NCBI RefSeq assembly: GCF_020923435.1
Contig: NZ_CP087263.1
Coordinates: 2,623,970-2,687,969, forward strand
Length of the DNA stretch: 64,000 nt
Direction of reading: 5' to 3'
Source of the DNA: Brevibacillus humidisoli
GTDB taxonomy: Bacteria > Bacillota > Bacilli > Brevibacillales > Brevibacillaceae
The notes below the pieces were generated by a model, which saw nothing but the letters and a program-made list of their open reading frames with translations, was not told the DNA's origin and did not search any database. Of this stretch, positions 1 to 64,000 are shown piece by piece; within the stretch, counting starts at the first letter, position 1; every line of letters starts with the position of its first letter. Made by a program: the position numbers and the translations under genes.

Positions 1-1921
1 CTCCTTCCCAATCGACATCAATCAACCGCTCCGTACAGGTTTCGGTCATGATGTTGGGACAGTCACGGCGGTGTATGGAAATCCCCCTGCCCCGGGTGAT
101 GAAGCCAATGATGTCATCTCCCGGTACCGGCGTACAGCAGCGGGAGAGACGAGTAAGCAGATTGTCAGTTCCTTTTACCCGGACTCCACTGTCCCGGCGC
201 CCGTACTGTTTGTCAGTCGTTCCAGGCGGCTTCAAATCTGCCACCGTCTGTTGCTCTTCGCGGTCGCGACGCAGTTTCTCCGTCAGCCGGGTCACGATTT
301 GAGCCGCGCTAATGCCACCGTAGCCCACTGCGGCAAACATGTCATCCTGCCCCTGAAAGTTAAACTTGGAAGAAGCCTCCTGCAGGTTCTCATCCGTCAG
401 CACGTCTTTCAGGTCAAACCCACGAGCCTTGATCTCTGCCTCCACCATCTGCTGACCTTTGGCCACGTTCTCTTCCCGCTTCTCTTTTTTAAACCACTGC
501 CGAATCTTGTTGCGGGCGTGAGCCGATTTGGCGATCTTCAACCAGTCCTGGCTGGGACCGTACGAATGTTTGGAGGTCATGATTTCCACGATGTCACCCG
601 TCCGCAGCGGATGATCCAGCGGCACGATTTTGCCGTTTACCTTGGCACCGATCGTTCGGTTGCCCACTGCCGAGTGAATCCGGTAAGCGAAATCGAGGGG
701 CACCGAACCTTTGGGCAGCTCAACCACATCGCCCTTGGGCGTAAAGACGAAGACCGTGTCCGAAAACAGATCCTGCTTGAGTGTCTCGATAAATTCCTGT
801 GCATTGGGTGCTTCTTCCTGCCCACCCTGGATGATCTCCCGCAGGCTGCCCAGTCTTTCCTCGAACGACCCCTGAACAACGCCTTTGCCTTCTTTATATG
901 CCCAGTGGGCAGCGATCCCGATCTCCGCCGTCCGATGCATATCCCAGGTACGGATCTGTACTTCCAGCGGTTCCCCTTTGGGGCCGATCACCGTTGTGTG
1001 CAGAGATTGGTACATATTGGGTTTAGGCATGGCGATATAATCCTTGAATCGTCCCGGCATCGGCTTCCACAGCGTGTGGACGATACCTAATACAGCATAA
1101 CAATCGCGGATGTCGTTGACGATAATCCGCAATGCCAACAGGTCGTAGATCTCGTTGAACTGTTTGTTTTGTCGGACCATCTTCTTATAAATGCTGTAGA
1201 TGTGTTTCGGTCTGCCGGAGATCTCCGCCTCGATATGCAGTTCTTTCAGCTTTTCCTTGATCGCTTCGGACGCTTCGTCGATATATTCCTCCCGCTCCGC
1301 CCGTTTTTTCTGCATCAGATTGACGATCCGATAATACTGCTGGGGCTTCAGATAACGAAGAGAAGTGTCCTCCAGCTCCCACTTGACCGAGGCAATCCCC
1401 AGGCGGTGTGCAAGAGGGGCGAAGATCTCCAGCGTTTCATCGGAAATCTCCCGCTGCTTCTCCTCGGACATGTGTTTGAGCGTGCGCATATTATGCAGGC
1501 GGTCAGCCAGCTTGATGAGGATGACGCGGATGTCCTGAGCCATCGCTACCAGCATCTTGCGGTGGTTTTCCGCCAACTGTTCTTCCTTGGATTTATACTT
1601 GATTCGCTCCAGTTTGGTCACGCCATCGACAAGCGCGGCTACTTCCGGTCCAAACTGCTCGCGCAAGTTGTCGAGGGTGATTTCCGTATCTTCGACAACG
1701 TCATGCAAAAAACCAGCCGCTATCGTTACGGCATCCATCCGCAGGCCGGCAAGAATACTGGCTACTGCGATTGGATGCATGATATAGGGCACACCTGATT
1801 TGCGCAGCTGTCCCTCGTGCGCCTTTTCCGCAAATCGATAGGCGCGTTCCAAGAGTTGGACGTCTGCTTCCGACAGATAAGTCGCCGCTTTTTTGATAAC
1901 CTCATCGATGCCCGTTGTCAT
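1..1921 (-). CDS. rel: Bifunctional (p)ppGpp synthetase/hydrolase Rel (3' end outside window)
   Basis: Makes and degrades the stringent-response alarmone (p)ppGpp in the cytosol. Seen from the N terminus: an HD hydrolase domain with [10 protein letters not shown] near residue 73, a synthetase domain with [13 protein letters not shown] near residue 290, and a TGS domain with the start of the linker to the C-terminal domains; the last part runs off the left edge. The RFKD signature (rather than ExDD) is the form found in bifunctional Rel enzymes, and the intact HD motif agrees. The ATG at 1919-1921 is preceded by a strong GGAAGG site. In most Bacillales rel directly follows apt; here apt is about 10 kb away, so the gene needs its own promoter, and a good one lies at 2076-2104. 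Confidence 0.96.
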
Positions 1922-2075
1922 AGTTCCCTTCCTTACTTCCGCTAGACTGATCACGATAACCCACCGTCTCTACAAGCTTGTACAAGAGTAAAGAGCTGTT
2001 ATTCGTCCAATCGCGCCAGGGCGTTGGACAGAATCGAAATTCGCGCTTTTTTGTCGTCTCTACGTATTTCATTTT

Positions 2076-2104
2076 ATTATCTTGTAAGATGCGGTGATTG
2101 TAAA
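2076..2104 (-). promoter_or_regulatory. SigA-type promoter for rel
   Basis: On the minus strand TTTACA (2099-2104) is separated by 17 bases from GATAAT (2076-2081). This leaves an untranslated leader of about 150 nt before rel. The leader includes short self-complementary pieces (CTTGTACAAG near 1975), but I could not assign it to a known RNA family. Inferred from sequence only. Confidence 0.55.
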
Positions 2105-2239
2105 GGTTCTTGTCAGAACAAAAGTGTGGAAGATCGAGCAAGTCCCGTTTGGCCATTTGCGTCAGAAGTTCTATGGTTGACAGCAACATCTCATTAGCAT
2201 ATTCGCATATAAGAAATCAATAACATCAAACTTTTTTTA

Positions 2240-2268
2240 TTAACAATTAAAACAATCTGTGCTATATT
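2240..2268 (+). promoter_or_regulatory. Extended -10 promoter of the marR-efflux operon
   Basis: TTAACA (2240-2245), a 17-base spacer, and TATATT (2263-2268) preceded by the extended element TGC. The expected transcription start, about 2275, falls just before the palindrome at 2282-2303, so a protein bound there would block the promoter. Confidence 0.7.
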
Positions 2269-2281
2269 AGTTCACGCCATA

Positions 2282-2303
2282 AATATTTCGCGCACGAAAT
2301 ATT
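2282..2303. promoter_or_regulatory. Palindromic operator, probably for the adjacent MarR regulator
   Basis: AATATTTCG and CGAAATATT form perfect 9-base arms around CGCA. It lies between the promoter and the marR start codon, the usual place for an autoregulatory MarR site. Binding by this MarR is inferred. Confidence 0.65.
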
Positions 2304-2355
2304 CGTGCCGGGTGATGTTTCAAGTTTGAAACCAACTAGAAAGGAGGATGTTCGC

Positions 2356-2787
2356 TTGGACAAATACGTCCTTTTAAAAGACCGTCTTTTGAAGCTGACC
2401 AAGAAAGTAAACAGCAGGCTGTACCAAGAATTTATCAGTACTGGATTTACTGTTGCGCAGATTCTCGTCCTGAAGCAATTGGGAGAAGCACCAAGAACGA
2501 TCGGGCAGATCAGCAAAGCGGTCGATCTGAGCTACAGCACTGTTTCCGGGATTATTGACCGCTTGGAGAAGCAAGGCTTCATCGAGCGATTTCGCGACGA
2601 CAAAGACAGACGCGTCGTCTGGATTCAGCAGACGGAAGCAGCGATAGAAAAGCGCAAAAATATGCGGGTTTTTCAAGAAGAGTACTATCATTCCCTGTTT
2701 GCAAATCTGAGTGATGACGAGTTGGACAAAATCTTGGAATCATTAGAAATCCTCATGCGAGAGTTGGATGAGAAAGTCGGGGGTTAA
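2356..2787 (+). CDS. MarR-family transcriptional regulator of the efflux operon
   Basis: A 143-residue winged-helix regulator. The helix-turn-helix/wing region is clear: TIGQISKAVDLSYSTVSGII followed by DRLEKQGFIER and the wing DDKDRRVVW. An upstream GTG at 2305 is in frame, but the AAGGAGG at 2341-2347 fits a TTG start at 2356 with a normal 8-base gap, so the shorter form is chosen. It is the first gene of a four-gene operon, with only 3 bases before the next gene. By analogy with MarR-EmrAB systems it probably represses the efflux genes until a toxic ligand binds. The ligand is not predictable from sequence. Confidence 0.9.
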   Translation: MDKYVLLKDRLLKLTKKVNSRLYQEFISTGFTVAQILVLKQLGEAPRTIGQISKAVDLSYSTVSGIIDRLEKQGFIERFRDDKDRRVVWIQQTEAAIEKRKNMRVFQEEYYHSLFANLSDDELDKILESLEILMRELDEKVGG

Positions 2788-2790
2788 GCC

Positions 2791-3450
2791 ATGAAGAGAA
2801 AGTTGATTCTGTACGTGATCTTGCTGCTGTTTGTCGCTGTGATTGGGGCAATCGGCGCCTACTATTGGTACGTGGGTGAACACTACGTGACCACCGAGGA
2901 TGCCCGTGTAAGCGGAGACATCTACCGGGTTGTCGCCAAAACCTCGGGCAAACTCACCTCTTTAGATGTGGCGGAGGGTGACCAAGTGGTGGTTGATCAA
3001 GTGATTGGCCGCCAGGAAACAACCAATCTTTCTACAGACAAGTTGGACAATGCCACCCTGCGCGCTCCGATCAGCGGTACGATTATCAAAACCTTGGTCA
3101 AAGAAGGAGAAGTTGTCGCTGCGGGTCAGGCAGTAGCCATGATTGTAGATGATCGCAACCTCTACATAGATGCCAACATCGAAGAAACACAACTTACCCG
3201 GTTGCGGATTGGCCAGTCCGTCGACATCTCCATCGACGCCTATCCAAACCAATCATTCACAGGGACGGTTAGCGAGATCGGACAAGCGACGAACTCCACC
3301 TTCTCCCTGCTGCCATCGTTGAATACAAGCGGGAATTTTACAAAAATCACGCAGCGGATTCCCGTCAAAATCTCACTTGATGACCAGCAAGAAAGTCACT
3401 TGGCTCCCGGTTTAAGTGCTGTCATCAAAATCATCGTGAAAGGAAACTAG
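2791..3450 (+). CDS. HlyD/EmrA-type membrane-anchored efflux adaptor, short form
   Basis: 219 residues: an N-terminal transmembrane anchor (about residues 5-27), then a biotinyl/lipoyl-like half (TSGKLTSLDVAEGDQV) joined almost directly to a second barrel half (APISGTIIKTLVKEGEVV) and a beta-barrel domain ending near residue 215. Usual EmrA proteins carry a long coiled-coil hairpin between the two lipoyl halves; it is missing here, which explains the short length. Lies between marR and a second, full-length adaptor, so it probably works with the MFS pump encoded downstream. The role of a hairpin-less adaptor in a Gram-positive cell is unclear. Confidence 0.85.
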   Translation: MKRKLILYVILLLFVAVIGAIGAYYWYVGEHYVTTEDARVSGDIYRVVAKTSGKLTSLDVAEGDQVVVDQVIGRQETTNLSTDKLDNATLRAPISGTIIKTLVKEGEVVAAGQAVAMIVDDRNLYIDANIEETQLTRLRIGQSVDISIDAYPNQSFTGTVSEIGQATNSTFSLLPSLNTSGNFTKITQRIPVKISLDDQQESHLAPGLSAVIKIIVKGN

Positions 3451-3460
3451 GTGATTGGCG

Positions 3461-4690
3461 ATGAATAAACATCATTTTACCTCCACTCTTATGTGGATGG
3501 GTCTTAGTGTCCTCCTGCTGCTGGGTATCGCCGGCTGCCAGACCGGCTCCGAACAAACCGGTGAAACGGTTCCAGTCGTTCAGGTCAAAACAGCTGCCGA
3601 TCTGTCCCATGCGGGCTATCTGGCCAGCGGGCGGATCGTCGCAGAACAAGAGGTGGTGGTGACTGCTAAAGTTCCCGGTCGCGCCGCTGCGGTTCATGTG
3701 GAGGAAGGCAGCCATGTCAAAAAAGGCGATCTGTTGATAGAACTGGACCAAACAGATTATATGCTGCAAGTCCAGCAAGCAGAGGCTGCCGTCGCTGGTG
3801 CGCAAGCGCGCCTGGCCGACGCCAAGGCAGGGGCCCGCACGGAAGACATCAATCGCCTGGAAAGTGGTTTGTCGCAAGCGCAAGCCGCACATGAGGTGGC
3901 CCAAAAGAATTACGACCGGATGAAGACTTTGTTTGAAGAAGATGCGATTTCGGAAGCCGAGTTGGAAAAAGCAAAGCTAGAGCTGGAGAAGGCACAAACG
4001 GCTGTACAGCAGGCAAAACAGCAGCTGCACCTGATCCAGTCAGGACCGACCAGCCATTCCCTAGAGGCATTGACTGCTGAAGTAAACCGCGCCCAGTCTG
4101 CACTCGACCTGGCAACCAGCACGCTCGCCAATACACGGCTTACCGCTCCGATTGACGGGATCGTGGCCAGCCGTTCGATTGATGCAGGTGAGATGGCTCA
4201 AGCTGGAGTCCCGTTGTTGAAAATCGTACAAATGGATCGAGTAGCGGTGGAAGCCAGTGTTCCTCAGGAGCAAGTCCATCAACTCCATCCCGGCTCCAAT
4301 CTAAACGTAGTGGTAGATGGCCTGGAACGTATCCTGGCCGGTGAGGTTACGTTTATCAGTCCCGTCTCCGATCCCAACAATACGACCTTTCCGATCAAGG
4401 CAAAGGTGGAAAACAAAGACGGAATGCTGCGCGCGGGAATGGTTGCTGATCTGTACTTGTCCAAGCAGGAAGAGAGCGCCCTCACCTTGCCTTCCACGAG
4501 CGTGATCAAGCAGGGAGAGGTGACGATCGTCTATAAGCTGGATGGTGACACAGTACGAGAAACAGTGGTTGCAGCACGTGAACAGAGTGACGGTACATGG
4601 TTGGTCACCTCTGGTTTGAAACCGAGTGACCGGATTGTGATCCAACCTGCTTCCACACTGACTGACGGCAGCAAGGTATCTGTGAAATGA
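3461..4690 (+). CDS. Lipoprotein efflux adaptor (HlyD/RND membrane-fusion family)
   Basis: 409 residues. The N terminus is a lipoprotein signal with lipobox GIAGC around residue 25, so the mature protein should be lipid-anchored outside the membrane. Then come a lipoyl half (VPGRAAAVHVEEGSHVKKGD), a long Ala/Gln/Glu-rich coiled coil (about residues 100-205), the second lipoyl half (APIDGIVASRSIDAGE), and beta-barrel and membrane-proximal domains. The ATG at 3461 is preferred because AGGTGA lies 6 bases upstream; an in-frame TTG at 3455 is possible. It follows the short adaptor by 10 bases and precedes the MFS pump, giving two dissimilar adaptors for one pump. Confidence 0.88.
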   Translation: MNKHHFTSTLMWMGLSVLLLLGIAGCQTGSEQTGETVPVVQVKTAADLSHAGYLASGRIVAEQEVVVTAKVPGRAAAVHVEEGSHVKKGDLLIELDQTDYMLQVQQAEAAVAGAQARLADAKAGARTEDINRLESGLSQAQAAHEVAQKNYDRMKTLFEEDAISEAELEKAKLELEKAQTAVQQAKQQLHLIQSGPTSHSLEALTAEVNRAQSALDLATSTLANTRLTAPIDGIVASRSIDAGEMAQAGVPLLKIVQMDRVAVEASVPQEQVHQLHPGSNLNVVVDGLERILAGEVTFISPVSDPNNTTFPIKAKVENKDGMLRAGMVADLYLSKQEESALTLPSTSVIKQGEVTIVYKLDGDTVRETVVAAREQSDGTWLVTSGLKPSDRIVIQPASTLTDGSKVSVK

Positions 4691-4703
4691 AGGGGAGATG
4701 AAG

Positions 4704-6278
4704 ATGGCTGAACAAGCATCCGCCCTTCCCGAACAACCGAGACAATCTGACGGCTACAAGTGGATCGCCCTGATCGCGATCATCCTCGGCACCTTTGTCA
4801 CAGTGCTGAACAACAGCCTGATCAATGTTGCGCTGCCCAAGCTGGTCACCGTATTTGAATCGACGATGGACACCATCCAGTGGGTCCTCACCGGATACAT
4901 GCTGGCTTCCGCCGTCGTCATTCCCATGAGTGCCATATGTGCCGAACGATTTGGCTACAAGAAAGTGTATCTGCTCACACTGGCCCTGTTTACCTTATGT
5001 TCCCTCTTGTGCGGGCTGGCTTGGAGCGACACCACGCTGATTCTCTTCCGGATCATACAGGGATTGAGCGGAGGATTCATCATGCCGATCGGGATGGCCA
5101 TGATTTACATGATCATGCCCCGTCAGCAGATTGGGATGGCGCTTGGTCTATGGGGAATCGCTGCGATGGTCGCCCCTGCAGTAGGCCCGACATTAAGCGG
5201 CTTTATCATCGAGTATTTCAATTGGCGCCTGCTCTTCTTTATGAACGTACCGATCGGCGTGTTTGCCGTTGTGATGGCGTGGCTGCTGCTGCGGGAAACG
5301 GAAAAAAAGCCGATCCCGTTCGATTTGCCTGGCGCCGTGCTGTCGGTAGTTGGCTTTGGAACCCTGTTGCTGGCACTGAGCAAAGGGCAATCCGAAGGCT
5401 GGGATTCGCTGTATATCGTAATGCTGTTTGCGATTTCCGCTTTTAGTCTGATCCTGTTAATCTGGGTGGAGACGGGGCGCAAGAATCCACTTATGGAACT
5501 CAGCCTGTTTAGGATCCCGGCGTTTACGATTAGCACGATCGCCTCCGGGATGGTCATGCTGGGGATGTTTGGGGGGATCTTCCTCACTCCGATTTTCCTG
5601 CAAAACATCCAAGGACTGACGGCGCTGCAAACAGGCTTGGTCCTGATGCCGCAATCGATTGCAATGGCGCTGATGATGCCGTTCAGCGGCAGGCTGTTCG
5701 ACCGATTTGGCGTCCTGCCGCTCGGACTGATCGGGCTCAGCATGATGGGCATTACCACTTTTGAACTGCATCGGTTGACGGTTGACACGCCGAATGAATG
5801 GCTGGACATGGTTCTGGTCGTGCGCGGCATTGGCATAGGCCTCTGTATGATGCCGCTGACCACGGCTGGGATGACGGCGGTACCCAGTGCGATGGCTGGC
5901 CGTGCTTCATCCCTGTCCAATGTGTTCCGACAGGTGATGGGTTCCCTTGGTATCGCCGTTTTGACGACAATCATGTCGTCCCGCCAATCGTTTCATACAG
6001 CGAGCATCAGCGAACATGTTTCGCTTACTTCCGACACGGCTCAGCAAACGATCCAGATGCTCTCCGGCATGGCCGGTCAAAGCATGAACACATCCAGTGC
6101 CAGCAGTGTGGCGCTGCAGATCATAGGCGGGTTGGTCCAGAAAGAAGCGGCAGTCAGAGCGATCGCCGATACCTTTCTGCTCTCTTCCATTCCGATTTTT
6201 GCTTCGCTACCGCTCGTCTTCTTTTTGCGGCGGCGCACGGCCAAACAACAAGCGGACGTGCCTGTGGAGCAGGGATAG
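4704..6278 (+). CDS. DHA2-family MFS multidrug efflux transporter (EmrB/QacA-like)
   Basis: 524 residues with about 14 hydrophobic segments, the layout of the 14-TMS proton:drug antiporters. Visible signatures are the loop GERFGYKKVYL-type motif after TM2 (here AERFGYKKVYL) and antiporter motif C in TM5 (APAVGPTLSGF). The start at 4704 suits the AGGGGAG site; an ATG at 4698 sits too close to it. It is the last gene of the marR operon and is followed by a strong terminator. Substrate cannot be predicted; MarR control suggests amphipathic drugs or phenolics. Confidence 0.93.
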   Translation: MAEQASALPEQPRQSDGYKWIALIAIILGTFVTVLNNSLINVALPKLVTVFESTMDTIQWVLTGYMLASAVVIPMSAICAERFGYKKVYLLTLALFTLCSLLCGLAWSDTTLILFRIIQGLSGGFIMPIGMAMIYMIMPRQQIGMALGLWGIAAMVAPAVGPTLSGFIIEYFNWRLLFFMNVPIGVFAVVMAWLLLRETEKKPIPFDLPGAVLSVVGFGTLLLALSKGQSEGWDSLYIVMLFAISAFSLILLIWVETGRKNPLMELSLFRIPAFTISTIASGMVMLGMFGGIFLTPIFLQNIQGLTALQTGLVLMPQSIAMALMMPFSGRLFDRFGVLPLGLIGLSMMGITTFELHRLTVDTPNEWLDMVLVVRGIGIGLCMMPLTTAGMTAVPSAMAGRASSLSNVFRQVMGSLGIAVLTTIMSSRQSFHTASISEHVSLTSDTAQQTIQMLSGMAGQSMNTSSASSVALQIIGGLVQKEAAVRAIADTFLLSSIPIFASLPLVFFLRRRTAKQQADVPVEQG

Positions 6279-6306
6279 GGATCATGTCTGTTCCGCTGCC
6301 GATCTA

Positions 6307-6333
6307 CCCGGGGCCCATTGCCCCGGGCTTTTT
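6307..6333 (+). terminator. Rho-independent terminator of the efflux operon
   Basis: CCCGGGGC and GCCCCGGG pair around a 5-base loop, followed by CTTTTT. It sits 28 bases after the MFS stop codon. There is no T-run on the minus strand, so it serves the rightward operon only. Confidence 0.9.
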
Positions 6334-6369
6334 GCTACCTGCATCCGCGATCCGCAGACACTGCCGACA

Positions 6370-8571
6370 TCAGGGAAGTTGGCCGGCGTTCGCAAACGGT
6401 TGGTTCATCAGATACGTGACGATATCCTCTTGCTCTGGTCCGTCCTCCCGAAATGTCACTTGGAAGCATACATCGTTTTCTTTCCAGAAATAGCTCACGA
6501 AATCCTCCGCATCCTGACTGCTCAACGGCCCATCGATTTTGTATTTTGCTGTTTTGAGCACCTCTCGCCCGCCGAGATCCAGCGGTTTGGCTTCCACCAG
6601 GTGTTTCTCGCCGTCGATACGGTAATACGCAATATGCCCGTTCTTTTTGATGGTTTCATAGATGTTGTTATTTTTGATTTGTTCGAAACTGACCCAACTG
6701 ATGCCTTGCTTGTCTTGATCCGTTCCTCTGTAGCTGATGGATAAGAATCTGGTCTTTCGATCCTGATCGTTGTCCGGATAACTGAAGTTCACTTTCTGCG
6801 TCTCATAGGCGGAAACGGCTTGCAGCGATCCAGGGAGCCGCCAAGGGAGCTTGGGAGCAAATCCGATCGATTCCGGCACTTGCTGCAAATCCCCCGTATC
6901 GTAGATCTGTTCGATCAACAAATCATGGTTTACATATTGGGTATAGATGTCACGATCGGGATACTTCACCGAGGCGATTATGGTCTCCAATTCCTGACTC
7001 GTTAACGTGGTGTTTTCTTCGATCTGATACAGGACCCCATCCTCCTGCCAGAGATAGTACAGCTTCTCCCAGTTATTCGCTTGCACCGTCACTTTTACAG
7101 CTTCCCGTCCCTCAATGGTAAGTGTCTCCTTCTTTATTCTCTCCGTAGTCTCCCGCTTCTCCTCCTCAACTTCAATGGCAGCATAGGCAGCGTCCAACCC
7201 CTCTCCTGCAGAACTTGCGGAAAAAGTAAAAGCTCCGTAAGAGGTAAATTCGATACGCTTTTCAAAACGGAGTGAGGCCTTGCCACCATGCTCGCTCCGC
7301 TTATAATCGATGCGGTCGAATTGATAGCCCTCGGGCAAGCTGGACGGAACTTGATAGCGAAAGTCGGAAATCTCTACAGCCTTCTCCAGATTGCCGTAGC
7401 TCCGATTGGGTGAATCAAACAAAATCTGATGGTTCCCGTTTGCTTCTAAGCTTGCAGGAAGAACGGCAGAACGGTTTTCCTTTACCGTGGGAGCAGCATT
7501 GGTCAATGTCACGGTACCCAAGACTGCAGCACATATGACGGCTGCCGCAGACAGTTTGTACGATCCCTGCTTATATGATTTGATCATGTTCATTCTCCTC
7601 TCCATTTGCTTTTGATTGCGTGATTCAAAGAAATACAAGAGGTTCGGTTCTCCGCCTGTGGAAGCGAAGCGCTTCAGACAAGCAATGATGGTCATCCCAT
7701 AGGGGACGGACTCCGCTTCACCAAGAATCTCCAGTGCATAAGCGTCACAGGCCAGCTCTCTGTCTGCTTTCATCTGCTTGATGCACAGCCAAACCAGCGG
7801 GTTCATCCAATGGATGGCCAGAACAAAGCTGCCTACTGCATTCCAAGCGATATCTCTCCTCTTCAAATGGGCCAGCTCATGCGCAAAGATATGGGCAAGC
7901 TGAGAGGTATTCAACGCTTTGCCCAGACCCTCTGGGAGATAGATCCAGGGGTGAATCAGTCCAGATATATACGGGCTTTTGACGTGACATCCCGTATACA
8001 GAGCGATTGGCTTCTTGACAGCGAATTTCTCTCGGCAATCCTCCAGGACAGCCAGGATCTGACGGTCCGTCACCAATCTTAGTTGGCTGGAGGGCTTTCT
8101 CATCTTGATCAGATACGTACTCAGATACAAAACAATGGCCACTATTCCTGCAAACCAGACAACCGAAATGATTTGCAAACCGACAGGGTACGTATGTAAG
8201 GAAAGTGGCGCCTCTGTGCGCTCACTTGGCGTTGTGATGTCTACCGGTGCATCCGGATCGTCCGAACGGGACGGATTCATGGAGTTTTGCGGCCATTGCG
8301 GCACTTGCCCCCTAGTGCCTGCTGACGGTTGGAGCGATATCGTTTGCTTTAGGTCCTCACCGATTTGTACCAGATGAAAGATGCTGACAGGGCTGTTGGG
8401 GAAAACCGGCACCAGCAGCCTCAGCAGTACAATCAGCCACAATACGTGCATCAGGCGAGCGCTTATGTAAGGACGAAACCATCTCCCAATGGCCATCACC
8501 ACCAGCACGACAATGCTCGCCGAACTTGTAGCATACAAAAACCATAGAAACATGCTGCACAAAATGTCCAT
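6370..8571 (-). CDS. BlaR1/MecR1-type M56 antirepressor with a non-PBP sensor region
   Basis: 733 residues. The N-terminal part has four hydrophobic segments around a zinc metallopeptidase with FAHELAHLKRRD (HExxH near residue 230), the M56 family that cleaves a BlaI/MecI repressor after signal reception. A fifth segment near residue 345 leads to a long outer region. In true BlaR1/MecR1 that region is a penicillin-binding domain with SxxK and KTG motifs; neither is present here. It instead resembles DUF4367-type domains (ending SYFWKENDVCFQVTF...). It therefore probably senses something other than beta-lactams in the classical way. The repressor gene lies 34 bases upstream, in the same direction. 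Confidence 0.88.
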   Translation of the reverse strand: MDILCSMFLWFLYATSSASIVVLVVMAIGRWFRPYISARLMHVLWLIVLLRLLVPVFPNSPVSIFHLVQIGEDLKQTISLQPSAGTRGQVPQWPQNSMNPSRSDDPDAPVDITTPSERTEAPLSLHTYPVGLQIISVVWFAGIVAIVLYLSTYLIKMRKPSSQLRLVTDRQILAVLEDCREKFAVKKPIALYTGCHVKSPYISGLIHPWIYLPEGLGKALNTSQLAHIFAHELAHLKRRDIAWNAVGSFVLAIHWMNPLVWLCIKQMKADRELACDAYALEILGEAESVPYGMTIIACLKRFASTGGEPNLLYFFESRNQKQMERRMNMIKSYKQGSYKLSAAAVICAAVLGTVTLTNAAPTVKENRSAVLPASLEANGNHQILFDSPNRSYGNLEKAVEISDFRYQVPSSLPEGYQFDRIDYKRSEHGGKASLRFEKRIEFTSYGAFTFSASSAGEGLDAAYAAIEVEEEKRETTERIKKETLTIEGREAVKVTVQANNWEKLYYLWQEDGVLYQIEENTTLTSQELETIIASVKYPDRDIYTQYVNHDLLIEQIYDTGDLQQVPESIGFAPKLPWRLPGSLQAVSAYETQKVNFSYPDNDQDRKTRFLSISYRGTDQDKQGISWVSFEQIKNNNIYETIKKNGHIAYYRIDGEKHLVEAKPLDLGGREVLKTAKYKIDGPLSSQDAEDFVSYFWKENDVCFQVTFREDGPEQEDIVTYLMNQPFANAGQLP

Positions 8572-8605
8572 GTTTTCCCCTCTTTACCGTAACCGTGGAG
8601 ACGGC

Positions 8606-9006
8606 TTATTTCTTTCGGCGAGTTGTGTTTGTCTGTTCCTGTTTTTCGATGAGAATCTTTTGCAGATGTTCGATCTCCTCTTCCGTTAGTTCGATCTCTT
8701 CCAGGAAATTGCTCACCATGACGTGTGTTGCCCCGCCAAACACCCTTTTCAGAAAGGAGCGGCTCTCCGTTTTGACGCATTCCTTTTCAGATACCAATGG
8801 ATAATACAAGTAACTTCTCCCCGATTTCTCAAAACCAATGGCCTTTTTTTCAGCAGCCGATTCACAAAGGTACGAACCGTTTGCTCGCTCCACTCAATCT
8901 CGTCCGGCAATTGCCGGGTGATCTGCTCAGCGGTTATCGGGCTGCTCCTCCAGATCACTCTCATGATCTCCCACTCGGATTCCGATATTTTTGGCGGATT
9001 GGACAT
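8606..9006 (-). pseudogene. BlaI/MecI-family repressor gene with a frameshift
   Basis: The first frame (start 9006) gives the DNA-binding half: ISESEWEIMRVIW..., then WSEQTVRTFVNRLLKK. The family continuation (AIGFEKSGRSYLYYPLVS, then SFLKRVFGG and LTEEEIEHLQKIL) sits in another frame. The frames meet at a run of seven T on the plus strand (8844-8850, A7 in the mRNA). One extra A would give an uninterrupted protein of about 133 residues ending at 8606. As read, translation ends at 8749 after 85 residues and lacks the dimerisation/cleavage domain. Possibilities are a real inactivating mutation, a homopolymer sequencing error, or slippage that restores the frame in some products. The start has a good AAGGGAG site. 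Confidence 0.85.
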
Positions 9007-9022
9007 GTAGTCACTCCCTTTT

Positions 9023-9040
9023 CATTTACATTTGTAAATG
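9023..9040. promoter_or_regulatory. BlaI/MecI-type operator, proximal
   Basis: An 18-base perfect palindrome with the TACA-NN-TGTA core that BlaI/MecI repressors recognise. It lies 16 bases upstream of the repressor start codon, between the promoter and the gene. Confidence 0.85.
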
Positions 9041-9056
9041 GAAGCTGTCAGGCTAA

Positions 9057-9085
9057 ATATTACAACTGTAAATCAAACATGTCAA
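9057..9085 (-). promoter_or_regulatory. Promoter of the mecI-mecR1-like operon
   Basis: Minus strand TTGACA (9080-9085), 17-base spacer, TAATAT (9057-9062): close to the SigA consensus. The distal operator lies inside it and the proximal one just downstream. With a truncated repressor this promoter might be constitutively open. Confidence 0.8.
9059..9072. promoter_or_regulatory. BlaI/MecI-type operator, distal
   Basis: A second TACA-AC-TGTA core (9061-9070) with flanking AT/AAT. It overlaps the -10 element and the spacer of the repressor promoter, as in classical bla/mec control regions. Confidence 0.8.
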
Positions 9086-9177
9086 TAGAGATTGCAGGGA
9101 TTGGAAAAAACGTCAGGGAAAAACCCTATGGTCGTTTGCCTTGACGAACACAGCGGGGGGCGAAGCCTTCGCTGCAC

Positions 9178-9434
9178 TTAACCTATCGACCTTAACATTC
9201 TTATTTTCTGATAGTAAAAAAACAGAGACGCTATGGAAGCGTCTCTCAGATTGCTGACAAACCCCCTCTCTGCCAGAGCAGAAGTGGGGGTTTGTCGTGA
9301 AACATGCAAAAAACTAAGGTGCCCCGTAAGGGCAAATCGCCCTCCATTCCCTTTATTCCAGAGCCAATTGGCCAGCTTTTTTAGATTCATAGCAGCAAAA
9401 GCGAGCATCGCCTGCATTGTCACTTTTTTCAGTC
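9178..9434 (-). pseudogene. IS1182-family transposase, C-terminal remnant
   Basis: The frame beyond the insertion reads LKKVTMQAMLAFAAMNLKKL, the typical C-terminal block of IS1182 transposases. It joins the other half as RGL|KKVTMQ. The frame has no stop before the element's end and runs through the terminal repeat to a stop at 9178. Confidence 0.85.
9220..9248. repeat. Left terminal inverted repeat of the IS1182 element
   Basis: Matches the reverse complement of 12004-12033 except for the 5-base loop of the inner palindrome, which is in the opposite orientation. Each end can itself fold into a hairpin. Confidence 0.8.
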
Positions 9435-9452
9435 TGGATTGTCAACAGTAAA

Positions 9453-10322
9453 TCAGACAACTATTTTAAGGGCTTCTTGGCGATACTGAACAGGCGTCGT
9501 ATAGCCTAATGTCCCATGAATGCGATGCTTGTTGAACCAATTAACGTAATCATACAATTCCAGTTCCAGATGACGAAGACTCTGGAAATTCACCTGGTTT
9601 ACGAACTCTGTTTTTATGATTTTATAGGTGGCTTCAGCCACAGCGTTGTCGTATGGACAGCCTTTCGTACTTAGGGATCGACCGATGTCAAACGTCTCCA
9701 GAAGTTCGTCTATCTTTTGATTTTTAAACTCGCTGCCACGGTCAGTATGAAACCACTGAACCTGACGTAAATCGCCCTGAACGCTCGCAAAAGCGCGGGA
9801 AATCAGAGCAGCGTCCTTATTTGGACCTGCACTATGACCAATGATCTCTCGATTGAATAAATCTACAAGCACACAAATGTAATGCCATCGGTTCTGAACC
9901 TTCACATAAGTCAGATCGCTGACAACGAAGCGTTTGGATTCCGTTTGCTCGAACTCACGGGCCAGAATATTCCCCGTAGTTGCTTCATTAGAAGCGGTTT
10001 TATGGGGTTTATATTGAGCTACGGTGTAGGTGGAAACGAGACCTTGCTCTTTCATGATCCGACCAATTCGACGTCTGGAGACGACGAATCCACCTTCCTG
10101 GAGCTTGACTTTGATCTTTCGTGTACCGTAGGCTTTTCGATTTTTGTGGAAAATCTTCACAATCGCTTCGGTTAGAGCATCTTCGTTCGGTTGTTCTTTC
10201 GCTTCATAGTAAAACGTACTTCTTGCGATTTGCAGGACGTCGCACATTGCTGATACCGAGTATTTATCACGATTGTTCTGAATGATAGCTACTTTCGTCC
10301 CATGATCAGCGCGGCTTGCTTT
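9453..10322 (-). CDS. IS3-family transposase OrfB (DDE integrase domain), expressed by -1 frameshift
   Basis: The catalytic half. The DDE triad is visible as D in VVSDLTYVKV, D in WFHTDRGSEF and E in NAVAEATYK. The frame is open from 10322, inside orfA; an internal ATG at 10247 (MCDVLQIARS) could start an independent OrfB. The heptamer at 10319-10325 would fuse OrfA to this frame. The element appears intact and may still be mobile. Confidence 0.9.
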   Translation of the reverse strand, partial: KASRADHGTKVAIIQNNRDKYSVSAMCDVLQIARSTFYYEAKEQPNEDALTEAIVKIFHKNRKAYGTRKIKVKLQEGGFVVSRRRIGRIMKEQGLVSTYTVAQYKPHKTASNEATTGNILAREFEQTESKRFVVSDLTYVKVQNRWHYICVLVDLFNREIIGHSAGPNKDAALISRAFASVQGDLRQVQWFHTDRGSEFKNQKIDELLETFDIGRSLSTKGCPYDNAVAEATYKIIKTEFVNQVNFQSLRHLELELYDYVNWFNKHRIHGTLGYTTPVQYRQEALKIVV

Positions 10323-10573
10323 AAAATATCGACCTCCATTTTTAGACGCTGGTTCTCTTTTCGTAAAGCGATCAGTTCATTCTCTTCTGATGAGCGATTG
10401 TCCTTCTCCTTAAAGGAGCCCGTCGTCTGAGCCTGCTTGATCCAGCGGTCTAAAGCGGAAGCTGTGAGGTCATATTCCTCAACAATCGCTGCTCTGGATT
10501 TCCCGTTTTCATAGAGTTCCACCATTTGTTTTTTGAATGCTGAGGTAAAGGTACGTCGTTGCTGTTTTGGCAT
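10289..10573 (-). CDS. IS3-family transposase OrfA
   Basis: 94 residues: an N-terminal helix-turn-helix (FTSAFKKQMVELYENGKSRA, then ALDRWIKQ) followed by a leucine-zipper-like region (ELIALRKENQRLKMEVDILK). This is the DNA-binding half of the element's transposase. It overlaps orfB, which is in the -1 frame. Confidence 0.9.
   Translation of the reverse strand: MPKQQRRTFTSAFKKQMVELYENGKSRAAIVEEYDLTASALDRWIKQAQTTGSFKEKDNRSSEENELIALRKENQRLKMEVDILKQAALIMGRK
10319..10325 (-). other. Programmed -1 frameshift heptamer of the IS3-family element
   Basis: T-TTA-AAG in the orfA frame, a standard X-XXY-YYZ slippery site. After a -1 shift the reading continues in frame with orfB without a stop. Confidence 0.65.
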
Positions 10574-10653
10574 TGTAGAGATCCGCTCCTTAACATAATA
10601 GGTTTATTCTACAAGCCCTTATTTTTTCTGTCCAACTTAGTGTAACCGATCCA

Positions 10654-11914
10654 ATCCACGCAAAGTGGTCCAACGCAAACCATGCTTTTCCTTTAAATCA
10701 GCAAATACACGCTCAATGGTTTCCTTTCGGCGTGTATACAGCCGTTTATTCACTTCTGTATGTCTCAGATGTTCCACTTCTTCCAGATAGTCTGCCCATA
10801 TATGGCGACTGATACGTTTTACAGCCTCACGGCTTTCCGTACATTGGAAGCGAAGGGGACAATGGCTACATATCTCAGAATCAGAACGGTACATGCGGTA
10901 CCCTTCTCGGGTAGTCGTTTCGTAGGACAAAACCTGTCCGGCAGGACAGATATAACAATCGAAATATTCATCATACACATAGTCGTGTTTGCGGAAAAAA
11001 CCTTTCTTCGTGTGAGAGCGGGTATAGGGCATAACAGGACGAACGCCTTCGTCCAAGAGATATTTGCTTATGTATGGGGTTTTATATCCGGCATCTACCG
11101 CTACGGCATTCGGCTTCCCCACGTTTTCAATCGCTTGTTCAAACACATTGGTAAACACTTGGCTGTCATGGATGTTGGCGGCTGTAACGACCGCGCTCAC
11201 GACAAAGCCATGTTCGTCACTTGCGGCATGGAACGAGTAAGCAAATGTCTGCTCTTTCTCGTTTTTGACAAACCATCCGCTGTCGGGGTCAGTCGTGCTC
11301 TGCTTCACCTCCTTCCACTTTGTATCCGACTTTTTTGGCAACGGCTTTTTTCCATGTTCGATGCGGTCTTGATTCAGTTCATCGTGCAGCTGCTGCTGGT
11401 ACTTCTTTTGCTCTTCCTGAACCCGCTGCTTGCTGTACTTTCTTTTGTTGGCATGGGCCTTGACGTGGGTGGAATCGATGTAGAGGGCAGAAGGATCAAC
11501 AAAGCCATGACGACATGCTTCTTCGAGAATGCGAGTAAAAATTTGTTCAAACAAGTCCGTACCTTGAAAACGGCGGACATAGTTTTTTCCGAATGTGGTG
11601 AAGTGAGGGATTGGTTGGGTAAAATCGTATCCCAAAAACCAACGATAAGCGACATTGGTTTCGATTTCTTTAATCGTTTGGCGCATGGAGCGAATGCCGA
11701 ACAGATACTGAATAAATACCATTTTGATGAGTACAACGGGGTCGATACTGGGTCTGCCGTTGTCCGGAGAATACCGATCTTTCACCAAATCGTAGATGAA
11801 GGAAAAATCAATGGCATTTTCGATTTTCCGAACTAAATGATCACGAGGAACCAATTCATCCAGTGAAACAACCGATACTTGATAACGGCCTTCGCCCTGT
11901 TGTTTCGAAAGCAT
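10654..11914 (-). pseudogene. IS1182-family transposase, N-terminal part (interrupted)
   Basis: About 420 residues up to ...GLRWTTLRGL, after which the IS3-family element begins; a few insert-encoded residues follow before a stop at 10637. Family features are the N-terminal block RPSIDPVVLIKMVFIQYLFG, the DDE-type region with YIDSTHVKAHANKRK, and a cysteine-rich stretch (CYICPAGQVL, CSHCPLRFQC). The ATG at 11914 has an AGAGGTG site; the frame upstream to 11950 is not needed. Without its C-terminal part it is presumably inactive. Confidence 0.9.
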
Positions 11915-12003
11915 ACATGACACCTCTTGGCAATTATTTTCCACATACATTATTCTACAAAAAAACGTGTAGACCTTGTACCTTGCGGTGCTTTGTCTAC
12001 ACG

Positions 12004-12033
12004 CTGAGAGACGCTATGGAAGCGTCTCTGTTT
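12004..12033. repeat. Right terminal inverted repeat of the IS1182 element
   Basis: Inverted partner of 9220-9248, containing AGAGACGCT-ATGGA-AGCGTCTCT. It lies about 35 bases downstream of the apt stop codon, so the element landed right behind apt. Confidence 0.8.
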
Positions 12034-12068
12034 CTTGAGCAGGCTTGCTTTTCATGCTGACGTCGGCT

Positions 12069-12581
12069 CTAGTACTGCACCAGTGAATAGACCGGAATGT
12101 CGCGCAATTGGTCTCGTCCGTCGAGATAAGTAAGTTCAATCAGGAAAGTAGCCCCTACTACTTTTCCCCCTAACTGTTCGATCAGTTTGATGGTAGTAGC
12201 GATCGTGCCGCCTGTAGCCAGGAGGTCGTCAGCGATCAGGACGCGCTGGCCCGGCTGTATCGCATCTACATGCATAGCCAGTGCATCTTTTCCGTATTCC
12301 AGACTGTAATCAGCCTGGACAGACTCGTAGGGCAGCTTGCCCGCTTTGCGGACGGGAATGAACCCGACTTCCAGCGAATAAGAGAGGGGTGCTCCCACGA
12401 CAAAGCCGCGAGCTTCCGGGCCGGCGATCACATCGATTTCCAACGTGCGAGCGAACTCAGCCAGTTTGTCAATAGCCGCTCTGTAAACATCCCCTTTTTG
12501 CAGAAGAGTGGTAATATCCTTGAAACGAATGCCAGGTTGTGGAAAATCCGGGATTACGCGAATGTGCTCTTTAAAGTTCAT
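12069..12581 (-). CDS. apt: Adenine phosphoribosyltransferase
   Basis: 170 residues, the normal length. Salvages adenine with PRPP to AMP in the cytosol. The PRPP-binding motif is [13 protein letters not shown] near residue 120, with AGPEARGFV nearer the N terminus. The ATG at 12581 overlaps the recJ stop (ATGA) and has an AGGAGG site inside recJ, so the pair is translationally coupled. The frame extends upstream to 12695 but that is recJ shadow. The usual next gene, rel, is displaced by the accessory region. Confidence 0.95.
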
Positions 12582-14965
12582 ACCGTTGTGGCCTCCTGTA
12601 CGGCGGCTGGCGCCACCCATTGATTCAAAAGCTTGGTCAAAGATTCGTAAGATGAGAGGATAAGGTCGGAGAACAGTTCCGTCTGCTCTTGCCAATCACG
12701 ATACAATTGTGACGTCTCTAGCGACGCCTTGACAGGTTCCGGATGAAGCAGGTAATGCTGTCCTTGGTCGAGAATAAACTGCAGTTCTACAAATATCGCC
12801 AGCATCCTGTCCAACGTCGCCCGCTTTACTTGCTGTTTGCGAGCCAATGCATCCAAGTGTTCTTTAGCGACCTGCCGATACTGATAAAAGATCTGATAAA
12901 GCTGTTTAAACTGCTGTCGGCTCGGGAAATGAAGCTGATCGAAACTGCTGTCGGAATCACCGAACAGACAGTAGATCCTCTCGATCCGGTCAGCACGAGC
13001 GAATAACTGCTGCAGATCGGCTCGTCGCCGCGGAAGATCATACAGGATCAGCGTCCGATAGCTGCTCAAATCAAGATCCAGTCCGTCTCTCTCCGGCATC
13101 AGCAGGATCGGTTGAACGGAGGAATCTTCACGATCCGATCGCCAATACGCCAGCAGTTCCTCGCAACTGCTCCACTCAAATGCAACTGTCGCCACATCGC
13201 TCCCATCGATGAGCTGCACCCACTTTTGACGCTTGTCGGCCGTACCGCGCCAGTCGAACACCTGCCGATGCGGGACAGCCAAATCGCGTATCATCAATTG
13301 TGGCTTCCGTCGTCCGTTCCATTCATTTACCGCGAGTTCACCCAGTACCTGGAGAGAGGCCGTTGGTGCGATCTGCTCAGCAGCATGTGCTAGTTGGAAG
13401 CCGACTGCATCCAGCTGCTGATCACCGGAGATCAGCAGGCATTTCAGGTGATTCTCGTCGCGGCCGATCTTGCGTACTTCCGAGACAGACATGTCACGCA
13501 GCATCACGAGTGGCGTCGGGTTCCCCATACCGAACGGGGCCAGTTGTTCCAACTGCGTAATCACTTCCAGATCCAGCTGGTCCAGCGTCACTTCCAGATC
13601 CACCATCTTCTGCGGGATGAAATCTTCCGCAGAAAGCCAGGCTGCGGCCAACCGGTTGAGCCTCTCCCGCAGCGCACCGATGTTGTCCACATCCAACGTC
13701 ATCCCTGCGGCCATGGTATGTCCACCGTAGTGTACTAACAGTTCTTTACATGCGGTTAGTGCTTCATACATATCAAATCCGGCGATACTGCGTGCGGAGC
13801 CTTTGGCCTTCCCCGTATCCGGGTCGATCGAGAGAATGATCGTCGGCCGGTAAAACGTTTCCACCATCCGCGACGCGACAATGCCGATGACACCGACGTT
13901 CCAGCCGGGAGCGGCTAGAACCAGTACGCCGTTCTCCTCAGGGGGATACTGCTCCCGCACCATTGCTTCCGCCTCTTCTGCGATCGCCTGCACCAACTCT
14001 TGACGCTCCCGGTTCATCTCATCCAAGGTCTGGGCAAGCTGCTCAGCCTCCGTTGGGTCAGTCGCTGTCAGCAGCTTCACGGCTACATCCGCCGTATCCA
14101 ACCTTCCACCGGCATTGATCCGAGGTCCGATCGAAAATCCGACATGTCCTGCGGTCAATTCCCGATCCGCCAGACCGCAGACGCGAATCAACGCCTTCAG
14201 CCCGATATTGCGGGTCTGGTTTAGCTGACGCAGCCCGTAGCTGGCCAGCAAGCGATTCTCATCGACAAGTGGCACCAGGTCGGCAATCGTGCCGATCGAA
14301 GCCACATCCGTCAAGTGAAGCGGGGGCCTGCCAAGCAGGGCATGGGCTAGCTTGAATGCTACGCCAACGCCTGCCAGCATATCAAACGGATAGGAGCAGC
14401 CAGGCTTTTTCGGATTGATCACGGCAAGCGCCTCTGGGATGCTCTCTGGTGGTTCGTGATGATCGGTGACGATGATATCCAGTCCCAGTTCCTGTCCGTA
14501 CGCCACCTGCTCTACGGCACTGATCCCTGTGTCAACCGTGACAACCAGCGTAAACCCCCGCTCATGGATCTGTTTTAATGCTTCCGGGTTGAGTCCGTAG
14601 CCTTCGGTAAACCGATTGGGTATGTAGTAGTCAAACGTGGCGCCCAACTCGCGAAACAAGTGAATCATCAATGTAGTGGAACTGACTCCGTCCGCGTCAT
14701 AGTCACCGTATATACAAATCGCTTCTTGCTGTTCGATCGCTCTTTTGATCCGCGCGACCGCCTGTTCCATCCCATCCAGCAAAAATGGATCGTGAAACTG
14801 CTCCTCCCCTATCGTCAAAAACGACGCAGCCCTCTGTGGGGTGTCAATCCCCCTGATCACAAGCAAACGGGCCAACAGCAAGGGGATGCCGCATTCTCGA
14901 GCGATCTCTTCGCTTCGTTGTTCATCATACACAGCCAACTGCCAGCGTGACTTCGCCTTGAGCAT
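12578..14965 (-). CDS. recJ: Single-stranded-DNA-specific exonuclease RecJ
   Basis: 795 residues. 5'-3' exonuclease in recombinational and mismatch repair. DHH-phosphoesterase motifs are present: [32 protein letters not shown] and [15 protein letters not shown]; the DHHA1 and OB-fold parts follow, then the extra C-terminal domain typical of Firmicutes. The ATG at 14965 has GGAGGG six bases upstream; an ATG at 14986 precedes that site and is not chosen. Confidence 0.95.
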
Positions 14966-15033
14966 AGGTCGCCCTCCAATCCCCATTCATTATATAAAAA
15001 GGGGCAGAGACTGACAATACAGAGCCCAAGCGG

Positions 15034-15978
15034 CTAATGCTTCACCTCCTGCTCAAACCGTTCCTGATTGGCCATGCTGATGTAGGGGAAAAGAGAATCG
15101 TAGGGGTTGATATGCACAAATACATCTCGCACGTAGTCGAATTGGTCCAACAAGGTATGTTTCACCTGTTTGCCGATATAATGCCCCTGTTCCACCGTAA
15201 TCTGGGGGTCCACACTCACCTTCACATCGACGATCACATAGTGGCCATGCTCCCTCGCCCGGAATTCGTCGATCCGAATCACTCCCGGCACCTGTTCTAC
15301 AGCCTCCATCAGTTCTACCGTATCCTCCTCATGCAGGACATGATCAAGGGTATTGTGAATCGACTCCATCAAGATGCTGTAGGCCATCCTGAGTACCAGC
15401 AGTGAGACGAACATGCCTGCGGCCGGATCGAGATACACCATCCAGGGGACAGCCAACTGTCCGCCGACAATCGCACCGCCGATACCGATCAGAGCAGCCA
15501 GCGAAGAGTAGACGTCGGAACGGTGCTCCCAAGCATTGGCGATCAGCGACTGGCTGTTCAGCTTCTTGCCCAGACGGTATTTATAGCGAAACATCGCCTC
15601 TTTTACCACCATCGAGGCGACGGCTGCCCAAATCGCCGCTATCCCCGGAGCTTGCAGCGGGCTGAAGAATGCCTGAAACGAGCTGTATCCGATCTCCAGT
15701 CCAACAAAGATCAACAGTACCGAGACAATAATCGCTGCAATCGACTCCGCCTTGCCGTGGCCGTAGGGATGATCTTCGTCTGGGGGACGCTCGGCGGCCC
15801 GCAGTCCGATCAGGACTGCTACTGAGCCGACAACATCTGAAGCCGAGTGCGCAGCATCGGCAATCAGTGCCCGGGAATCAGCCAGCCAGCCGACTACCAG
15901 CTTTGCCCCTGCTAGCAACAGATTTCCGATAATGCCAACCCATGCCGCCCACTGTGCTTTTGCCAGGCGATTTTCCAT
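15034..15978 (-). CDS. Cation diffusion facilitator family metal exporter
   Basis: 314 residues with six hydrophobic segments and a C-terminal metallochaperone-like domain (GHYVIVDVKVSVD). CDF signatures are ADAAHSASD in TM2 (HxxxD) and the loop HPYGHGKAE. In TM5 the usual histidine before xxxD is replaced by glutamate (NAWEHRSD), which could alter metal choice. Probably proton-driven export of a divalent cation such as Mn, Zn, Fe or Co; the substrate cannot be fixed by sequence. Strong GGAAGGAGG ribosome site. Confidence 0.9.
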   Translation of the reverse strand: MENRLAKAQWAAWVGIIGNLLLAGAKLVVGWLADSRALIADAAHSASDVVGSVAVLIGLRAAERPPDEDHPYGHGKAESIAAIIVSVLLIFVGLEIGYSSFQAFFSPLQAPGIAAIWAAVASMVVKEAMFRYKYRLGKKLNSQSLIANAWEHRSDVYSSLAALIGIGGAIVGGQLAVPWMVYLDPAAGMFVSLLVLRMAYSILMESIHNTLDHVLHEEDTVELMEAVEQVPGVIRIDEFRAREHGHYVIVDVKVSVDPQITVEQGHYIGKQVKHTLLDQFDYVRDVFVHINPYDSLFPYISMANQERFEQEVKH

Positions 15979-16063
15979 CTCAGCTCCTCCTTCCGAGAAA
16001 AAGATTCCCTGTACGGATGCTTCCCAGGGAGAAACGCTTTTCTTACTATGTGCAAAAGAATAG

Positions 16064-16089
16064 AAAAACCGCGGAACGAATCCGCGGTT
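16064..16089 (-). terminator. Rho-independent terminator after secF
   Basis: AACCGCGGA pairs with TCCGCGGTT around a 5-base loop; on the minus strand TTTTTC follows. It lies 8 bases past the secF stop codon and ends the secD-secF unit. Confidence 0.9.
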
Positions 16090-16096
16090 CTGCCAG

Positions 16097-17044
16097 TTAG
16101 CCTTCCTGTGGCGATGGTGTGTAGCGCCTTTTGGCCATTTCCCGTTTTTTCAGACTAACCCATACCTGTGCCGCAATGAAGATGGACGAGTACGTTCCGC
16201 TTATCAGGCCGAATATGAGCGCAAGCGAGAAGTTGCGTATCCCTTCACTGCCCAGTATGGCGATGGCCAACGCTGTAAAGAAGACGGTCAGTACGGTAAA
16301 GATGGAGCGGCGCATGGTCTGCCACAGGCTGACATTGACCATATGCTCCAAGTCCTCAGGCGTCTTCACCTTCATGACGCGGAGGTTTTCGCGGATGCGG
16401 TCGAAGATAACGATCGTATCGTTGATGGAGTACCCGACAATCGTCAGAATCGCTGCGATAAACGTCAGGTCAACCTCCAGTCTGAGGATCGAAAACATCG
16501 CGATCGGGATAAAGGCATCGTGCAGCAGGGCGATAACGGTAGCAATCCCGAACAAAAACTGAAAGCGTATCGCAATGTAGATGATGATCCCGGCCGAGGC
16601 GATCAAGATCGCGATCCCTGCCTTCAGCGCCAATTCCCGGGCAATCTCAGGGTTCACCGTCGACTCCTGTTTGCTGACCTGGTCGCCGTACTTCTCTTGT
16701 AGTACCTTCTCTATCGCCGCCAGATGGTCCGGGTCGATCGTCTGATCAAATGTCGTCGTCGCCCAGGCATTCTGATCACCAAACTTGGTGACTGATTTGA
16801 ATGAGACATCCGTCACCTGGCTCTTGATGGCTGCCTCCACATCCGCTGTGGAGAACTCTTTTCCGATATAAACATCCAGACGTGTACCCGCTTTAAAATC
16901 TACACCCAGGTTCAGGCCGAAGATCGCCATCGAGAGCAGTCCGATTATCAGGATCAAGCCGGAAATCATGAAGAACTTCCTACGATTCTTCACGATGTCA
17001 AACTTGACCGTTGTGTCTTGTGGTTTAGAGCTCACCGATTTCAC
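16097..17044 (-). CDS. secF: Protein translocase subunit SecF
   Basis: 315 residues, six predicted TM segments and a periplasm-facing P-type domain after TM1. Helps SecYEG-driven export using the proton gradient. The conserved block LNLGVDFKAGTRLDVYIG follows TM1; TM4 contains GYSINDTIVIFDRIREN. GTG codons at 17044 and 17035 are both possible starts; each overlaps the end of secD. SecD and SecF are separate here, whereas Bacillus subtilis has one fused SecDF. Confidence 0.95.
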   Translation of the reverse strand: MKSVSSKPQDTTVKFDIVKNRRKFFMISGLILIIGLLSMAIFGLNLGVDFKAGTRLDVYIGKEFSTADVEAAIKSQVTDVSFKSVTKFGDQNAWATTTFDQTIDPDHLAAIEKVLQEKYGDQVSKQESTVNPEIARELALKAGIAILIASAGIIIYIAIRFQFLFGIATVIALLHDAFIPIAMFSILRLEVDLTFIAAILTIVGYSINDTIVIFDRIRENLRVMKVKTPEDLEHMVNVSLWQTMRRSIFTVLTVFFTALAIAILGSEGIRNFSLALIFGLISGTYSSIFIAAQVWVSLKKREMAKRRYTPSPQEG

Positions 17045-18263
17045 TCTCCTTCACTCCGTACCAGAACGGCTTCTTGAACATGTTGGCTTTGATGATCAGC
17101 CAGAGCAAAAAGCGGGAGCCAAATACGTTAGTAATGATGCTGACGATGATCGTCATCGTGAGAATGATGGCAAAGCCTTGAATGGAACTGGTCCCGAAGT
17201 AGAACAGCACCGCGCAGGCAATCAGTGTGGTTACATGGGCGTCAATAATCGTAATAAACGAGCGACGCTGCCCGGCACGAAACGCGGAGAGGATGGTCTT
17301 TCCGCTTTTGATCTCCTCCTGAATCCGCTCATAGGTGATGATATTGGCATCGACCGCCATCCCCACCGCCAGAATGAACCCGGCAATCCCCGGAAGCGTA
17401 AGGGTAGCGTTCATCCAATCGATCACGACCAAACAGAAGTAGATGAAGCCGGCCAGGGTAATATTGGCAATCATACCTGGCATCCGGTAGGCGAACAGCA
17501 TGAACAAAAAGATCAAAGCGCCGCCCACATAACCGGCATAAATCGTCTTCTGCAGGGCCATCGTCCCCAGACTGGCCCCGACGGAAGTGGCCTGCATTTC
17601 GACCAGATTTGCCGGCAGTGCACCGGAGTTGAGGATGTCCGCCAACTCTTGGGCCTCTTCCACGGTATATCCGCCTGAGATACGGGCTTGTCCATTTGGA
17701 ATCACTTCATTTACTCGCGGCGTGTACAGCACATCTTCATCCAAGTAGATGGCCAGGACCTTGCCGATGTTTTGACGCGTAATCTCAGCAAACTTGCTTG
17801 CTTCTGCGAATTCGAGGATAACAACTGGTTCTTTCGTGTACTCATCAAACCCGACAGAAGCCCCGTCCGGCGCGAGATCGCTTCCGCGCAGCACTACTTT
17901 GCCTGTCTCGTCCCGAAACGTGAGCACAGCCGGCTTTCCGATCAATTCACGCATCTTCTCCTGATCGGTCACCCCGGCTATTTTGACACGTATCCGATCC
18001 GGATCTTCAATCACGATCTCCGGTTCCGTCACTCCACCTATGTTCACGCGCTTGTCAATCATCCCAGCGGTTGCTTTCAGGAGCTCAGGTGTGACTGTTT
18101 GTCCTTGTTCTAGTGGCTCAACCCTGTATAAAATCTCAAAACCGCCCTTCAGGTCCAGTCCCAACGTAATGTTCTTCGCAGTGGAATTGGTCGTTGTGAC
18201 CATCAGACTGGCCAGTACGGCTACCACGAGCAGGAAGAGCACGAATCTGCTCCACTTTATCAT
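17025..18263 (-). CDS. secD: Protein translocase subunit SecD
   Basis: 412 residues with one N-terminal and five C-terminal TM segments. Conserved motifs are LGLDLKGGFEILYRV near the N terminus and GMAVDANIITYERIQEE in TM4. Partner of SecF; the reading frames overlap by about 20 bases. The ATG at 18263 is preferred because the AAAGGAG site is too close to the TTG at 18272. Confidence 0.95.
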   Translation of the reverse strand: MIKWSRFVLFLLVVAVLASLMVTTTNSTAKNITLGLDLKGGFEILYRVEPLEQGQTVTPELLKATAGMIDKRVNIGGVTEPEIVIEDPDRIRVKIAGVTDQEKMRELIGKPAVLTFRDETGKVVLRGSDLAPDGASVGFDEYTKEPVVILEFAEASKFAEITRQNIGKVLAIYLDEDVLYTPRVNEVIPNGQARISGGYTVEEAQELADILNSGALPANLVEMQATSVGASLGTMALQKTIYAGYVGGALIFLFMLFAYRMPGMIANITLAGFIYFCLVVIDWMNATLTLPGIAGFILAVGMAVDANIITYERIQEEIKSGKTILSAFRAGQRRSFITIIDAHVTTLIACAVLFYFGTSSIQGFAIILTMTIIVSIITNVFGSRFLLWLIIKANMFKKPFWYGVKESEIGEL

Positions 18264-18395
18264 CTGCCGCAATGCTCCTTTCCCCTAAGCGAGGTTCTCC
18301 CTCTCTCGTCCATCCTTGTTTTTGCAGCGCTATCCCCGTTTCACAAAAAAATAGTTGACCAACACGCCCATTATAGCGAACCGGGAAAAAGCGTG

Positions 18396-18650
18396 TCAAA
18401 TCGAGTCCGGGTTCTTGTACATGTTGACCATGAGCCAGTTCATGTATTTGGTTACTTTCAGCGATAGGATATCGTTTACAACTTTATGCACAGGAGGGAT
18501 TTCTTGATATTGAGAAGAAACGCACTTCCACACGTCCTCGGCACTGATGTTGTCGTATCCGAGCAGCGCAAACTCATCCGCCTTGCTTTCACACAGTTCA
18601 TGCATTTCCAAAAAGATGTCCTGTTGGCTCAACCCGCGACTTTCTGTCAT
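18396..18650 (-). CDS. comN: ComN-like post-transcriptional regulator
   Basis: 84 residues from the ATG at 18650. The block ESKADEFALLGYDNISAEDVW followed by an LKVTKYMNWLMVN segment matches the ComN (YrzD) family, which in B. subtilis acts on comE mRNA and localises with DivIVA. The position between secD and spoVB is the same as yrzD in B. subtilis, which supports the call. Divergent from spoVB. Confidence 0.8.
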   Translation of the reverse strand: MTESRGLSQQDIFLEMHELCESKADEFALLGYDNISAEDVWKCVSSQYQEIPPVHKVVNDILSLKVTKYMNWLMVNMYKNPDSI

Positions 18651-18746
18651 CTCTTTTCTTCCTTTCAATTATTGTCATGCCAGTACAGGCACGTCCATAT
18701 TCATAAAGTAAGCATGAGTAAGCGATGAGAAAGGACCACGTCCTCT

Positions 18747-20327
18747 ATGAAACAATCGTTCTTTTACGGCACCGTGATCCTGATTATCACTGGTGCGATT
18801 ACCAAGATCCTCGGGTTTCTCAATCGGATTATCCTCTCTCGGCTGATCGGTGCCGAGGGAATGGGACTGTACCAGATGGTCGTACCGCTGTTGTACTTTC
18901 TGATCACGCTGACGACCTTTGGGCTGCCGGTGGCGATCGCCAAACAAGTGGCCGAAGCAGATGCAGCCCGCGATCCGCGTCTGGCCAGACGATTTCTGGT
19001 ACTTGCTCTCGCCGTCGTCGGTTTGCTTAGCCTGCTGATCTGTACTGTCCTGCTGTTGGGGGCACGATTGGTCGTCGGGTATCTGTTGGCCGATCCGCGT
19101 ACCTACGTGGTCCTGCTGGCAGCTCTTCCCGTCGTACCGATCGCTAGTATTTCCGCAGTACTGCGCGGTTACTTCCAGGGGAAACACAACATGATCCCGA
19201 CTGCCGTCTCGCAGATGCTGGAACAGGTGATCCGGATGTCTTGTGTGGTCGTGATGACGGTCTCCTTTATGGATCGGGGGATCGAGTACGCGACAGCCGG
19301 TGCGGCCGCCAGCATTATCGCCGGTGAACTGGCCGGATTTCTGTTTATCTTGTGGCAGATCAGACGAGGTGGCACCCGGACAGCCGAACGGTTGGCGCAC
19401 TCTCCGATCCTCACATCGTTAAAACAAAACAAGGAGAGCTTACGCCAGTTGTTTAGCGTCTCACTCCCCGTCACCATGAGCCGTCTGATCGGCTCCGTGG
19501 CTTACGTATTGGAACCGCTGCTCGTCCCGTTCGCTCTGGTTCTGGCCGGCTATCAGACGGTGAAAGCAACCGCTTTGTACGGCCAGTTTGCCGGCATGGC
19601 TGTTCCACTGCTTTTGTTTCCAACATTCTTGACCTATTCGCTATCCGTGTCCCTCGTTCCTGCCGTCGCAGCAGCAGCTTTTGAAAAAAAACAGAACCTA
19701 GTCCATCGCAGAATCTACCAGGCCATGCGCATCACCCTGGTCATTGGTGCACCGTGCGCCGTCCTGTTGTACGTCTTCGCCGAACCGCTCTGTACCTTGC
19801 TGTACGACAATCCAGAAGTAGGCATCTTGTTGAGGGAGATGGCTCCCTTCTCCATTTTCCTCTTTTTCCAAGCACCACTGGCTGCTGCGCTGCAAGGTCT
19901 TGATTTTGCAAATGCGGTGCTGCGCAATACCTTGGTAGGTGCTGTGGTCAAAACAAGCGCGATGTTTGTCGCTACGGCCCGACCTGAGTTGGGCATCCAC
20001 GGCACCGTTATCGCTTTAAATCTGGGCATCACACTGGTGACCCTGCTTCACTTTGCCAGTTTGGTCAAGCTGATTGGCTTTACGATCCAGTTCGCCGAGT
20101 TTGCCAAAATCGGTGCCGCGATGCTGGTGATGGGCTATGCCAGCTCCTATATGGCTGTGTACTGGTTCGCTGAGGCATCGATCGGAGGAATGCTGCTGAT
20201 CTGCTCTGCGGTCAGCACGCTGCTGTACATCGTCTTGCTGGTTGCGATGCGCGTGCTTGGCAAACAGGACGTGCGACGAATTCCCTGGATTGGCGAGCAG
20301 TTGGCCGTCTTTTTCCCTAATCGGTGA
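18747..20327 (+). CDS. spoVB: Stage V sporulation protein B, MOP-superfamily lipid flippase
   Basis: 526 residues with about 14 TM segments (polysaccharide-transporter/MATE-like fold). SpoVB is needed for spore cortex synthesis and is thought to flip lipid-linked cortex precursors. The N-terminal block GAITKILGFLNRIILSRLIG and GMGLYQMVVPLLYF are typical. It reads against its neighbours on both sides; the stop codon directly abuts that of the DUF421 gene with no base between. Confidence 0.92.
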   Translation: MKQSFFYGTVILIITGAITKILGFLNRIILSRLIGAEGMGLYQMVVPLLYFLITLTTFGLPVAIAKQVAEADAARDPRLARRFLVLALAVVGLLSLLICTVLLLGARLVVGYLLADPRTYVVLLAALPVVPIASISAVLRGYFQGKHNMIPTAVSQMLEQVIRMSCVVVMTVSFMDRGIEYATAGAAASIIAGELAGFLFILWQIRRGGTRTAERLAHSPILTSLKQNKESLRQLFSVSLPVTMSRLIGSVAYVLEPLLVPFALVLAGYQTVKATALYGQFAGMAVPLLLFPTFLTYSLSVSLVPAVAAAAFEKKQNLVHRRIYQAMRITLVIGAPCAVLLYVFAEPLCTLLYDNPEVGILLREMAPFSIFLFFQAPLAAALQGLDFANAVLRNTLVGAVVKTSAMFVATARPELGIHGTVIALNLGITLVTLLHFASLVKLIGFTIQFAEFAKIGAAMLVMGYASSYMAVYWFAEASIGGMLLICSAVSTLLYIVLLVAMRVLGKQDVRRIPWIGEQLAVFFPNR

Positions 20328-21074
20328 TCAGCGGCGCCGCGGATACGTCTTATCTTTCTTATCAATAAACAGTCGACCTTGGGAGTCGAGGCTGCAAAAC
20401 GAGATTTCTTTAAACTCGCGAATCCCGCGCTTTCGAATTTCTTGTTTGAGCCAAAACGTATTTTGTCCGATGAGTTTCAATGCATCTTCCCGTACTTTTC
20501 CATCCAGGATCAGCGGGATCGGCAATCCGTTGTAGGTGACGGGAGAGACCGGTTCCTCCGATGACAGCTGCAAATCCTCTCTGGTGACCGGTTGTTTTTC
20601 CCGCTTGGGGAAGACGCTTAATTCTCCTGTCGGCTCCAGGATGGCAAATTCCACATCAGCCAAATGGCTGATATTTTTTTGCCGCAATTGGATCAACAAG
20701 TCATCCAGGTTGATCCGGTTTTGGCGTAGAGCATGCTCCCGAATCTCTCCGTTTTCAATGAGTACAGATGGTGATCCCTCGATCCAGTCACGCACTCTCC
20801 TACTTTTCAATGAAAGCGTAGCCATACCGATTTCCAGCAGGCCGATTGCGATCATCGGCAGGTAAAAATGGATGACCGGTTGTTTCGCCTCCTCAATGGC
20901 CAGCACAGCCATCTCCGCCAGCATGATGGAGATGACCACATCAAATACGGACATCTTGCCCAGTTCGCGCTTCCCCATCAACCGCAGCAGCAACAGGATG
21001 AAGAAATACGTCAACAGGGTACGCAATAAAATGGTCGTCAGATCCACCGTGATCGACCTCCATAGGGAACTCAT
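20328..21074 (-). CDS. yrbG: DUF421 membrane protein, YrbG/YetF-like
   Basis: 248 residues: three N-terminal hydrophobic segments (RTLLTYFFILLLLRLMGKRE is the family's marker region), then two soluble alpha/beta domains. The position next to spoVB matches yrbG of B. subtilis. Relatives (YetF, YdfS) have been linked to spore coat and germination, but the function is not settled. No catalytic motif recognised. Confidence 0.85.
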   Translation of the reverse strand: MSSLWRSITVDLTTILLRTLLTYFFILLLLRLMGKRELGKMSVFDVVISIMLAEMAVLAIEEAKQPVIHFYLPMIAIGLLEIGMATLSLKSRRVRDWIEGSPSVLIENGEIREHALRQNRINLDDLLIQLRQKNISHLADVEFAILEPTGELSVFPKREKQPVTREDLQLSSEEPVSPVTYNGLPIPLILDGKVREDALKLIGQNTFWLKQEIRKRGIREFKEISFCSLDSQGRLFIDKKDKTYPRRR

Positions 21075-21145
21075 TTTATTGTCCCTCTCCCATGGAGGTA
21101 GTTATGCCTACCCAATTTTCCCTTGTGATGCGTGCCGCTATGCGT

Positions 21146-22123
21146 TCAGATCCACTTTTTTCTTTTAAACACATACAGCATAGCCACGGTTAATCCCAGC
21201 ATCATCAGGATGGCGATGATCAGCATGACCGGCTCTGCTCCGGCACCAAGCCATCCAAACGTGTTCATACCGAACAATCCGGTGATAAACGTCAACGGCA
21301 GGATAATCGTGGAGATAATCGTCAAGACCCGCATCGTCTCCGTCGTCTTCGCACTGATGATGGTGTAGTACGTGTCAAGCGCACCGTTGACCAGATCACG
21401 AAACGTCTCCGTCGAATCGGCGATGCGCTCCAGGTGGTCGGTCAGATCGACGTAAAACGGTACGTTCTCTTCTGATATGTCAAACGAATAGCGCCCGTTT
21501 ACATTGGCAAAGATCCGCTTCTGTGGCAGGATGACGCGCCGGATCAAGATAATCGTTCGCTTCAAAGCGAGAAATTCCTCGGTAATCTCTTCCATCTGGT
21601 GTTCGTAGATCTCGTCCTCCAACTCATCAATCCGCACACTCAGCCGATCCATGATCGGAAAGTACTCGTCCGTGATCCCGTCGACAATCGCGTACAACAG
21701 GTAGTCAGGTCCCCGGTTCATGTACGACATGTTGCGGTGGCACTGCGCGGCGATCCGGCCGATTGTGTTCATCGGCGACTTGTGAATCGTGACAATGTAA
21801 TTGACGCCGAGAAAGACATTCAGTTCAAGGGTGGTGATCTCCGTGTCACTTTCCTCGTTGTACCTGAGGGCGTGAAAGACAAAAAAGTAATAGTCATCGT
21901 ATTTGTCCACCTTCGCCCGAGGGCTGACGTGCAGGCAGTCTTCGATCGCCAACGGGTGGAAATCAAAAATTTGCGCGATGTACTGCAGTTCATCGTTGCC
22001 TACATCATACAAGTCGATCCACAGCAGATCCTCAGGCGATTTGAGCCATTCGTCTTTTCTGGACAAATCGACATCGTGGTACATCTTCAACTCTGAATGA
22101 TTGTAAAAATAGGTTTTGATCAC
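21146..22123 (-). CDS. corA: CorA-type magnesium/cobalt channel
   Basis: 325 residues: a large cytosolic N-terminal domain and two C-terminal TM segments. The selectivity signature GMN is present at the end of TM1 (FGMNTFGW). The GTG start at 22123 follows a GGGGTGAG site. Transports Mg2+ (possibly Co2+/Ni2+) across the cell membrane. It is an extra gene compared with the B. subtilis order in this block. Confidence 0.93.
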   Translation of the reverse strand: MIKTYFYNHSELKMYHDVDLSRKDEWLKSPEDLLWIDLYDVGNDELQYIAQIFDFHPLAIEDCLHVSPRAKVDKYDDYYFFVFHALRYNEESDTEITTLELNVFLGVNYIVTIHKSPMNTIGRIAAQCHRNMSYMNRGPDYLLYAIVDGITDEYFPIMDRLSVRIDELEDEIYEHQMEEITEEFLALKRTIILIRRVILPQKRIFANVNGRYSFDISEENVPFYVDLTDHLERIADSTETFRDLVNGALDTYYTIISAKTTETMRVLTIISTIILPLTFITGLFGMNTFGWLGAGAEPVMLIIAILMMLGLTVAMLYVFKRKKWI

Positions 22124-22257
22124 AATCTCACCCCCCCTGACTCATTCCTCATCCATCATACGAAAATTCTGCTGTCTGTTCAACGAACAAATGAATAAGC
22201 CTGTCAAGCCTCTCATATAGATGGTACAAACATCTGTCCACGAGGGAGGCGTTTGAT

Positions 22258-22629
22258 GTGCAGAGTTCTTCCGCATCTGTCATAACCGGGCTTCTATTTA
22301 CGTTCGGCCTAGTGTTGGTCGGTGCATTGATAACCGCGCTGCTGCTGGCATTTACCGATCTTCATGAGAGCTCACTTCCCTATTTCACATACGCGATCAA
22401 TACGCTTGGCTTGTTGATTGGCGGGATCGTGACAGGGCGCCGTTGCGGCAACAGAGGGTGGTATTATGGAGGACTTACCGGGCTGTTCTACTTCATTTTG
22501 GTATTGCTGATCGGCTTTCTTGGATTCGATGTACCCATGCAGCTTGTCACTTTGCTGTACCTCGCAGGAGCGTTTATACTCGGTGCATTGGGCGGTGTCA
22601 TCGGCGTCAATATGACCAACCGTCGGTAA
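22258..22629 (+). CDS. Small four-TM membrane protein (YrzE/TIGR04086-like)
   Basis: 123 residues with four hydrophobic segments and little else (GLLFTFGLVLVGALITALLL, a Gly-rich TM2, and so on). The GTG start has a GGGAGG site 8 bases upstream. Same location as yrzE of B. subtilis (between yrbG and yajC). Function unknown; a sporulation or envelope role is a guess from synteny. Confidence 0.75.
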   Translation: MQSSSASVITGLLFTFGLVLVGALITALLLAFTDLHESSLPYFTYAINTLGLLIGGIVTGRRCGNRGWYYGGLTGLFYFILVLLIGFLGFDVPMQLVTLLYLAGAFILGALGGVIGVNMTNRR

Positions 22630-22721
22630 CGAAAGCCAGCCTCGCTGTCTCCATCGACCGAATCAGTGCGACAATCCGCGCGATAGCAGTATTGACGTGC
22701 CTTCGACTTGCGATGGAGAAC

Positions 22722-22761
22722 AAAAAAAGAGACGGGATTCAGCCTTTGCTGTTTCCCGTCT
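22722..22761 (-). terminator. Rho-independent terminator of the tgt-yajC operon
   Basis: AGACGGGA and TCCCGTCT pair with an inner CAGC/GCTG stem; on the minus strand CTTTTTTT follows. It lies about 55 bases past the yajC stop codon. Confidence 0.9.
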
Positions 22762-22816
22762 GCTTGTTTGCCATGCTGTTATGTATGACACCATTCATAG
22801 CGTGTCAGATTCCCTG

Positions 22817-23113
22817 CTACTTGCTTTCTTCCTTATCAGCAGCTGCGGTAGGCGATGCGGCAACAACAGAGTTGATTGCACCGCGATCAAAGGTAACGTT
22901 CACGTTGTGCGCGACGCGCAGCGTAACAGTGGCATCGTCGAGATCCTGAATCGTGCCGTGAACCCCGCCAATCGTCGTCACCTTATCCCCCTTTTTCAGT
23001 GCAGCAAGCATCGCGTTGCGCTCTTTGTTCCGCTTTTGCTGCGGGCGGATCAACAAAAAGTAAAAAATCACAAACATGATGATAATCGGCAGAAAGCTTT
23101 CCCATCCTTGCAT
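22817..23113 (-). CDS. yajC: Preprotein translocase accessory subunit YajC
   Basis: 98 residues: one N-terminal TM segment (FLPIIIMFVIFYFLLIRPQQ), then the conserved KGDKVTTIGGVHGTI region. Associates with SecDF. AAAGGAGG ribosome site; 22 bases downstream of tgt and clearly in the same transcript. Confidence 0.95.
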   Translation of the reverse strand: MQGWESFLPIIIMFVIFYFLLIRPQQKRNKERNAMLAALKKGDKVTTIGGVHGTIQDLDDATVTLRVAHNVNVTFDRGAINSVVAASPTAAADKEESK

Positions 23114-23135
23114 GACATGATGCCTCCTTTATGTA

Positions 23136-24305
<1,170 letters not shown>

Positions 24306-24324
24306 TTACATATAAGCCATTCCT

Positions 24325-24353
24325 ATTATAGAGGCATTGGACAAGAATCACAA
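24325..24353 (-). promoter_or_regulatory. Promoter for tgt-yajC
   Basis: Minus strand TTGTGA (24348-24353), 17-base spacer, TATAAT (24325-24330). Having its own promoter fits the loss of the usual queA linkage. Confidence 0.65.
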
Positions 24354-24371
24354 GCTAGAGCAAAAAAAGTA

Positions 24372-24400
24372 CTGGCAATCTCTCGCAAACCGACTATAAT
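24372..24400 (+). promoter_or_regulatory. Candidate promoter for the small SH3-like gene
   Basis: CTGGCA (24372-24377), 17-base spacer, TATAAT (24395-24400). Divergent from the tgt promoter about 20 bases away. The -35 is weak. Confidence 0.45.
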
Positions 24401-24486
24401 GTAAAATAACCTTAAAATTTTTATTAAGTTTTTGTAAAGCTCATGGACATTGCCCAAATCATATGGTAAAGGAAGGTGTTGGTCAA

Positions 24487-24645
24487 ATGTTTTCGTACGG
24501 TCAAAGAATTGCGGTGCGATCAAAGCAAAAGGGTACAGAGTATGTGTATCCACACTTGGGAATGGTACTGAAGGAGACCGACACGGATCTCGTCCTGCTG
24601 TTCCCTGATGGTCGCGTTACGGTGAAAAAAACGGATCTCGCCTGA
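24487..24645 (+). CDS. Small conserved-looking protein, SH3/KOW-like, function unknown
   Basis: 52 residues from the ATG at 24487, which has AAGGAAGGTG about 9 bases upstream; an ATG at 24463 is in frame but lies before that site. The sequence alternates hydrophobic and polar residues in short strands (GQRIAVRSK, HLGMVLKET, LVLLFPDGRVTVKKTDL), as in small beta-barrels. It has its own candidate promoter and a strong terminator, so it looks like a monocistronic gene. No function assigned. Confidence 0.65.
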   Translation: MFSYGQRIAVRSKQKGTEYVYPHLGMVLKETDTDLVLLFPDGRVTVKKTDLA

Positions 24646-24659
24646 GGATCATCTTTCTC

Positions 24660-24735
24660 AATCACGTTGGCCAGTGCAAAACAGCCCGATGGTACGCGGA
24701 CTGCGGTACATCGGGGGTGTGCAGAGCGCGTGATG
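24660..24735 (+). other. Structured 3' region of the small-gene transcript
   Basis: CCCGATG-GTAC and GTACATCGGG form a near-perfect hairpin, enclosed by ATCACG (24661-24666) and CGTGAT (24729-24734). The arrangement suggests a folded RNA between the stop codon and the terminator. Not matched to a known family. Confidence 0.4.
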
Positions 24736-24741
24736 TGCAAA

Positions 24742-24773
24742 AGTGCCGCCCGTTGGGGGCGGTACTTTTTTTG
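24742..24773 (+). terminator. Rho-independent terminator, possibly bidirectional
   Basis: AGTGCCGCC pairs with GGCGGTACT, followed by a run of seven T on the plus strand. The minus strand has TTTTGC, so it may also stop leftward transcripts from the racemase operon. A second perfect stem (CTGCCGTTG/CAACGGCAG, 24786-24811) lacks a T-run. Confidence 0.85.
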
Positions 24774-24813
24774 CTTCTGAACGGCTGCCGTTGTCTATCG
24801 GCAACGGCAGTCG

Positions 24814-25506
24814 CTACTTTTGAAGTGCCAAGCGCACCGTCTTTTTTGCCAAAAGCAAGGTCGGATCAATGAATGTAAACTCTTTTTCGAAAGGTGGAAA
24901 AAGGAGAGGAATTTCTGTACAACCACCCAAAACGTTTGTGATTTGGTATCCCGCTATCATCTCACGCACGCTTTCTATTGTCGAAAGGGTTGGCCTATGC
25001 TTGGTTTTGACTTCGTGTATGATCTGATTGACGAGAGTTTGTTGATCGATATCGGGAATAATCAGTTGTACAGAGGTTTTCTCAAACGCTCTTTGATATA
25101 GTCCACTGCGAATGGTGGTCTCTGTCGCGAGAAGAAGAATCTGCTCACTCCTCCCTTTGGTCTGTGTGATGATATGTTCAACCGTACATTCAATGATGCT
25201 GTAGATCGGAATCGATATGGAAGCGCTGATCTCATCCAGCCAATAATGTGCTGAATGACACGGGATGACAATAAAATCAGCTCCTGCTTGTTCCAGCGTG
25301 ATTGCCGTTCGGATCATCTCCGGTACAGGACTCTCATGGCCTGGTTTTAAAGCATCGATTCTCGACGGTATCTTGGGATTGTTATAGATCAACATACGCA
25401 AGTGATCGTGTTCTTGTTGGACCGGGGTGTTCTCAATTATTTTTTTCACCATATCCAAGGTTGCCATTGGTCCCATCCCGCCCAATACCCCTATCACTTT
25501 GCTCAT
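24814..25506 (-). CDS. Aspartate/glutamate racemase family protein
   Basis: 230 residues from the ATG at 25506 (GGAGGTG site). N-terminal GVLGGMGPMATLDM and the two catalytic cysteines are present: IPCHSAHYW near residue 86 and LGGCTEIPLL near residue 190. Such enzymes interconvert L and D amino acids without a cofactor, usually Asp or Glu. It lies 13 bases downstream of the Mur-ligase/ATP-grasp fusion, so the two are cotranscribed. The likely role (inference) is to supply a D-amino acid to that ligase. Visibly more A+T rich than tgt or queA. Confidence 0.88.
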   Translation of the reverse strand: MSKVIGVLGGMGPMATLDMVKKIIENTPVQQEHDHLRMLIYNNPKIPSRIDALKPGHESPVPEMIRTAITLEQAGADFIVIPCHSAHYWLDEISASISIPIYSIIECTVEHIITQTKGRSEQILLLATETTIRSGLYQRAFEKTSVQLIIPDIDQQTLVNQIIHEVKTKHRPTLSTIESVREMIAGYQITNVLGGCTEIPLLFPPFEKEFTFIDPTLLLAKKTVRLALQK

Positions 25507-25519
25507 TTGTTCACCTCCA

Positions 25520-27931
25520 CTAGGAATAAAACCCTGCAAGGTGCTTGGCATACTGAAAAGGGGTGTGAAGAATAGAAGGCAACACCTCACGCTCATCTTC
25601 TGTTCGGTCCTGCTTGATTTCGGCCGCATAGTTTAGCTGAACCTCTAATATGTGGATATTCAGACTATGGTCGATCACAAAATCGATGGCAGCGTCTCCT
25701 AAAAGCCCTCCTTGCCTTTCCATCTTTTCTAATATGGTTGCTCCTAACTGGGTAACTTGTTTTATCTTCTGCTTTATCTGCACATCGGTTAATCCGTACA
25801 ATTCCCTCAGCGTCACTTTTCCTGGCACAATTTTTGACCTGTTTTTGGAGTTTGAAATAATGCTTCCCCGCTTGCCTATCTTCGTTTCCAGACCTGAAAA
25901 ATTCCAGCGGCCTGCTCCGTCCTTCTGAATATAGATGCGGAAGTCCACTTTCCCGATTTGAAAATCTGATGGAATTCCTTGCTGCACAATATAAGGTTTG
26001 CTGCTGATTCCATATTTCTTGATCAACGACAACAATTGCGGCTTGGATTCAATGTTCCATGTTTCACCGTTTCCGTTGATCCATACCTTTCTGTTGTTGC
26101 TGATGGAACGAATCGCCACAATTCCTTTGCCCCCGGCCATTGTTGTCGGTTTTAAATAAATGAACTTGTATTTGTTTAGCATGCGGAGCAGACTTGGTAT
26201 CCCCGTATACCGGGTTGTTGCAGGCAAATGCTTCCTGATCAGCGGATCTTTGGAGAATCGGGACCAAAACAGCCATTTGTTCGTATTTTTGTAGGGATAA
26301 TTAAACAGCTTGTTTCCGATTCGTCTTCTATAGCGCTGGTACGTCTCCCGCTTTAACGAGACTCGGCTAAAAATGGACGATGGAAGGGGAAATATTCCAT
26401 TTACAAACGTTTTCCGGATAGGATCATAATATTTGCCTCTCACTGTTTTATCTTGTCCAAGTCTCTGATTTGGTTTTAAGAGAAAGATCAGCCCTCTTGT
26501 CCGGTTGTAATCGGAAAACCGCAACAACTGCTTTTGGGGATCATCATAATAGCTGGACAATACAAAAAAACCAATCACTGGTCCTACGTGCAAGTGGTTC
26601 CTTTTTAGATAATAATCATAGGGAAGGTCAGGAATGGTGATGGTACGAGTCAGGCGCCGGGGGATCCGCAGCACGCCCGGAGCAACCTGGTCATTTTTCC
26701 TCGTTCGCAATACTTTGGAGTAATTGCCAAAATGTAATCGAATGCGGGAAGACAAGATTTTCAGGCGGTTCAGGGTAAGAGGATGGACGTGTACTTCATG
26801 GCTGTCCTGGTGTTGATCGAATTGAATACTACAGGTGAATCGAGTTCTAATGAAAGTTGAGGTGATATCCATTTTCATTGATCTTGATCCTTTTACCAAA
26901 ATGACGCTATTGGCAAGATTCTCTCTCTGTAACGCAGCGTGCATCCGTTGCCGATTGGTAAAATAGTGGACCTGGTGAGCAGCAAGCCCTGCTTTAAGCG
27001 CTCCTTGCCTTACCCATTCGGTTTCTTTTCCAAGCGTGTAAATGGCGTCTACTCCATTCTGTGCCATATATCTGCCGATCTCTAGATGTGCTTCGTTTGT
27101 GTAGTCACCTAATTCCAACATGCTGCCGATGACAGCAACCTTCCTCTTGCTCTCCCCTATCCGAACCAAGACATCGACTGCCGATTTTACCGATTGCGGA
27201 TTGGCATTGACTGTGTCATCAATGAGCAAGGAACCTTCATTTAGGTTCGTCACGTTCAAACGTTTCACGGGGGGTGTGTATCGCGCCAATCCTCGCCTGA
27301 TGTCATGGACTGAAAAACGAAGCTGATGAGCAATGGCAATCGCAAATAATGCGTTATACACATTGTGATATCCATAGCTTGGGATAAAGAAGCTTTCGGC
27401 TGCTCCATCTATGGTCACAGAAAAACTCATACCCTCGTTCCTGTACTGGATCATACTGGCCCGATAATCGGCGCTTCTGTTGACTCCGATTGTAAGAATT
27501 TTCCCTGTATGAATGTCTGTTTCCAACCATTTTGAATTGTGGTCATCGTTATTGATGAGCAAAATGCCATTCTTGTTCATATACTGGATCAGAGCGGATT
27601 TATTTTTCGCCGTTGCACGAATGCTATTTCCTAAATTGCCGAAATGGGCGGTGCCTATATTCGTAATGACCGCAATATCTGGTTTGATAAATCGACAATG
27701 CCGGTGAGCTGCGCCAGGTTTTCCCATGCCCAATTCCAACAAGACAGCTTGATGGTTGGCACGCAACTTCTGCATTGTTTGTTTTGTATGCAGTGGCAGG
27801 TTTTTATTGCCTGAAGTCTTCAAAATGCGCCACTTTGTCTGCAAAATGGAGGCTAACATTTCTCTTGTTGTCGTTTTCCCTGAGCTTCCTGTGATAGTGA
27901 TCCGTGGTACGTTTGGGACCACAGTGTTCAT
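25520..27931 (-). CDS. Fusion of a MurF-like Mur ligase and a YheC/YheD-type ATP-grasp domain
   Basis: 803 residues from the ATG at 27931. Residues about 1-380 are a Mur ligase: P-loop TGSSGKTTTREML, IKPDIAVITNIGTAHFG, LLIDDTVNANPQSVKSAV, AVIGSMLELGDYTNEAHLEIG and LVKGSRSMKMD, closest to MurF. Residues about 400-800 match YheC/YheD, the spore-coat-associated ATP-grasp family: YDPIRKTFVNGIFPLPSSIF, FIYLKPTTMAGGKGI, KVDFRIYIQKD, and ILEVQLNY near the end. Both halves form amide-type bonds at ATP cost, so the protein is probably a two-step peptide or amide ligase acting on a small acceptor. The racemase follows in the same transcript. A normal MurF N-terminal UDP-substrate domain is not seen, so it is unlikely to be the housekeeping MurF. 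Product unknown. Confidence 0.85.
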   Translation of the reverse strand: MNTVVPNVPRITITGSSGKTTTREMLASILQTKWRILKTSGNKNLPLHTKQTMQKLRANHQAVLLELGMGKPGAAHRHCRFIKPDIAVITNIGTAHFGNLGNSIRATAKNKSALIQYMNKNGILLINNDDHNSKWLETDIHTGKILTIGVNRSADYRASMIQYRNEGMSFSVTIDGAAESFFIPSYGYHNVYNALFAIAIAHQLRFSVHDIRRGLARYTPPVKRLNVTNLNEGSLLIDDTVNANPQSVKSAVDVLVRIGESKRKVAVIGSMLELGDYTNEAHLEIGRYMAQNGVDAIYTLGKETEWVRQGALKAGLAAHQVHYFTNRQRMHAALQRENLANSVILVKGSRSMKMDITSTFIRTRFTCSIQFDQHQDSHEVHVHPLTLNRLKILSSRIRLHFGNYSKVLRTRKNDQVAPGVLRIPRRLTRTITIPDLPYDYYLKRNHLHVGPVIGFFVLSSYYDDPQKQLLRFSDYNRTRGLIFLLKPNQRLGQDKTVRGKYYDPIRKTFVNGIFPLPSSIFSRVSLKRETYQRYRRRIGNKLFNYPYKNTNKWLFWSRFSKDPLIRKHLPATTRYTGIPSLLRMLNKYKFIYLKPTTMAGGKGIVAIRSISNNRKVWINGNGETWNIESKPQLLSLIKKYGISSKPYIVQQGIPSDFQIGKVDFRIYIQKDGAGRWNFSGLETKIGKRGSIISNSKNRSKIVPGKVTLRELYGLTDVQIKQKIKQVTQLGATILEKMERQGGLLGDAAIDFVIDHSLNIHILEVQLNYAAEIKQDRTEDEREVLPSILHTPFQYAKHLAGFYS

Positions 27932-28193
27932 GCTTTCCCCCCCAGACCTCAATGGATAGGTTTCTCTAGTATCTTATTAACCCTCTCTTGCTTTTGTATG
28001 CGATATTTGTCCCCTGCCTCTACAATAAGGCTAAAAACATATTCCAACAGGAGGGGGTCTTGGCAGCACTGGACTACGTCTTGTTCAACAGTTCCGTGGC
28101 CCCTCTTGTTCTTGCCTAACAGGTATTCGCTCACCAGTCCCCGTTCGGGATTTACACCCGATAGATGTTCGGCGTTGCTTAGTGCCAAAAGAC
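27932..28193. other. Intergenic region upstream of the Mur-ligase fusion
   Basis: About 260 bases between the fusion gene and the M28 peptidase terminator. A minus-strand frame (27949-28227) is open across it, but it runs through the terminator and has no convincing ribosome site or recognised motif. The promoter for the fusion-racemase transcript should lie here, but no consensus pair stood out. Confidence 0.4.
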
Positions 28194-28221
28194 AAATGCC
28201 GCCCATGTGAGCGGCATTTTT
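28194..28221 (-). terminator. Rho-independent terminator of the M28 peptidase gene
   Basis: AATGCCGC pairs with GCGGCATT around an 8-base loop; T-rich on both sides (minus strand TTTGTCTTTT). Located 12 bases after the peptidase stop codon. Confidence 0.75.
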
Positions 28222-28233
28222 GTTCATTCCCTG

Positions 28234-29685
28234 CTAAGGTACCATCTCTACCTGTCTGTCGGGGAGCTCCCTCTCTTGCGCCTGATTGTCTTGCTCCCGA
28301 TTGTCTTGTGCCATGTCCTCAATCGCTCTGTCATCAAAGGGATAATCAACAGTCACCGGACTCCGGTACACCTTTTCAATCGCAGGCGTATCAGGTCGCG
28401 CGACTTCATAAACGGAGGCTCCTATGATTTGTGCCACCTGCTTTATCTTATCCCTGCTGATGTGCTCAATCGTGTCATTTGGCGAGTGATACCATGGCTC
28501 GCGCGGCGCATGGGTGAATAGGCCTGCCGGAATCCCTGCCAGGTGAAACGGCAGGTGGTCGCTGCCCGCTTCCTGACCGTAATGAAGCACATCAGAAAAA
28601 TGGGAACTGGCGACCGCGGCCATGTCTGTGATCAGGTTTTTCTGTCCGTCTGCCGTGTACATCATCAATTCGCCGGAATCTTTGCTGCCCACCATATCTA
28701 GTTGAAAAACCCCTACGATCCTCTCCCTCTCTGCATCCGTGAGTGACTCGACGTACGCAAAGGAACCCATCAAACTGCTTTCTTCTGCACCAAAGGTAAT
28801 AAAACGAAGTTCCGTATCGATCGGCACATCGGCCAAAACACGTGCCAATTCCAATGTAATCGCTATCCCTGAGGCGTCATCATTGGCACCTGGAGATCCT
28901 GCCACCGTATCATGGTGTGCACTGACAATCACAATCTGCCCTGTCCCCTCATCCGTATCCGGCTTTCTGACAGCGATCACGTTGTGCGACGTCCGCAGCG
29001 TCGTTAAGGCTCCTTCCACCACAAAAGAAGCGGTTGCCTTCTCCCCGGAAGCCAGTCTCTTCACCAATTGATTTCCTTGTTCCTGTCCGATCGTAATAGC
29101 GGGGATCAATCGCTCATCTGGCGCACTAAGTGTCGCGTGGAGGATTCCCGGGGTATTGTTGTAAACAATCACCCCCACCGCTCCCGCTTTTGCAGCATTG
29201 AGAATTTTGTCGGCAAAAGGAATCACTCCCCGAGCCACCAGCACAATCTTGCCGGACACATCTTTTCCCGCCAGATCACTTTCACTGCCGATTCCGCCAT
29301 CGACTAGCTCACCCGTCACCTCACCATTGACACCGAAGTGAAAAGAACCAAGAGACCAATCTACATCTTCAAATCCACTCACGGATAGAGACAGGGTAGT
29401 AGGCTCTTTATAGTGAGCGAAAGGAAACGACTGTGCCTGCGTCTCATAGCCATATGAAGCAAAACGGTTTTTCAGATAAGCTACTGCCTGATTCTCACCT
29501 GGACTTCCCGCTTCCCGGGGTGACTGGGATAGAAAGCGAATTGTTTCATACATGCGGTCAACCTCTAGGCGATCCACTATCTTGCTGTCAAAGGGAACCG
29601 ACGGCAGATCAGATGCAGCATTCCCAGGCGTTGCCGAAAAGATCAAAGCGATGGTCAAACAGACGAGCAAGATGTTGCGCGGCAT
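28234..29685 (-). CDS. Secreted M28-family zinc aminopeptidase with PA domain
   Basis: 483 residues. A signal peptide ends near GNAASD. A PA insert (about residues 120-215: GKIVLVARGVIPFADK, GAVGVIVYNN) precedes the catalytic domain. The five zinc ligands are in place: H in VSAHHDTV, D in GANDDASG, EE in FGAEESSLMGS, D in QLDMVGS and H in WYHSPNDT. Resembles B. subtilis YwaD, a secreted aminopeptidase. The tail after residue 455 is Glu/Asp/Gln-rich and probably disordered. Has its own terminator. Confidence 0.9.
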   Translation of the reverse strand: MPRNILLVCLTIALIFSATPGNAASDLPSVPFDSKIVDRLEVDRMYETIRFLSQSPREAGSPGENQAVAYLKNRFASYGYETQAQSFPFAHYKEPTTLSLSVSGFEDVDWSLGSFHFGVNGEVTGELVDGGIGSESDLAGKDVSGKIVLVARGVIPFADKILNAAKAGAVGVIVYNNTPGILHATLSAPDERLIPAITIGQEQGNQLVKRLASGEKATASFVVEGALTTLRTSHNVIAVRKPDTDEGTGQIVIVSAHHDTVAGSPGANDDASGIAITLELARVLADVPIDTELRFITFGAEESSLMGSFAYVESLTDAERERIVGVFQLDMVGSKDSGELMMYTADGQKNLITDMAAVASSHFSDVLHYGQEAGSDHLPFHLAGIPAGLFTHAPREPWYHSPNDTIEHISRDKIKQVAQIIGASVYEVARPDTPAIEKVYRSPVTVDYPFDDRAIEDMAQDNREQDNQAQERELPDRQVEMVP

Positions 29686-29888
29686 GAGTTTCCTCCCTTG
29701 TGCAAATAGTCTCCTCTCGATTGTACTTGGGCCGGTAGGGGGCTGCTATTTATGCAGCGTAAATGCAGTGTTACAAAACGTTAAGGAGGACACTACCTAC
29801 CTCATGCAATGTGCCGCACAAAACAAAACACCCCCTCCGAAAAGCCTGCACATGCGTACAGTACTCCTCCTGGAAGGGGGATGTGTCA

Positions 29889-30923
29889 TCAGAATGATCC
29901 GATCAACATCGCATCACCAAAGCTGAAAAAACGGTATTGTTGTTTGATCGCTTCCTGGTAAGCGTTGAGCACGTGCTCGCGTCCGGCCAACGCGCTGACC
30001 AGCATCACCAGCGTGGACTTAGGCAGGTGAAAGTTGGTCAAAAGTCCGTCGATGATGTGAAATCGGTAACCGGGGTAGATAAAAATATCGGTCCAGCCGG
30101 AACCGGCAGCCAGTCTACCGCCGGATTGCTGCCCAACCGTCTCCAGCGTGCGGCAGGATGTTGTCCCGACAGCTATCACGCGGCGTCCAGCCGCTTTGGC
30201 GTGGTTGACCACTTCTGCCGTCTCCTCTGAGATCTCGAAATATTCGGCGTGCATCGTGTGCTCTTCCACCTGATCTGCACTGACCGGACGGAAGGTGCCA
30301 AGCCCCACGTGTAGCGTAATATAGGCGATTTGAACGCCTTTGTCGGCTATCTGCTGCAGATACTCTTCCGTGAAGTGCAAACCCGCAGTGGGGGCTGCCG
30401 CCGAGCCCCGTTGACGGGCGTATACCGTCTGGTAGCGTTCCTTATCCTCCAACTGAGCATGGATATACGGAGGGAGGGGCAGGGAGCCCAACCGGTCCAG
30501 CACCTCATAAAAAATGCCGTCGTAGAAGAAACGAACGATCCGTCCTCCAGCTTCTGTGACTGCTTCACACTCACAGGTGAGCAGACCGTCGCCGAACTGG
30601 ATCGTCGTACCGGGCTTTATCCTTTTGCCGGGCTTTACCAGCACTTCCCATCGATCGTCGTCCAACGACTTTAGCAGCAGCAGTTCCACTTTTGCCCCTG
30701 TGTCCGGCTTGACACCAATCAGCCTTGCCGGCAGCACCCGACTGTCATTTAGCACAAGTACATCACCGGGAGCGAGGTAGTCGATCAAATCGCGGAAACG
30801 GCGGTGTTGGATCTCACCTGTTTCTTTGTCGAGCACCAGCATTCGCGAAGCAGTTCGTTCTTGCAGCGGATGCTGGGCAATCAATTCTTCAGGCAGTTCA
30901 AAGTCGAATAATTGTACGTCCAC
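29889..30923 (-). CDS. queA: S-adenosylmethionine:tRNA ribosyltransferase-isomerase
   Basis: 344 residues. Adds the epoxycyclopentane ring from SAM to preQ1-tRNA in queuosine synthesis, the step after Tgt. Family motifs are [50 protein letters not shown] and [19 protein letters not shown] start. Read leftward it is followed by the accessory genes rather than by tgt. Confidence 0.96.
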
Positions 30924-30955
30924 TGCTCCTAGTCTCCTTGTCTTGTTTCAAACGG

Positions 30956-33052
30956 CTACGGTCCGATCGTCACGTTTTGATAGTAGTGTTGCAAGATCTG
31001 TACATAGTCATACCCTTGTTCAGCCAGTGCCTTGGCCCCATACTGGGAGACGCCCAATCCATGCCCATATCCGTATCCACGAAACAGGAACTTGGATGTG
31101 AGTGACGCGACCCGCCAGTTTAATCCATCGTATATCAGAAAATCTTCGCTGCCCCCGTTGACCGGGATCGGTCCTGCACCATTGCCCCCTACTGCGAGCA
31201 GTTGCGGAGACGACTGCGGGAACTGAGAGGTCCGCCCTCCGGCACCCAGCACCGTATATGCACCCATCTGCTCCACTTCAAACTTGGTGCTCCGCAGACC
31301 ACTCTCTCCTTGCCGGAACACCGACCGATGCGCATCCGGGGAAGAGACGGCCAGTCTGACGCCATCCGCTTCCATGGACATGACCCGTCCCGACGGCCCG
31401 CGTTCCGTCACAGTGAGCGAACCGATCGGACGGGAGAAGGGCTCTGCTTTGTTCTGCTGCTGGCTCTTGTTGATCATCTCCGTTATCTCTACGGCACTGT
31501 AGGGTCCGCGCGTCCAGGAAAAAGCGTTCTCTTCCGGTTCTTGGGCAATAATCGTCACCTGGGTTCCGGCCGGCAGTGTAAATAGGCTGCGGTGATAAGT
31601 AGTACTGGGGCCGGTGCGGAAGTTGAGATTGTCCGTATTTACTTCTCCCAACTGCAGTCCCATCCCGTTTTTGATCGGCAGCAGATCGATAAAATCGTGC
31701 CGCACATAGCCGATCGATCTGTCCAACAGTTGTACGAGGTACCACGTATTGGCGGAGAGCATCGGGTAGATGTCATTGCTCTCTACCGAGCCGAGGTAAG
31801 GAATCGGACTGCCCCAGACCTCTCTGCCGTCTGCCGTTATGCCGCCTGCGTTGGAGTAATAGAGTGACTCAGCTAACTCCCCCTGGTAACGGATGACCAC
31901 GCCAGCGGTCTCATTGACAGCTCGACGGATGTCGTCCGCCTCTCGTCCGTAACCGTAGTAGGCCTGTTCATGTACAGTATCCGACAAGTGGGCCACTCCG
32001 TATTTGCTGCCTTGGCCAAGTGCTCTGGTGCGAGCTAGAACAGCCTGCGTTTTGAGCGCTTCGATCGGCCAGCCAGTCTCCATCTCTGAACCGACGACAC
32101 CGTACAGGTACTGTTCCAACGGCAGCTCATTCACTACAGTTAGGTGTCCATTATATTCCGACATCTCGATCATCCCGCGATACTGTCGGGCTGCCCGTTC
32201 TTCTACCGTGATCAGCGGCGGCTCACCACCTCTGGGTGCGGCTATCAGCTTGGCGGCAGGTGAAAAGGAATAACGGGGAATCGTGGTTGCCTCCGTTCCG
32301 TCAGCAACCACGTCTTGTTCCAGAACTACGTAGGCCTGATTGTCCGGTTTTTGATAGGAAAAACTGGGATACAGCGCGGAAGCGGTGGCAACCAGTTCGT
32401 TCCGCTTTGCCTCTGATACTTCATCGCCTACCCACACCTCGTAGGAAGGGCTTTCACCTTGCAGCACAATCACGGTATGAGCAGGGATGCCGGACGTTTC
32501 AAATGCCCGTTCCCAATCCCTCGCCTCCTGGAGGGTTCCAAACGCCCCTGCTTCCAGGCGATAAGGCCCGGAGATCTTGGGAGCCGTTCCTGTCGTATTC
32601 CCAATCTTTTCTGCTTGATTGATCGCTTGTTCGTATGTACGAAAGGAACCGCTGACTACTTGATACATGTTCCTTCCGCCGAGCGGCTGCACCTGAATAG
32701 AAGCATCCAGCTTCTGTTGGCTCAGCTGCTGCGCCACCTGCTGGGCTTCTACCAGCCGCTCCGTCTCAACTGCGATTACGCTGAACCGATCCAGACTGAA
32801 TCGTGCCTGCCGGACATCGCCGACCGGCAGCAAAGCAGCACCCTTATCACCTGTCATACGGATAGCAAGACCACTGTCGCTGCCTAATGTCACAGATGGT
32901 ACAACACCTCTGTATCCTGTACCTGTGTCGACAAAGAGGGCGACACGGATATTTTCTCCTGCCGCGAGTGCAGCCTGTCCCATCCAGGAAAAGGCCAGAC
33001 AGACAGCGCCAGCGATCTGCACGGCTTTTTTCCCAACCGATCGTATGTTCAT
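30956..33052 (-). CDS. SpoIID/LytB-domain secreted protein with SPOR and SH3 modules
   Basis: 698 residues from the ATG at 33052 (AAAGGAACG site). A signal peptide (VCLAFSWMGQAALAAGE) leads to a region with SPOR-like repeats (about residues 90-240), then a SpoIID domain (YRGMIEMSEYNGHLTVVNEL, LPLEQYLYGVVGSEM, LKTQAVLARTRAL). The domain is interrupted by an SH3b module (LNFRTGPSTTYHRSLF) and ends with GYGHGLGVSQYGAKALAEQG. SpoIID itself is a lytic transglycosylase for denuded glycans in engulfment; this larger relative is common beside ruvB/queA. Its exact peptidoglycan role is inferred. Confidence 0.88.
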   Translation of the reverse strand: MNIRSVGKKAVQIAGAVCLAFSWMGQAALAAGENIRVALFVDTGTGYRGVVPSVTLGSDSGLAIRMTGDKGAALLPVGDVRQARFSLDRFSVIAVETERLVEAQQVAQQLSQQKLDASIQVQPLGGRNMYQVVSGSFRTYEQAINQAEKIGNTTGTAPKISGPYRLEAGAFGTLQEARDWERAFETSGIPAHTVIVLQGESPSYEVWVGDEVSEAKRNELVATASALYPSFSYQKPDNQAYVVLEQDVVADGTEATTIPRYSFSPAAKLIAAPRGGEPPLITVEERAARQYRGMIEMSEYNGHLTVVNELPLEQYLYGVVGSEMETGWPIEALKTQAVLARTRALGQGSKYGVAHLSDTVHEQAYYGYGREADDIRRAVNETAGVVIRYQGELAESLYYSNAGGITADGREVWGSPIPYLGSVESNDIYPMLSANTWYLVQLLDRSIGYVRHDFIDLLPIKNGMGLQLGEVNTDNLNFRTGPSTTYHRSLFTLPAGTQVTIIAQEPEENAFSWTRGPYSAVEITEMINKSQQQNKAEPFSRPIGSLTVTERGPSGRVMSMEADGVRLAVSSPDAHRSVFRQGESGLRSTKFEVEQMGAYTVLGAGGRTSQFPQSSPQLLAVGGNGAGPIPVNGGSEDFLIYDGLNWRVASLTSKFLFRGYGYGHGLGVSQYGAKALAEQGYDYVQILQHYYQNVTIGP

Positions 33053-33158
33053 CCCGGTTCGTTCCTTTCTTTGTTGCGATTTCTGGTTGTTTCGACAAAT
33101 ACCGAGGGTTTTCCTCCTGATTAGCAAAAGTTGGGTCCATCGGCTGGGGGCAACGGTA

Positions 33159-33197
33159 AACAGTCCTCCTGCCACCGTAAGTGGATGGAGGACTGTT
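33159..33197 (-). terminator. Hairpin terminator after the DUF2905 gene
   Basis: AACAGTCCTCC pairs with GGAGGACTGTT, with an inner CCAC/GTGG stem. Only a short T-run follows on the minus strand. It separates the ruv operon from the SpoIID/LytB gene. Confidence 0.7.
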
Positions 33198-33208
33198 GGC
33201 AGAACCGC

Positions 33209-33427
33209 TTATTTGAACAAACGAAACAAATAGCTGCCCAAAGAGAGCAGGATGCTGATGATAATGCAGGTGACGATCGGGAAATAAAAGCGCACATTTT
33301 CTTTCTCTACCGCAATGTCTCCCGGCAGTCGCCCAAGCGGCAGAAATCTCCCGCCGAACTGCCAGATCAATCCAATCACAATCAGTACAACGCCCATCAG
33401 GATCAACAGTTTGGCTATTGGATTCAC
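33209..33427 (-). CDS. DUF2905 small membrane protein (YrzS-like)
   Basis: 72 residues with two TM segments and the family core [21 protein letters not shown]. The GTG start overlaps the ruvB stop (GTGA), so it is the last gene of the ruvC-ruvA-ruvB unit. Function unknown; the position next to ruvB is conserved in Bacilli. Confidence 0.88.
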
Positions 33428-34422
33428 GTTCTCATCTCCCGACCAAAGTGTTGGTAAGCACTGGCAGTAGCGACACGCCCACGGGGAGTGCGCTGCAGAA
33501 AGCCGATCTGGAGGAGGTAGGGTTCACAGACGTCTTCGATCGTCTGCGCTTCCTCGCCAATCGTTGCCGCGATGGTGTCGAGCCCGACAGGCCCCCCGTT
33601 AAACTGATCGATAATACTGAGCAGCAGTTTGTGGTCCACGTGATCCAACCCAAGGGAATCCACCTGCAGGCGAATCAATGCCTCCTGAGCGATTTGCTCC
33701 GTAATCACGCCTTCGCCCTGTACCTGGGCGAAGTCGCGCACCCGCTTCAGCAGCCGGTTTGCCACACGAGGCGTCCCCCGGGAACGCTTCGCCACTTCCG
33801 CTGCTCCCCCTTCCTGGATGCCGATCTGCAGGATGTCCGCAGCCCGGCTGACGATAAACGCCAGCTCATCAACAGTGTAGTATTCCAAGCGGTTCACTAC
33901 GCCAAAGCGGTCCCGGAGCGGTGAAGAGAGCAGTCCAGCTCGTGTAGTCGCCCCAATCAACGTAAACGGGGGCAACTCCAGGCGGACGCTGCGTGCACTG
34001 GGTCCCTTGCCTATGATGATGTCGAGCGCGAAATCCTCCATCGCCGGATACAGTACTTCTTCCACACTTCGATGAAGGCGGTGTATCTCGTCGATAAACA
34101 GCACATCACCTTCCTGCAGATTGGTCAGGATGGCTGCAAGATCGCCTGGCCGTTCAATCGCCGGGCCCGAGGTGGTGCGGATGTTGACGCCCAATTCATT
34201 GGCGATAATCTGGGAGAGAGTGGTCTTGCCCAGTCCTGGAGGTCCGTACAGAAGGACGTGATCCAGTGCTTCCCGACGCAGTTTGGCCGCTTCGATGAAC
34301 ACCTTTAGATTTTGTTTTACCTGCTGCTGGCCGATATACTCAGCGAGATAACGGGGACGCAGACTCCCCTCCATCCCCTCGTCTTCCCACTGCATATGTG
34401 TCGTTATCAAGCGGTCATCCAT
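33424..34422 (-). CDS. ruvB: Holliday junction branch migration helicase RuvB
   Basis: 332 residues. AAA+ motor of RuvAB. Walker A is [12 protein letters not shown], Walker B is LFIDEIHR, sensor is [19 protein letters not shown]; the C-terminal winged helix ends with [16 protein letters not shown]. Three bases separate it from ruvA. Confidence 0.97.
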
Positions 34423-34425
34423 TTT

Positions 34426-35037
34426 TTATCCCCTCACTAACAGCGCCAATCCCTGTTTGATCAGCTGTTCCACACCAGCTCCGCCCTGAACATGATCCAT
34501 CAGTGTCTGTCTGATCCGCTGCAGCTCCGCCTCAGTGTAGCCTAGTGCGCCGAGTGCGTCCAACGCTTCTCTCAGCGCATTCCCTGCCTCCTGCTGCTCA
34601 CCGACAGCGCTCTCCGGCAAAAAGGATGCAGCAGCGGCTCCTTTCAGCTTGTCTTTCAAGTCGAGGATCATGCGCTGTGCGGTCTTCTTGCCGATCCCTG
34701 GAAAAGAGGTCAAGTACTGTACATTTTCTTGCTGAATCGCGCCCACAATCTGTTCTGGCTTGGCCGCTGCCAAGATCGCCAACGCCCCTTTGGGACCGAG
34801 ACCGCTCACGTCAAGCAGCCGACGAAATAGGTCGCGTTCGTCACGAGCAGCAAATCCGTATAGGTGCAGCGCATCTTCTCGAACGTGCTGGTGTGTGTAC
34901 AGCCGCTTTACCTGTCCCTGCTCGGAGATAAACGCATAAGGGTTGGGGCAGAATAGCCGGTAGCCAACTCCTCCCGCCGCCACTACGACATAATCGTTTT
35001 CTATGTAGTCTATGGTTCCTTCCACAAAATCAATCAT
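34426..35037 (-). CDS. ruvA: Holliday junction DNA-binding protein RuvA
   Basis: 203 residues: OB-fold N terminus (MIDFVEGTIDYIENDYVVV), two helix-hairpin-helix motifs (LLDVSGLGPKGALAIL, LTSFPGIGKKTAQRMILDL) and the C-terminal RuvB-binding domain. The ATG overlaps the ruvC stop by 4 bases. Confidence 0.97.
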   Translation of the reverse strand: MIDFVEGTIDYIENDYVVVAAGGVGYRLFCPNPYAFISEQGQVKRLYTHQHVREDALHLYGFAARDERDLFRRLLDVSGLGPKGALAILAAAKPEQIVGAIQQENVQYLTSFPGIGKKTAQRMILDLKDKLKGAAAASFLPESAVGEQQEAGNALREALDALGALGYTEAELQRIRQTLMDHVQGGAGVEQLIKQGLALLVRG

Positions 35038-35534
35038 CTGTCTGCACCGCCTGCCATCTGAGTATAGGTTCTGCTGTTGGCGTGGGTAATCGCCACCCCC
35101 AAAGCATCAGCTACATCATCCGGCTTGGGGATCTCCGGCAGGGAAAGCAGCAAGCGAACCATTTCCTGGATTTGCCGCTTTTCCGCTCCACCCCATCCCG
35201 TGACCGCCTGCTTCACCTGCATCGGTGTGTATTCGTAGACGGGAATCTGCGCCAATTCCGCAGCTAGTACGATCACTCCCCTGGCCTGGCCGACGACGAA
35301 AGCATTGGTCACATTGCGGTTAAAGTATAGCTTTTCTACGGCCATTTCATCCGGCTGATACTTCTGTAACAGGTGCTGAACCGATTCAAAGATCTGTCGC
35401 AATCGCAGCGGCACCGGCAGCCCTGCCTCGGTCTGAATACTGCCATATTGTACAGGACGCTGTTTGCTGCCCAACTGGTCAATCAGTCCAAATCCGACGA
35501 TCGCAATCCCCGGATCCACTCCCAAGATGCGCAT
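35034..35534 (-). CDS. ruvC: Holliday junction resolvase RuvC
   Basis: 166 residues. Endonuclease resolving Holliday junctions. Acidic catalytic residues are in MRILGVDPGIAIVGFG, MAVEKLYFNRN and the C-terminal KPDDVADALGVAITHA. Having ruvC with ruvAB is typical of Brevibacillus/Paenibacillus but not of B. subtilis, which lacks it; this supports the lineage guess. Confidence 0.97.
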   Translation of the reverse strand: MRILGVDPGIAIVGFGLIDQLGSKQRPVQYGSIQTEAGLPVPLRLRQIFESVQHLLQKYQPDEMAVEKLYFNRNVTNAFVVGQARGVIVLAAELAQIPVYEYTPMQVKQAVTGWGGAEKRQIQEMVRLLLSLPEIPKPDDVADALGVAITHANSRTYTQMAGGADR

Positions 35535-35694
35535 GATTCACTCTCCGCTCTCGTTACTGTACTCGTTTTTACTGTACCACAATTCGGATTAAAAGCGAAC
35601 ATGCATTTCCCTCATGCAACAAAACCGCCCCCAACCTGCCACCGCATGAATCCCCGGCGATGGCCGCGTACCCATCCAGGCAGCACCGCACAAT

Positions 35695-35718
35695 AAGAAA
35701 ACCCGACCCATCGGGTCA
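35695..35718 (-). terminator. Rho-independent terminator of the 63-residue gene
   Basis: CCCGA and TCGGG pair around TGGG; the minus strand continues TTTTCTTATT. It lies about 20 bases after the stop codon at 35735. Confidence 0.7.
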
Positions 35719-35734
35719 GGCTGTACGGCGCTCG

Positions 35735-35926
35735 CTAGTGTTTGTTCATTCCCAGTGCATCCGCTTCATCATGCTGCATATGCGCATAATCGTCGACAGC
35801 GGCTCGCATTTCATCCTGAATCCGGTTAATTCTCCGGTAATCCAGCTTGTTATGCCCCTGGTTTAACTGAACGTACAAGCGTTGGTGGAACTGGTCCTTG
35901 TAGCTTCCTCGCGGCATCGAAGACAT
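35735..35926 (-). CDS. Small hypothetical protein, charged and His-rich
   Basis: 63 residues with an excellent AAAGGAGG site before the ATG at 35926 and its own terminator, so translation is likely. Rich in Gln, Asp, Arg and His (YKDQFHQRLYVQLNQGHNKL), with no membrane segment or known motif; predicted mainly helical. Lies between ruvC and the GlnL-like regulator, transcribed in the same direction. I do not recognise it. Confidence 0.65.
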   Translation of the reverse strand: MSSMPRGSYKDQFHQRLYVQLNQGHNKLDYRRINRIQDEMRAAVDDYAHMQHDEADALGMNKH

Positions 35927-36014
35927 GCCCAGACTCCTCCTTTACATGCGCCGTATGGCTACAGTATGACACAAACGACAGGTGGGTTATGTGCCCGCCG
36001 AACCCTATCGGATT

Positions 36015-36929
36015 TTAGAAGGTATCCACTTGGTCCGTCCACTGCTGAACTACGTCCAGATATAGAGCGTACAAAAACTTTTTCAGATTGAGCCTCACAC
36101 GCGATTGCTCTTCATCCGTTTCGATTTCCCGCATCTTCTGTCGTACATCGGCAAAGTCAAAGTACCTGGTTGCATATTGTTCAAATATCGGATTGGTATA
36201 ATCGGTTAGGCCCATGGAGGCAACGTTTAGCAGAGCCTGGGCAACGGCTCGGCGCACCCGTTGCTCAATTGCCTTGATCTCCTTCTCACTCGCCTCTGTG
36301 GACAGCCCCGGCTGCAGAACGGCTGCATACAGCTCTCGCAGCGGCGGCAAATGGTGTTCATCCAGTTTGTGCTCGTTGCTCACTAGATAATCGACGATTC
36401 GCGTGAGGTCTCGCGTACCGGCTTCACCAACGATTCCGAGGTCCGTCAGCGCTGCCCGTACCAGATCGGTGATAGACAACGCCGTTTTCTGCTGTCTGGT
36501 CGGCGTATCCTGCTCAATCCAGGCCAGCGACTTCCTGATCTGCCGGATCGAGGCTTCCAGTTGGATTCGCTCAATCACCTTGCGCAGCACGGCAACCACC
36601 TCTATCCGGTTGATCGGCTTCTGGATGTAGTATTCAACGCCATTCTGGTAGGCTTCACTGATCATTTCCTTATGCTCCACCTGCGAAAGCATCACAAGCT
36701 TGCCTTGGTACCCCAACTCCTTGAGGCGTCGGATAGTCTCGATACCATCCTGCTCAGGCATCAACAGATCGATCACGAGAACGTCTGGATGATGCCGCAA
36801 GACCTGGGTTTCCGCCCCGTTACCGTCCTCGGCTTCACCGACAACCGTACCCAGATCGTTATCCTCAATCAACGTGCTCAACATCCGCCTGGCCGCCAGA
36901 TCGTCATCCATTACGAAAAATGTTGTCAT
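36015..36929 (-). CDS. Response regulator, GlnL (YcbB)-like
   Basis: 304 residues from the ATG at 36929 (GAGGAGGGGAGG site). The receiver domain has the acidic pair VMDDD, phospho-acceptor D in VLVIDLLMPEQDG, and K in YYIQKPINR. The C-terminal half is the YcbB-type DNA-binding domain (LGIVGEAGTRDLTRIVDYL ... LNLKKFLYALYLDVV). In B. subtilis GlnK-GlnL activates glutamine uptake and glutaminase genes in response to glutamine. No such targets are nearby, so the signal here is open. Paired with the kinase 28 bases upstream. Confidence 0.82.
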   Translation of the reverse strand: MTTFFVMDDDLAARRMLSTLIEDNDLGTVVGEAEDGNGAETQVLRHHPDVLVIDLLMPEQDGIETIRRLKELGYQGKLVMLSQVEHKEMISEAYQNGVEYYIQKPINRIEVVAVLRKVIERIQLEASIRQIRKSLAWIEQDTPTRQQKTALSITDLVRAALTDLGIVGEAGTRDLTRIVDYLVSNEHKLDEHHLPPLRELYAAVLQPGLSTEASEKEIKAIEQRVRRAVAQALLNVASMGLTDYTNPIFEQYATRYFDFADVRQKMREIETDEEQSRVRLNLKKFLYALYLDVVQQWTDQVDTF

Positions 36930-36957
36930 GCCTCCCCTCCTCTCCCTCATTCACTTT

Positions 36958-38202
36958 TTATAAGGAGCTTCCGGGAACAATGATGCGGAACATCGCCCCT
37001 CCCATCTTGCTCTCGCCCACTTCGATCTTGCCGGAAATCTCCCGCAGTGTTGACTTCACGTGCGCCAGACCAATCCCTGTCGACGCATTGCCGGCCTGAT
37101 CGTACTTTGTGGTGTAGCCTGGTTGAAAGATGAGCTCCCAGTCACGTTTCTCGATCCCCGGTCCATTGTCGCTAATCTCAAACCAGATGTCGTCGTCATA
37201 TGCGAAGATATCAATCACAATCTTGCCCTCGTCCTTAAACGCCTCGACCGCATTGGCGACTATGTTGTTCAACAGCGACAGCAGCGAGTAGAACCGATTG
37301 GTCTCCCAAGGACCTTGGATGTTCACCTGGATGTCAACCTGTTTCCCCAAGTGTTCGGCATACTTCATATTCGCCTTGCTTACCAGCTTGGCGACGTCGG
37401 CCAGGGACAATCGCTCCGCCATGTTTTCCTGCCTGATCAGTTTGGACAGGCCGGCAACAATCCGCTGCGCATCTTTTTTGACCTCGTGCACTTCCTCGGC
37501 CAGACGCAGCGCTTTCGAGGCACGTGGATCTCCCGCCAGTTGCCGGTATAGCTGATAACTGTCAGCGGTAATCTGTTCCACCTCACCCATCAGCTTTTGC
37601 AGGTACAACCGCTCTTCATACAGTTCAGAGAGGATCAAGAGCAGCTTTTCCATCCGTTTCTGCTGTTCCCGGCTGACGGCGCGAAGCTGACGGATCTCCA
37701 GCATGTTGTAGACCCCTACAACCAGGTAGCTGCGCAGCACCCCGACCAACAGCAGAATCGGCGCGTCGTCGTGCAGAGAGGTTTGACGCTGTTCAATCAC
37801 CATCCGCGCCAACAGCTCCACCAGATTGGAGCCGAAATCGACCAACCCTCCAATCAACCCGAGCAGCAGCGGCGCAGAGAGAAAATGTTTATAACGAATC
37901 AAAGAGAGCACGATCACGAAAGCAATGTAGTACCAGGCTGCCGGAATATGTGTGAGATACGCTTCTTCCCACTGGGCAACTCCACTCACCACGTCCACCG
38001 TCATCCGAAACAAACTGACAAAGCATCCGACGATAACACCGACGATGGGAAGATAGCGGGGTTTGAACAACAGCAGTAAAAAAAAGAAGACAGCACTGCC
38101 CAGACTGATGCGAAAGGCACCATGAAACGGGCTCATTTTCAACTCACCGGCAATCGCCGTGGCCACCATCACGCCGAGCACGATCACGAGCCAGCGAATC
38201 AT
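36958..38202 (-). CDS. Sensor histidine kinase, GlnK (YcbA)-like
   Basis: 414 residues from the ATG at 38202 (GGGAGGGG site). Several N-terminal TM segments (about residues 1-150), a coiled coil (residues 170-220), and a GHKL ATPase with N-box LLNNIVANAVEAF, G1 SDNGPGIE and G2 ASTGIGLAHVKS. The phospho-accepting histidine is probably in EEVHEVKKDAQ, near residue 240; the H-box is atypical, as in the YcbA/CitA-like class. Partner of the downstream GlnL-like regulator. Confidence 0.82.
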   Translation of the reverse strand: MIRWLVIVLGVMVATAIAGELKMSPFHGAFRISLGSAVFFFLLLLFKPRYLPIVGVIVGCFVSLFRMTVDVVSGVAQWEEAYLTHIPAAWYYIAFVIVLSLIRYKHFLSAPLLLGLIGGLVDFGSNLVELLARMVIEQRQTSLHDDAPILLLVGVLRSYLVVGVYNMLEIRQLRAVSREQQKRMEKLLLILSELYEERLYLQKLMGEVEQITADSYQLYRQLAGDPRASKALRLAEEVHEVKKDAQRIVAGLSKLIRQENMAERLSLADVAKLVSKANMKYAEHLGKQVDIQVNIQGPWETNRFYSLLSLLNNIVANAVEAFKDEGKIVIDIFAYDDDIWFEISDNGPGIEKRDWELIFQPGYTTKYDQAGNASTGIGLAHVKSTLREISGKIEVGESKMGGAMFRIIVPGSSL

Positions 38203-38341
38203 GGGTACCCCTCCCTTATGCAAACCACATTCTGTCGTACCCGGAACCATCCGCAAAGAGAAGCGGCGCTATTTTGATTGTACTCCGGGCGACAGTGTTG
38301 GGCAAGCTAACAGAGCCGGAGCTGCCATCCTCAGATCGATG

Positions 38342-38376
38342 AGAAAAATAAAGGAGCTTCCCGATACAGAAGCTCC
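38342..38376 (-). terminator. Rho-independent terminator of bofC
   Basis: GGAGCTTC pairs with GAAGCTCC around an 8-base loop; TTTATTTTTC follows on the minus strand. It starts 8 bases after the bofC stop codon. Confidence 0.88.
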
Positions 38377-38383
38377 AATGTGC

Positions 38384-38980
38384 TCAATGACCACTGCCTG
38401 TTGACGATTCAATCTGAAAATCTCCGTATGTGGACAAGATGCTGTTATACTCCGCCAAGTCGCGAACGCGGATTCCCTGCTTGAGCAGTTCCACTTCCTC
38501 TTTGGGCAGGCTCACTTCCATCCGCTCCGTATTGATCGGGTAAAAGGTTTGAATCACCTTTTGTTCGCTAGGCAGTCCGTTAAACAGCGTGAGTACGCCG
38601 TCTTCTGACAAGCCGAAATACCCATTCTCCTTGCAGGAGGGAGCGATGTCGTTCTCCATTTTGTGCAGGATCACTTGTTCGGACGCCACCGAGACGATCT
38701 CCCATCCCCTGTGCTTGGCGAGCACCTGCTCCATCGTTTCACCTGTTAGCTCTTTCTGTTCTTCTGTCTTGACACCGCATAGATAAGTGCGTCTTAACAC
38801 CAACTCCAGCGGATTGGCCAAAGCAGGCTCCGCCTGATCACCGTTTTCTGCTTGCACTGCTGCCGCTTGGCTGTTCGCCTTCTGCTCTTGTTCAGCGACA
38901 CGCTGGTCATACAGCTTGGCATAAATCAGACCGCTCGTCAGCAATGCCCCGACCGATACCATCAGGAACAATCGCTTCAT
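38384..38980 (-). CDS. bofC: BofC, forespore regulator of the SigmaK checkpoint
   Basis: 198 residues. An N-terminal membrane/signal segment is followed by a low-complexity Gln/Ala stretch, then the two BofC domains with RTYLCGVKTEEQKELTGETM and KENGYFGLSEDGVLTLFNGL. In B. subtilis BofC is secreted from the forespore and restrains SpoIVB, delaying SigmaK activation by SpoIVFB, whose gene is also in this window. The position near ruv genes is the same as in B. subtilis. Confidence 0.9.
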   Translation of the reverse strand: MKRLFLMVSVGALLTSGLIYAKLYDQRVAEQEQKANSQAAAVQAENGDQAEPALANPLELVLRRTYLCGVKTEEQKELTGETMEQVLAKHRGWEIVSVASEQVILHKMENDIAPSCKENGYFGLSEDGVLTLFNGLPSEQKVIQTFYPINTERMEVSLPKEEVELLKQGIRVRDLAEYNSILSTYGDFQIESSTGSGH

Positions 38981-39260
38981 GAAAAATAACCCCTTTTTCT
39001 CGACTTTTTTTACTAGTTTTCGCCAATCAAAAGGGGCTTTATACCTATTACTCTAGCAGATCGGCTTCGCTGTCAACGTCTATCTGGCTGATGTTATCCG
39101 TCCCTCATACCCGGATGCTTCTATCAAATGCTGCTTGCCTTTAGCAAGCCGACATCCAAGCAGGCAAGCATGAAGAGTCTGGATCAGCAGTTTGATAGGA
39201 ACAAATGAATGGGCTTCCTTTGCTCCACGAGTGGATCAAGCCGGACTGCCCCACTTGTTT
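38981..39260. other. Intergenic region, no gene seen
   Basis: About 280 bases between the bofC start and the monooxygenase stop. Contains a small inverted repeat (GCTTGCCTTTAGCAAGC, 39131-39147) but no convincing gene, RNA or terminator with a T-run. Confidence 0.5.
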
Positions 39261-40529
39261 CTACGACTCTGACCGGACAAAGTACTCACTGGCAACGTGA
39301 ATGGGTTGTGCTCCCATCGCCAACTGTTCGCGCATCCGGCGCAACAAGGGGGTTTTGCTGACAAGCGGCAGCAGAATCCTCCTCAACCTGACCAGCAATG
39401 GATGGTTGATCCCAATCAGCCTTGCCTGCATCTGCTGAATCCTGGTGATCGCCGATACTGCCGGCCGCCGGTATTCTTCAAACGCCTGCAGACGAGAAGC
39501 GCTTATCAGGCCGTGCTGCTCCTTGAGCGCCGTGACAATGCGAGGATGAGCCGCCACAGCATCCTGAATCGCCAAGCTGTTCCCCTGACCGGAAAACGGG
39601 GAAGCAACATGGGCTGCATCTCCGATCAACAACAGCCCATCCTGGCACCACTGTTGAGCCATAGAGACTTGGATGTCCAAGACAGATACCTGCTTGAAAT
39701 CGGTCAGGTGCTTTGACAGCATTTGCGTCAATTCCGGAGCAACGGTTGCCAACTGGTGACGAAAAGCATCAATCCCCCGCTTGCGCAGGTCCGGATAACT
39801 GCCTTTCTCAATCACCCATCCCACTTGAACCAGATCAGGGCCTTTGGGAATATAGATCAGCATCCCCCCCTCCTCGATGGAAATCTGCAGCGGGAAGGTG
39901 TGATCAAATGTACCTCCCGGCAAATCAAACCAGAGAAAATCATACGGAATCGGTTGATCCTCTTGTTCAATTCCAGCCAGTTTGCGAATGGTGGAGTAGC
40001 GGCCATCAGCACCGACAACCAACCTGGCCCTGATCGCGACCTCCTGTTCCCCACGCCTGACAGCCACACCCGCCACCTCTTTCCCCTGCCGAAACAAGCG
40101 GCGAGCTGTAGTCCCGGACCAAAAAGAAAATGTATCATAACGGGAAGCCTGTTCAATCAGGAAACGAAGCAGTAACGGCTGGGACATCAGCAAGGCGTAA
40201 TTGTACGGCTGCGGCAGTTCGTCAAATCGGACGGAAAACAGTTCCTTCCCCCGATCAACAAAGTGAAAGGCATCTGCCCGATGATGCTCCAACCGCAGCA
40301 GATCTGCAAGCAGCCCCATCTGGTCAAACATCTTGAGTACCAGCGGTTGAAAGGCATAGCCGCGGAACTCTCGCTCCAGACTGGAGTGGCGTTCCAGCAG
40401 AATCGTACGAACTCCGCTGCGTGCCAGCAGGTAAGCCAACACCGTGCCGGCAGGTCCCGCTCCGACAATCACCACGTCTGTTTCGACCGAGGTGGTTTTT
40501 ACAGTATTTGTCATCTCATCTGTTTTCAT
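39261..40529 (-). CDS. FAD-dependent monooxygenase (PHBH/UbiH fold)
   Basis: 422 residues. The FAD-binding Rossmann motif is VIVGAGPAGTVLAYLLARSG at about residue 20; the second flavin motif is VVGADGRYSTIRKLAG, and the third LLIGDAAHVASPFSGQG. Probably hydroxylates an aromatic or polyketide-like compound using NAD(P)H and O2. Controlled, by inference, by the adjacent TetR, with which it shares operator palindromes. No other biosynthesis genes are nearby, so a detoxifying role is as likely as a biosynthetic one. Confidence 0.85.
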   Translation of the reverse strand: MKTDEMTNTVKTTSVETDVVIVGAGPAGTVLAYLLARSGVRTILLERHSSLEREFRGYAFQPLVLKMFDQMGLLADLLRLEHHRADAFHFVDRGKELFSVRFDELPQPYNYALLMSQPLLLRFLIEQASRYDTFSFWSGTTARRLFRQGKEVAGVAVRRGEQEVAIRARLVVGADGRYSTIRKLAGIEQEDQPIPYDFLWFDLPGGTFDHTFPLQISIEEGGMLIYIPKGPDLVQVGWVIEKGSYPDLRKRGIDAFRHQLATVAPELTQMLSKHLTDFKQVSVLDIQVSMAQQWCQDGLLLIGDAAHVASPFSGQGNSLAIQDAVAAHPRIVTALKEQHGLISASRLQAFEEYRRPAVSAITRIQQMQARLIGINHPLLVRLRRILLPLVSKTPLLRRMREQLAMGAQPIHVASEYFVRSES

Positions 40530-40551
40530 CTGTACATTCTCCTTTTGTTTA

Positions 40552-40567
40552 CTAAGTACTTACTTAA
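40552..40567. promoter_or_regulatory. Candidate TetR operator upstream of the monooxygenase
   Basis: CTAAGT-ACTT-ACTTAA: a 16-base near-palindrome between tetR and the monooxygenase start. It matches 41216-41231 at the half-sites. Confidence 0.55.
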
Positions 40568-40591
40568 TAATCAGTTAAAAAATAGATGGTG

Positions 40592-41188
40592 CTATTCCAG
40601 CCCCTTCATAAACTGCTGCACCGTATCTCGTATATACTGCTCACGACTTGTCTCGTCCCCGGCAAACCGGTCATGCGTGAGGAAAAACATCATCACAGAT
40701 GCCAGTACGTTGCGAATCGCTGTGCGCAAGTAGGTTTCTTCCACAGCCACCTTTGGCGCGAGCAGACGGTAAAGGTGTTGGACACCTTGCTGGATGATTT
40801 CCGACAACCGCTCCTGAATCACTGGATTGCGCTGTGATTCCCCAAAAAACATGACGATAAACGCCTGCTGCTGATGAAGCATCTGCAGCAGCGAGCGAAA
40901 GATTTGCTGCAGCGTGTGTTCAAGCAGCAGAGCAAACTGGCTGTACTGGTCAACCATCTCCCGCAGTTTGTGGTTGAGCGTTTGCTGCTCTAGGACTACC
41001 CACAGCAGTTGTTCTTTAGACTGGAAATAGTGGTAGATCAGTCCATCCGTGACGCCTGCCTCTCTGGCGATGTCTTTTGTGGTGCTGGCTGAAAACCCTT
41101 TGCGTGAAAACACTCGCAGAGCTGCTTCAATTAATTTCTGTCTGGTCTCCAGTCCCTGTTTTGCCTTTCGATTAACCTTTTTCTTCAT
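40592..41188 (-). CDS. TetR-family transcriptional regulator
   Basis: 198 residues. N-terminal HTH typical of TetR: LIEAALRVFSRKGFSASTTK, DIAREAGVTDGLIYHYFQSK. The C-terminal helical domain is YfiR/FadR-like. Located directly upstream of the monooxygenase with a 62-base gap. A 16-base palindrome occurs upstream of both genes, suggesting that it represses itself and the monooxygenase. Confidence 0.9.
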   Translation of the reverse strand: MKKKVNRKAKQGLETRQKLIEAALRVFSRKGFSASTTKDIAREAGVTDGLIYHYFQSKEQLLWVVLEQQTLNHKLREMVDQYSQFALLLEHTLQQIFRSLLQMLHQQQAFIVMFFGESQRNPVIQERLSEIIQQGVQHLYRLLAPKVAVEETYLRTAIRNVLASVMMFFLTHDRFAGDETSREQYIRDTVQQFMKGLE

Positions 41189-41215
41189 AGTCGCTCTGCT
41201 CCCACTACCATTTTA

Positions 41216-41231
41216 TTAAGTGTTTACTCAA
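41216..41231. promoter_or_regulatory. Candidate TetR operator upstream of tetR
   Basis: TTAAGT-GTTT-ACTCAA, same consensus TTAAGT-N4-ACTTAA as 40552-40567, 27 bases upstream of the tetR start codon. Confidence 0.55.
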
Positions 41232-41382
41232 CAAAAGGGTACTCTTATCTCCGTCTCTTTGTCAACACACCGTATTCAAAAAATTTTTTTGGTAGTTCAT
41301 GTGAGCGTTTCGCCCCTAAAAATTTTGTGGTACTATCAGGTTGTCTTACATTTTTAAATTTTCCATGAGGGGGTATTGTACA

Positions 41383-43683
41383 TTGAAGAAGAAGCTGCTG
41401 AGTAGTGTCCTGGCCTCAGCGCTGGTCTTGGGCAGCTTGGTTCTGCCGGTTTCGGCAAGTGCCGCAGACCAACCGACAACGCTAAAGCTGCGACTGATGG
41501 AGACGACTGACATTCACGTCAACATCGTCAACTACGACTACTACAAAGATGCTGCAACAGATGAGTTTGGCCTGGCCAAAACGGCTACTCTGATCAAACA
41601 GGCACGGGAAGAAGTGCAAAACAGCTTGTTGTTCGACAACGGCGACCTGATCCAGGGAAATCCATTGGGTGATTACGTAGCCAAGATTGACCCGCTTCAA
41701 GAAGGGGAGGTCCATCCTGTATACAAAGCGATGAACCTGCTGGACTACGACGCGGGCAACATCGGGAACCATGAGTTCAACTACGGGTTGGATTTTCTCA
41801 AAACGAGTCTGGAAGGTTCTGAATTCCCATACGTCAATGCCAACGTATACGTTGACGATCAGGATGACAATCCGGACAACGACAAAAACTACTTCACCCC
41901 ATACCTGATCTTGGACAAGACCTTCAAAGACGAGAGCGGAAATGACCAAAACCTGAAGGTTGGCGTCATCGGGTTCGTGCCGCCGCAAATCATGCAGTGG
42001 GACAAAACCAATCTGGAAGGTAAAGTGATCGCCAAAGACATCATCGAGACAGCCAAAAAATTTGTTCCTGAAATGAAGGAAAAAGGCGCTGACGTCATCG
42101 TTGCCATCCCGCATTCCGGCTTCGGAAGTGAAGATCTGAAAGGCAACGATGAAAACGCTACCTTCCACTTGAGCAAGGTAGAAGGCATCGATGCGATCCT
42201 GTTTGGTCACTCTCACGTAGTCTTCCCTGGCCCCACATTTGAAGGCGCTCCGGGAGTAGACAACGCTAAAGGGACCATCAATGGTGTAGCTGCTGTTGAA
42301 CCAGGCTTCTGGGGCGACCACCTCGGCGTGATCGATCTCACCCTGCAGCAGGTGGACGGTGAGTGGGAAGTTGTAGATTCTCAGTCGGAAGCTCGCCCGA
42401 TCTACAAAAAAGAAGGAAGCGAGATCGTTCCGCTGGTAGAAGCCGATCCGCATATCGTAGAAGCTGTGAAAGAAGATCACGAAGCGACACTGGAGTACGT
42501 CCGTGGCCCGGTAGCCACTACCACTGCACCGATCAACAGCTACTTCGCCTTGGTGTACGACGATCCGTCCATTCAGATCGTGACCAACGCCCAAAAGTGG
42601 TATGTAGAGAACCATATCCAGGGAACAGAACTGGAAGGCACTCCGGTCCTGTCCGCAGGCGCACCGTTTAAAGCAGGCGGTCGTGGCGGCGCCAGCTACT
42701 ATACCGATATCCCGGCCGGAACCATTGCCGTGAAGAATGTTTCCGACCTGTATATCTATCCGAACACCCTGAAAGCCGTGCTGGTCGATGGAACGACAGT
42801 GAAAGAATGGCTGGAGCGTTCGGCAGGTCAGTTTAACCAGATCGACCCGAATAAAGAAGGGGAGCAGCCACTGGTTGACAACAGTTTCCCAACCTACAAC
42901 TTTGACGTGATCGACGGTGTCACCTATCAAGTCGATGTGACACAGCCGGCTCGATACGATGTGAAAGGGGAATTGGTCAATCCGGATGCCAACCGGATCG
43001 TTAATCTGCAGTACCAAGGGAAGCCGGTAACAGCAGACCAGAAGTTCATCGTTGTTACCAACAACTACCGTGCAGGTGGCGGTGGAAACTTCCCTGGCCT
43101 GGATGGCAGCAACATCGTAATCGACTCTCCTGACGAAAACCGTCAAGTAGTCATCAACTACCTGATGGCTGAGAAAACGATCAATCCATCTGCAGACAAC
43201 AACTGGTCGTTTGCTCCCGTTGACGGCAACCCAACGGTCACCTTTGAGACCTCTCCGAACGCCGAGAAGTACGCAAAGAATCTAGCAGATCTGACGTACC
43301 TCTCCACACTGGACAGCGGTTTTGCCAAGTACCAAATCAATCTGTCTGGCAGCACGGACGAAGCAACCGATGCTGACAACGCTGCTGACACAGACACCCC
43401 GGCTGTGGACAACAAGGCAAACGACGAAGCGAATGTTGCCGATGAGGCTAAGGCTGATCAACTGGTGCCGGTCCGTGTTACCGCCGAGGCAAACGGAATC
43501 GATGTGGCGTATGACTTTGACAGCCGCAAAGTAACGTTGAGCAAAGGCGATGCGACACTGGAATACACCTTGGGGGCGGACCAGGCCATCGTCAACGGAA
43601 GCTCCGTTGCGGTGGAGGCGAAGATTGAAAATGATCGCCTGTATCTTCCTGAATCCGTTCTAAAAAATGCATTTGGCTTCTAA
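41383..43683 (+). CDS. Secreted 5'-nucleotidase / 2',3'-cyclic phosphodiesterase family protein
   Basis: 766 residues from a TTG at 41383, chosen because AGGGGG lies 9 bases upstream and it opens a signal peptide (MKKKLLSSVLASALVLG...SASAAD). Calcineurin-like metal-site motifs: TTDIHVNIVNYDY, LLFDNGDLIQGNPLGDY, IGNHEFNYG, VAIPHSGFG and LFGHSHVVFPG. The nucleotidase C-terminal domain follows (AGAPFKAGGRGGASYYTDI, YIYPNTLKAV). After an Asp/Ala/Thr-rich linker (residues about 665-695) comes a beta-rich domain like the copper-amine-oxidase N-terminal module (YLPESVLKNAF). Probably scavenges phosphate and nucleosides outside the cell. Confidence 0.88.
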   Translation: MKKKLLSSVLASALVLGSLVLPVSASAADQPTTLKLRLMETTDIHVNIVNYDYYKDAATDEFGLAKTATLIKQAREEVQNSLLFDNGDLIQGNPLGDYVAKIDPLQEGEVHPVYKAMNLLDYDAGNIGNHEFNYGLDFLKTSLEGSEFPYVNANVYVDDQDDNPDNDKNYFTPYLILDKTFKDESGNDQNLKVGVIGFVPPQIMQWDKTNLEGKVIAKDIIETAKKFVPEMKEKGADVIVAIPHSGFGSEDLKGNDENATFHLSKVEGIDAILFGHSHVVFPGPTFEGAPGVDNAKGTINGVAAVEPGFWGDHLGVIDLTLQQVDGEWEVVDSQSEARPIYKKEGSEIVPLVEADPHIVEAVKEDHEATLEYVRGPVATTTAPINSYFALVYDDPSIQIVTNAQKWYVENHIQGTELEGTPVLSAGAPFKAGGRGGASYYTDIPAGTIAVKNVSDLYIYPNTLKAVLVDGTTVKEWLERSAGQFNQIDPNKEGEQPLVDNSFPTYNFDVIDGVTYQVDVTQPARYDVKGELVNPDANRIVNLQYQGKPVTADQKFIVVTNNYRAGGGGNFPGLDGSNIVIDSPDENRQVVINYLMAEKTINPSADNNWSFAPVDGNPTVTFETSPNAEKYAKNLADLTYLSTLDSGFAKYQINLSGSTDEATDADNAADTDTPAVDNKANDEANVADEAKADQLVPVRVTAEANGIDVAYDFDSRKVTLSKGDATLEYTLGADQAIVNGSSVAVEAKIENDRLYLPESVLKNAFGF

Positions 43684-43691
43684 ATCGCATC

Positions 43692-43726
43692 AAAAAGCTG
43701 ATGGCCTTTCGGTCATCAGCTTTTTT
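43692..43726 (+). terminator. Rho-independent terminator of the nucleotidase gene
   Basis: AAAAGCTGATG and CATCAGCTTTT pair, followed by a run of T. Begins 8 bases past the stop codon. Confidence 0.92.
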
Positions 43727-43811
43727 CTACTTGAGGGGAGAAATCGCCTCATCACGTGTCAGCCCCCCTTTCGCACAACCCGTTCCGTACAAACAATCGT
43801 CGTCTGTCAGT

Positions 43812-44837
43812 CTAACCTGTGCCGCCCATCGTCCAGTTGGACCAGGACCCCATCACCTGATGTTCTGCTCTCAGGAAATGATTTCGCTGCCTACGATACC
43901 TTCCCTCCAACTGCAAAAGCTGCATGGCACCGCGTGCACGATAACCAGGGCGTCTACTGTAAACACCAGTCACCTCCCGCAGGATGTTGTCGGGATAGCG
44001 CAGCAACTGGTGGATCATTCGTATCTGATTGTCTTGTAGTGGATTGACGATGCTATAGGCGTTGATCACATCTGTGAATATGCCCGGCTGGTACCCTTGC
44101 AGCAGCAGCATCCTGCCAACAAACTGGACCAAGTCAACCAACTGCATATCAAAGTGGGCCGTATCGAGATCGATCAAATAACACTCCCCGGATGGTGTCA
44201 AGAGGAAGTTGTGACTGGCAACGTCACGGTGGGCGACCGTCCCCTCTTCAATCGCCTGGTGCATCTCCGCTATCAACGGCATTCGGTATGATTGTTCCAG
44301 CACTTGGCGACTGTCACGCAACACCTCGGGGGCCATACTCTGGATCATCGACTCCAATCGATTGACAGGCCCTCTCGCGGCGATCCTTTCCGCGATCCGG
44401 GTAAACTCTGTCAATCGGGTTTCCCACTTCTCAATCAGCGGAGGTTTATATCTGAACTGCACCAGACCGGGATTCCAGCTTCTCGCTGCCCGATGAAAGC
44501 GCGCCAAGGTGAGCGCAGCCTGCCTGATATCATCCTGAAACGCATAGCTTGACTCCCTGCCATCGATTGCCTTCATTATGGTGTAAAAATGGTTTCCATA
44601 AGGAAAAACAGGGCCATTCTCCTCCGTTTGCAGATAACTCACGGTATGAGAAAAACCGTTTTCTTGCAGTAGATGAGACAGCTGCGTAACCCATTGCGCC
44701 TTCTCCTTGTCTTTGTATGCCTTGATCACCCAGTTTCCACGGTTGGTTCTGACAAATAATACGTTTCTACGCGGTTTCACCCCATTGATATGACAGCCAA
44801 AGTTCTTTTCTAGAGCAGAAAGAAACGCCTCATTCAT
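43812..44837 (-). CDS. CotS/YsxE-family spore coat protein with kinase-like fold
   Basis: 341 residues. Aminoglycoside-phosphotransferase-like fold: Lys in NWVIKAYKDKEKAQ, HRD-type catalytic loop VAHRDVASHNFLL, and metal-binding YLIDLDTAHFD, so the catalytic residues are intact. The CotS family (CotS, CotI, YsxE, YutH) contains spore coat proteins of uncertain enzymatic activity. Nine bases after the SafA-like gene, so cotranscribed; in B. subtilis ysxE also sits beside a LysM coat protein (spoVID). Confidence 0.85.
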   Translation of the reverse strand: MNEAFLSALEKNFGCHINGVKPRRNVLFVRTNRGNWVIKAYKDKEKAQWVTQLSHLLQENGFSHTVSYLQTEENGPVFPYGNHFYTIMKAIDGRESSYAFQDDIRQAALTLARFHRAARSWNPGLVQFRYKPPLIEKWETRLTEFTRIAERIAARGPVNRLESMIQSMAPEVLRDSRQVLEQSYRMPLIAEMHQAIEEGTVAHRDVASHNFLLTPSGECYLIDLDTAHFDMQLVDLVQFVGRMLLLQGYQPGIFTDVINAYSIVNPLQDNQIRMIHQLLRYPDNILREVTGVYSRRPGYRARGAMQLLQLEGRYRRQRNHFLRAEHQVMGSWSNWTMGGTG

Positions 44838-44845
44838 CTGCAGTT

Positions 44846-46318
44846 TTACCGGCAGGAAGAGGATTCTTCATGACCCTTCTCCCAAGACGGCCACACTTCT
44901 GAATGAGGCAGTTGTGGCATCGTTTGATTGGGAGGGTACATCGAGCTGCTCATACCGGGGTGGGGCAACATATAGGGTGTACTATCAGTAGAGTAACTGT
45001 AAGCCCTAAACGAGTCGTATGAATAATCGGACGACATGTATACATGGTCATGCTTGGACCTACCGTCGCTCATGCGCTCTCTCTTTTTGCTGCCGCTTCT
45101 CGTTCTGCTGGAATCGTCATAGGAATCGTTGGGCATCGGTGGAGAGTCATACCCAGGCATCATCGGTGAAACATGAGGGGCCATGATCATCGACGAGTCA
45201 GGCATCGGCATCATCGGAACCATCATCATCGATGAAGTGTCAGGCATCGGCATCATCGGAACCACCATCATCGATGAAGTGTCAGGCATCGGCATCATCG
45301 GCAATCCCATCATCGATGACGTATCGGGCATCGACATCATCGGCAATCCCATCATCGATGACGTATCGGGCATCGGCATCATCGGGTAAGGCATCATCGA
45401 TGAAGTGTCGGGTGTTGGCATCATTGGATATGGCATCATCGATGAAGCGTAGGGCATGGGCGGCGGCGATGGTAACGTGGACGAAGCTGGAGGTGTTGGC
45501 ATCACTGGTGACGGATGAGACGGCGGCATGGGATAAGGCATGACAGGTGGTGGTGTCTTTGTGTAACCATATGGATCTCCCTTTCTGTATGCCGGCGGCT
45601 GAGGCGGGTAGCCTCTTCCAGTAGGCGGCATCTGCTCGGCCGGTGATCGCTCCATTGGCTGTTTCTGGATGCTCCGTTCCGTGTTGGGCTTGACGTTGGG
45701 CTTGACGTTTGGTTGTAGATAGGGCTTTACATCGGGCTGTACGTTGGGCTTTACGTCGGGCTCCACGTTGGGCCTCAAGTTAGGCTCTACATTAGTCCTC
45801 AAGTTGGGCTCTACGTTAGGCCTCAAGTTGGGCTCTACGTTAGGCCTCAAGTTGGGCTCTACGTTAGGCCTCAGGTTGGGTTCTGCATTAGGCCTCAGGT
45901 TGGGTTCTACATTGTCCTTAATGTTCGGCTCTACGTTGCCTCTGATGTTCGGCTCTATGTTCTGTTGAAGCTCCCTTCTCTCCTGTTCGATTCGTTGCTT
46001 TTCCAACTGCATCAACTCTTCTTCTATCGTCTCTGGTTCGATGGTTCTGGGCAGTGTAGAGGGTATCCTCGGCTCTTCCTCTTCAGGCGCTACAGGCATT
46101 TCCTTACGAGGGCGAGCAGGGACTTGATAAGTTTCCTTTTGTTCCCCACGAGGACGCAGCGGAACCTGTCTGGCAGGGACTTTGATCTTCATCCCCGGCA
46201 TGATTCGATCGGGGTTTTTCAATTGATTGTTGGCCCGAAGCAATTCTTCAAGATCGACACCATACTGCTTTGCGATCTTCCACATGGTGTCTCCCTGTTG
46301 CACGATGTGAATCTTCAC
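44846..46318 (-). CDS. SafA/SpoVID-like LysM spore-coat morphogenetic protein with tandem repeats
   Basis: 490 residues from the GTG at 46318 (GGAAGGAG site; upstream frame discarded). Residues 1-47 are one LysM domain (HIVQQGDTMWKIAKQYGVDL ... IMPGMKIKVP), which in SafA and SpoVID anchors the protein at the cortex-coat boundary. Then a charged Glu/Arg helix (about 85-125), about a dozen octapeptides of type VEPNLRPN, a Pro-rich link, about seven 14-residue Met/Pro repeats (DTSSMMPYPMMPMP type), and a Ser/Tyr-rich tail. The composition fits a structural coat protein. A candidate SigmaE -10 (CATACCAT, 46355-46362, minus strand) lies upstream. Confidence 0.85.
   Translation of the reverse strand: MKIHIVQQGDTMWKIAKQYGVDLEELLRANNQLKNPDRIMPGMKIKVPARQVPLRPRGEQKETYQVPARPRKEMPVAPEEEEPRIPSTLPRTIEPETIEEELMQLEKQRIEQERRELQQNIEPNIRGNVEPNIKDNVEPNLRPNAEPNLRPNVEPNLRPNVEPNLRPNVEPNLRTNVEPNLRPNVEPDVKPNVQPDVKPYLQPNVKPNVKPNTERSIQKQPMERSPAEQMPPTGRGYPPQPPAYRKGDPYGYTKTPPPVMPYPMPPSHPSPVMPTPPASSTLPSPPPMPYASSMMPYPMMPTPDTSSMMPYPMMPMPDTSSMMGLPMMSMPDTSSMMGLPMMPMPDTSSMMVVPMMPMPDTSSMMMVPMMPMPDSSMIMAPHVSPMMPGYDSPPMPNDSYDDSSRTRSGSKKRERMSDGRSKHDHVYMSSDYSYDSFRAYSYSTDSTPYMLPHPGMSSSMYPPNQTMPQLPHSEVWPSWEKGHEESSSCR
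45180..45460. repeat. 42-bp tandem repeats coding 14-residue Met/Pro units
   Basis: About seven copies, each reading DTSSMM-xx-PMMPMP in the SafA-like protein. Copies differ by a few bases and by two variable residues (PY, GL, VV, MV). Confidence 0.85.
45690..45962. repeat. 24-bp tandem repeats coding VEPNLRPN octapeptides
   Basis: About a dozen copies. Central ones are nearly identical; the ends have drifted (IEPNIRGN on one side, VQPDVKPY and LQPNVKPN on the other), the pattern expected of expansion by unequal exchange. Confidence 0.85.
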
Positions 46319-46491
46319 GGACTTGCACTCCTTCCTTGGTTCCAGGTCCCTACCATGGTATGCACCCATAGGCGATTTGCTCACAAATGCCAACAAGAGA
46401 GAGTAAGCCCAAAAGAAAGGATGCCGCTTTTGGACGTCTCTCCGGCAGAAGAAGCAGCGCACTGCCGGCTCGCTGTCGAAAGGAACAGAAG

Positions 46492-46540
46492 ACAAAAAAG
46501 AAACATCCCGTCTCACTTTTCATCGTGAAACGAGATGTTT
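46492..46540 (-). terminator. Rho-independent terminator after ilvE
   Basis: AAACATC and GATGTTT close a long stem with inner CGTTTCAC/GTGAGACG pairing; the minus strand continues CTTTTTTG. Lies about 85 bases beyond the ilvE stop codon. Confidence 0.8.
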
Positions 46541-46624
46541 ATACGCTGTTTATAAGCTCGTTTGACTTTACTTATTTGGAGTTACCCGATTAGGGATACC
46601 CTCCGTTACGATACACGCAAACCT

Positions 46625-47533
46625 CTATCTAACCTCTGGCAGTACACCAGGTTGTTCGTACACTTTGACACCGTCTTCCTGGACGAAACGGCGAAACTCG
46701 TCCAAAAGATGGTGAGTGACCGGTCCCGGTTTGCCATCCTTGATTTTGCGTCCGTCTACTTCTACCACGGAAATCACTTCAGCCGCAGTTCCCGTCAGGA
46801 ATACTTCATCCGCTACGTAGACATCATGTCTGGTAAACGGCTCTTCCTTTACTGTGTAGCCGAGACGCTGAGCGATTTCGATGATTGCCTGCCGCGTGAT
46901 GCCCTCCAGTGCTCCAACATAGCTGGGTGGAGTGTAGAGCACTCCTCGTTTCACGATGAAGACGTTGTCTCCCGATCCTTCGGCTACGTATCCTTCACTG
47001 TTCAACATTAAGGCTTCGCTTACCCCGGCCAGTCTAGCTTCGATCCGAACCAACACGTTGTTTAAGTAGTTGAGTGATTTGATCTTGGGATTAAGCGCGT
47101 CCGGCTTGTTGCGACGCGTCGGAACGGTAACAATCCGCATTCCCTGTTCATAAAGTTCTTTGGGAAAGAGTTGCAATTGTTCGACAATTATAACCACGTT
47201 AGGTGCTTTGCAATTGCGCGGATCAAGCCCCAAATCGCCCGTACCGCGGGAAACGACCAATCGGATGTAGGCATCGCGCAGTTCATTGCGGCGTACCGTC
47301 TCCACCACTTTGTCCATCATTTCTTCCACGGTCATCGGTATCTCCAACAAAATCGAAAGAGCTGATTCGTACAACCGCTCAATATGCTCTCTCAACCGGA
47401 ATACGTTTCCGTTGTATACCCGGATCCCTTCGAATACCCCGTCTCCGTACAAAAAGCCATGATCGTAAACGGAGATTTTCGCATTTTCTTTTTCTACATA
47501 CTCTCCATTCAGATAGATCCACTGTGCTGCCAT
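46625..47533 (-). CDS. ilvE: Branched-chain amino acid aminotransferase
   Basis: 302 residues from the ATG at 47533 (GGAGGGAG site). Class IV PLP aminotransferase: fold-type motif DHGFLYGDGVFEGIRVY, PLP lysine in LNPKIKSLNYLNNVL, phosphate-binding EGSGDNVFIV and FLTGTAAEVISV. Transfers amino groups to the ketoacids of Leu, Ile and Val; D-amino acid aminotransferase is a less likely alternative given the IlvE-like core. Separated from pheA by a terminator, so probably its own transcript. No T-box found upstream. Confidence 0.88.
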   Translation of the reverse strand: MAAQWIYLNGEYVEKENAKISVYDHGFLYGDGVFEGIRVYNGNVFRLREHIERLYESALSILLEIPMTVEEMMDKVVETVRRNELRDAYIRLVVSRGTGDLGLDPRNCKAPNVVIIVEQLQLFPKELYEQGMRIVTVPTRRNKPDALNPKIKSLNYLNNVLVRIEARLAGVSEALMLNSEGYVAEGSGDNVFIVKRGVLYTPPSYVGALEGITRQAIIEIAQRLGYTVKEEPFTRHDVYVADEVFLTGTAAEVISVVEVDGRKIKDGKPGPVTHHLLDEFRRFVQEDGVKVYEQPGVLPEVR

Positions 47534-47746
47534 CTGGTTCTCCCTCCACAATAGTACCATGTGTGAAAAATCGACAAAACTTTCTGAGTATGAGTACGAT
47601 TATAAAACTGTGAAATGGACTCGTCAATCACTTTCACAGTAAATATGAGAACAATTGATGAAAAACAAGTTGGTGATGCTGAACATTTTTTCGTTTTGCG
47701 GAAACAAAAGGGAATTGCTTGATCCAGACACCCCATGAAAACATCA

Positions 47747-47767
47747 CCGGGGGAAACGCTCCCCCGG
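47747..47767 (-). terminator. Strong hairpin after pheA, probable terminator
   Basis: CCGGGGGA pairs with TCCCCCGG around AACGC, 11 bases past the pheA stop codon. The T-run on the minus strand is weak (TGATGTTTTC), so termination may be partial. Confidence 0.65.
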
Positions 47768-47778
47768 AATGCCTTGAT

Positions 47779-48654
47779 TCACCCATTTTGTACAGACAGA
47801 GATTTTTGTTTAACGTATACCGGGTACGTGCCAAGTTGACGAACCTGACAGCCGAGTGCTTCAATCTCGGCAAAAGCGCCTGGCAACAGCACATCATCCA
47901 TGCGCTGTTCAATGTCAATCACGAAATAATAGCTGCCCAAGCCCTTCTTGGTTGGCCGTGATTCGATCCTCGAGAGGTTTACCTTCCGCCAGGCGAAAGC
48001 GACCAACACTTGGTAGAGCGCTCCTGGAAAGTCTTCCGGCAGGGTGACGACAATCGTCGTCTTCTCCGAATCTGCTTGCGGCAGGTCCAGCGATTGTTTT
48101 CCCACCAGGACAAAACGGGTGAAGTTGTTGGGGTAATCCTCAATGTTGTTTTTGACAAACATTAACGGGTAGATCTCCACAGTCAAGCGGGTGGCGATAG
48201 CGGCCCACGGCTCCTCCGGATTCTGGCTGACCAACTGCGCCGCCGTCGCAGTGCTGTTGGCGTACTCAATCTCCACTTGCGGCATGTGCTCCTGCAGAAA
48301 GTGGTGGCACTGTGCCACCGCATGCGGGTGAGAGATCACTTTGGTGACAGCGGACAACGGCAGTGGCTCTGGACGCTTCGCAATGACCAGGTGCTGTGTA
48401 ATCGGCAGTGCCACTTCGGCCAAAATCGGCATCTCCACGCTGTGGATCAAGTAATCGAGTGTTGAATTGACAGAACCCTCTATGGAATTCTCAATCGGGA
48501 CGACACCGTAATCGGCCTCGGCCTTGGTTACGGCATCCAATGCATGCATGATGCTGGCACAAGGTTGGTACTGGACTTTGCCGAGCGGCAACAGACGGGC
48601 CGCTTCTTCGGTAAACGTACCAGACGGCCCCAGAAAAGCGATCTTGTTTCTCAT
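47779..48654 (-). CDS. pheA: Prephenate dehydratase
   Basis: 291 residues. Converts prephenate to phenylpyruvate for phenylalanine. The N-terminal FLGPSGTFTEEAARLL, the catalytic TRF motif in NNFTRFVLVG, and a C-terminal ACT domain with SRIESRPTKKGLGSYYF, the usual Phe-feedback site. 43 bases downstream of thrB, so probably the last gene of the ACT-hom-thrC-thrB-pheA operon. Confidence 0.95.
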   Translation of the reverse strand: MRNKIAFLGPSGTFTEEAARLLPLGKVQYQPCASIMHALDAVTKAEADYGVVPIENSIEGSVNSTLDYLIHSVEMPILAEVALPITQHLVIAKRPEPLPLSAVTKVISHPHAVAQCHHFLQEHMPQVEIEYANSTATAAQLVSQNPEEPWAAIATRLTVEIYPLMFVKNNIEDYPNNFTRFVLVGKQSLDLPQADSEKTTIVVTLPEDFPGALYQVLVAFAWRKVNLSRIESRPTKKGLGSYYFVIDIEQRMDDVLLPGAFAEIEALGCQVRQLGTYPVYVKQKSLSVQNG

Positions 48655-48697
48655 CGTTCTCTCCTATCCTTTGACGCGATTCTCGAATATCTGTCTA

Positions 48698-49654
48698 TTA
48701 TGCGCCAGACGATTTGCTCACGTCAATCGTTGCACCTTTCTCATCGGGGAGAAGCACCATTGCCTTGTAACCAATGGCATGGCGTGTCATCACCTGATCG
48801 ATAAAAGATTGCAGCCGCTCTTTCTGCTGATCGTCCGAATAGAAAAACAGCATTGTCGGTCCTGCTCCACTCAGTGCGGCGCCAAGTGCTCCATGCTCCG
48901 TTGCCATCTGCAGCATCTCACTCAAGCCAGGGACCAAGGGGCAGCGATAAGGCTGATGCAGTCGATCCCGCATCGCTTGTGAGAGCAAGTCAAGCCGTCC
49001 CTGGGCCATTGCAGCCACCAGCAGACTGCTCCTTCCGACATTATAGATCATATCCCCACGGTGATAATGTTCAGGCAGGGCTGAGCGCGCCTTTTCCGTG
49101 GGCAGTTCATAATCGGGAATCACAACCAACGTTTTGATCCCATTGGGCACCGACAAGCGGACATGCGGGATCGGTGCCAGCCGTTCTTCCGTCTCCGGCA
49201 TAGTGGCTACCACTACTCCCCCAAACAACGACGCACCCACATTATCTGGATGCCCCTCCCACTTACTGGCAATGGAAAACAACTGCTCTGCCGTAAACGG
49301 TTCGCCCGCCAGCCGATTCGCTCCCGTTAGCGCCCCGATCAAGGCCGCCGCACTGCTGCCCAGGCCACGCGTGAGCGGGATCTCACTCTCTACTTCCATG
49401 TAGATCTCTGGTTCAGGCAGTCCCGCTTCGCAAAAGAGAGCGGCAGCAGCACGGTACAGCAAGTTATCCTTGCCGGTTGGCAGTCCGCCCAGTTCTGTGC
49501 TGAGCGGACGGATCTGCGTGGTCTCCGCCAAGCGCATGGTAATCGTGGTGTACAATTGAAAAGCCATGCCGATTGTGTCGAATCCCGGGCCCAGGTTGGC
49601 AGTGCTGGCCGGCACCCGTACGCGTATGACTGGATTGGGCTCCTGCTTATTCAT
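48698..49654 (-). CDS. thrB: Homoserine kinase
   Basis: 318 residues. GHMP kinase: [16 protein letters not shown] near the N terminus, ATP loop [17 protein letters not shown]-terminal [12 protein letters not shown]. Phosphorylates homoserine for ThrC. The ATG at 49654 is preferred over that at 49660 because AAGGA is then 7 bases away. Overlaps the end of thrC. Confidence 0.95.
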
Positions 49655-50747
49655 TTGCATGTCCTTCCCGGATCATCGCCATAACCGCCTCACGATTGGC
49701 TGCCACCGTACGTGGCTCCACCGCAACCGATTCAAGAGCGATGTTAGGATCTTTCAGGCCATGCCCGGTCAGGACGCAGGCAATGGTTCGTCCTTCCGGC
49801 AGCTTGCCGCTGCGGCGTAGCTTGATCACGCCGGCGAGAGATGCTGCCGACGCCGGTTCACAGAAAATCCCCTCGGAACTGGCCAGCAGTTTGTAAGCTT
49901 CCAGAATCTCTTCGTCCGTTACCGCGTCAATGTGGCCGTTTGATTCATCCAAAGCCGCCAGAGCCCCTTCCCGGCTGGCTGGGTTTCCGATGCGGATCGC
50001 AGTGGCGATCGTCTCCGGATGGGGCACCGGCTCTCCATGAACCAGTGGTGCCGCACCTGCAGCCTGGAAGCCGAACATCTGCGGCAGGCTTTCAATCTGC
50101 CCAGCTTGCCGGTATTCTTTAAACCCTTTCCAATACGCTGTGATATTGCCCGCGTTACCCACCGGAATGGCCAGAATGTCAGGGGCTTTGCCAAGCGCAT
50201 CACACACTTCAAAAGCTGCTGTCTTCTGTCCCTCGATGCGGTAAGGGTTAACCGAATTGACCAGTGTGATCGGTTCGGAAGCAGTGATCTCCCGGACGAT
50301 GCGCAGTGCTTCGTCAAAATTGCCTTCGATAGCGATTACCTCAGCACCGTAGATCATCGCCTGCGCCAGCTTGCCAAGCGCGATATTGCCGCTCGGAATC
50401 AACACGATGCAGCGCAGCCCGGCGCGAGCCGCATAGGCAGCTGCGGCTGCTGAGGTGTTCCCTGTGGAGGCGCACATGATTGTCGTGCTGCCTTCTTCCA
50501 CCGCTTTTGCTACCGCCATGACCATCCCGCGATCTTTAAAAGAACCGGTTGGGTTAAGACCTTCGTATTTAAAGTGAAGTTCCACGCCGAATTGTTTCGA
50601 GAGATTGGGAGCGTAAATCAGCGGCGTGCTTCCCTCATGCAAGGTCAACTCCGGCGTCTTGTCGGTAACGGGCAACAACGAGCGGTACCGGTCGATCAGC
50701 CCCAACTGCCTTGACGAATGTCCGGCAACGTTTGACAGGTTGGCCAT
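49647..50747 (-). CDS. thrC: Threonine synthase
   Basis: 366 residues. PLP enzyme making threonine from O-phosphohomoserine. PLP lysine in [12 protein letters not shown]; glycine-rich phosphate loop [13 protein letters not shown]. The start overlaps the hom stop by one base (TAATG), indicating translational coupling. Confidence 0.95.
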
Positions 50748-52048
50748 TACGCTTCGCCCCCTTCCACGCGATAGCAGCTTTTCAGTTCGTAAATCACGGA
50801 CATATCGGAGAGTGCCGCGAGCACCGTATCCATGCTGCTCTTTGCCGCCAGATGCGTCACCATGATGATCTCCGATTGCTCACCGCCGTTGTACGGCTGC
50901 TGCAGCACCTGATCCAGGCTGATATCATTCTCTGCGAGCAGCTGTGTAATCTGTGCCAACACGCCGCGTTGGTCGGCAACGATCAGCCGCAGGAAGTACT
51001 TCGATACTTTTTGGTGATCCTCTTTGAGGATCTTCTCTTTATAAGGAGCGACCATTCCCCGGCCGTTCACTCCCAGTTTCATATTTTTCACCACCGTTAC
51101 AAGGTCTGAAACAACAGCCGTAGCGGTCGGCAGTTCTCCTGCTCCAGGCCCGTAAAACATCGTCTCCCCGACTGCTTCCCCATGTACGTAGACAGCGTTG
51201 AAGACACCGTTTACCGTGGCCAGCGGATGTGATTTCGGAATCATCGTCGGCTGCACGCTTACTTCAATCTCTTCGTTGTCGCGACGGGCGATACCGAGCA
51301 GCTTCATCTCGTAGCCCATCCGCTTGCCGTATGCGATATCCTCTTTGCTCACCTGACTGATCCCTTTTACTTCCACGTCGTCCAGATTCATCGGAACGCG
51401 GAAGCCGAGCGTCGACAAAATCGCCATTTTCCGCGCAGCATCCAGTCCTTCCACATCTGATGTAGGATTTGCCTCCGCGTATCCTAGCTCCTGGGCTTCT
51501 TTCAGCACTTCTGCATATTCGGCTCCTTCCTGACTCATTTTGGTCAGGATGTAGTTGGTCGTACCGTTGACGATCCCCATCATCCGGGTAATCCGATCAG
51601 AGGAGAAGCCTTCTACCAGTGCGCGAAGAATCGGAATGCCGCCGGCAACACTTGCCTCATAAAAGACGTCACACCCGCGCTCCTGTGCTTTTTGCAGGAT
51701 TTCCGCCCCGTGCAGAGCCATCAGGTCCTTGTTGGCGGTGACGACATGCTTTCCTTGGTCCAAGGCAGCCAGTATGTACTCTCTGGCTGGCGAGATTCCT
51801 CCGATCACTTCCACGACGACATCGATTTGCGGATCGAACAGCAGGTCATTCACATCGGTGGTGATGCAGTCGTCTACATCTGTGATACTGCGTGCCTTGC
51901 CCATATTTTGGACCAGGATTTTGTGGATCTCGATGCCAAGGCCGGTTTGCTTCTGCAAATCTTCCTGATGACCTCTGACGATCCGCACCACTCCCGTACC
52001 AACCGTCCCTAATCCCATTAACCCCACTTTGACTACTTGTTTTTCCAT
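50747..52048 (-). CDS. hom: Homoserine dehydrogenase
   Basis: 433 residues. NAD(P) motif [13 protein letters not shown], substrate region [15 protein letters not shown] and [18 protein letters not shown], and a C-terminal ACT domain ([20 protein letters not shown]) for threonine feedback. Makes homoserine, the branch point for threonine and methionine/SAM, which is why the SAM riboswitch upstream is of interest. 29 bases after the ACT-domain regulator. Confidence 0.96.
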
Positions 52049-52077
52049 TTTCTCGTCCTCCTATCCTCCTGAAAAAC

Positions 52078-52524
52078 CTATCCGCGTCCGACGATCATCG
52101 CCCGGCGGACGCCGTCTATCTGTTGAAGCTGATCCACAAAATCTGTACTGGAGAGATTCAGATGGGCCATATCGATGGACATGGCGATGTTGGCAATTCC
52201 CTGCAGCGGAATCGTCTGGTTGATCGTCAATACGTTGCCACCGCAATCCGCAACGAACTGCAACACTCTGGACAGCTTTCCCGAGCGATGCTCCAAAGCA
52301 AACGTGATCGTCATGATCTCCTCGCTCATCATCGCGTTAAATGGGAAGATGCCGTCTTTATACTTGTAAAAAGCGCTGCGGCTGAGACCAACACGCTCCA
52401 CTGCCTCATGTACCGTATCGGCTTCTCCTGACTCCAACAGCTTTTTTGCCTCAATCGTCTTGGCGATCGATTCAGGCAGGATATCGGAGCGAATCAGATA
52501 GAACTTTTCTTCCCGTTTGGTCAT
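52078..52524 (-). CDS. ACT-domain regulator, UPF0735 (PheB/ThrR) family
   Basis: 148 residues from the ATG at 52524 (GGGAGG site). An N-terminal helix-turn-helix-like region (SGEADTVHEAVERVGLSRSA, FYKYKDGIFPF) and a C-terminal ACT domain (ITFALEHRSGKLSRVLQFVA). The B. subtilis homologue, first named PheB and later ThrR, is reported as a regulator of threonine biosynthesis genes. Here it leads the hom-thrC-thrB operon, consistent with local control. Confidence 0.85.
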   Translation of the reverse strand: MTKREEKFYLIRSDILPESIAKTIEAKKLLESGEADTVHEAVERVGLSRSAFYKYKDGIFPFNAMMSEEIMTITFALEHRSGKLSRVLQFVADCGGNVLTINQTIPLQGIANIAMSIDMAHLNLSSTDFVDQLQQIDGVRRAMIVGRG

Positions 52525-52564
52525 ATGTCCTCCCAGAGTATACAGTTGTTTATCTATGGGAGAC

Positions 52565-52593
52565 ATTATAACGGAGGGCTGACGATGTGACAA
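52565..52593 (-). promoter_or_regulatory. Promoter of the ACT-hom-thrC-thrB-pheA operon
   Basis: Minus strand TTGTCA (52588-52593), 17-base spacer, TATAAT (52565-52570), about 40 bases before the regulator's start codon. The operon therefore need not depend on the SAM riboswitch promoter further upstream. Confidence 0.8.
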
Positions 52594-52610
52594 CCCCAAA
52601 ACGGGAAAAA

Positions 52611-52642
52611 GTATGAAAAGTTTGCGTCCCCTTGGTACAGAT
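52611..52642 (+). promoter_or_regulatory. Weak candidate forespore (SigmaF/G-like) promoter
   Basis: GTATG (52611-52615), 18-base spacer, GGTACAGAT (52634-52642): partial match to the SigmaG pattern, with two -10 mismatches. If real it would drive the 49-residue gene at 52675. Confidence 0.25.
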
Positions 52643-52674
52643 TAAAGAAGAATCGAATCGAGGAGGTGACAATC

Positions 52675-52824
52675 ATGGCGGGACGCGGTAAAACAGACAA
52701 GTCGGAGCGTCGCAACAACCACCCGGCAGCAAAGCCGAGCGATCTCGATCAGTTCGGCCAAGCGATCGATGAGCAACTGACAGACGTTGAAGATTGCCCG
52801 GCACAAGATGATGAACGGAAATAA
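52675..52824 (+). CDS. Small hydrophilic protein of unknown function
   Basis: 49 residues with a textbook GAGGAGG site before the ATG at 52675. Very polar, rich in Arg, Asp, Gln and Lys (MAGRGKTDKSERRNNHPAAK at the start), with one cysteine near the C terminus and no membrane segment. Composition is like minor small acid-soluble spore proteins, but no family was recognised. It lies antisense to any transcript reading from the SAM riboswitch toward hom. A terminator follows at 52881-52912. Confidence 0.6.
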   Translation: MAGRGKTDKSERRNNHPAAKPSDLDQFGQAIDEQLTDVEDCPAQDDERK

Positions 52825-52880
52825 CAACGATCAACGACTCCCCTCCCCACCGTCAATGTATACATCTGCTGCAATACAGA

Positions 52881-52912
52881 AAAACCTCTCTTCCTGAGGG
52901 AAAAGAGGTTTT
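52881..52912. terminator. Bidirectional terminator: riboswitch expression platform and end of the small gene
   Basis: AAAACCTCT and AGAGGTTTT pair. The minus strand ends in TTTTTCTG, serving the SAM riboswitch; the plus strand ends in TTTTG, serving the 49-residue gene. Confidence 0.8.
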
Positions 52913-52935
52913 GATGACCATGGTTGATCCACGGG

Positions 52936-53062
52936 CTCTTATCTCTCAGGAGTTTCCCTGCAGGAATTAGCACCGTGCCGGTGTGATGCGGTATAACGGG
53001 ATCACACGCGGTCGGTTGCCGGGCTTCATCGGGCCAGTCCCTCAGCCTGCTCATGATAAGAG
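52936..53062 (-). ncRNA. SAM-I (S-box) riboswitch
   Basis: The minus-strand RNA has the S-box core in order: CTCTTATC, GAGGGACTGGCCCGATGAAG, CCCGGCAACC, a variable stem, GGTGCTAATTCC, and the closing GAGAGATAAGAG that pairs with the 5' end as P1. This is the complete conserved pattern. A terminator hairpin follows at 52881-52912, so binding of SAM should stop transcription. It points toward the hom operon, about 345 bases away, but the nearest open frame on its strand is the ACT-domain regulator, which has its own promoter. Confidence 0.95.
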
Positions 53063-53101
53063 AGTCTATCCAATTGCACTGTTTTTCCAAACGATAGTAT
53101 G

Positions 53102-53130
53102 ATCATATAGCTGTCTATCTTAGGTGTCAA
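53102..53130 (-). promoter_or_regulatory. Promoter of the SAM riboswitch transcript
   Basis: Minus strand TTGACA (53125-53130), 17-base spacer, TATGAT (53102-53107), about 40 bases upstream of the aptamer. Near-consensus, so the riboswitch RNA should be made. Confidence 0.8.
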
Positions 53131-53144
53131 CACTCACTGCTTGC

Positions 53145-53170
53145 AAAGCGGGGCTTTTCAGTCCCGCTTT
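53145..53170 (-). terminator. Hairpin after obg, probable terminator
   Basis: AAAGCGGG pairs with CCCGCTTT around a 10-base loop; the T-run is short. It lies 6 bases past the obg stop codon and upstream of the riboswitch promoter. Confidence 0.6.
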
Positions 53171-53176
53171 GCTCGG

Positions 53177-55052
<1,876 letters not shown>

Positions 55053-55130
55053 CTTCCCCCACCTGAACTGTATTATTTTCCCTTCATCCCATCACTGTTT
55101 CCTATTGTACCATATCACAAACCCATCACA

Positions 55131-55158
55131 AAAAGAAAACCCAGCGCTAGGCTGGGTT
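55131..55158 (-). terminator. Rho-independent terminator after rpmA
   Basis: AACCCAGC and GCTGGGTT pair; the minus strand ends TTTTCTTTTT. It separates the rplU-prp-rpmA unit from spo0B-obg. Confidence 0.85.
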
Positions 55159-55175
55159 CTAGGCTGAGTTAGCAA

Positions 55176-55478
55176 TTAGGCTTGCGCAACAACTGGTTCA
55201 ATCACCACTTGTTTGCGGTCACGGCCTAAGCGTTTGAAGCGAACCACACCGTCCACTTTTGCAAACAGGGTGTCGTCGCCGCCAATACCAACGTTGATCC
55301 CCGGGTAGATTTTGGTGCCGCGTTGGCGAACCAAGATATTTCCGGCTTTCACGTATTGCCCGTCACCACGTTTGGTGCCCAGACGTTTCGCAATGGAGTC
55401 GCGGCCGTTCTTGGTGGAACCTACCCCTTTTTTGGATGCAAAGAACTGCAGATTCACAGTAAACAGCATTTTCATCAT
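55176..55478 (-). CDS. rpmA: 50S ribosomal protein L27, with cleavable N-terminal extension
   Basis: 100 residues. The N-terminal stretch [19 protein letters not shown] carries the extension seen in Firmicutes L27; cleavage after LQFF by Prp exposes ASKKG for peptidyl-transferase work. The ATG overlaps the prp stop (ATGA). Confidence 0.96.
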
Positions 55479-55828
55479 GATGCACCTCCTTTTTGTGTCG
55501 TATCTTCAACTGTCACATACTGCCCATACTGCTCTGCGACAGCAGAGAGCGAGATAACCATGCTTTCTGCAAGCAACTGCAGTTTCTCTTGGCCTGCCTG
55601 ATCGTCAAGCGGATGTACACGCCAGCGGAGAAACCCGCCCTCCTGTGCAGCCTGTTCCACATCAGGGACGATCCCCATTGTCAGGTGCACGGCATTCAAC
55701 ATGCCAAAACTGATCGCAGAGACGGCGGAACAGACGATGTCTTTTCCATACTCTCCGGCATTGGCATGGCCTGAGATGGTGATCTCGGCTATAGCCTGCC
55801 GATCTCGTCGTACAGTGATCACAATCAT
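55475..55828 (-). CDS. prp: Ribosomal processing cysteine protease Prp (YsxB)
   Basis: 117 residues. The catalytic pair lies in [20 protein letters not shown] (His near residue 20, Cys near 32). Removes the N-terminal extension of L27, encoded next. Located between rplU and rpmA as in other Firmicutes. Confidence 0.93.
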
Positions 55829-55840
55829 ACCGTCACCAAA

Positions 55841-56152
55841 TTACGCGTTGATTTTTTCAATCACGACTTTGCTGTACGGTTGACGGTGACCTTGTTTCCG
55901 ACGATAGTTTTTCTTGGCCTTGTATTTGTAGACGATCACTTTCGCGCCTTTGCCGTGTCTTTCCACTTTACCGGTAACAGTTGCACCGGCAACTGTCGGA
56001 GAACCGGCAGTTACTTTGCCATCCTTGCTGACAAACAGAACCTTGTCGAACGTCACGCTTTCTCCTTCTCCTGCATGGAGCTTCTCGATGTAGAGCACAG
56101 CGCCTTCTTCTACTTTGTACTGTTTGCCGCCAGTTTCGATAATCGCGTACAT
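55841..56152 (-). CDS. rplU: 50S ribosomal protein L21
   Basis: 103 residues from the ATG at 56152; an in-frame GTG at 56164 sits too close to the GGAGGTG site. Typical [14 protein letters not shown] start and [14 protein letters not shown]-like C-terminal block (here [16 protein letters not shown]). First gene of the L21-Prp-L27 operon. Confidence 0.97.
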
Positions 56153-56270
56153 GTTTTCACGCACCTCCTATACTCAGACTCGCCTCTGCAGGTGTGGCAA
56201 TCCGCCAGCTTGATCAACCTGATTCGAGCGGTTACAGCATGCTTGAGGTGACAAGCATATCTGTGCAACA
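56153..56270 (-). promoter_or_regulatory. 5' leader of the rplU operon (probable L21 leader)
   Basis: About 118 nt between the predicted transcription start and rplU, with at least one clear stem (ATGCTTG/CAAGCAT, about 56239-56258). Firmicutes commonly have an autoregulatory L21 leader here; I infer the assignment from position and have not matched the full motif. Confidence 0.4.
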
Positions 56271-56276
56271 AACAAT

Positions 56277-56305
56277 ACGATACCACAATGCGAGTATCTC
56301 GTCAA
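56277..56305 (-). promoter_or_regulatory. Promoter of the rplU-prp-rpmA operon
   Basis: Minus strand TTGACG (56300-56305), 17-base spacer, TATCGT (56277-56282). The -35 overlaps the last codons of rng. Confidence 0.55.
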
Positions 56306-57819
56306 GGATTTGCCGATTCCTCTTTCTGCCAACGACTGGCCTCTTTCTCACTGCCGACGTAGAGGATCCGGTATTGATCAGGAGAGATCGATTCTGTTTT
56401 GTGCAGGTACAGCTTCAGCATCAGTTCCCGCTCTAAGCGGTGCCATTCCGCCTTCTCTCCTGCCAGAAAATGTTCGAACAGCAAGGCGGGCAGTTGAACC
56501 ACAACTGCTTCAGCTTCCTGACTTTTGGCAAGACCGCTCACTTCTTCCTCCAGCCGTCTGGCCAGTTCAACTGCAGACAGCACACGTCCTCTGCCGCTGC
56601 AGACGGGACAAGTCACCGTAAGGGCCTCGCCAAGGCTGGGCCGCACTCGTTTACGAGTCATCTCCAGCAATCCAAGCCGGGTAAAGCCGCAGACATAAGT
56701 GGAGGTTCGGTCATTGGCCAACTGTTGCTGCAGATGTTCCAGCACCCGTGCACGGTTGGCTTCCGCCTTCATATCGATAAAATCAATAATAATGATTCCG
56801 GCAATATCGCGCAAGCGGATTTGACGAGCGATTTCCGACGCTGCTTCTAGGTTGGCTGCCGTAACTGTCTCCTCCAGCTGCTGTGCACTTTTGCCGGTAA
56901 ACTTGCCGGTATTGACGTCAATCACCGTCATCGCCTCGGTTTGGTCAAGGACGATAAAACCACCGTTTTTCAGCCAGACCTGGCGGCGCAGTGCCTTATC
57001 CAGTTCCACATCGATCCCCAACGCCTGAAACAGCGGCTGCTTCCCTTGGTACAGTCGGATCCGATCGGTAAGTTCTGGAGAAAAAGCGCTCAGATCCTGT
57101 TTGATCCGACGGTAGGTTGATGCGTCCTCAACAACCACCTCATCCACATCAACCGTGCATTGGTCACGTACCGTTCGAAGGACGACATCGGCTGCCTGAT
57201 GCACCAAATGAGGCGGTTTCACATCCTTGGTACGCTCCAGTGCTTCCATCCACGTCTGCCGAAGTGCCGACAGTTCGGTCGCGATCTGCTGTTCAGATGC
57301 ATCTGCTGCCGTTGTACGCAAGATGGCTCCCTCTCCGTCTCCTAGCAGAGCGCCTATCATGTTGACCAACCGCTCTTTCACCCGTTCATCCCTGATCCGA
57401 CGCGATACAGCTACCTGGCCGCCATGCGGCAGGTAGACCAGCGTTCTGCCAGGAAGGCTGATCTTGGTCGTCACACGCGGGGCTTTGCTGCCAATGCCTT
57501 CTTTGCTGACCTGCACCAGCAGTTGGGCACCGCGTTGTACGAGTTGGCGGATCCCCGGCTTGGGGTTCGCTTGCTCCTTGCGTTCTTCGCCAATCTGTTC
57601 CAGACTAATATCATCTATGTACAGGTAAGCGTTCTGATCGATTCCAATGTCGACAAATGCCGCCTGCATCCCCGCAACGACGTCGGCAACACGTGCACGG
57701 TACACGTTGCCGAGCAGCGCCTGATCCAGTGATTCGATCATCAGCTCTACCAATTTTCCTTCTTCCAGTATGGCAATGCGTGTTTGGCCACCTGTTCTTC
57801 CTATGACGATCTGCTTCAA
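56302..57819 (-). CDS. rng: Ribonuclease E/G family protein (RNase G-like)
   Basis: 505 residues from a TTG at 57819, chosen because AGGAGG lies 9 bases upstream. An S1-type RNA-binding region (GNVYRARVADVVAGMQAAFV) is near the N terminus. DNase I-like catalytic aspartates are in TVIDVNTGKFTGKS and IIIIDFIDMKAEANR, and a Zn-link CPVCSGRG near residue 405. Processes rRNA/mRNA 5' regions. B. subtilis lacks RNase E/G, so its presence fits the Paenibacillaceae assignment. Confidence 0.92.
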   Translation of the reverse strand: MKQIVIGRTGGQTRIAILEEGKLVELMIESLDQALLGNVYRARVADVVAGMQAAFVDIGIDQNAYLYIDDISLEQIGEERKEQANPKPGIRQLVQRGAQLLVQVSKEGIGSKAPRVTTKISLPGRTLVYLPHGGQVAVSRRIRDERVKERLVNMIGALLGDGEGAILRTTAADASEQQIATELSALRQTWMEALERTKDVKPPHLVHQAADVVLRTVRDQCTVDVDEVVVEDASTYRRIKQDLSAFSPELTDRIRLYQGKQPLFQALGIDVELDKALRRQVWLKNGGFIVLDQTEAMTVIDVNTGKFTGKSAQQLEETVTAANLEAASEIARQIRLRDIAGIIIIDFIDMKAEANRARVLEHLQQQLANDRTSTYVCGFTRLGLLEMTRKRVRPSLGEALTVTCPVCSGRGRVLSAVELARRLEEEVSGLAKSQEAEAVVVQLPALLFEHFLAGEKAEWHRLERELMLKLYLHKTESISPDQYRILYVGSEKEASRWQKEESANP

Positions 57820-57889
57820 CCAGAACTGCCTCCTCACATGGAATTCGCTTTATTGTACCATGTTGGCTAGGCAGATTGCGAAAAGCGTT

Positions 57890-58726
57890 TCAAAGCAGAC
57901 GTGCAATCGGTTCCTGATGTTTTTGCTCGAACAGAAGCGCATGGAGCAGCCTTCGTTCTTCCACTATTCCCCTGCCGCTCACATGGAACACATGGTATTG
58001 ACCTTTACGGAGGCACTGTACGGCTTGCAACAGCGTCACATTCGGCTCCACTGTGACCGGGTAGATTCTGTTTATCCCTACGCTACCCGCATGTTTCCCG
58101 AGTAGGAAGCGGATAAACTGAAAAGGAAAACGGACAAACGCCTTGGCATTCAAAATGGCAAGGTAAGTGGAGGCGATGACCAGTTGGACATGCTGCTCCA
58201 AAAAACCGATCCCTAGCATCAGCCCGGCCAACAAACAACTCGCCCCCAGCGAACCAAGCACAGCTACGCGGTAAGCAAGGAAGTAACAAAGCAGTGCCTG
58301 CACAATTCGTCCGCCGTCAAGCGGCCACACCGGTATCAAGTTGAAACCCGCAATCAGCCAGTTACTGGTCATAAAAAAACGTGTCCACTCATCCGACCAG
58401 ACACCCGTTTTCCAAAAGAGGAAGGAGATCGCCACCATCGTTACGTTCATAAACGGGCCTGCAAGTGCGACGACGATTTCATCAAGCGGATCAGCTTCCA
58501 ACTCCTCGTCAATGGCTACAATACCGCCAAACGGCAGCAGTTGGATTTCCCGTATGTGCCAGCCAAGCTCCCGGGCAGCGGCAATATGGCCCAATTCGTG
58601 GATGATGACGATGACAAATAAGGCGAGGGTTTCGAGAAAGTATCCGGCAGCAATCGACAGACCAACCACCAGCCAAAACAAAGGGTGGATACGAAACCGG
58701 ATTCCCAGGAGTGATGTCTCACTCAA
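57890..58726 (-). CDS. spoIVFB: SpoIVFB-like site-2 intramembrane metalloprotease
   Basis: 278 residues with about six TM segments. Zinc site IIHELGHIAAARELG near residue 45 and the third ligand in NLIPVWPLDGGRIVQA; a C-terminal CBS domain. Cleaves pro-SigmaK in the mother cell; held inactive by SpoIVFA/BofA. The TTG start lies within the end of spoIVFA, an 8-base overlap. Confidence 0.92.
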   Translation of the reverse strand: MSETSLLGIRFRIHPLFWLVVGLSIAAGYFLETLALFVIVIIHELGHIAAARELGWHIREIQLLPFGGIVAIDEELEADPLDEIVVALAGPFMNVTMVAISFLFWKTGVWSDEWTRFFMTSNWLIAGFNLIPVWPLDGGRIVQALLCYFLAYRVAVLGSLGASCLLAGLMLGIGFLEQHVQLVIASTYLAILNAKAFVRFPFQFIRFLLGKHAGSVGINRIYPVTVEPNVTLLQAVQCLRKGQYHVFHVSGRGIVEERRLLHALLFEQKHQEPIARLL

Positions 58727-59510
58727 ACGTAATCACGTCCATCGGGTCGACAAACTGCTCCTTTTGTCGAAGCGCGAGATACAGATAACGTGTACTGCCA
58801 GTAAACGTTTTGGCCTTGCCGAGCACATCACCCGGATTGACCCAGTCGTTGACGACCACCTCCGCTGTTTCCACGTTTCCATACCAAACCTCTCGCTCCG
58901 AGGCTAGCTTGACCACGATGGTCGTGCCAAATCCCGGTTTCTCACCGACATAGGTTACCCATCCGGTTTCTCCATTGATCACTTGACCGCTCTCTCCCAC
59001 GTCTATCACCACCTTGGCGCTAGAGGGATCGTAAGGTTTGACCAGTCTCCATTCTTGTGGAAACCGCCAGACGGGATGAGGAGCGGTCTGGGAAGCAGGA
59101 TCTGCTGCTTGGTCGGGAGTCAGGACCGGAAGTATGCTGGGACTGCTGCCGAAGCGGGACTCGTACCAGGCCGCCACCCCTTCAAAATTAAAGTCGCGGG
59201 TCATAATCTGGCGGGCTGTCTCTTTCCAGGGGGAAGGAAAAGGGACCGCTGACTGAAAGAACAGATAGGCTGCACCGAGGATCAACAATGCCCCTACAGC
59301 CTGCATGCCTAGCACTTCCCGTGTCTGTGGTCCCGATCCGCGGCTGTCGTCGCCATATGAACCGCCAAACACTCGTCCCACGGTATAGGACTCTTCAATG
59401 GGATCATTGAGCTCGTGTATATAAGGAGGCAGACTGTCCCGCGTCTGCAGCCGAATCTGCTCCATCCGCTCCCGCCGTCTCTCCCTTACGCGTTCCACTT
59501 CATCAAACAT
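58719..59510 (-). CDS. spoIVFA: SpoIVFA-like regulator of SpoIVFB (LytM-type domain)
   Basis: 263 residues from the ATG at 59510. A charged cytosolic N terminus (EVERVRERRRERMEQIRLQT), one TM segment (about residues 72-92), and an extracytosolic M23/LytM-like domain (VINGETGWVTYVGEKPGFG, DWVNPGDVLGKAK) without complete zinc ligands. It anchors and inhibits SpoIVFB and is a target of SpoIVB, a step timed by BofC, also encoded here. Confidence 0.9.
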   Translation of the reverse strand: MFDEVERVRERRRERMEQIRLQTRDSLPPYIHELNDPIEESYTVGRVFGGSYGDDSRGSGPQTREVLGMQAVGALLILGAAYLFFQSAVPFPSPWKETARQIMTRDFNFEGVAAWYESRFGSSPSILPVLTPDQAADPASQTAPHPVWRFPQEWRLVKPYDPSSAKVVIDVGESGQVINGETGWVTYVGEKPGFGTTIVVKLASEREVWYGNVETAEVVVNDWVNPGDVLGKAKTFTGSTRYLYLALRQKEQFVDPMDVITFE

Positions 59511-59599
59511 AGACATCTCCCCTCCGACCGGACGTTTGTACCATCCTATGACTTGTACACCTGCTTTATGCTGTCGTGAGGAGTGCCTTCCCTTTACAA

Positions 59600-59632
59600 A
59601 AAGAAAAGCAGTCTCTTCTGAAGAGACTGCTT
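59600..59632 (-). terminator. Rho-independent terminator of the cold-shock gene
   Basis: AAGCAGTCTC and GAGACTGCTT pair; the minus strand ends TTTTCTTTTTG. Begins 19 bases past the stop codon. Confidence 0.9.
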
Positions 59633-59650
59633 GCCGATCAGTGTGCCGAT

Positions 59651-59851
59651 TTACAGCTTGATGACATTGGCTGCTTGCGGACCACGGTTACCTTGTACGA
59701 TTTCAAATTCCACTCGTTGACCTTCTTCGAGGGTTTTGAAACCCGGCGATTGGATCGCACTGTAATGAACGAATACGTCATCTCCGCCTTCTACCTGGAT
59801 GAAGCCGTATCCTTTTTCAGCGTTAAACCATTTTACCGTACCTTGTTGCAT
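59651..59851 (-). CDS. Cold-shock protein (CspA family)
   Basis: 66 residues from the ATG at 59851 (AGGAGG site). OB fold with RNP1 [10 protein letters not shown] and RNP2 VFVHYSAI. An RNA chaperone; monocistronic, with its own terminator. Confidence 0.96.
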
Positions 59852-59940
59852 GTAAACAAACCTCCTACACATATCCGCCGTTGACGCGGCGCTAAAGTCG
59901 GGTTAACCGTTTTACTCCTTGACAACTTGCTGGTAACGAT

Positions 59941-59998
59941 AAAAACCGTACAGCAGCAAGAGATTTGATCACATGGTGACATCTCTTACCTGTACGGT
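59941..59998 (-). terminator. Long hairpin terminator, probably ending the rodA transcript
   Basis: ACCGTACAG and CTGTACGGT pair, with an inner AAGAGAT/ATCTCTT stem; the minus strand continues TTTTTATC. It lies 120 bases after rodA and upstream of the cold-shock gene. Confidence 0.75.
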
Positions 59999-60120
59999 CA
60001 AATCAGCCAATCCATCAAATCACTTGGACCCGTAAAATGGTTAACTTACTTCAGATGATAGCATATCTTCATCCTTTTGTCACGTCCGTTTTTGCGGACA
60101 ACGGCAGGCATGTAAACGAT

Positions 60121-61251
60121 TTAGTCAAACATCAGCTTTTGCTTTCGCATGCCGATATTGAGTACAATCCCCATAATCAGGAAGTTGCTGATCAGCGAAC
60201 TCCCCCCATAGCTGATAAACGGCAGCGGCAGCCCGGTGATCGGCATCAATTGGATGGTCATACCGATGTTCTCAAATACCTGGAAGGTGAGCATCCCTAC
60301 GACCCCTGCCACCACATAGGAACCAAATGCGTCCTTTGCTTCCATGGCAATCCGAATCATGCGGTAGATCAAGAAGAAAAACAACATCATCAAGATGCCC
60401 GCTCCGATAAAGCCCATTCTCTCCGCGATAACAGTAAAGATGAAGTCACTCTCGCCAACCGGCACCCAACCGTAGCTGGCTTGGGTAGCGGTATTCACAC
60501 CTTTTCCCATCAACTGTCCGGAACCAATGGCGATCAGCGATTGCTTCAATTGAAACCCTCGTCCCATCGCTTCCAGATCGGGGTTAAGCCAATAGACGAT
60601 TCGGTCCCATTGATACGGCTTGATAATCTTGAAAAACAGATCATCTCGATAGAAATACAGGACCGTCATCGTGGCCAGAAAACTGCCAACCAAAGAGCCC
60701 AGGTACAGGACATGTCGCAGGCGGATACCGCCAACTACCAGCATCGTCGTCAGGATGCCCACATAGACCATCGACGTTCCGAGATCTGGCTGAATCAGAA
60801 CGAGTAAAAGTGGTACAATGACCAAGAGGGCTGGCGGTATCAGCTGATAAAATGCCCCAAAGCGATCCGGGTTTTCGCTGTTTTTGGACAGGTAGCGGGC
60901 TACGGCCAAGATGATGAACAATTTGACAACTTCCGAAGGTTGAAACAGCACGGGCCCTAAGTCGTACCAACTGTGCGCATTGTTAATCGGCTTGGTGAAG
61001 AGGACGCCGACCAGAAGGACCAGTCCGAAGCCGTACAATAAGTAGGCCAAACTTTTATACAATTGATAATCAACCAACAGGCTGACGCCCAGGACGACAA
61101 AACCGAGCACATACCAAACCACCTGCTTTTGCGCTGTTTCTATGCCCGCTCCCGATCCGGAAATGCCCAGATAACTAAAGGCTCCCAGTCCGACGAAGAT
61201 CAACAGGATGGTCCAGTCCAGTTCCTTCAGATGACGTTTCTCCAGGTCCAT
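60121..61251 (-). CDS. rodA: RodA/FtsW-family SEDS peptidoglycan polymerase
   Basis: 376 residues, about ten TM segments. SEDS features: LVLIQPDLGTSMVYVGI (catalytic Asp region), AERMGFIGAGILM and the C-terminal LPFISYGGSSLISNFLIMGI. The GIDENTITY near PBP2 (mrdA, also in this cluster) suggests the elongation enzyme RodA rather than FtsW or SpoVE. Separated from minD by a terminator and about 200 bases. Confidence 0.9.
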   Translation of the reverse strand: MDLEKRHLKELDWTILLIFVGLGAFSYLGISGSGAGIETAQKQVVWYVLGFVVLGVSLLVDYQLYKSLAYLLYGFGLVLLVGVLFTKPINNAHSWYDLGPVLFQPSEVVKLFIILAVARYLSKNSENPDRFGAFYQLIPPALLVIVPLLLVLIQPDLGTSMVYVGILTTMLVVGGIRLRHVLYLGSLVGSFLATMTVLYFYRDDLFFKIIKPYQWDRIVYWLNPDLEAMGRGFQLKQSLIAIGSGQLMGKGVNTATQASYGWVPVGESDFIFTVIAERMGFIGAGILMMLFFFLIYRMIRIAMEAKDAFGSYVVAGVVGMLTFQVFENIGMTIQLMPITGLPLPFISYGGSSLISNFLIMGIVLNIGMRKQKLMFD

Positions 61252-61378
61252 CTCTTCCCTCCCTCTGGACGTAAGACAAGTTAGCCTCTCCGAATTCAGT
61301 AAAACACGTATCGGTTGACAGCCGACGTCGCTTTCGAAACCAAGTATGCTGCGTGAGTACTCGCTGCTTCGTCAGCCG

Positions 61379-61409
61379 TAAAAAAGAAACAGGAGCCTGC
61401 CCCTGTTCC
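61379..61409 (-). terminator. Rho-independent terminator after minD
   Basis: AACAGG and CCTGTT pair with an inner GC stem; the minus strand ends TTTCTTTTTT. About 40 bases beyond the minD stop codon. Confidence 0.85.
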
Positions 61410-61451
61410 GTCTCTCCTCTTGAAACAAACCCGTTTCTTGCGGAATACCGC

Positions 61452-62246
61452 TTATGTCAGCCCCAGAAATTTCCGCATGCGACTGAATACGCCCTTCTTT
61501 TCTTCCAGGGGCAGAAGTGGCACGGACTCACCCAGCAATCGCCGTGCTATATTGCGGTACGCGATCGCGGCACGAGATTCGTGGTTCATCACAGCCGGTT
61601 CACCTGCATTAGCTGACTTGATCACATACTCATCATCCGGCACGACCCCGATTAAGTCAATGGCCAACACTGCCAGTATATCTTCCACATCCAGCATGTC
61701 GCCGCTTTTCACCATGTGATGCCGGACACGGTTGATAACCAGTTTGGGCATCCCCACTTTTTCCCGTTCCAATAGTCCGATGATTCGGTCAGCATCTCGA
61801 ACCGCCGCTTTCTCTGGCGTGGTCACCACAATGGCCTGATCCGCACCAACCACGGCATTGCGGAATCCCTGTTCAATGCCTGCCGGACAATCGATGATCA
61901 CATAATCATACTCGCGTTTTAGTTGGGTAACGATCTCTTCCATCTGCTCCGGGGTTACTGCACTTTTGTCCTTGGTTTGAGCAGCCGGCAAGAGCGCCAG
62001 ATTCTCGAAGCGCTTGTCATTAATCAACGCTTTTTGCAGGGCACATGTGCCAGTCGCAACGTCGACCAGATCGTACAGGATACGGTTTTCCAGTCCCATC
62101 ACCACGTCGAGATTGCGCAAACCGATGTCCGTATCGACCATACACACTTTTTGTCCGAGCAGTGACAAGGCACTTCCGATGTTTGCCGAAGTCGTCGTTT
62201 TCCCTACTCCGCCTTTGCCTGAAGTTACGACAATCGCTAAGCCCAC
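61452..62246 (-). CDS. minD: Septum-site determining ATPase MinD
   Basis: 264 residues. Deviant Walker A TSGKGGVGKTTTS, Walker B region IIDCPAGIEQGF, and the C-terminal amphipathic membrane-targeting helix (KKGVFSRMRKFLGL). Recruits MinC to the membrane. GTG start after AGGAGG. Confidence 0.96.
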   Translation of the reverse strand: MGLAIVVTSGKGGVGKTTTSANIGSALSLLGQKVCMVDTDIGLRNLDVVMGLENRILYDLVDVATGTCALQKALINDKRFENLALLPAAQTKDKSAVTPEQMEEIVTQLKREYDYVIIDCPAGIEQGFRNAVVGADQAIVVTTPEKAAVRDADRIIGLLEREKVGMPKLVINRVRHHMVKSGDMLDVEDILAVLAIDLIGVVPDDEYVIKSANAGEPAVMNHESRAAIAYRNIARRLLGESVPLLPLEEKKGVFSRMRKFLGLT

Positions 62247-62264
62247 TGCGCTAACCTCCTCTTC

Positions 62265-62945
62265 CTACACACCAAAAGCTTTTTTCCATCCAATATCCGG
62301 GCGGACGCGATGAAGGTAGTTCATCTTGGCCACCATCATTTTGCCGTCTTCTACGTAAGCAAATTCGGCCGAGCCTTGCTTATCCGCCCACTCCTCACCA
62401 GGACGACTGATCACTTCTGCAATCCGCAGTTGGGTCGGTTCCAGCGAGGCCGAAGCGATTACCGTGGCATCGTCTCCATTTGCCCCTGCATGAGCAACTC
62501 CTCGCAGGGCTCCCATCACGTAGATGTTGCCGGTACTCCGCACCGTCCCTCCGGGATTGACGTCTCCCAGCAGCAAAATGTCGCCGTCAAACTCCAGCAC
62601 TTGCCCGGAGCGGATCGTCCGTGTTTCTATCATGAATTTTGATTTTTCCCGTTCTGCAAACGCCTCCTCTTTGGAGATCACGTCAGCATCGATCGTATGG
62701 ATGACCAGATTCCCTTTTTGCCGAATGATCTGCGTTAGCTGTTCTTGCTGTTCCGGAGTACAGTACCGTTTGCCCATTCGAAGCGAGACACGGATCAGTG
62801 GACCGGTCAAGATTTGCTGGTGACTGTGTTCAATCTTCTCTCGCAGATCGGTTATCAATTCGTCAAAGGAACATGTATCGTCCATGAAGAAAACGAGTCC
62901 GTCTTTTGTTCCTTTGATCGTCACTTTACTTCTGGTTGTGGTCAT
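62265..62945 (-). CDS. minC: Septum-site determining protein MinC
   Basis: 226 residues. FtsZ-inhibiting N-terminal domain (KVTIKGTKDGLVFFMDDTCS) and C-terminal beta-helix (IRSGQVLEFDGDILLLGDVN, GALRGVAHAGANGDDAT). 18 bases before minD; same operon. Confidence 0.95.
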   Translation of the reverse strand: MTTTRSKVTIKGTKDGLVFFMDDTCSFDELITDLREKIEHSHQQILTGPLIRVSLRMGKRYCTPEQQEQLTQIIRQKGNLVIHTIDADVISKEEAFAEREKSKFMIETRTIRSGQVLEFDGDILLLGDVNPGGTVRSTGNIYVMGALRGVAHAGANGDDATVIASASLEPTQLRIAEVISRPGEEWADKQGSAEFAYVEDGKMMVAKMNYLHRVRPDIGWKKAFGV

Positions 62946-63084
62946 CAGCCTGTTTCACCTCGACCGTTACCATTCGCCACAGAGGGAAAAGAATCCTGCT
63001 CTGCTGAGAAAATTTGCCCCACCGGGACGTCTTGACCTCTGCCGTAAGGTAACTTGCATTGTTGCCCTAATGGTACCAGCAGCC

Positions 63085-64000
63085 TTAACGAACAGTCGTC
63101 TGAGATGCAGAGGCTGTTGACGACAGCGGATACAGTTGGTGATAGGCCTCCAAAATCTCCCTGGCGATCGGCCCGGACGAATCAGAACCATGGCCGCCTT
63201 TCGGTACGATCACCACAAACGATACCTGTGGATTCTCATACGGAGCGTATCCGACAATCAGTGAATTGTCTTCGGTGGAACCCGTTTGTGCCGTACCGGT
63301 TTTGGCCGCAACGGTAAAGGGGAGGTCTTTAAACGAGTAGTATGCCGTTCCGCCCGGCTCCGTGACCATCCTCATCCCTTCCTGAATCACTGTGAGCCAC
63401 TTGGGATCGATTTCGATCCGGTTTAACACATCCGGTTTTACTGTCGTAAGTACCGGCCCCGGCTGACTTGGATCGGTTGTGCCCTTGCGAATTTCTTTGA
63501 CAAAATGCGGCCGCAGGCGGTAGCCGTCATTAGCAATTGTGGAGACGTACTGCGCCAACTGCATCGGTGTAAAGTTGTCGTACTGGCCGATAAAGGCATG
63601 CGCCAGGTTGCCCAGATAGTCGTAGCTGGAAAACCAGCCGGTAATCTCACCGGGTAGGTCAACGCCTGTTTTGACACCTAATCCAAACTGTGCGTTGTAG
63701 TAGTCGAGAACGGCAAACTGTGTCTTGTAGCTTTTGTTCTGACTGTACGCCTTTTCAGCCAGACGCATGGCCATCGTATACATATAGGTGTTGTTCGATA
63801 CCTTCAGGGCACGTCTGGCATCAACGGAACCATGGCCGCCCGCCTTCCAGTTGCGCATATAGACGTTTCCCACCATTAACCCGCCGCTGTCAAAAATCGT
63901 TTCTCTGGGAGTGGTCAATCCCTCCTGCAGGGCAATCATCACGGAAATCGGCTTGACCGTGGAGCCAGGTGCATAAGCGGCGTTGATCAGATCATTGCGC
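63085..64000 (-). CDS. mrdA: Class B penicillin-binding protein 2, C-terminal part (5' end outside window)
   Basis: The right edge cuts the gene; 305 residues are visible. Transpeptidase motifs: SxxK in AYAPGSTVKPIS, SxN in LKVSNNTYMY, and KTG in VAAKTGTAQTG. A D,D-transpeptidase for side-wall elongation, working with RodA. First visible gene of the leftward min-side cluster; mreBCD would be expected beyond the edge. Confidence 0.93.
   Translation of the reverse strand, partial: RNDLINAAYAPGSTVKPISVMIALQEGLTTPRETIFDSGGLMVGNVYMRNWKAGGHGSVDARRALKVSNNTYMYTMAMRLAEKAYSQNKSYKTQFAVLDYYNAQFGLGVKTGVDLPGEITGWFSSYDYLGNLAHAFIGQYDNFTPMQLAQYVSTIANDGYRLRPHFVKEIRKGTTDPSQPGPVLTTVKPDVLNRIEIDPKWLTVIQEGMRMVTEPGGTAYYSFKDLPFTVAAKTGTAQTGSTEDNSLIVGYAPYENPQVSFVVIVPKGGHGSDSSGPIAREILEAYHQLYPLSSTASASQTTVR

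What the first reader, a model, noticed from the sequence alone, without database searches (positions are those of the whole stretch)
25520..27931. Mur ligase fused to a YheC/YheD ATP-grasp domain: candidate new peptide or amide ligase
The sequence directly shows a complete MurF-like catalytic core (P-loop, DD-NANP and LVKGSRSMKMD motifs) followed by a full YheC/YheD domain in one 803-residue chain. Cyanophycin synthetase is the best-known case where an ATP-grasp and a Mur ligase share a chain, but with the opposite domain order and different ATP-grasp type. YheC/YheD are spore-coat-associated proteins without a known reaction. A fused pair suggests processive or two-step amide synthesis, perhaps on a spore or envelope component.
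Basis: partly seen in the sequence, partly recalled or inferred. Interest (0 to 1): 0.82.

Follow-up and report, generated by a model that had tools for sequence, protein, structure and literature searches.

The report
Fused two-site amide ligase with racemase
This gene joins two different amide-bond-building enzymes into one protein, and it travels with an enzyme that makes mirror-image amino acids, so spore-forming bacteria may use the set to build an unusual peptide, perhaps for their spore surface.

Summary
Window 25520-27931 (-) is one open frame of 803 aa: a MurF-type core without the N-terminal UDP-binding domain, then a YheCD ATP-grasp domain. Nine further genomes carry the same architecture, one as a frame-broken copy. 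(1) In all 10 genomes an Asp/Glu-type two-cysteine racemase gene is adjacent. (2) Three other genomes have an unfused YheCD-racemase-Mur operon, with a full-length Mur. (3) A second fusion in the opposite order, YheCD-Mur, occurs in 9 genomes; the Mur tree rejects a single clade. (4) In 7 of those 9 a CotZ-like gene lies directly upstream; none was found near the window type. All 56 of 398 class genomes with a close Mur match also have SpoIVA. Four relatives lack the cassette between queA and tgt. Best reading: a two-site ATP-dependent amide ligase with its own racemase, making a D-amino-acid-containing non-ribosomal peptide or polymer, perhaps for the spore envelope. Substrates and product are unknown.

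The parts
25520..27931 (-). fused Mur ligase - YheCD ATP-grasp protein, 803 aa
   Evidence: same architecture in 9 further genomes, one frame-broken
27329..27895 (-). Mur_ligase_M (residues 13-201): ATP-binding central domain; no Mur N-domain before it
   Evidence: Pfam PF08245, 135 bits; G15, K19, E66, H96, K111, H189, N193 invariant in the 9 type A, 9 type B and 25 short-Mur rows aligned
26882..27262 (-). Mur_ligase_C (residues 224-350)
   Evidence: Pfam PF02875, 63 bits; R224, D238, D239, K347 kept in all 9 type A rows
26312..26776 (-). linker plus N-terminal part of the YheCD region (residues 386-540)
   Evidence: inside the 368-802 match of the YHE profile built; modelled with the ATP-grasp half
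25538..26311 (-). ATPgrasp_YheCD domain (residues 541-798)
   Evidence: Pfam PF14398, 167 bits; K594, Q650, R665, D750, E763 kept in all 9 type A rows
24814..25506 (-). amino acid racemase of the Asp/Glu superfamily, 230 aa, starting 13 bp after the fusion stop, with GGAGGTGA before its ATG
   Evidence: two conserved cysteines C83 and C196
28234..29685 (-). M28 peptidase with PA domain, in the same extra stretch upstream of the fusion; probably not part of the system
   Evidence: Pfam; no tblastn match in the stretches held for the other type A fusions
24267..29888 (-). 5.6-kb stretch between tgt and queA that is absent from four relatives, two of the same genus, where queA and tgt are 103-481 bp apart
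   Evidence: G+C of 44.8% at 26-28 kb against about 52% on either side

Best explanation
The protein is a bifunctional ATP-dependent amide ligase, and the adjacent racemase supplies a D-amino acid (perhaps acidic: Asp, Glu or cysteate type) to it. Both halves would activate a carboxylate as an acyl phosphate with ATP and join it to an amino group. The Mur half lacks the domain that holds UDP-MurNAc-peptides in MurF, so it should act on a free or differently anchored peptide. Working in one chain, the two sites would add different residues and make a D-amino-acid-containing non-ribosomal peptide or short polymer, possibly laid down in the spore coat or crust. Shown by sequence: conserved catalytic residues, conserved linkage of the racemase, two fusions of the same pair in opposite orders, occurrence of close Mur matches only in SpoIVA-bearing genomes of the sample, coat-type genes next to the sister fusion. 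Inferred: catalysis, substrates, order of addition, product and spore location.
For: Catalytic residues invariant in 9 of 9 intact type A rows. Racemase adjacent in 10 of 10 type A genomes (8 upstream, 2 downstream), with both conserved cysteines in the 12 linked racemases aligned (the frame-broken L092 copy was left out). Among 398 genomes of the class 9 have a racemase match at E <= 1e-38; the best 6 (E <= 1e-58) all sit beside Mur and/or YheCD genes, and for the weaker 3 (E >= 1e-42) the 14-19 kb fetched shows no Mur or YheCD hit in any frame. Unfused YheCD-racemase-Mur operons in G004, G071 and G087. Opposite-order fusion in 9 genomes; the Mur tree rejects types A and B as one clade, p-AU 5.8e-9. 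Of 7 loci with unfused short Murs that group with type A or type B, 3 (L032, L036, L084) have a YheCD gene next door. The YheCD half models as an amino-acid ligase: VIA-align Z 16.5 to TTLL11 and TTLL6, 16.4 LysX, 16.0 RimK and ArgX, 15.8 DdlB, rmsd 4.1-5.0 A over 261-283 residues. All 56 genomes with a Mur match at E <= 1e-75 have SpoIVA, against 267 of 398 overall. CotZ-like gene 26-173 bp upstream and co-directional in 7 of 9 type B loci (Pfam support varies). B. [quoted passage not shown]
Against: I found no activity reported for a YheCD protein and no solved YheCD structure (one non-credible hit at E 0.93). None of the 9 type B loci has a racemase hit in its 19-kb stretch, so the racemase is not needed by every Mur-YheCD pair. 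Conversely no CotZ-like hit lies in the window or in the stretches held for the other type A fusions, so the spore link of type A is indirect. The Mur of the unfused racemase operons is full length, with about 104 residues before the core, and the one put in the tree (L048) falls outside the short-Mur clade, so these operons are not simply the unfused state of type A. The window copy lies among housekeeping genes, and no sigma-E match and only 1 sigma-K-like match were found upstream of 10 type A operons (expected by chance in 1-9% of them). Not all YheCDs need be spore proteins: paenibacilli have one between gyrA and gyrB (PMC5627462, passage), and 15 of 258 YheCD-bearing genomes lack SpoIVA. 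Type A is rare (3 of 398 genomes). The Asn of the YheCD EXN motif is Gln in every type A protein, which could alter activity. Models rest on 8-sequence alignments; the full-length one has pTM 0.47, and Foldseek TM-scores for the YheCD half stay at or below 0.46 of the query.
Confidence: 0.52

Rival explanations
1. [quoted passage not shown]
For: The Mur half is nearest MurF (TIGR01143, 285 bits, cut-off 288.6); Ddl structures are among the best matches of the YheCD half; racemase plus ATP-grasp plus MurF is the same trio of activities as alanine racemase, Ddl and MurF. NCBIfam holds bifunctional MurF/alanine racemase and MurC/Ddl models (listed).
Against: No UDP-substrate domain for a MurF-like acceptor; TTLL, LysX and RimK match equally well (Z within about 1), so Ddl chemistry is not singled out.
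Confidence: 0.23
2. The YheCD half is a coat-targeting or scaffolding domain that self-assembles on the spore; only the Mur half is catalytic.
For: B. subtilis YheD forms rings and a shell on the spore and self-interacts strongly, function unknown (PMC7911427, passages).
Against: K594, Q650, R665, D750 and E763 are kept in 9 of 9 type A and 9 of 9 type B rows, which a pure scaffold would not need.
Confidence: 0.1
3. A MurF paralogue for cortex or vegetative peptidoglycan that acts on UDP-MurNAc-peptides.
For: MurF core similarity, with the C-terminal LVKGSRS motif kept.
Against: N-domain absent; below the MurF cut-off, while the same genome has a full-length MurF at 412.5 bits.
Confidence: 0.08

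Closest known systems
Cyanophycin synthetase CphA1
   Same: One chain with an ATP-grasp amide ligase and a Mur-type ligase, each with its own active site (roles of G and M domains: PMC9262961, passages).
   Different: Domain order reversed in the window protein; YheCD instead of the CphA ATP-grasp; cyanophycin model hit only 57 bits against a cut-off of 850, Mur half only; a racemase gene beside it.
MurF (UDP-MurNAc-tripeptide:D-Ala-D-Ala ligase)
   Same: Nearest family of the Mur half: 285 bits to TIGR01143; the ten best fold matches of the full-length model are MurF chains.
   Different: No N-domain; score below the MurF cut-off; separate full-length MurF in the genome.
YheC/YheD (PF14398) of Bacillus
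   Same: Same ATP-grasp domain, over the cut-off.
   Different: Fused to a Mur ligase; Gln instead of Asn in the EXN motif; racemase beside it.
PgsB/CapB poly-gamma-glutamate synthase
   Same: Mur ligase without UDP-binding domain (recalled); in a third clade of short Murs, 12 of 17 loci have a CapA-type gene beside the Mur.
   Different: Weak similarity (PgsB model 22.9 bits, cut-off 222.7); no CapA-type hit in the window or in the stretches held for the other type A fusions.
CuyB / aspartate racemase family
   Same: The racemase passes NCBIfam CuyB (217 bits, cut-off 190) and asp_race; 4 of 4 linked racemases scanned pass CuyB.
   Different: The 12 linked racemases aligned read PCH-T/S-AH-x-W (Asn for His in 1 of 12) where the three unlinked ones read ACNTAH-x-F; the substrate may differ.

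Membership tests
YheCD ATP-grasp (PF14398) | profile match over the curated cut-off | tested here: met
   166.9 bits, cut-off 26.8
YheCD ATP-grasp (PF14398) | conserved Lys, Arg and acidic Mg ligands of the ATP-grasp site | tested here: met
   K594, R665, D750, E763 kept; the Asn two residues after E763 is Gln in type A
MurF | score over the curated MurF cut-off | tested here: not met
   285.2 bits, cut-off 288.6
MurF | N-terminal UDP-substrate domain | tested here: not met
   protein starts at the P-loop; match begins at profile position 75 of 418
Mur ligase superfamily | Mur_ligase_M and Mur_ligase_C with P-loop, Glu, His, Lys and HN-x-x-N residues | tested here: met
Cyanophycin synthetase | NCBIfam cya_phycin_syn equivalog over cut-off | tested here: not met
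   57.4 bits, cut-off 850, Mur half only
Cyanophycin synthetase | Asp-Arg polymer synthesis | not testable with these tools
   needs enzyme assay
PgsB/CapB | poly_gGlu_PgsB equivalog over cut-off | tested here: not met
   22.9 bits, cut-off 222.7
Cofactor-independent Asp/Glu racemase (P0002) | two catalytic cysteines and family score | tested here: met
   C83 and C196; CuyB 217.2 over 190, asp_race 177 over 93.1
CuyB cysteate racemase | activity on cysteate | not testable with these tools
   score only; neighbours of the cysteate pathway were not searched for

The most novel reading that the evidence does not exclude
A new spore-surface polymer system: a racemase and a two-site Mur/YheCD synthetase make a D-amino-acid-containing poly-amide, in the manner of cyanophycin synthetase but from a different ATP-grasp family. 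This would give the spore-associated YheC/YheD family its first reaction. Two lineages of Bacilli fused the same pair independently and in opposite orders.
Probability: 0.28. Interest if true: 0.82.

Novelty: new variant of a known kind. Interest (0 to 1): 0.62.

Why it matters
The function of spore-associated YheD is unknown (PMC7911427, passages), and I found none reported for YheC. Two fusions to a Mur-type ligase in opposite orders, and operons with an amino acid racemase, turn 'unknown' into a testable claim: YheCD proteins are amide ligases that work with Mur-type ligases, in some lineages on a D-amino-acid-containing product. That would add a peptide material to bacterial (perhaps spore) surfaces and a new two-site ligase for biocatalysis.

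Tried and rejected
Frame error or gene joining: rejected, because the architecture recurs end to end in other genera. One copy (L092, Rossellomorea sp.) is split by frameshifts in both the racemase and the fusion; it was described and left as it is.

Sporulation promoters: a simple consensus scan upstream of 10 type A operons gave no sigma-E match and one sigma-K-like match, no more than chance. The spore link rests on distribution and on CotZ-like neighbours of the sister fusion, not on promoters.

CotZ identity: the profile was seeded by three of the nine genes that it then finds (59 loci and the window searched, hits in 8 of 9 type B loci and in L119 only). Pfam's CotZ model is over its cut-off (24 bits) for L082 (44.5), L119 (45.3) and L070 (29.8), under it for L071 (22.2), L046 (18.1), L074 (16), L073 (13.7) and L087 (12.3), and without a match for L072.

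The EXN-to-EXQ change as a mark of racemase linkage: all 13 distinct racemase-adjacent YheCDs have Gln, but so do 5 of 31 YheCD rows that are not racemase-adjacent (45 rows, one of them, L068, a duplicate of L088). It is a trend noticed after the fact, not a rule.

Literature: no paper describing this architecture was found in these searches: YheC+YheD+ATP-grasp, 0 papers; Mur ligase/ATP-grasp/YheC, 7 listed, none with YheC; YheCD/ATP-grasp, 10 of 479 listed, none of the ten with YheCD; yheC/yheD/spore coat/endospore, 25 of 450 listed; ATP-grasp+MurF+racemase+spore, 0 papers; YheCD or PF14398, 2 papers, passages seen; cysteate racemase, 1 listed; Mur ligase/PgsB terms, 8 listed. Passages of PMC2922099 mention Mur ligases in other operons, nothing on YheCD. 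Of PMC3533761 passages were seen. A 2009 survey of ATP-grasp amidoligases that I recall may touch on YheCD proteins; it is not held, so prior mention cannot be excluded.

YheCD tree: the AU test for one clade of types A and B did not finish and was not resumed; long branches make that tree weak, and type B is one clade there with support of only 68/8. Independence rests on the Mur tree (quick method, SH-aLRT support) and the reversed order.

Rows dropped before the Mur and YheCD trees: loci L068 (duplicate of L088), L092 (frameshifted), L096, L098, L099, L101, L102, L103 (remote), and domains under 230 residues or 60 bits. L113, L114 and L119 were fetched later and are not in the trees. Cyanophycin synthetase was not among the top 50 fold matches of the YheCD half, which excludes nothing; it stands at rank 16 for the full-length model.

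Confidence was lowered slightly (0.55 to 0.52, novel case 0.30 to 0.28), because no CotZ-like gene was found near type A and the unfused racemase operons have a full-length Mur.

Full report
What is there. The frame from ATG 27931 to stop 25520 on the minus strand codes for 803 aa. Pfam finds Mur_ligase_M at 13-201, Mur_ligase_C at 224-350 and ATPgrasp_YheCD at 541-798, each over its cut-off. The nearest curated model is MurF (285.2 bits, just under the cut-off of 288.6), but the match starts at profile position 75, because the N-terminal UDP-substrate domain is missing. The same genome has a separate full-length MurF (412.5 bits). Thirteen bases after the fusion stop, behind GGAGGTGA, begins a 230-aa Asp/Glu-superfamily racemase at 24814-25506; it passes the CuyB and asp_race models and has both conserved cysteines.

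Not an artefact. Searching 99 relatives and then 398 genomes of the class gave two other full-length homologues, G077 and G120. A scan of named genomes gave eight, of which L088 (Caldalkalibacillus mannanilyticus) is the contig of G120; the others are Lysinibacillus sp., Siminovitchia terrae, Paenibacillus daejeonensis, Rossellomorea sp., P. faecalis, Lysinibacillus odysseyi and Bacillus sp. RO3. With the window and G077 that makes 10 genomes of 'type A' (Mur then YheCD). Two pairs among them are close relatives (L089/L094, L092/L095), and L092 is broken by frameshifts. The scan used two short peptide patterns, so the number is a lower bound. Intact copies align end to end at 46-51% identity to the window protein.

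The racemase goes with it. In 10 of 10 type A genomes a racemase gene is adjacent: upstream in eight, downstream in the window and in G077. The racemase subfamily is rare: 9 of 398 class genomes have a match at E <= 1e-38. The six best (E <= 1e-58) are all next to Mur and/or YheCD genes; around the three weaker ones (E >= 1e-42) the 14-19 kb fetched shows no Mur or YheCD hit. In G004, G071 and G087 a YheCD, a racemase and a Mur gene overlap in one unfused operon, with two more YheCD genes, a second Mur gene and a phosphatidylglycerol-lysyltransferase-like gene close by. The Mur of these operons is full length, and the one in the tree (L048) lies outside the short-Mur clade, so they share the trio of functions but are not simply the unfused state of type A. 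The 12 linked racemases aligned share a PCH-T/S-AH-x-W motif (Asn for His in one) where the unlinked three have ACNTAH-x-F.

A second fusion in the other order. In nine genomes of two other families a 707-744 aa protein carries YheCD first and Mur second ('type B'). In the Mur tree (70 rows) types A and B are each one clade (SH-aLRT 96 and 99). Seven loci with unfused short Murs group with one or the other, one pair (L079, L084) at support 89 only; in three of the seven (L032, L036, L084) a YheCD gene is next door. Forcing A and B together lowers the log-likelihood by 136 (p-AU 5.8e-9). Two fusions of the same pair in opposite orders are good evidence that the two enzymes act together. All nine type B loci also hold an L-amino-acid-ligase-type ATP-grasp gene, and one (L075) or two (the other eight) full-length MurF-like genes, in the 19 kb fetched; no racemase hit is among them. 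A third clade of short Murs (17 rows, support 88), including one in the window's own genome, has a CapA-type gene beside it in 12 of 17 loci.

Catalysis. In all 9 intact type A rows the Mur residues G15, K19, E66, H96, K111, H189, N193, R224, D238, D239 and K347 and the ATP-grasp residues K594, Q650, R665, D750 and E763 are invariant. One difference stands out: the Asn of the Mg-binding EXN motif is Gln (Q765) in all type A proteins and in the racemase-adjacent YheCDs of the three unfused operons, 13 of 13; elsewhere it is Gln in 5 of 31 rows. The YheCD half gives a fair model from an 8-sequence alignment (pLDDT 80.9, pTM 0.73). Its best structural matches are tubulin glutamylases TTLL11/TTLL6, LysX, ArgX, RimK and D-Ala-D-Ala ligases, with Z 15.8-16.5, rmsd 4.1-5.0 A and 261-283 residues aligned, all tied; Foldseek ranks Ddl, glutathione synthetase and RimK on top, at TM-scores of at most 0.46 of the query. 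The full-length model has pTM 0.47, so how the halves face each other is not known.

Link to spores. Of 398 class genomes, 258 have YheCD and 267 have SpoIVA; 243 have both, 15 YheCD only, 24 SpoIVA only. All 56 genomes with a Mur match at E <= 1e-75 have SpoIVA; outside the window's own family it is 30 of 30, against 231 of 362. These counts ignore shared descent. In 7 of 9 type B loci a CotZ-like gene lies 26-173 bp upstream in the same direction; in L046 it is about 4 kb away and in L075 none was found. By Pfam's own CotZ model two of these eight (L070, L082) pass the cut-off, as does the gene in the unfused cluster L119; five are under it and L072 has no match. No CotZ-like hit lies in the window or in the stretches held for the other type A fusions. 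In B. [quoted passage not shown] YheD surrounds the spore and its function is unknown (PMC7911427, passages). Against a strict spore role, paenibacilli have a YheC/D gene between gyrA and gyrB (PMC5627462, passage). No sporulation promoter was recognised upstream of the type A operons.

Origin in the window. In four relatives, two of the same genus, queA and tgt are 103-481 bp apart; in the window 5.6 kb lies between them and holds the M28 peptidase, the fusion and the racemase. G+C dips to 44.8% there. With 3 type A carriers in 398 genomes, in two families, horizontal transfer is the likely origin. The M28 gene has no match in the stretches held for the other type A fusions.

How it most likely works. 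Inference: the racemase makes a D-amino acid; the two ligase sites each activate a carboxylate with ATP and join residues to a peptide that is not held on UDP-MurNAc; the product may go to the spore or cell surface. [quoted passage not shown] By the membership tests the window protein is neither a cyanophycin synthetase, nor MurF, nor PgsB; it is a Mur-superfamily ligase fused to a true YheCD domain.

Noticed in passing
L047:9115-11451 (own genome) and 11 further loci: A short Mur ligase without N-domain stands beside a CapA/PGA_cap-type gene in 12 of 17 loci of its clade (Pfam checked in L047): a possible separate poly-amino-acid system.
   Followed up: partly
L048, L113, L114: Clusters with three YheCD genes, a racemase, two full-length MurF-like genes and a phosphatidylglycerol-lysyltransferase-like gene; L048 also has a TupA-like ATP-grasp gene.
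   Followed up: partly
L046, L070-L075, L082, L087, L036, L119; partial in L090: An ATP-grasp gene with an L-amino acid ligase C-terminal domain (PF18603, checked in L046) lies in each type B cluster, in G009 and G276, and at the edge of one type A locus.
   Followed up: partly
L114:8608-11375: Three similar genes in a row between the two Mur/YheCD operons; the two scanned match DUF7852.
   Followed up: no
L092:7153-10407: In Rossellomorea sp. AcN35-11 both the racemase and the fusion are split by frameshifts: decay or sequencing error.
   Followed up: no
L089:6894-7205 and L094:6921-7229: A small gene of 102-103 aa without a Pfam match directly precedes the racemase in two Lysinibacillus loci.
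   Followed up: no
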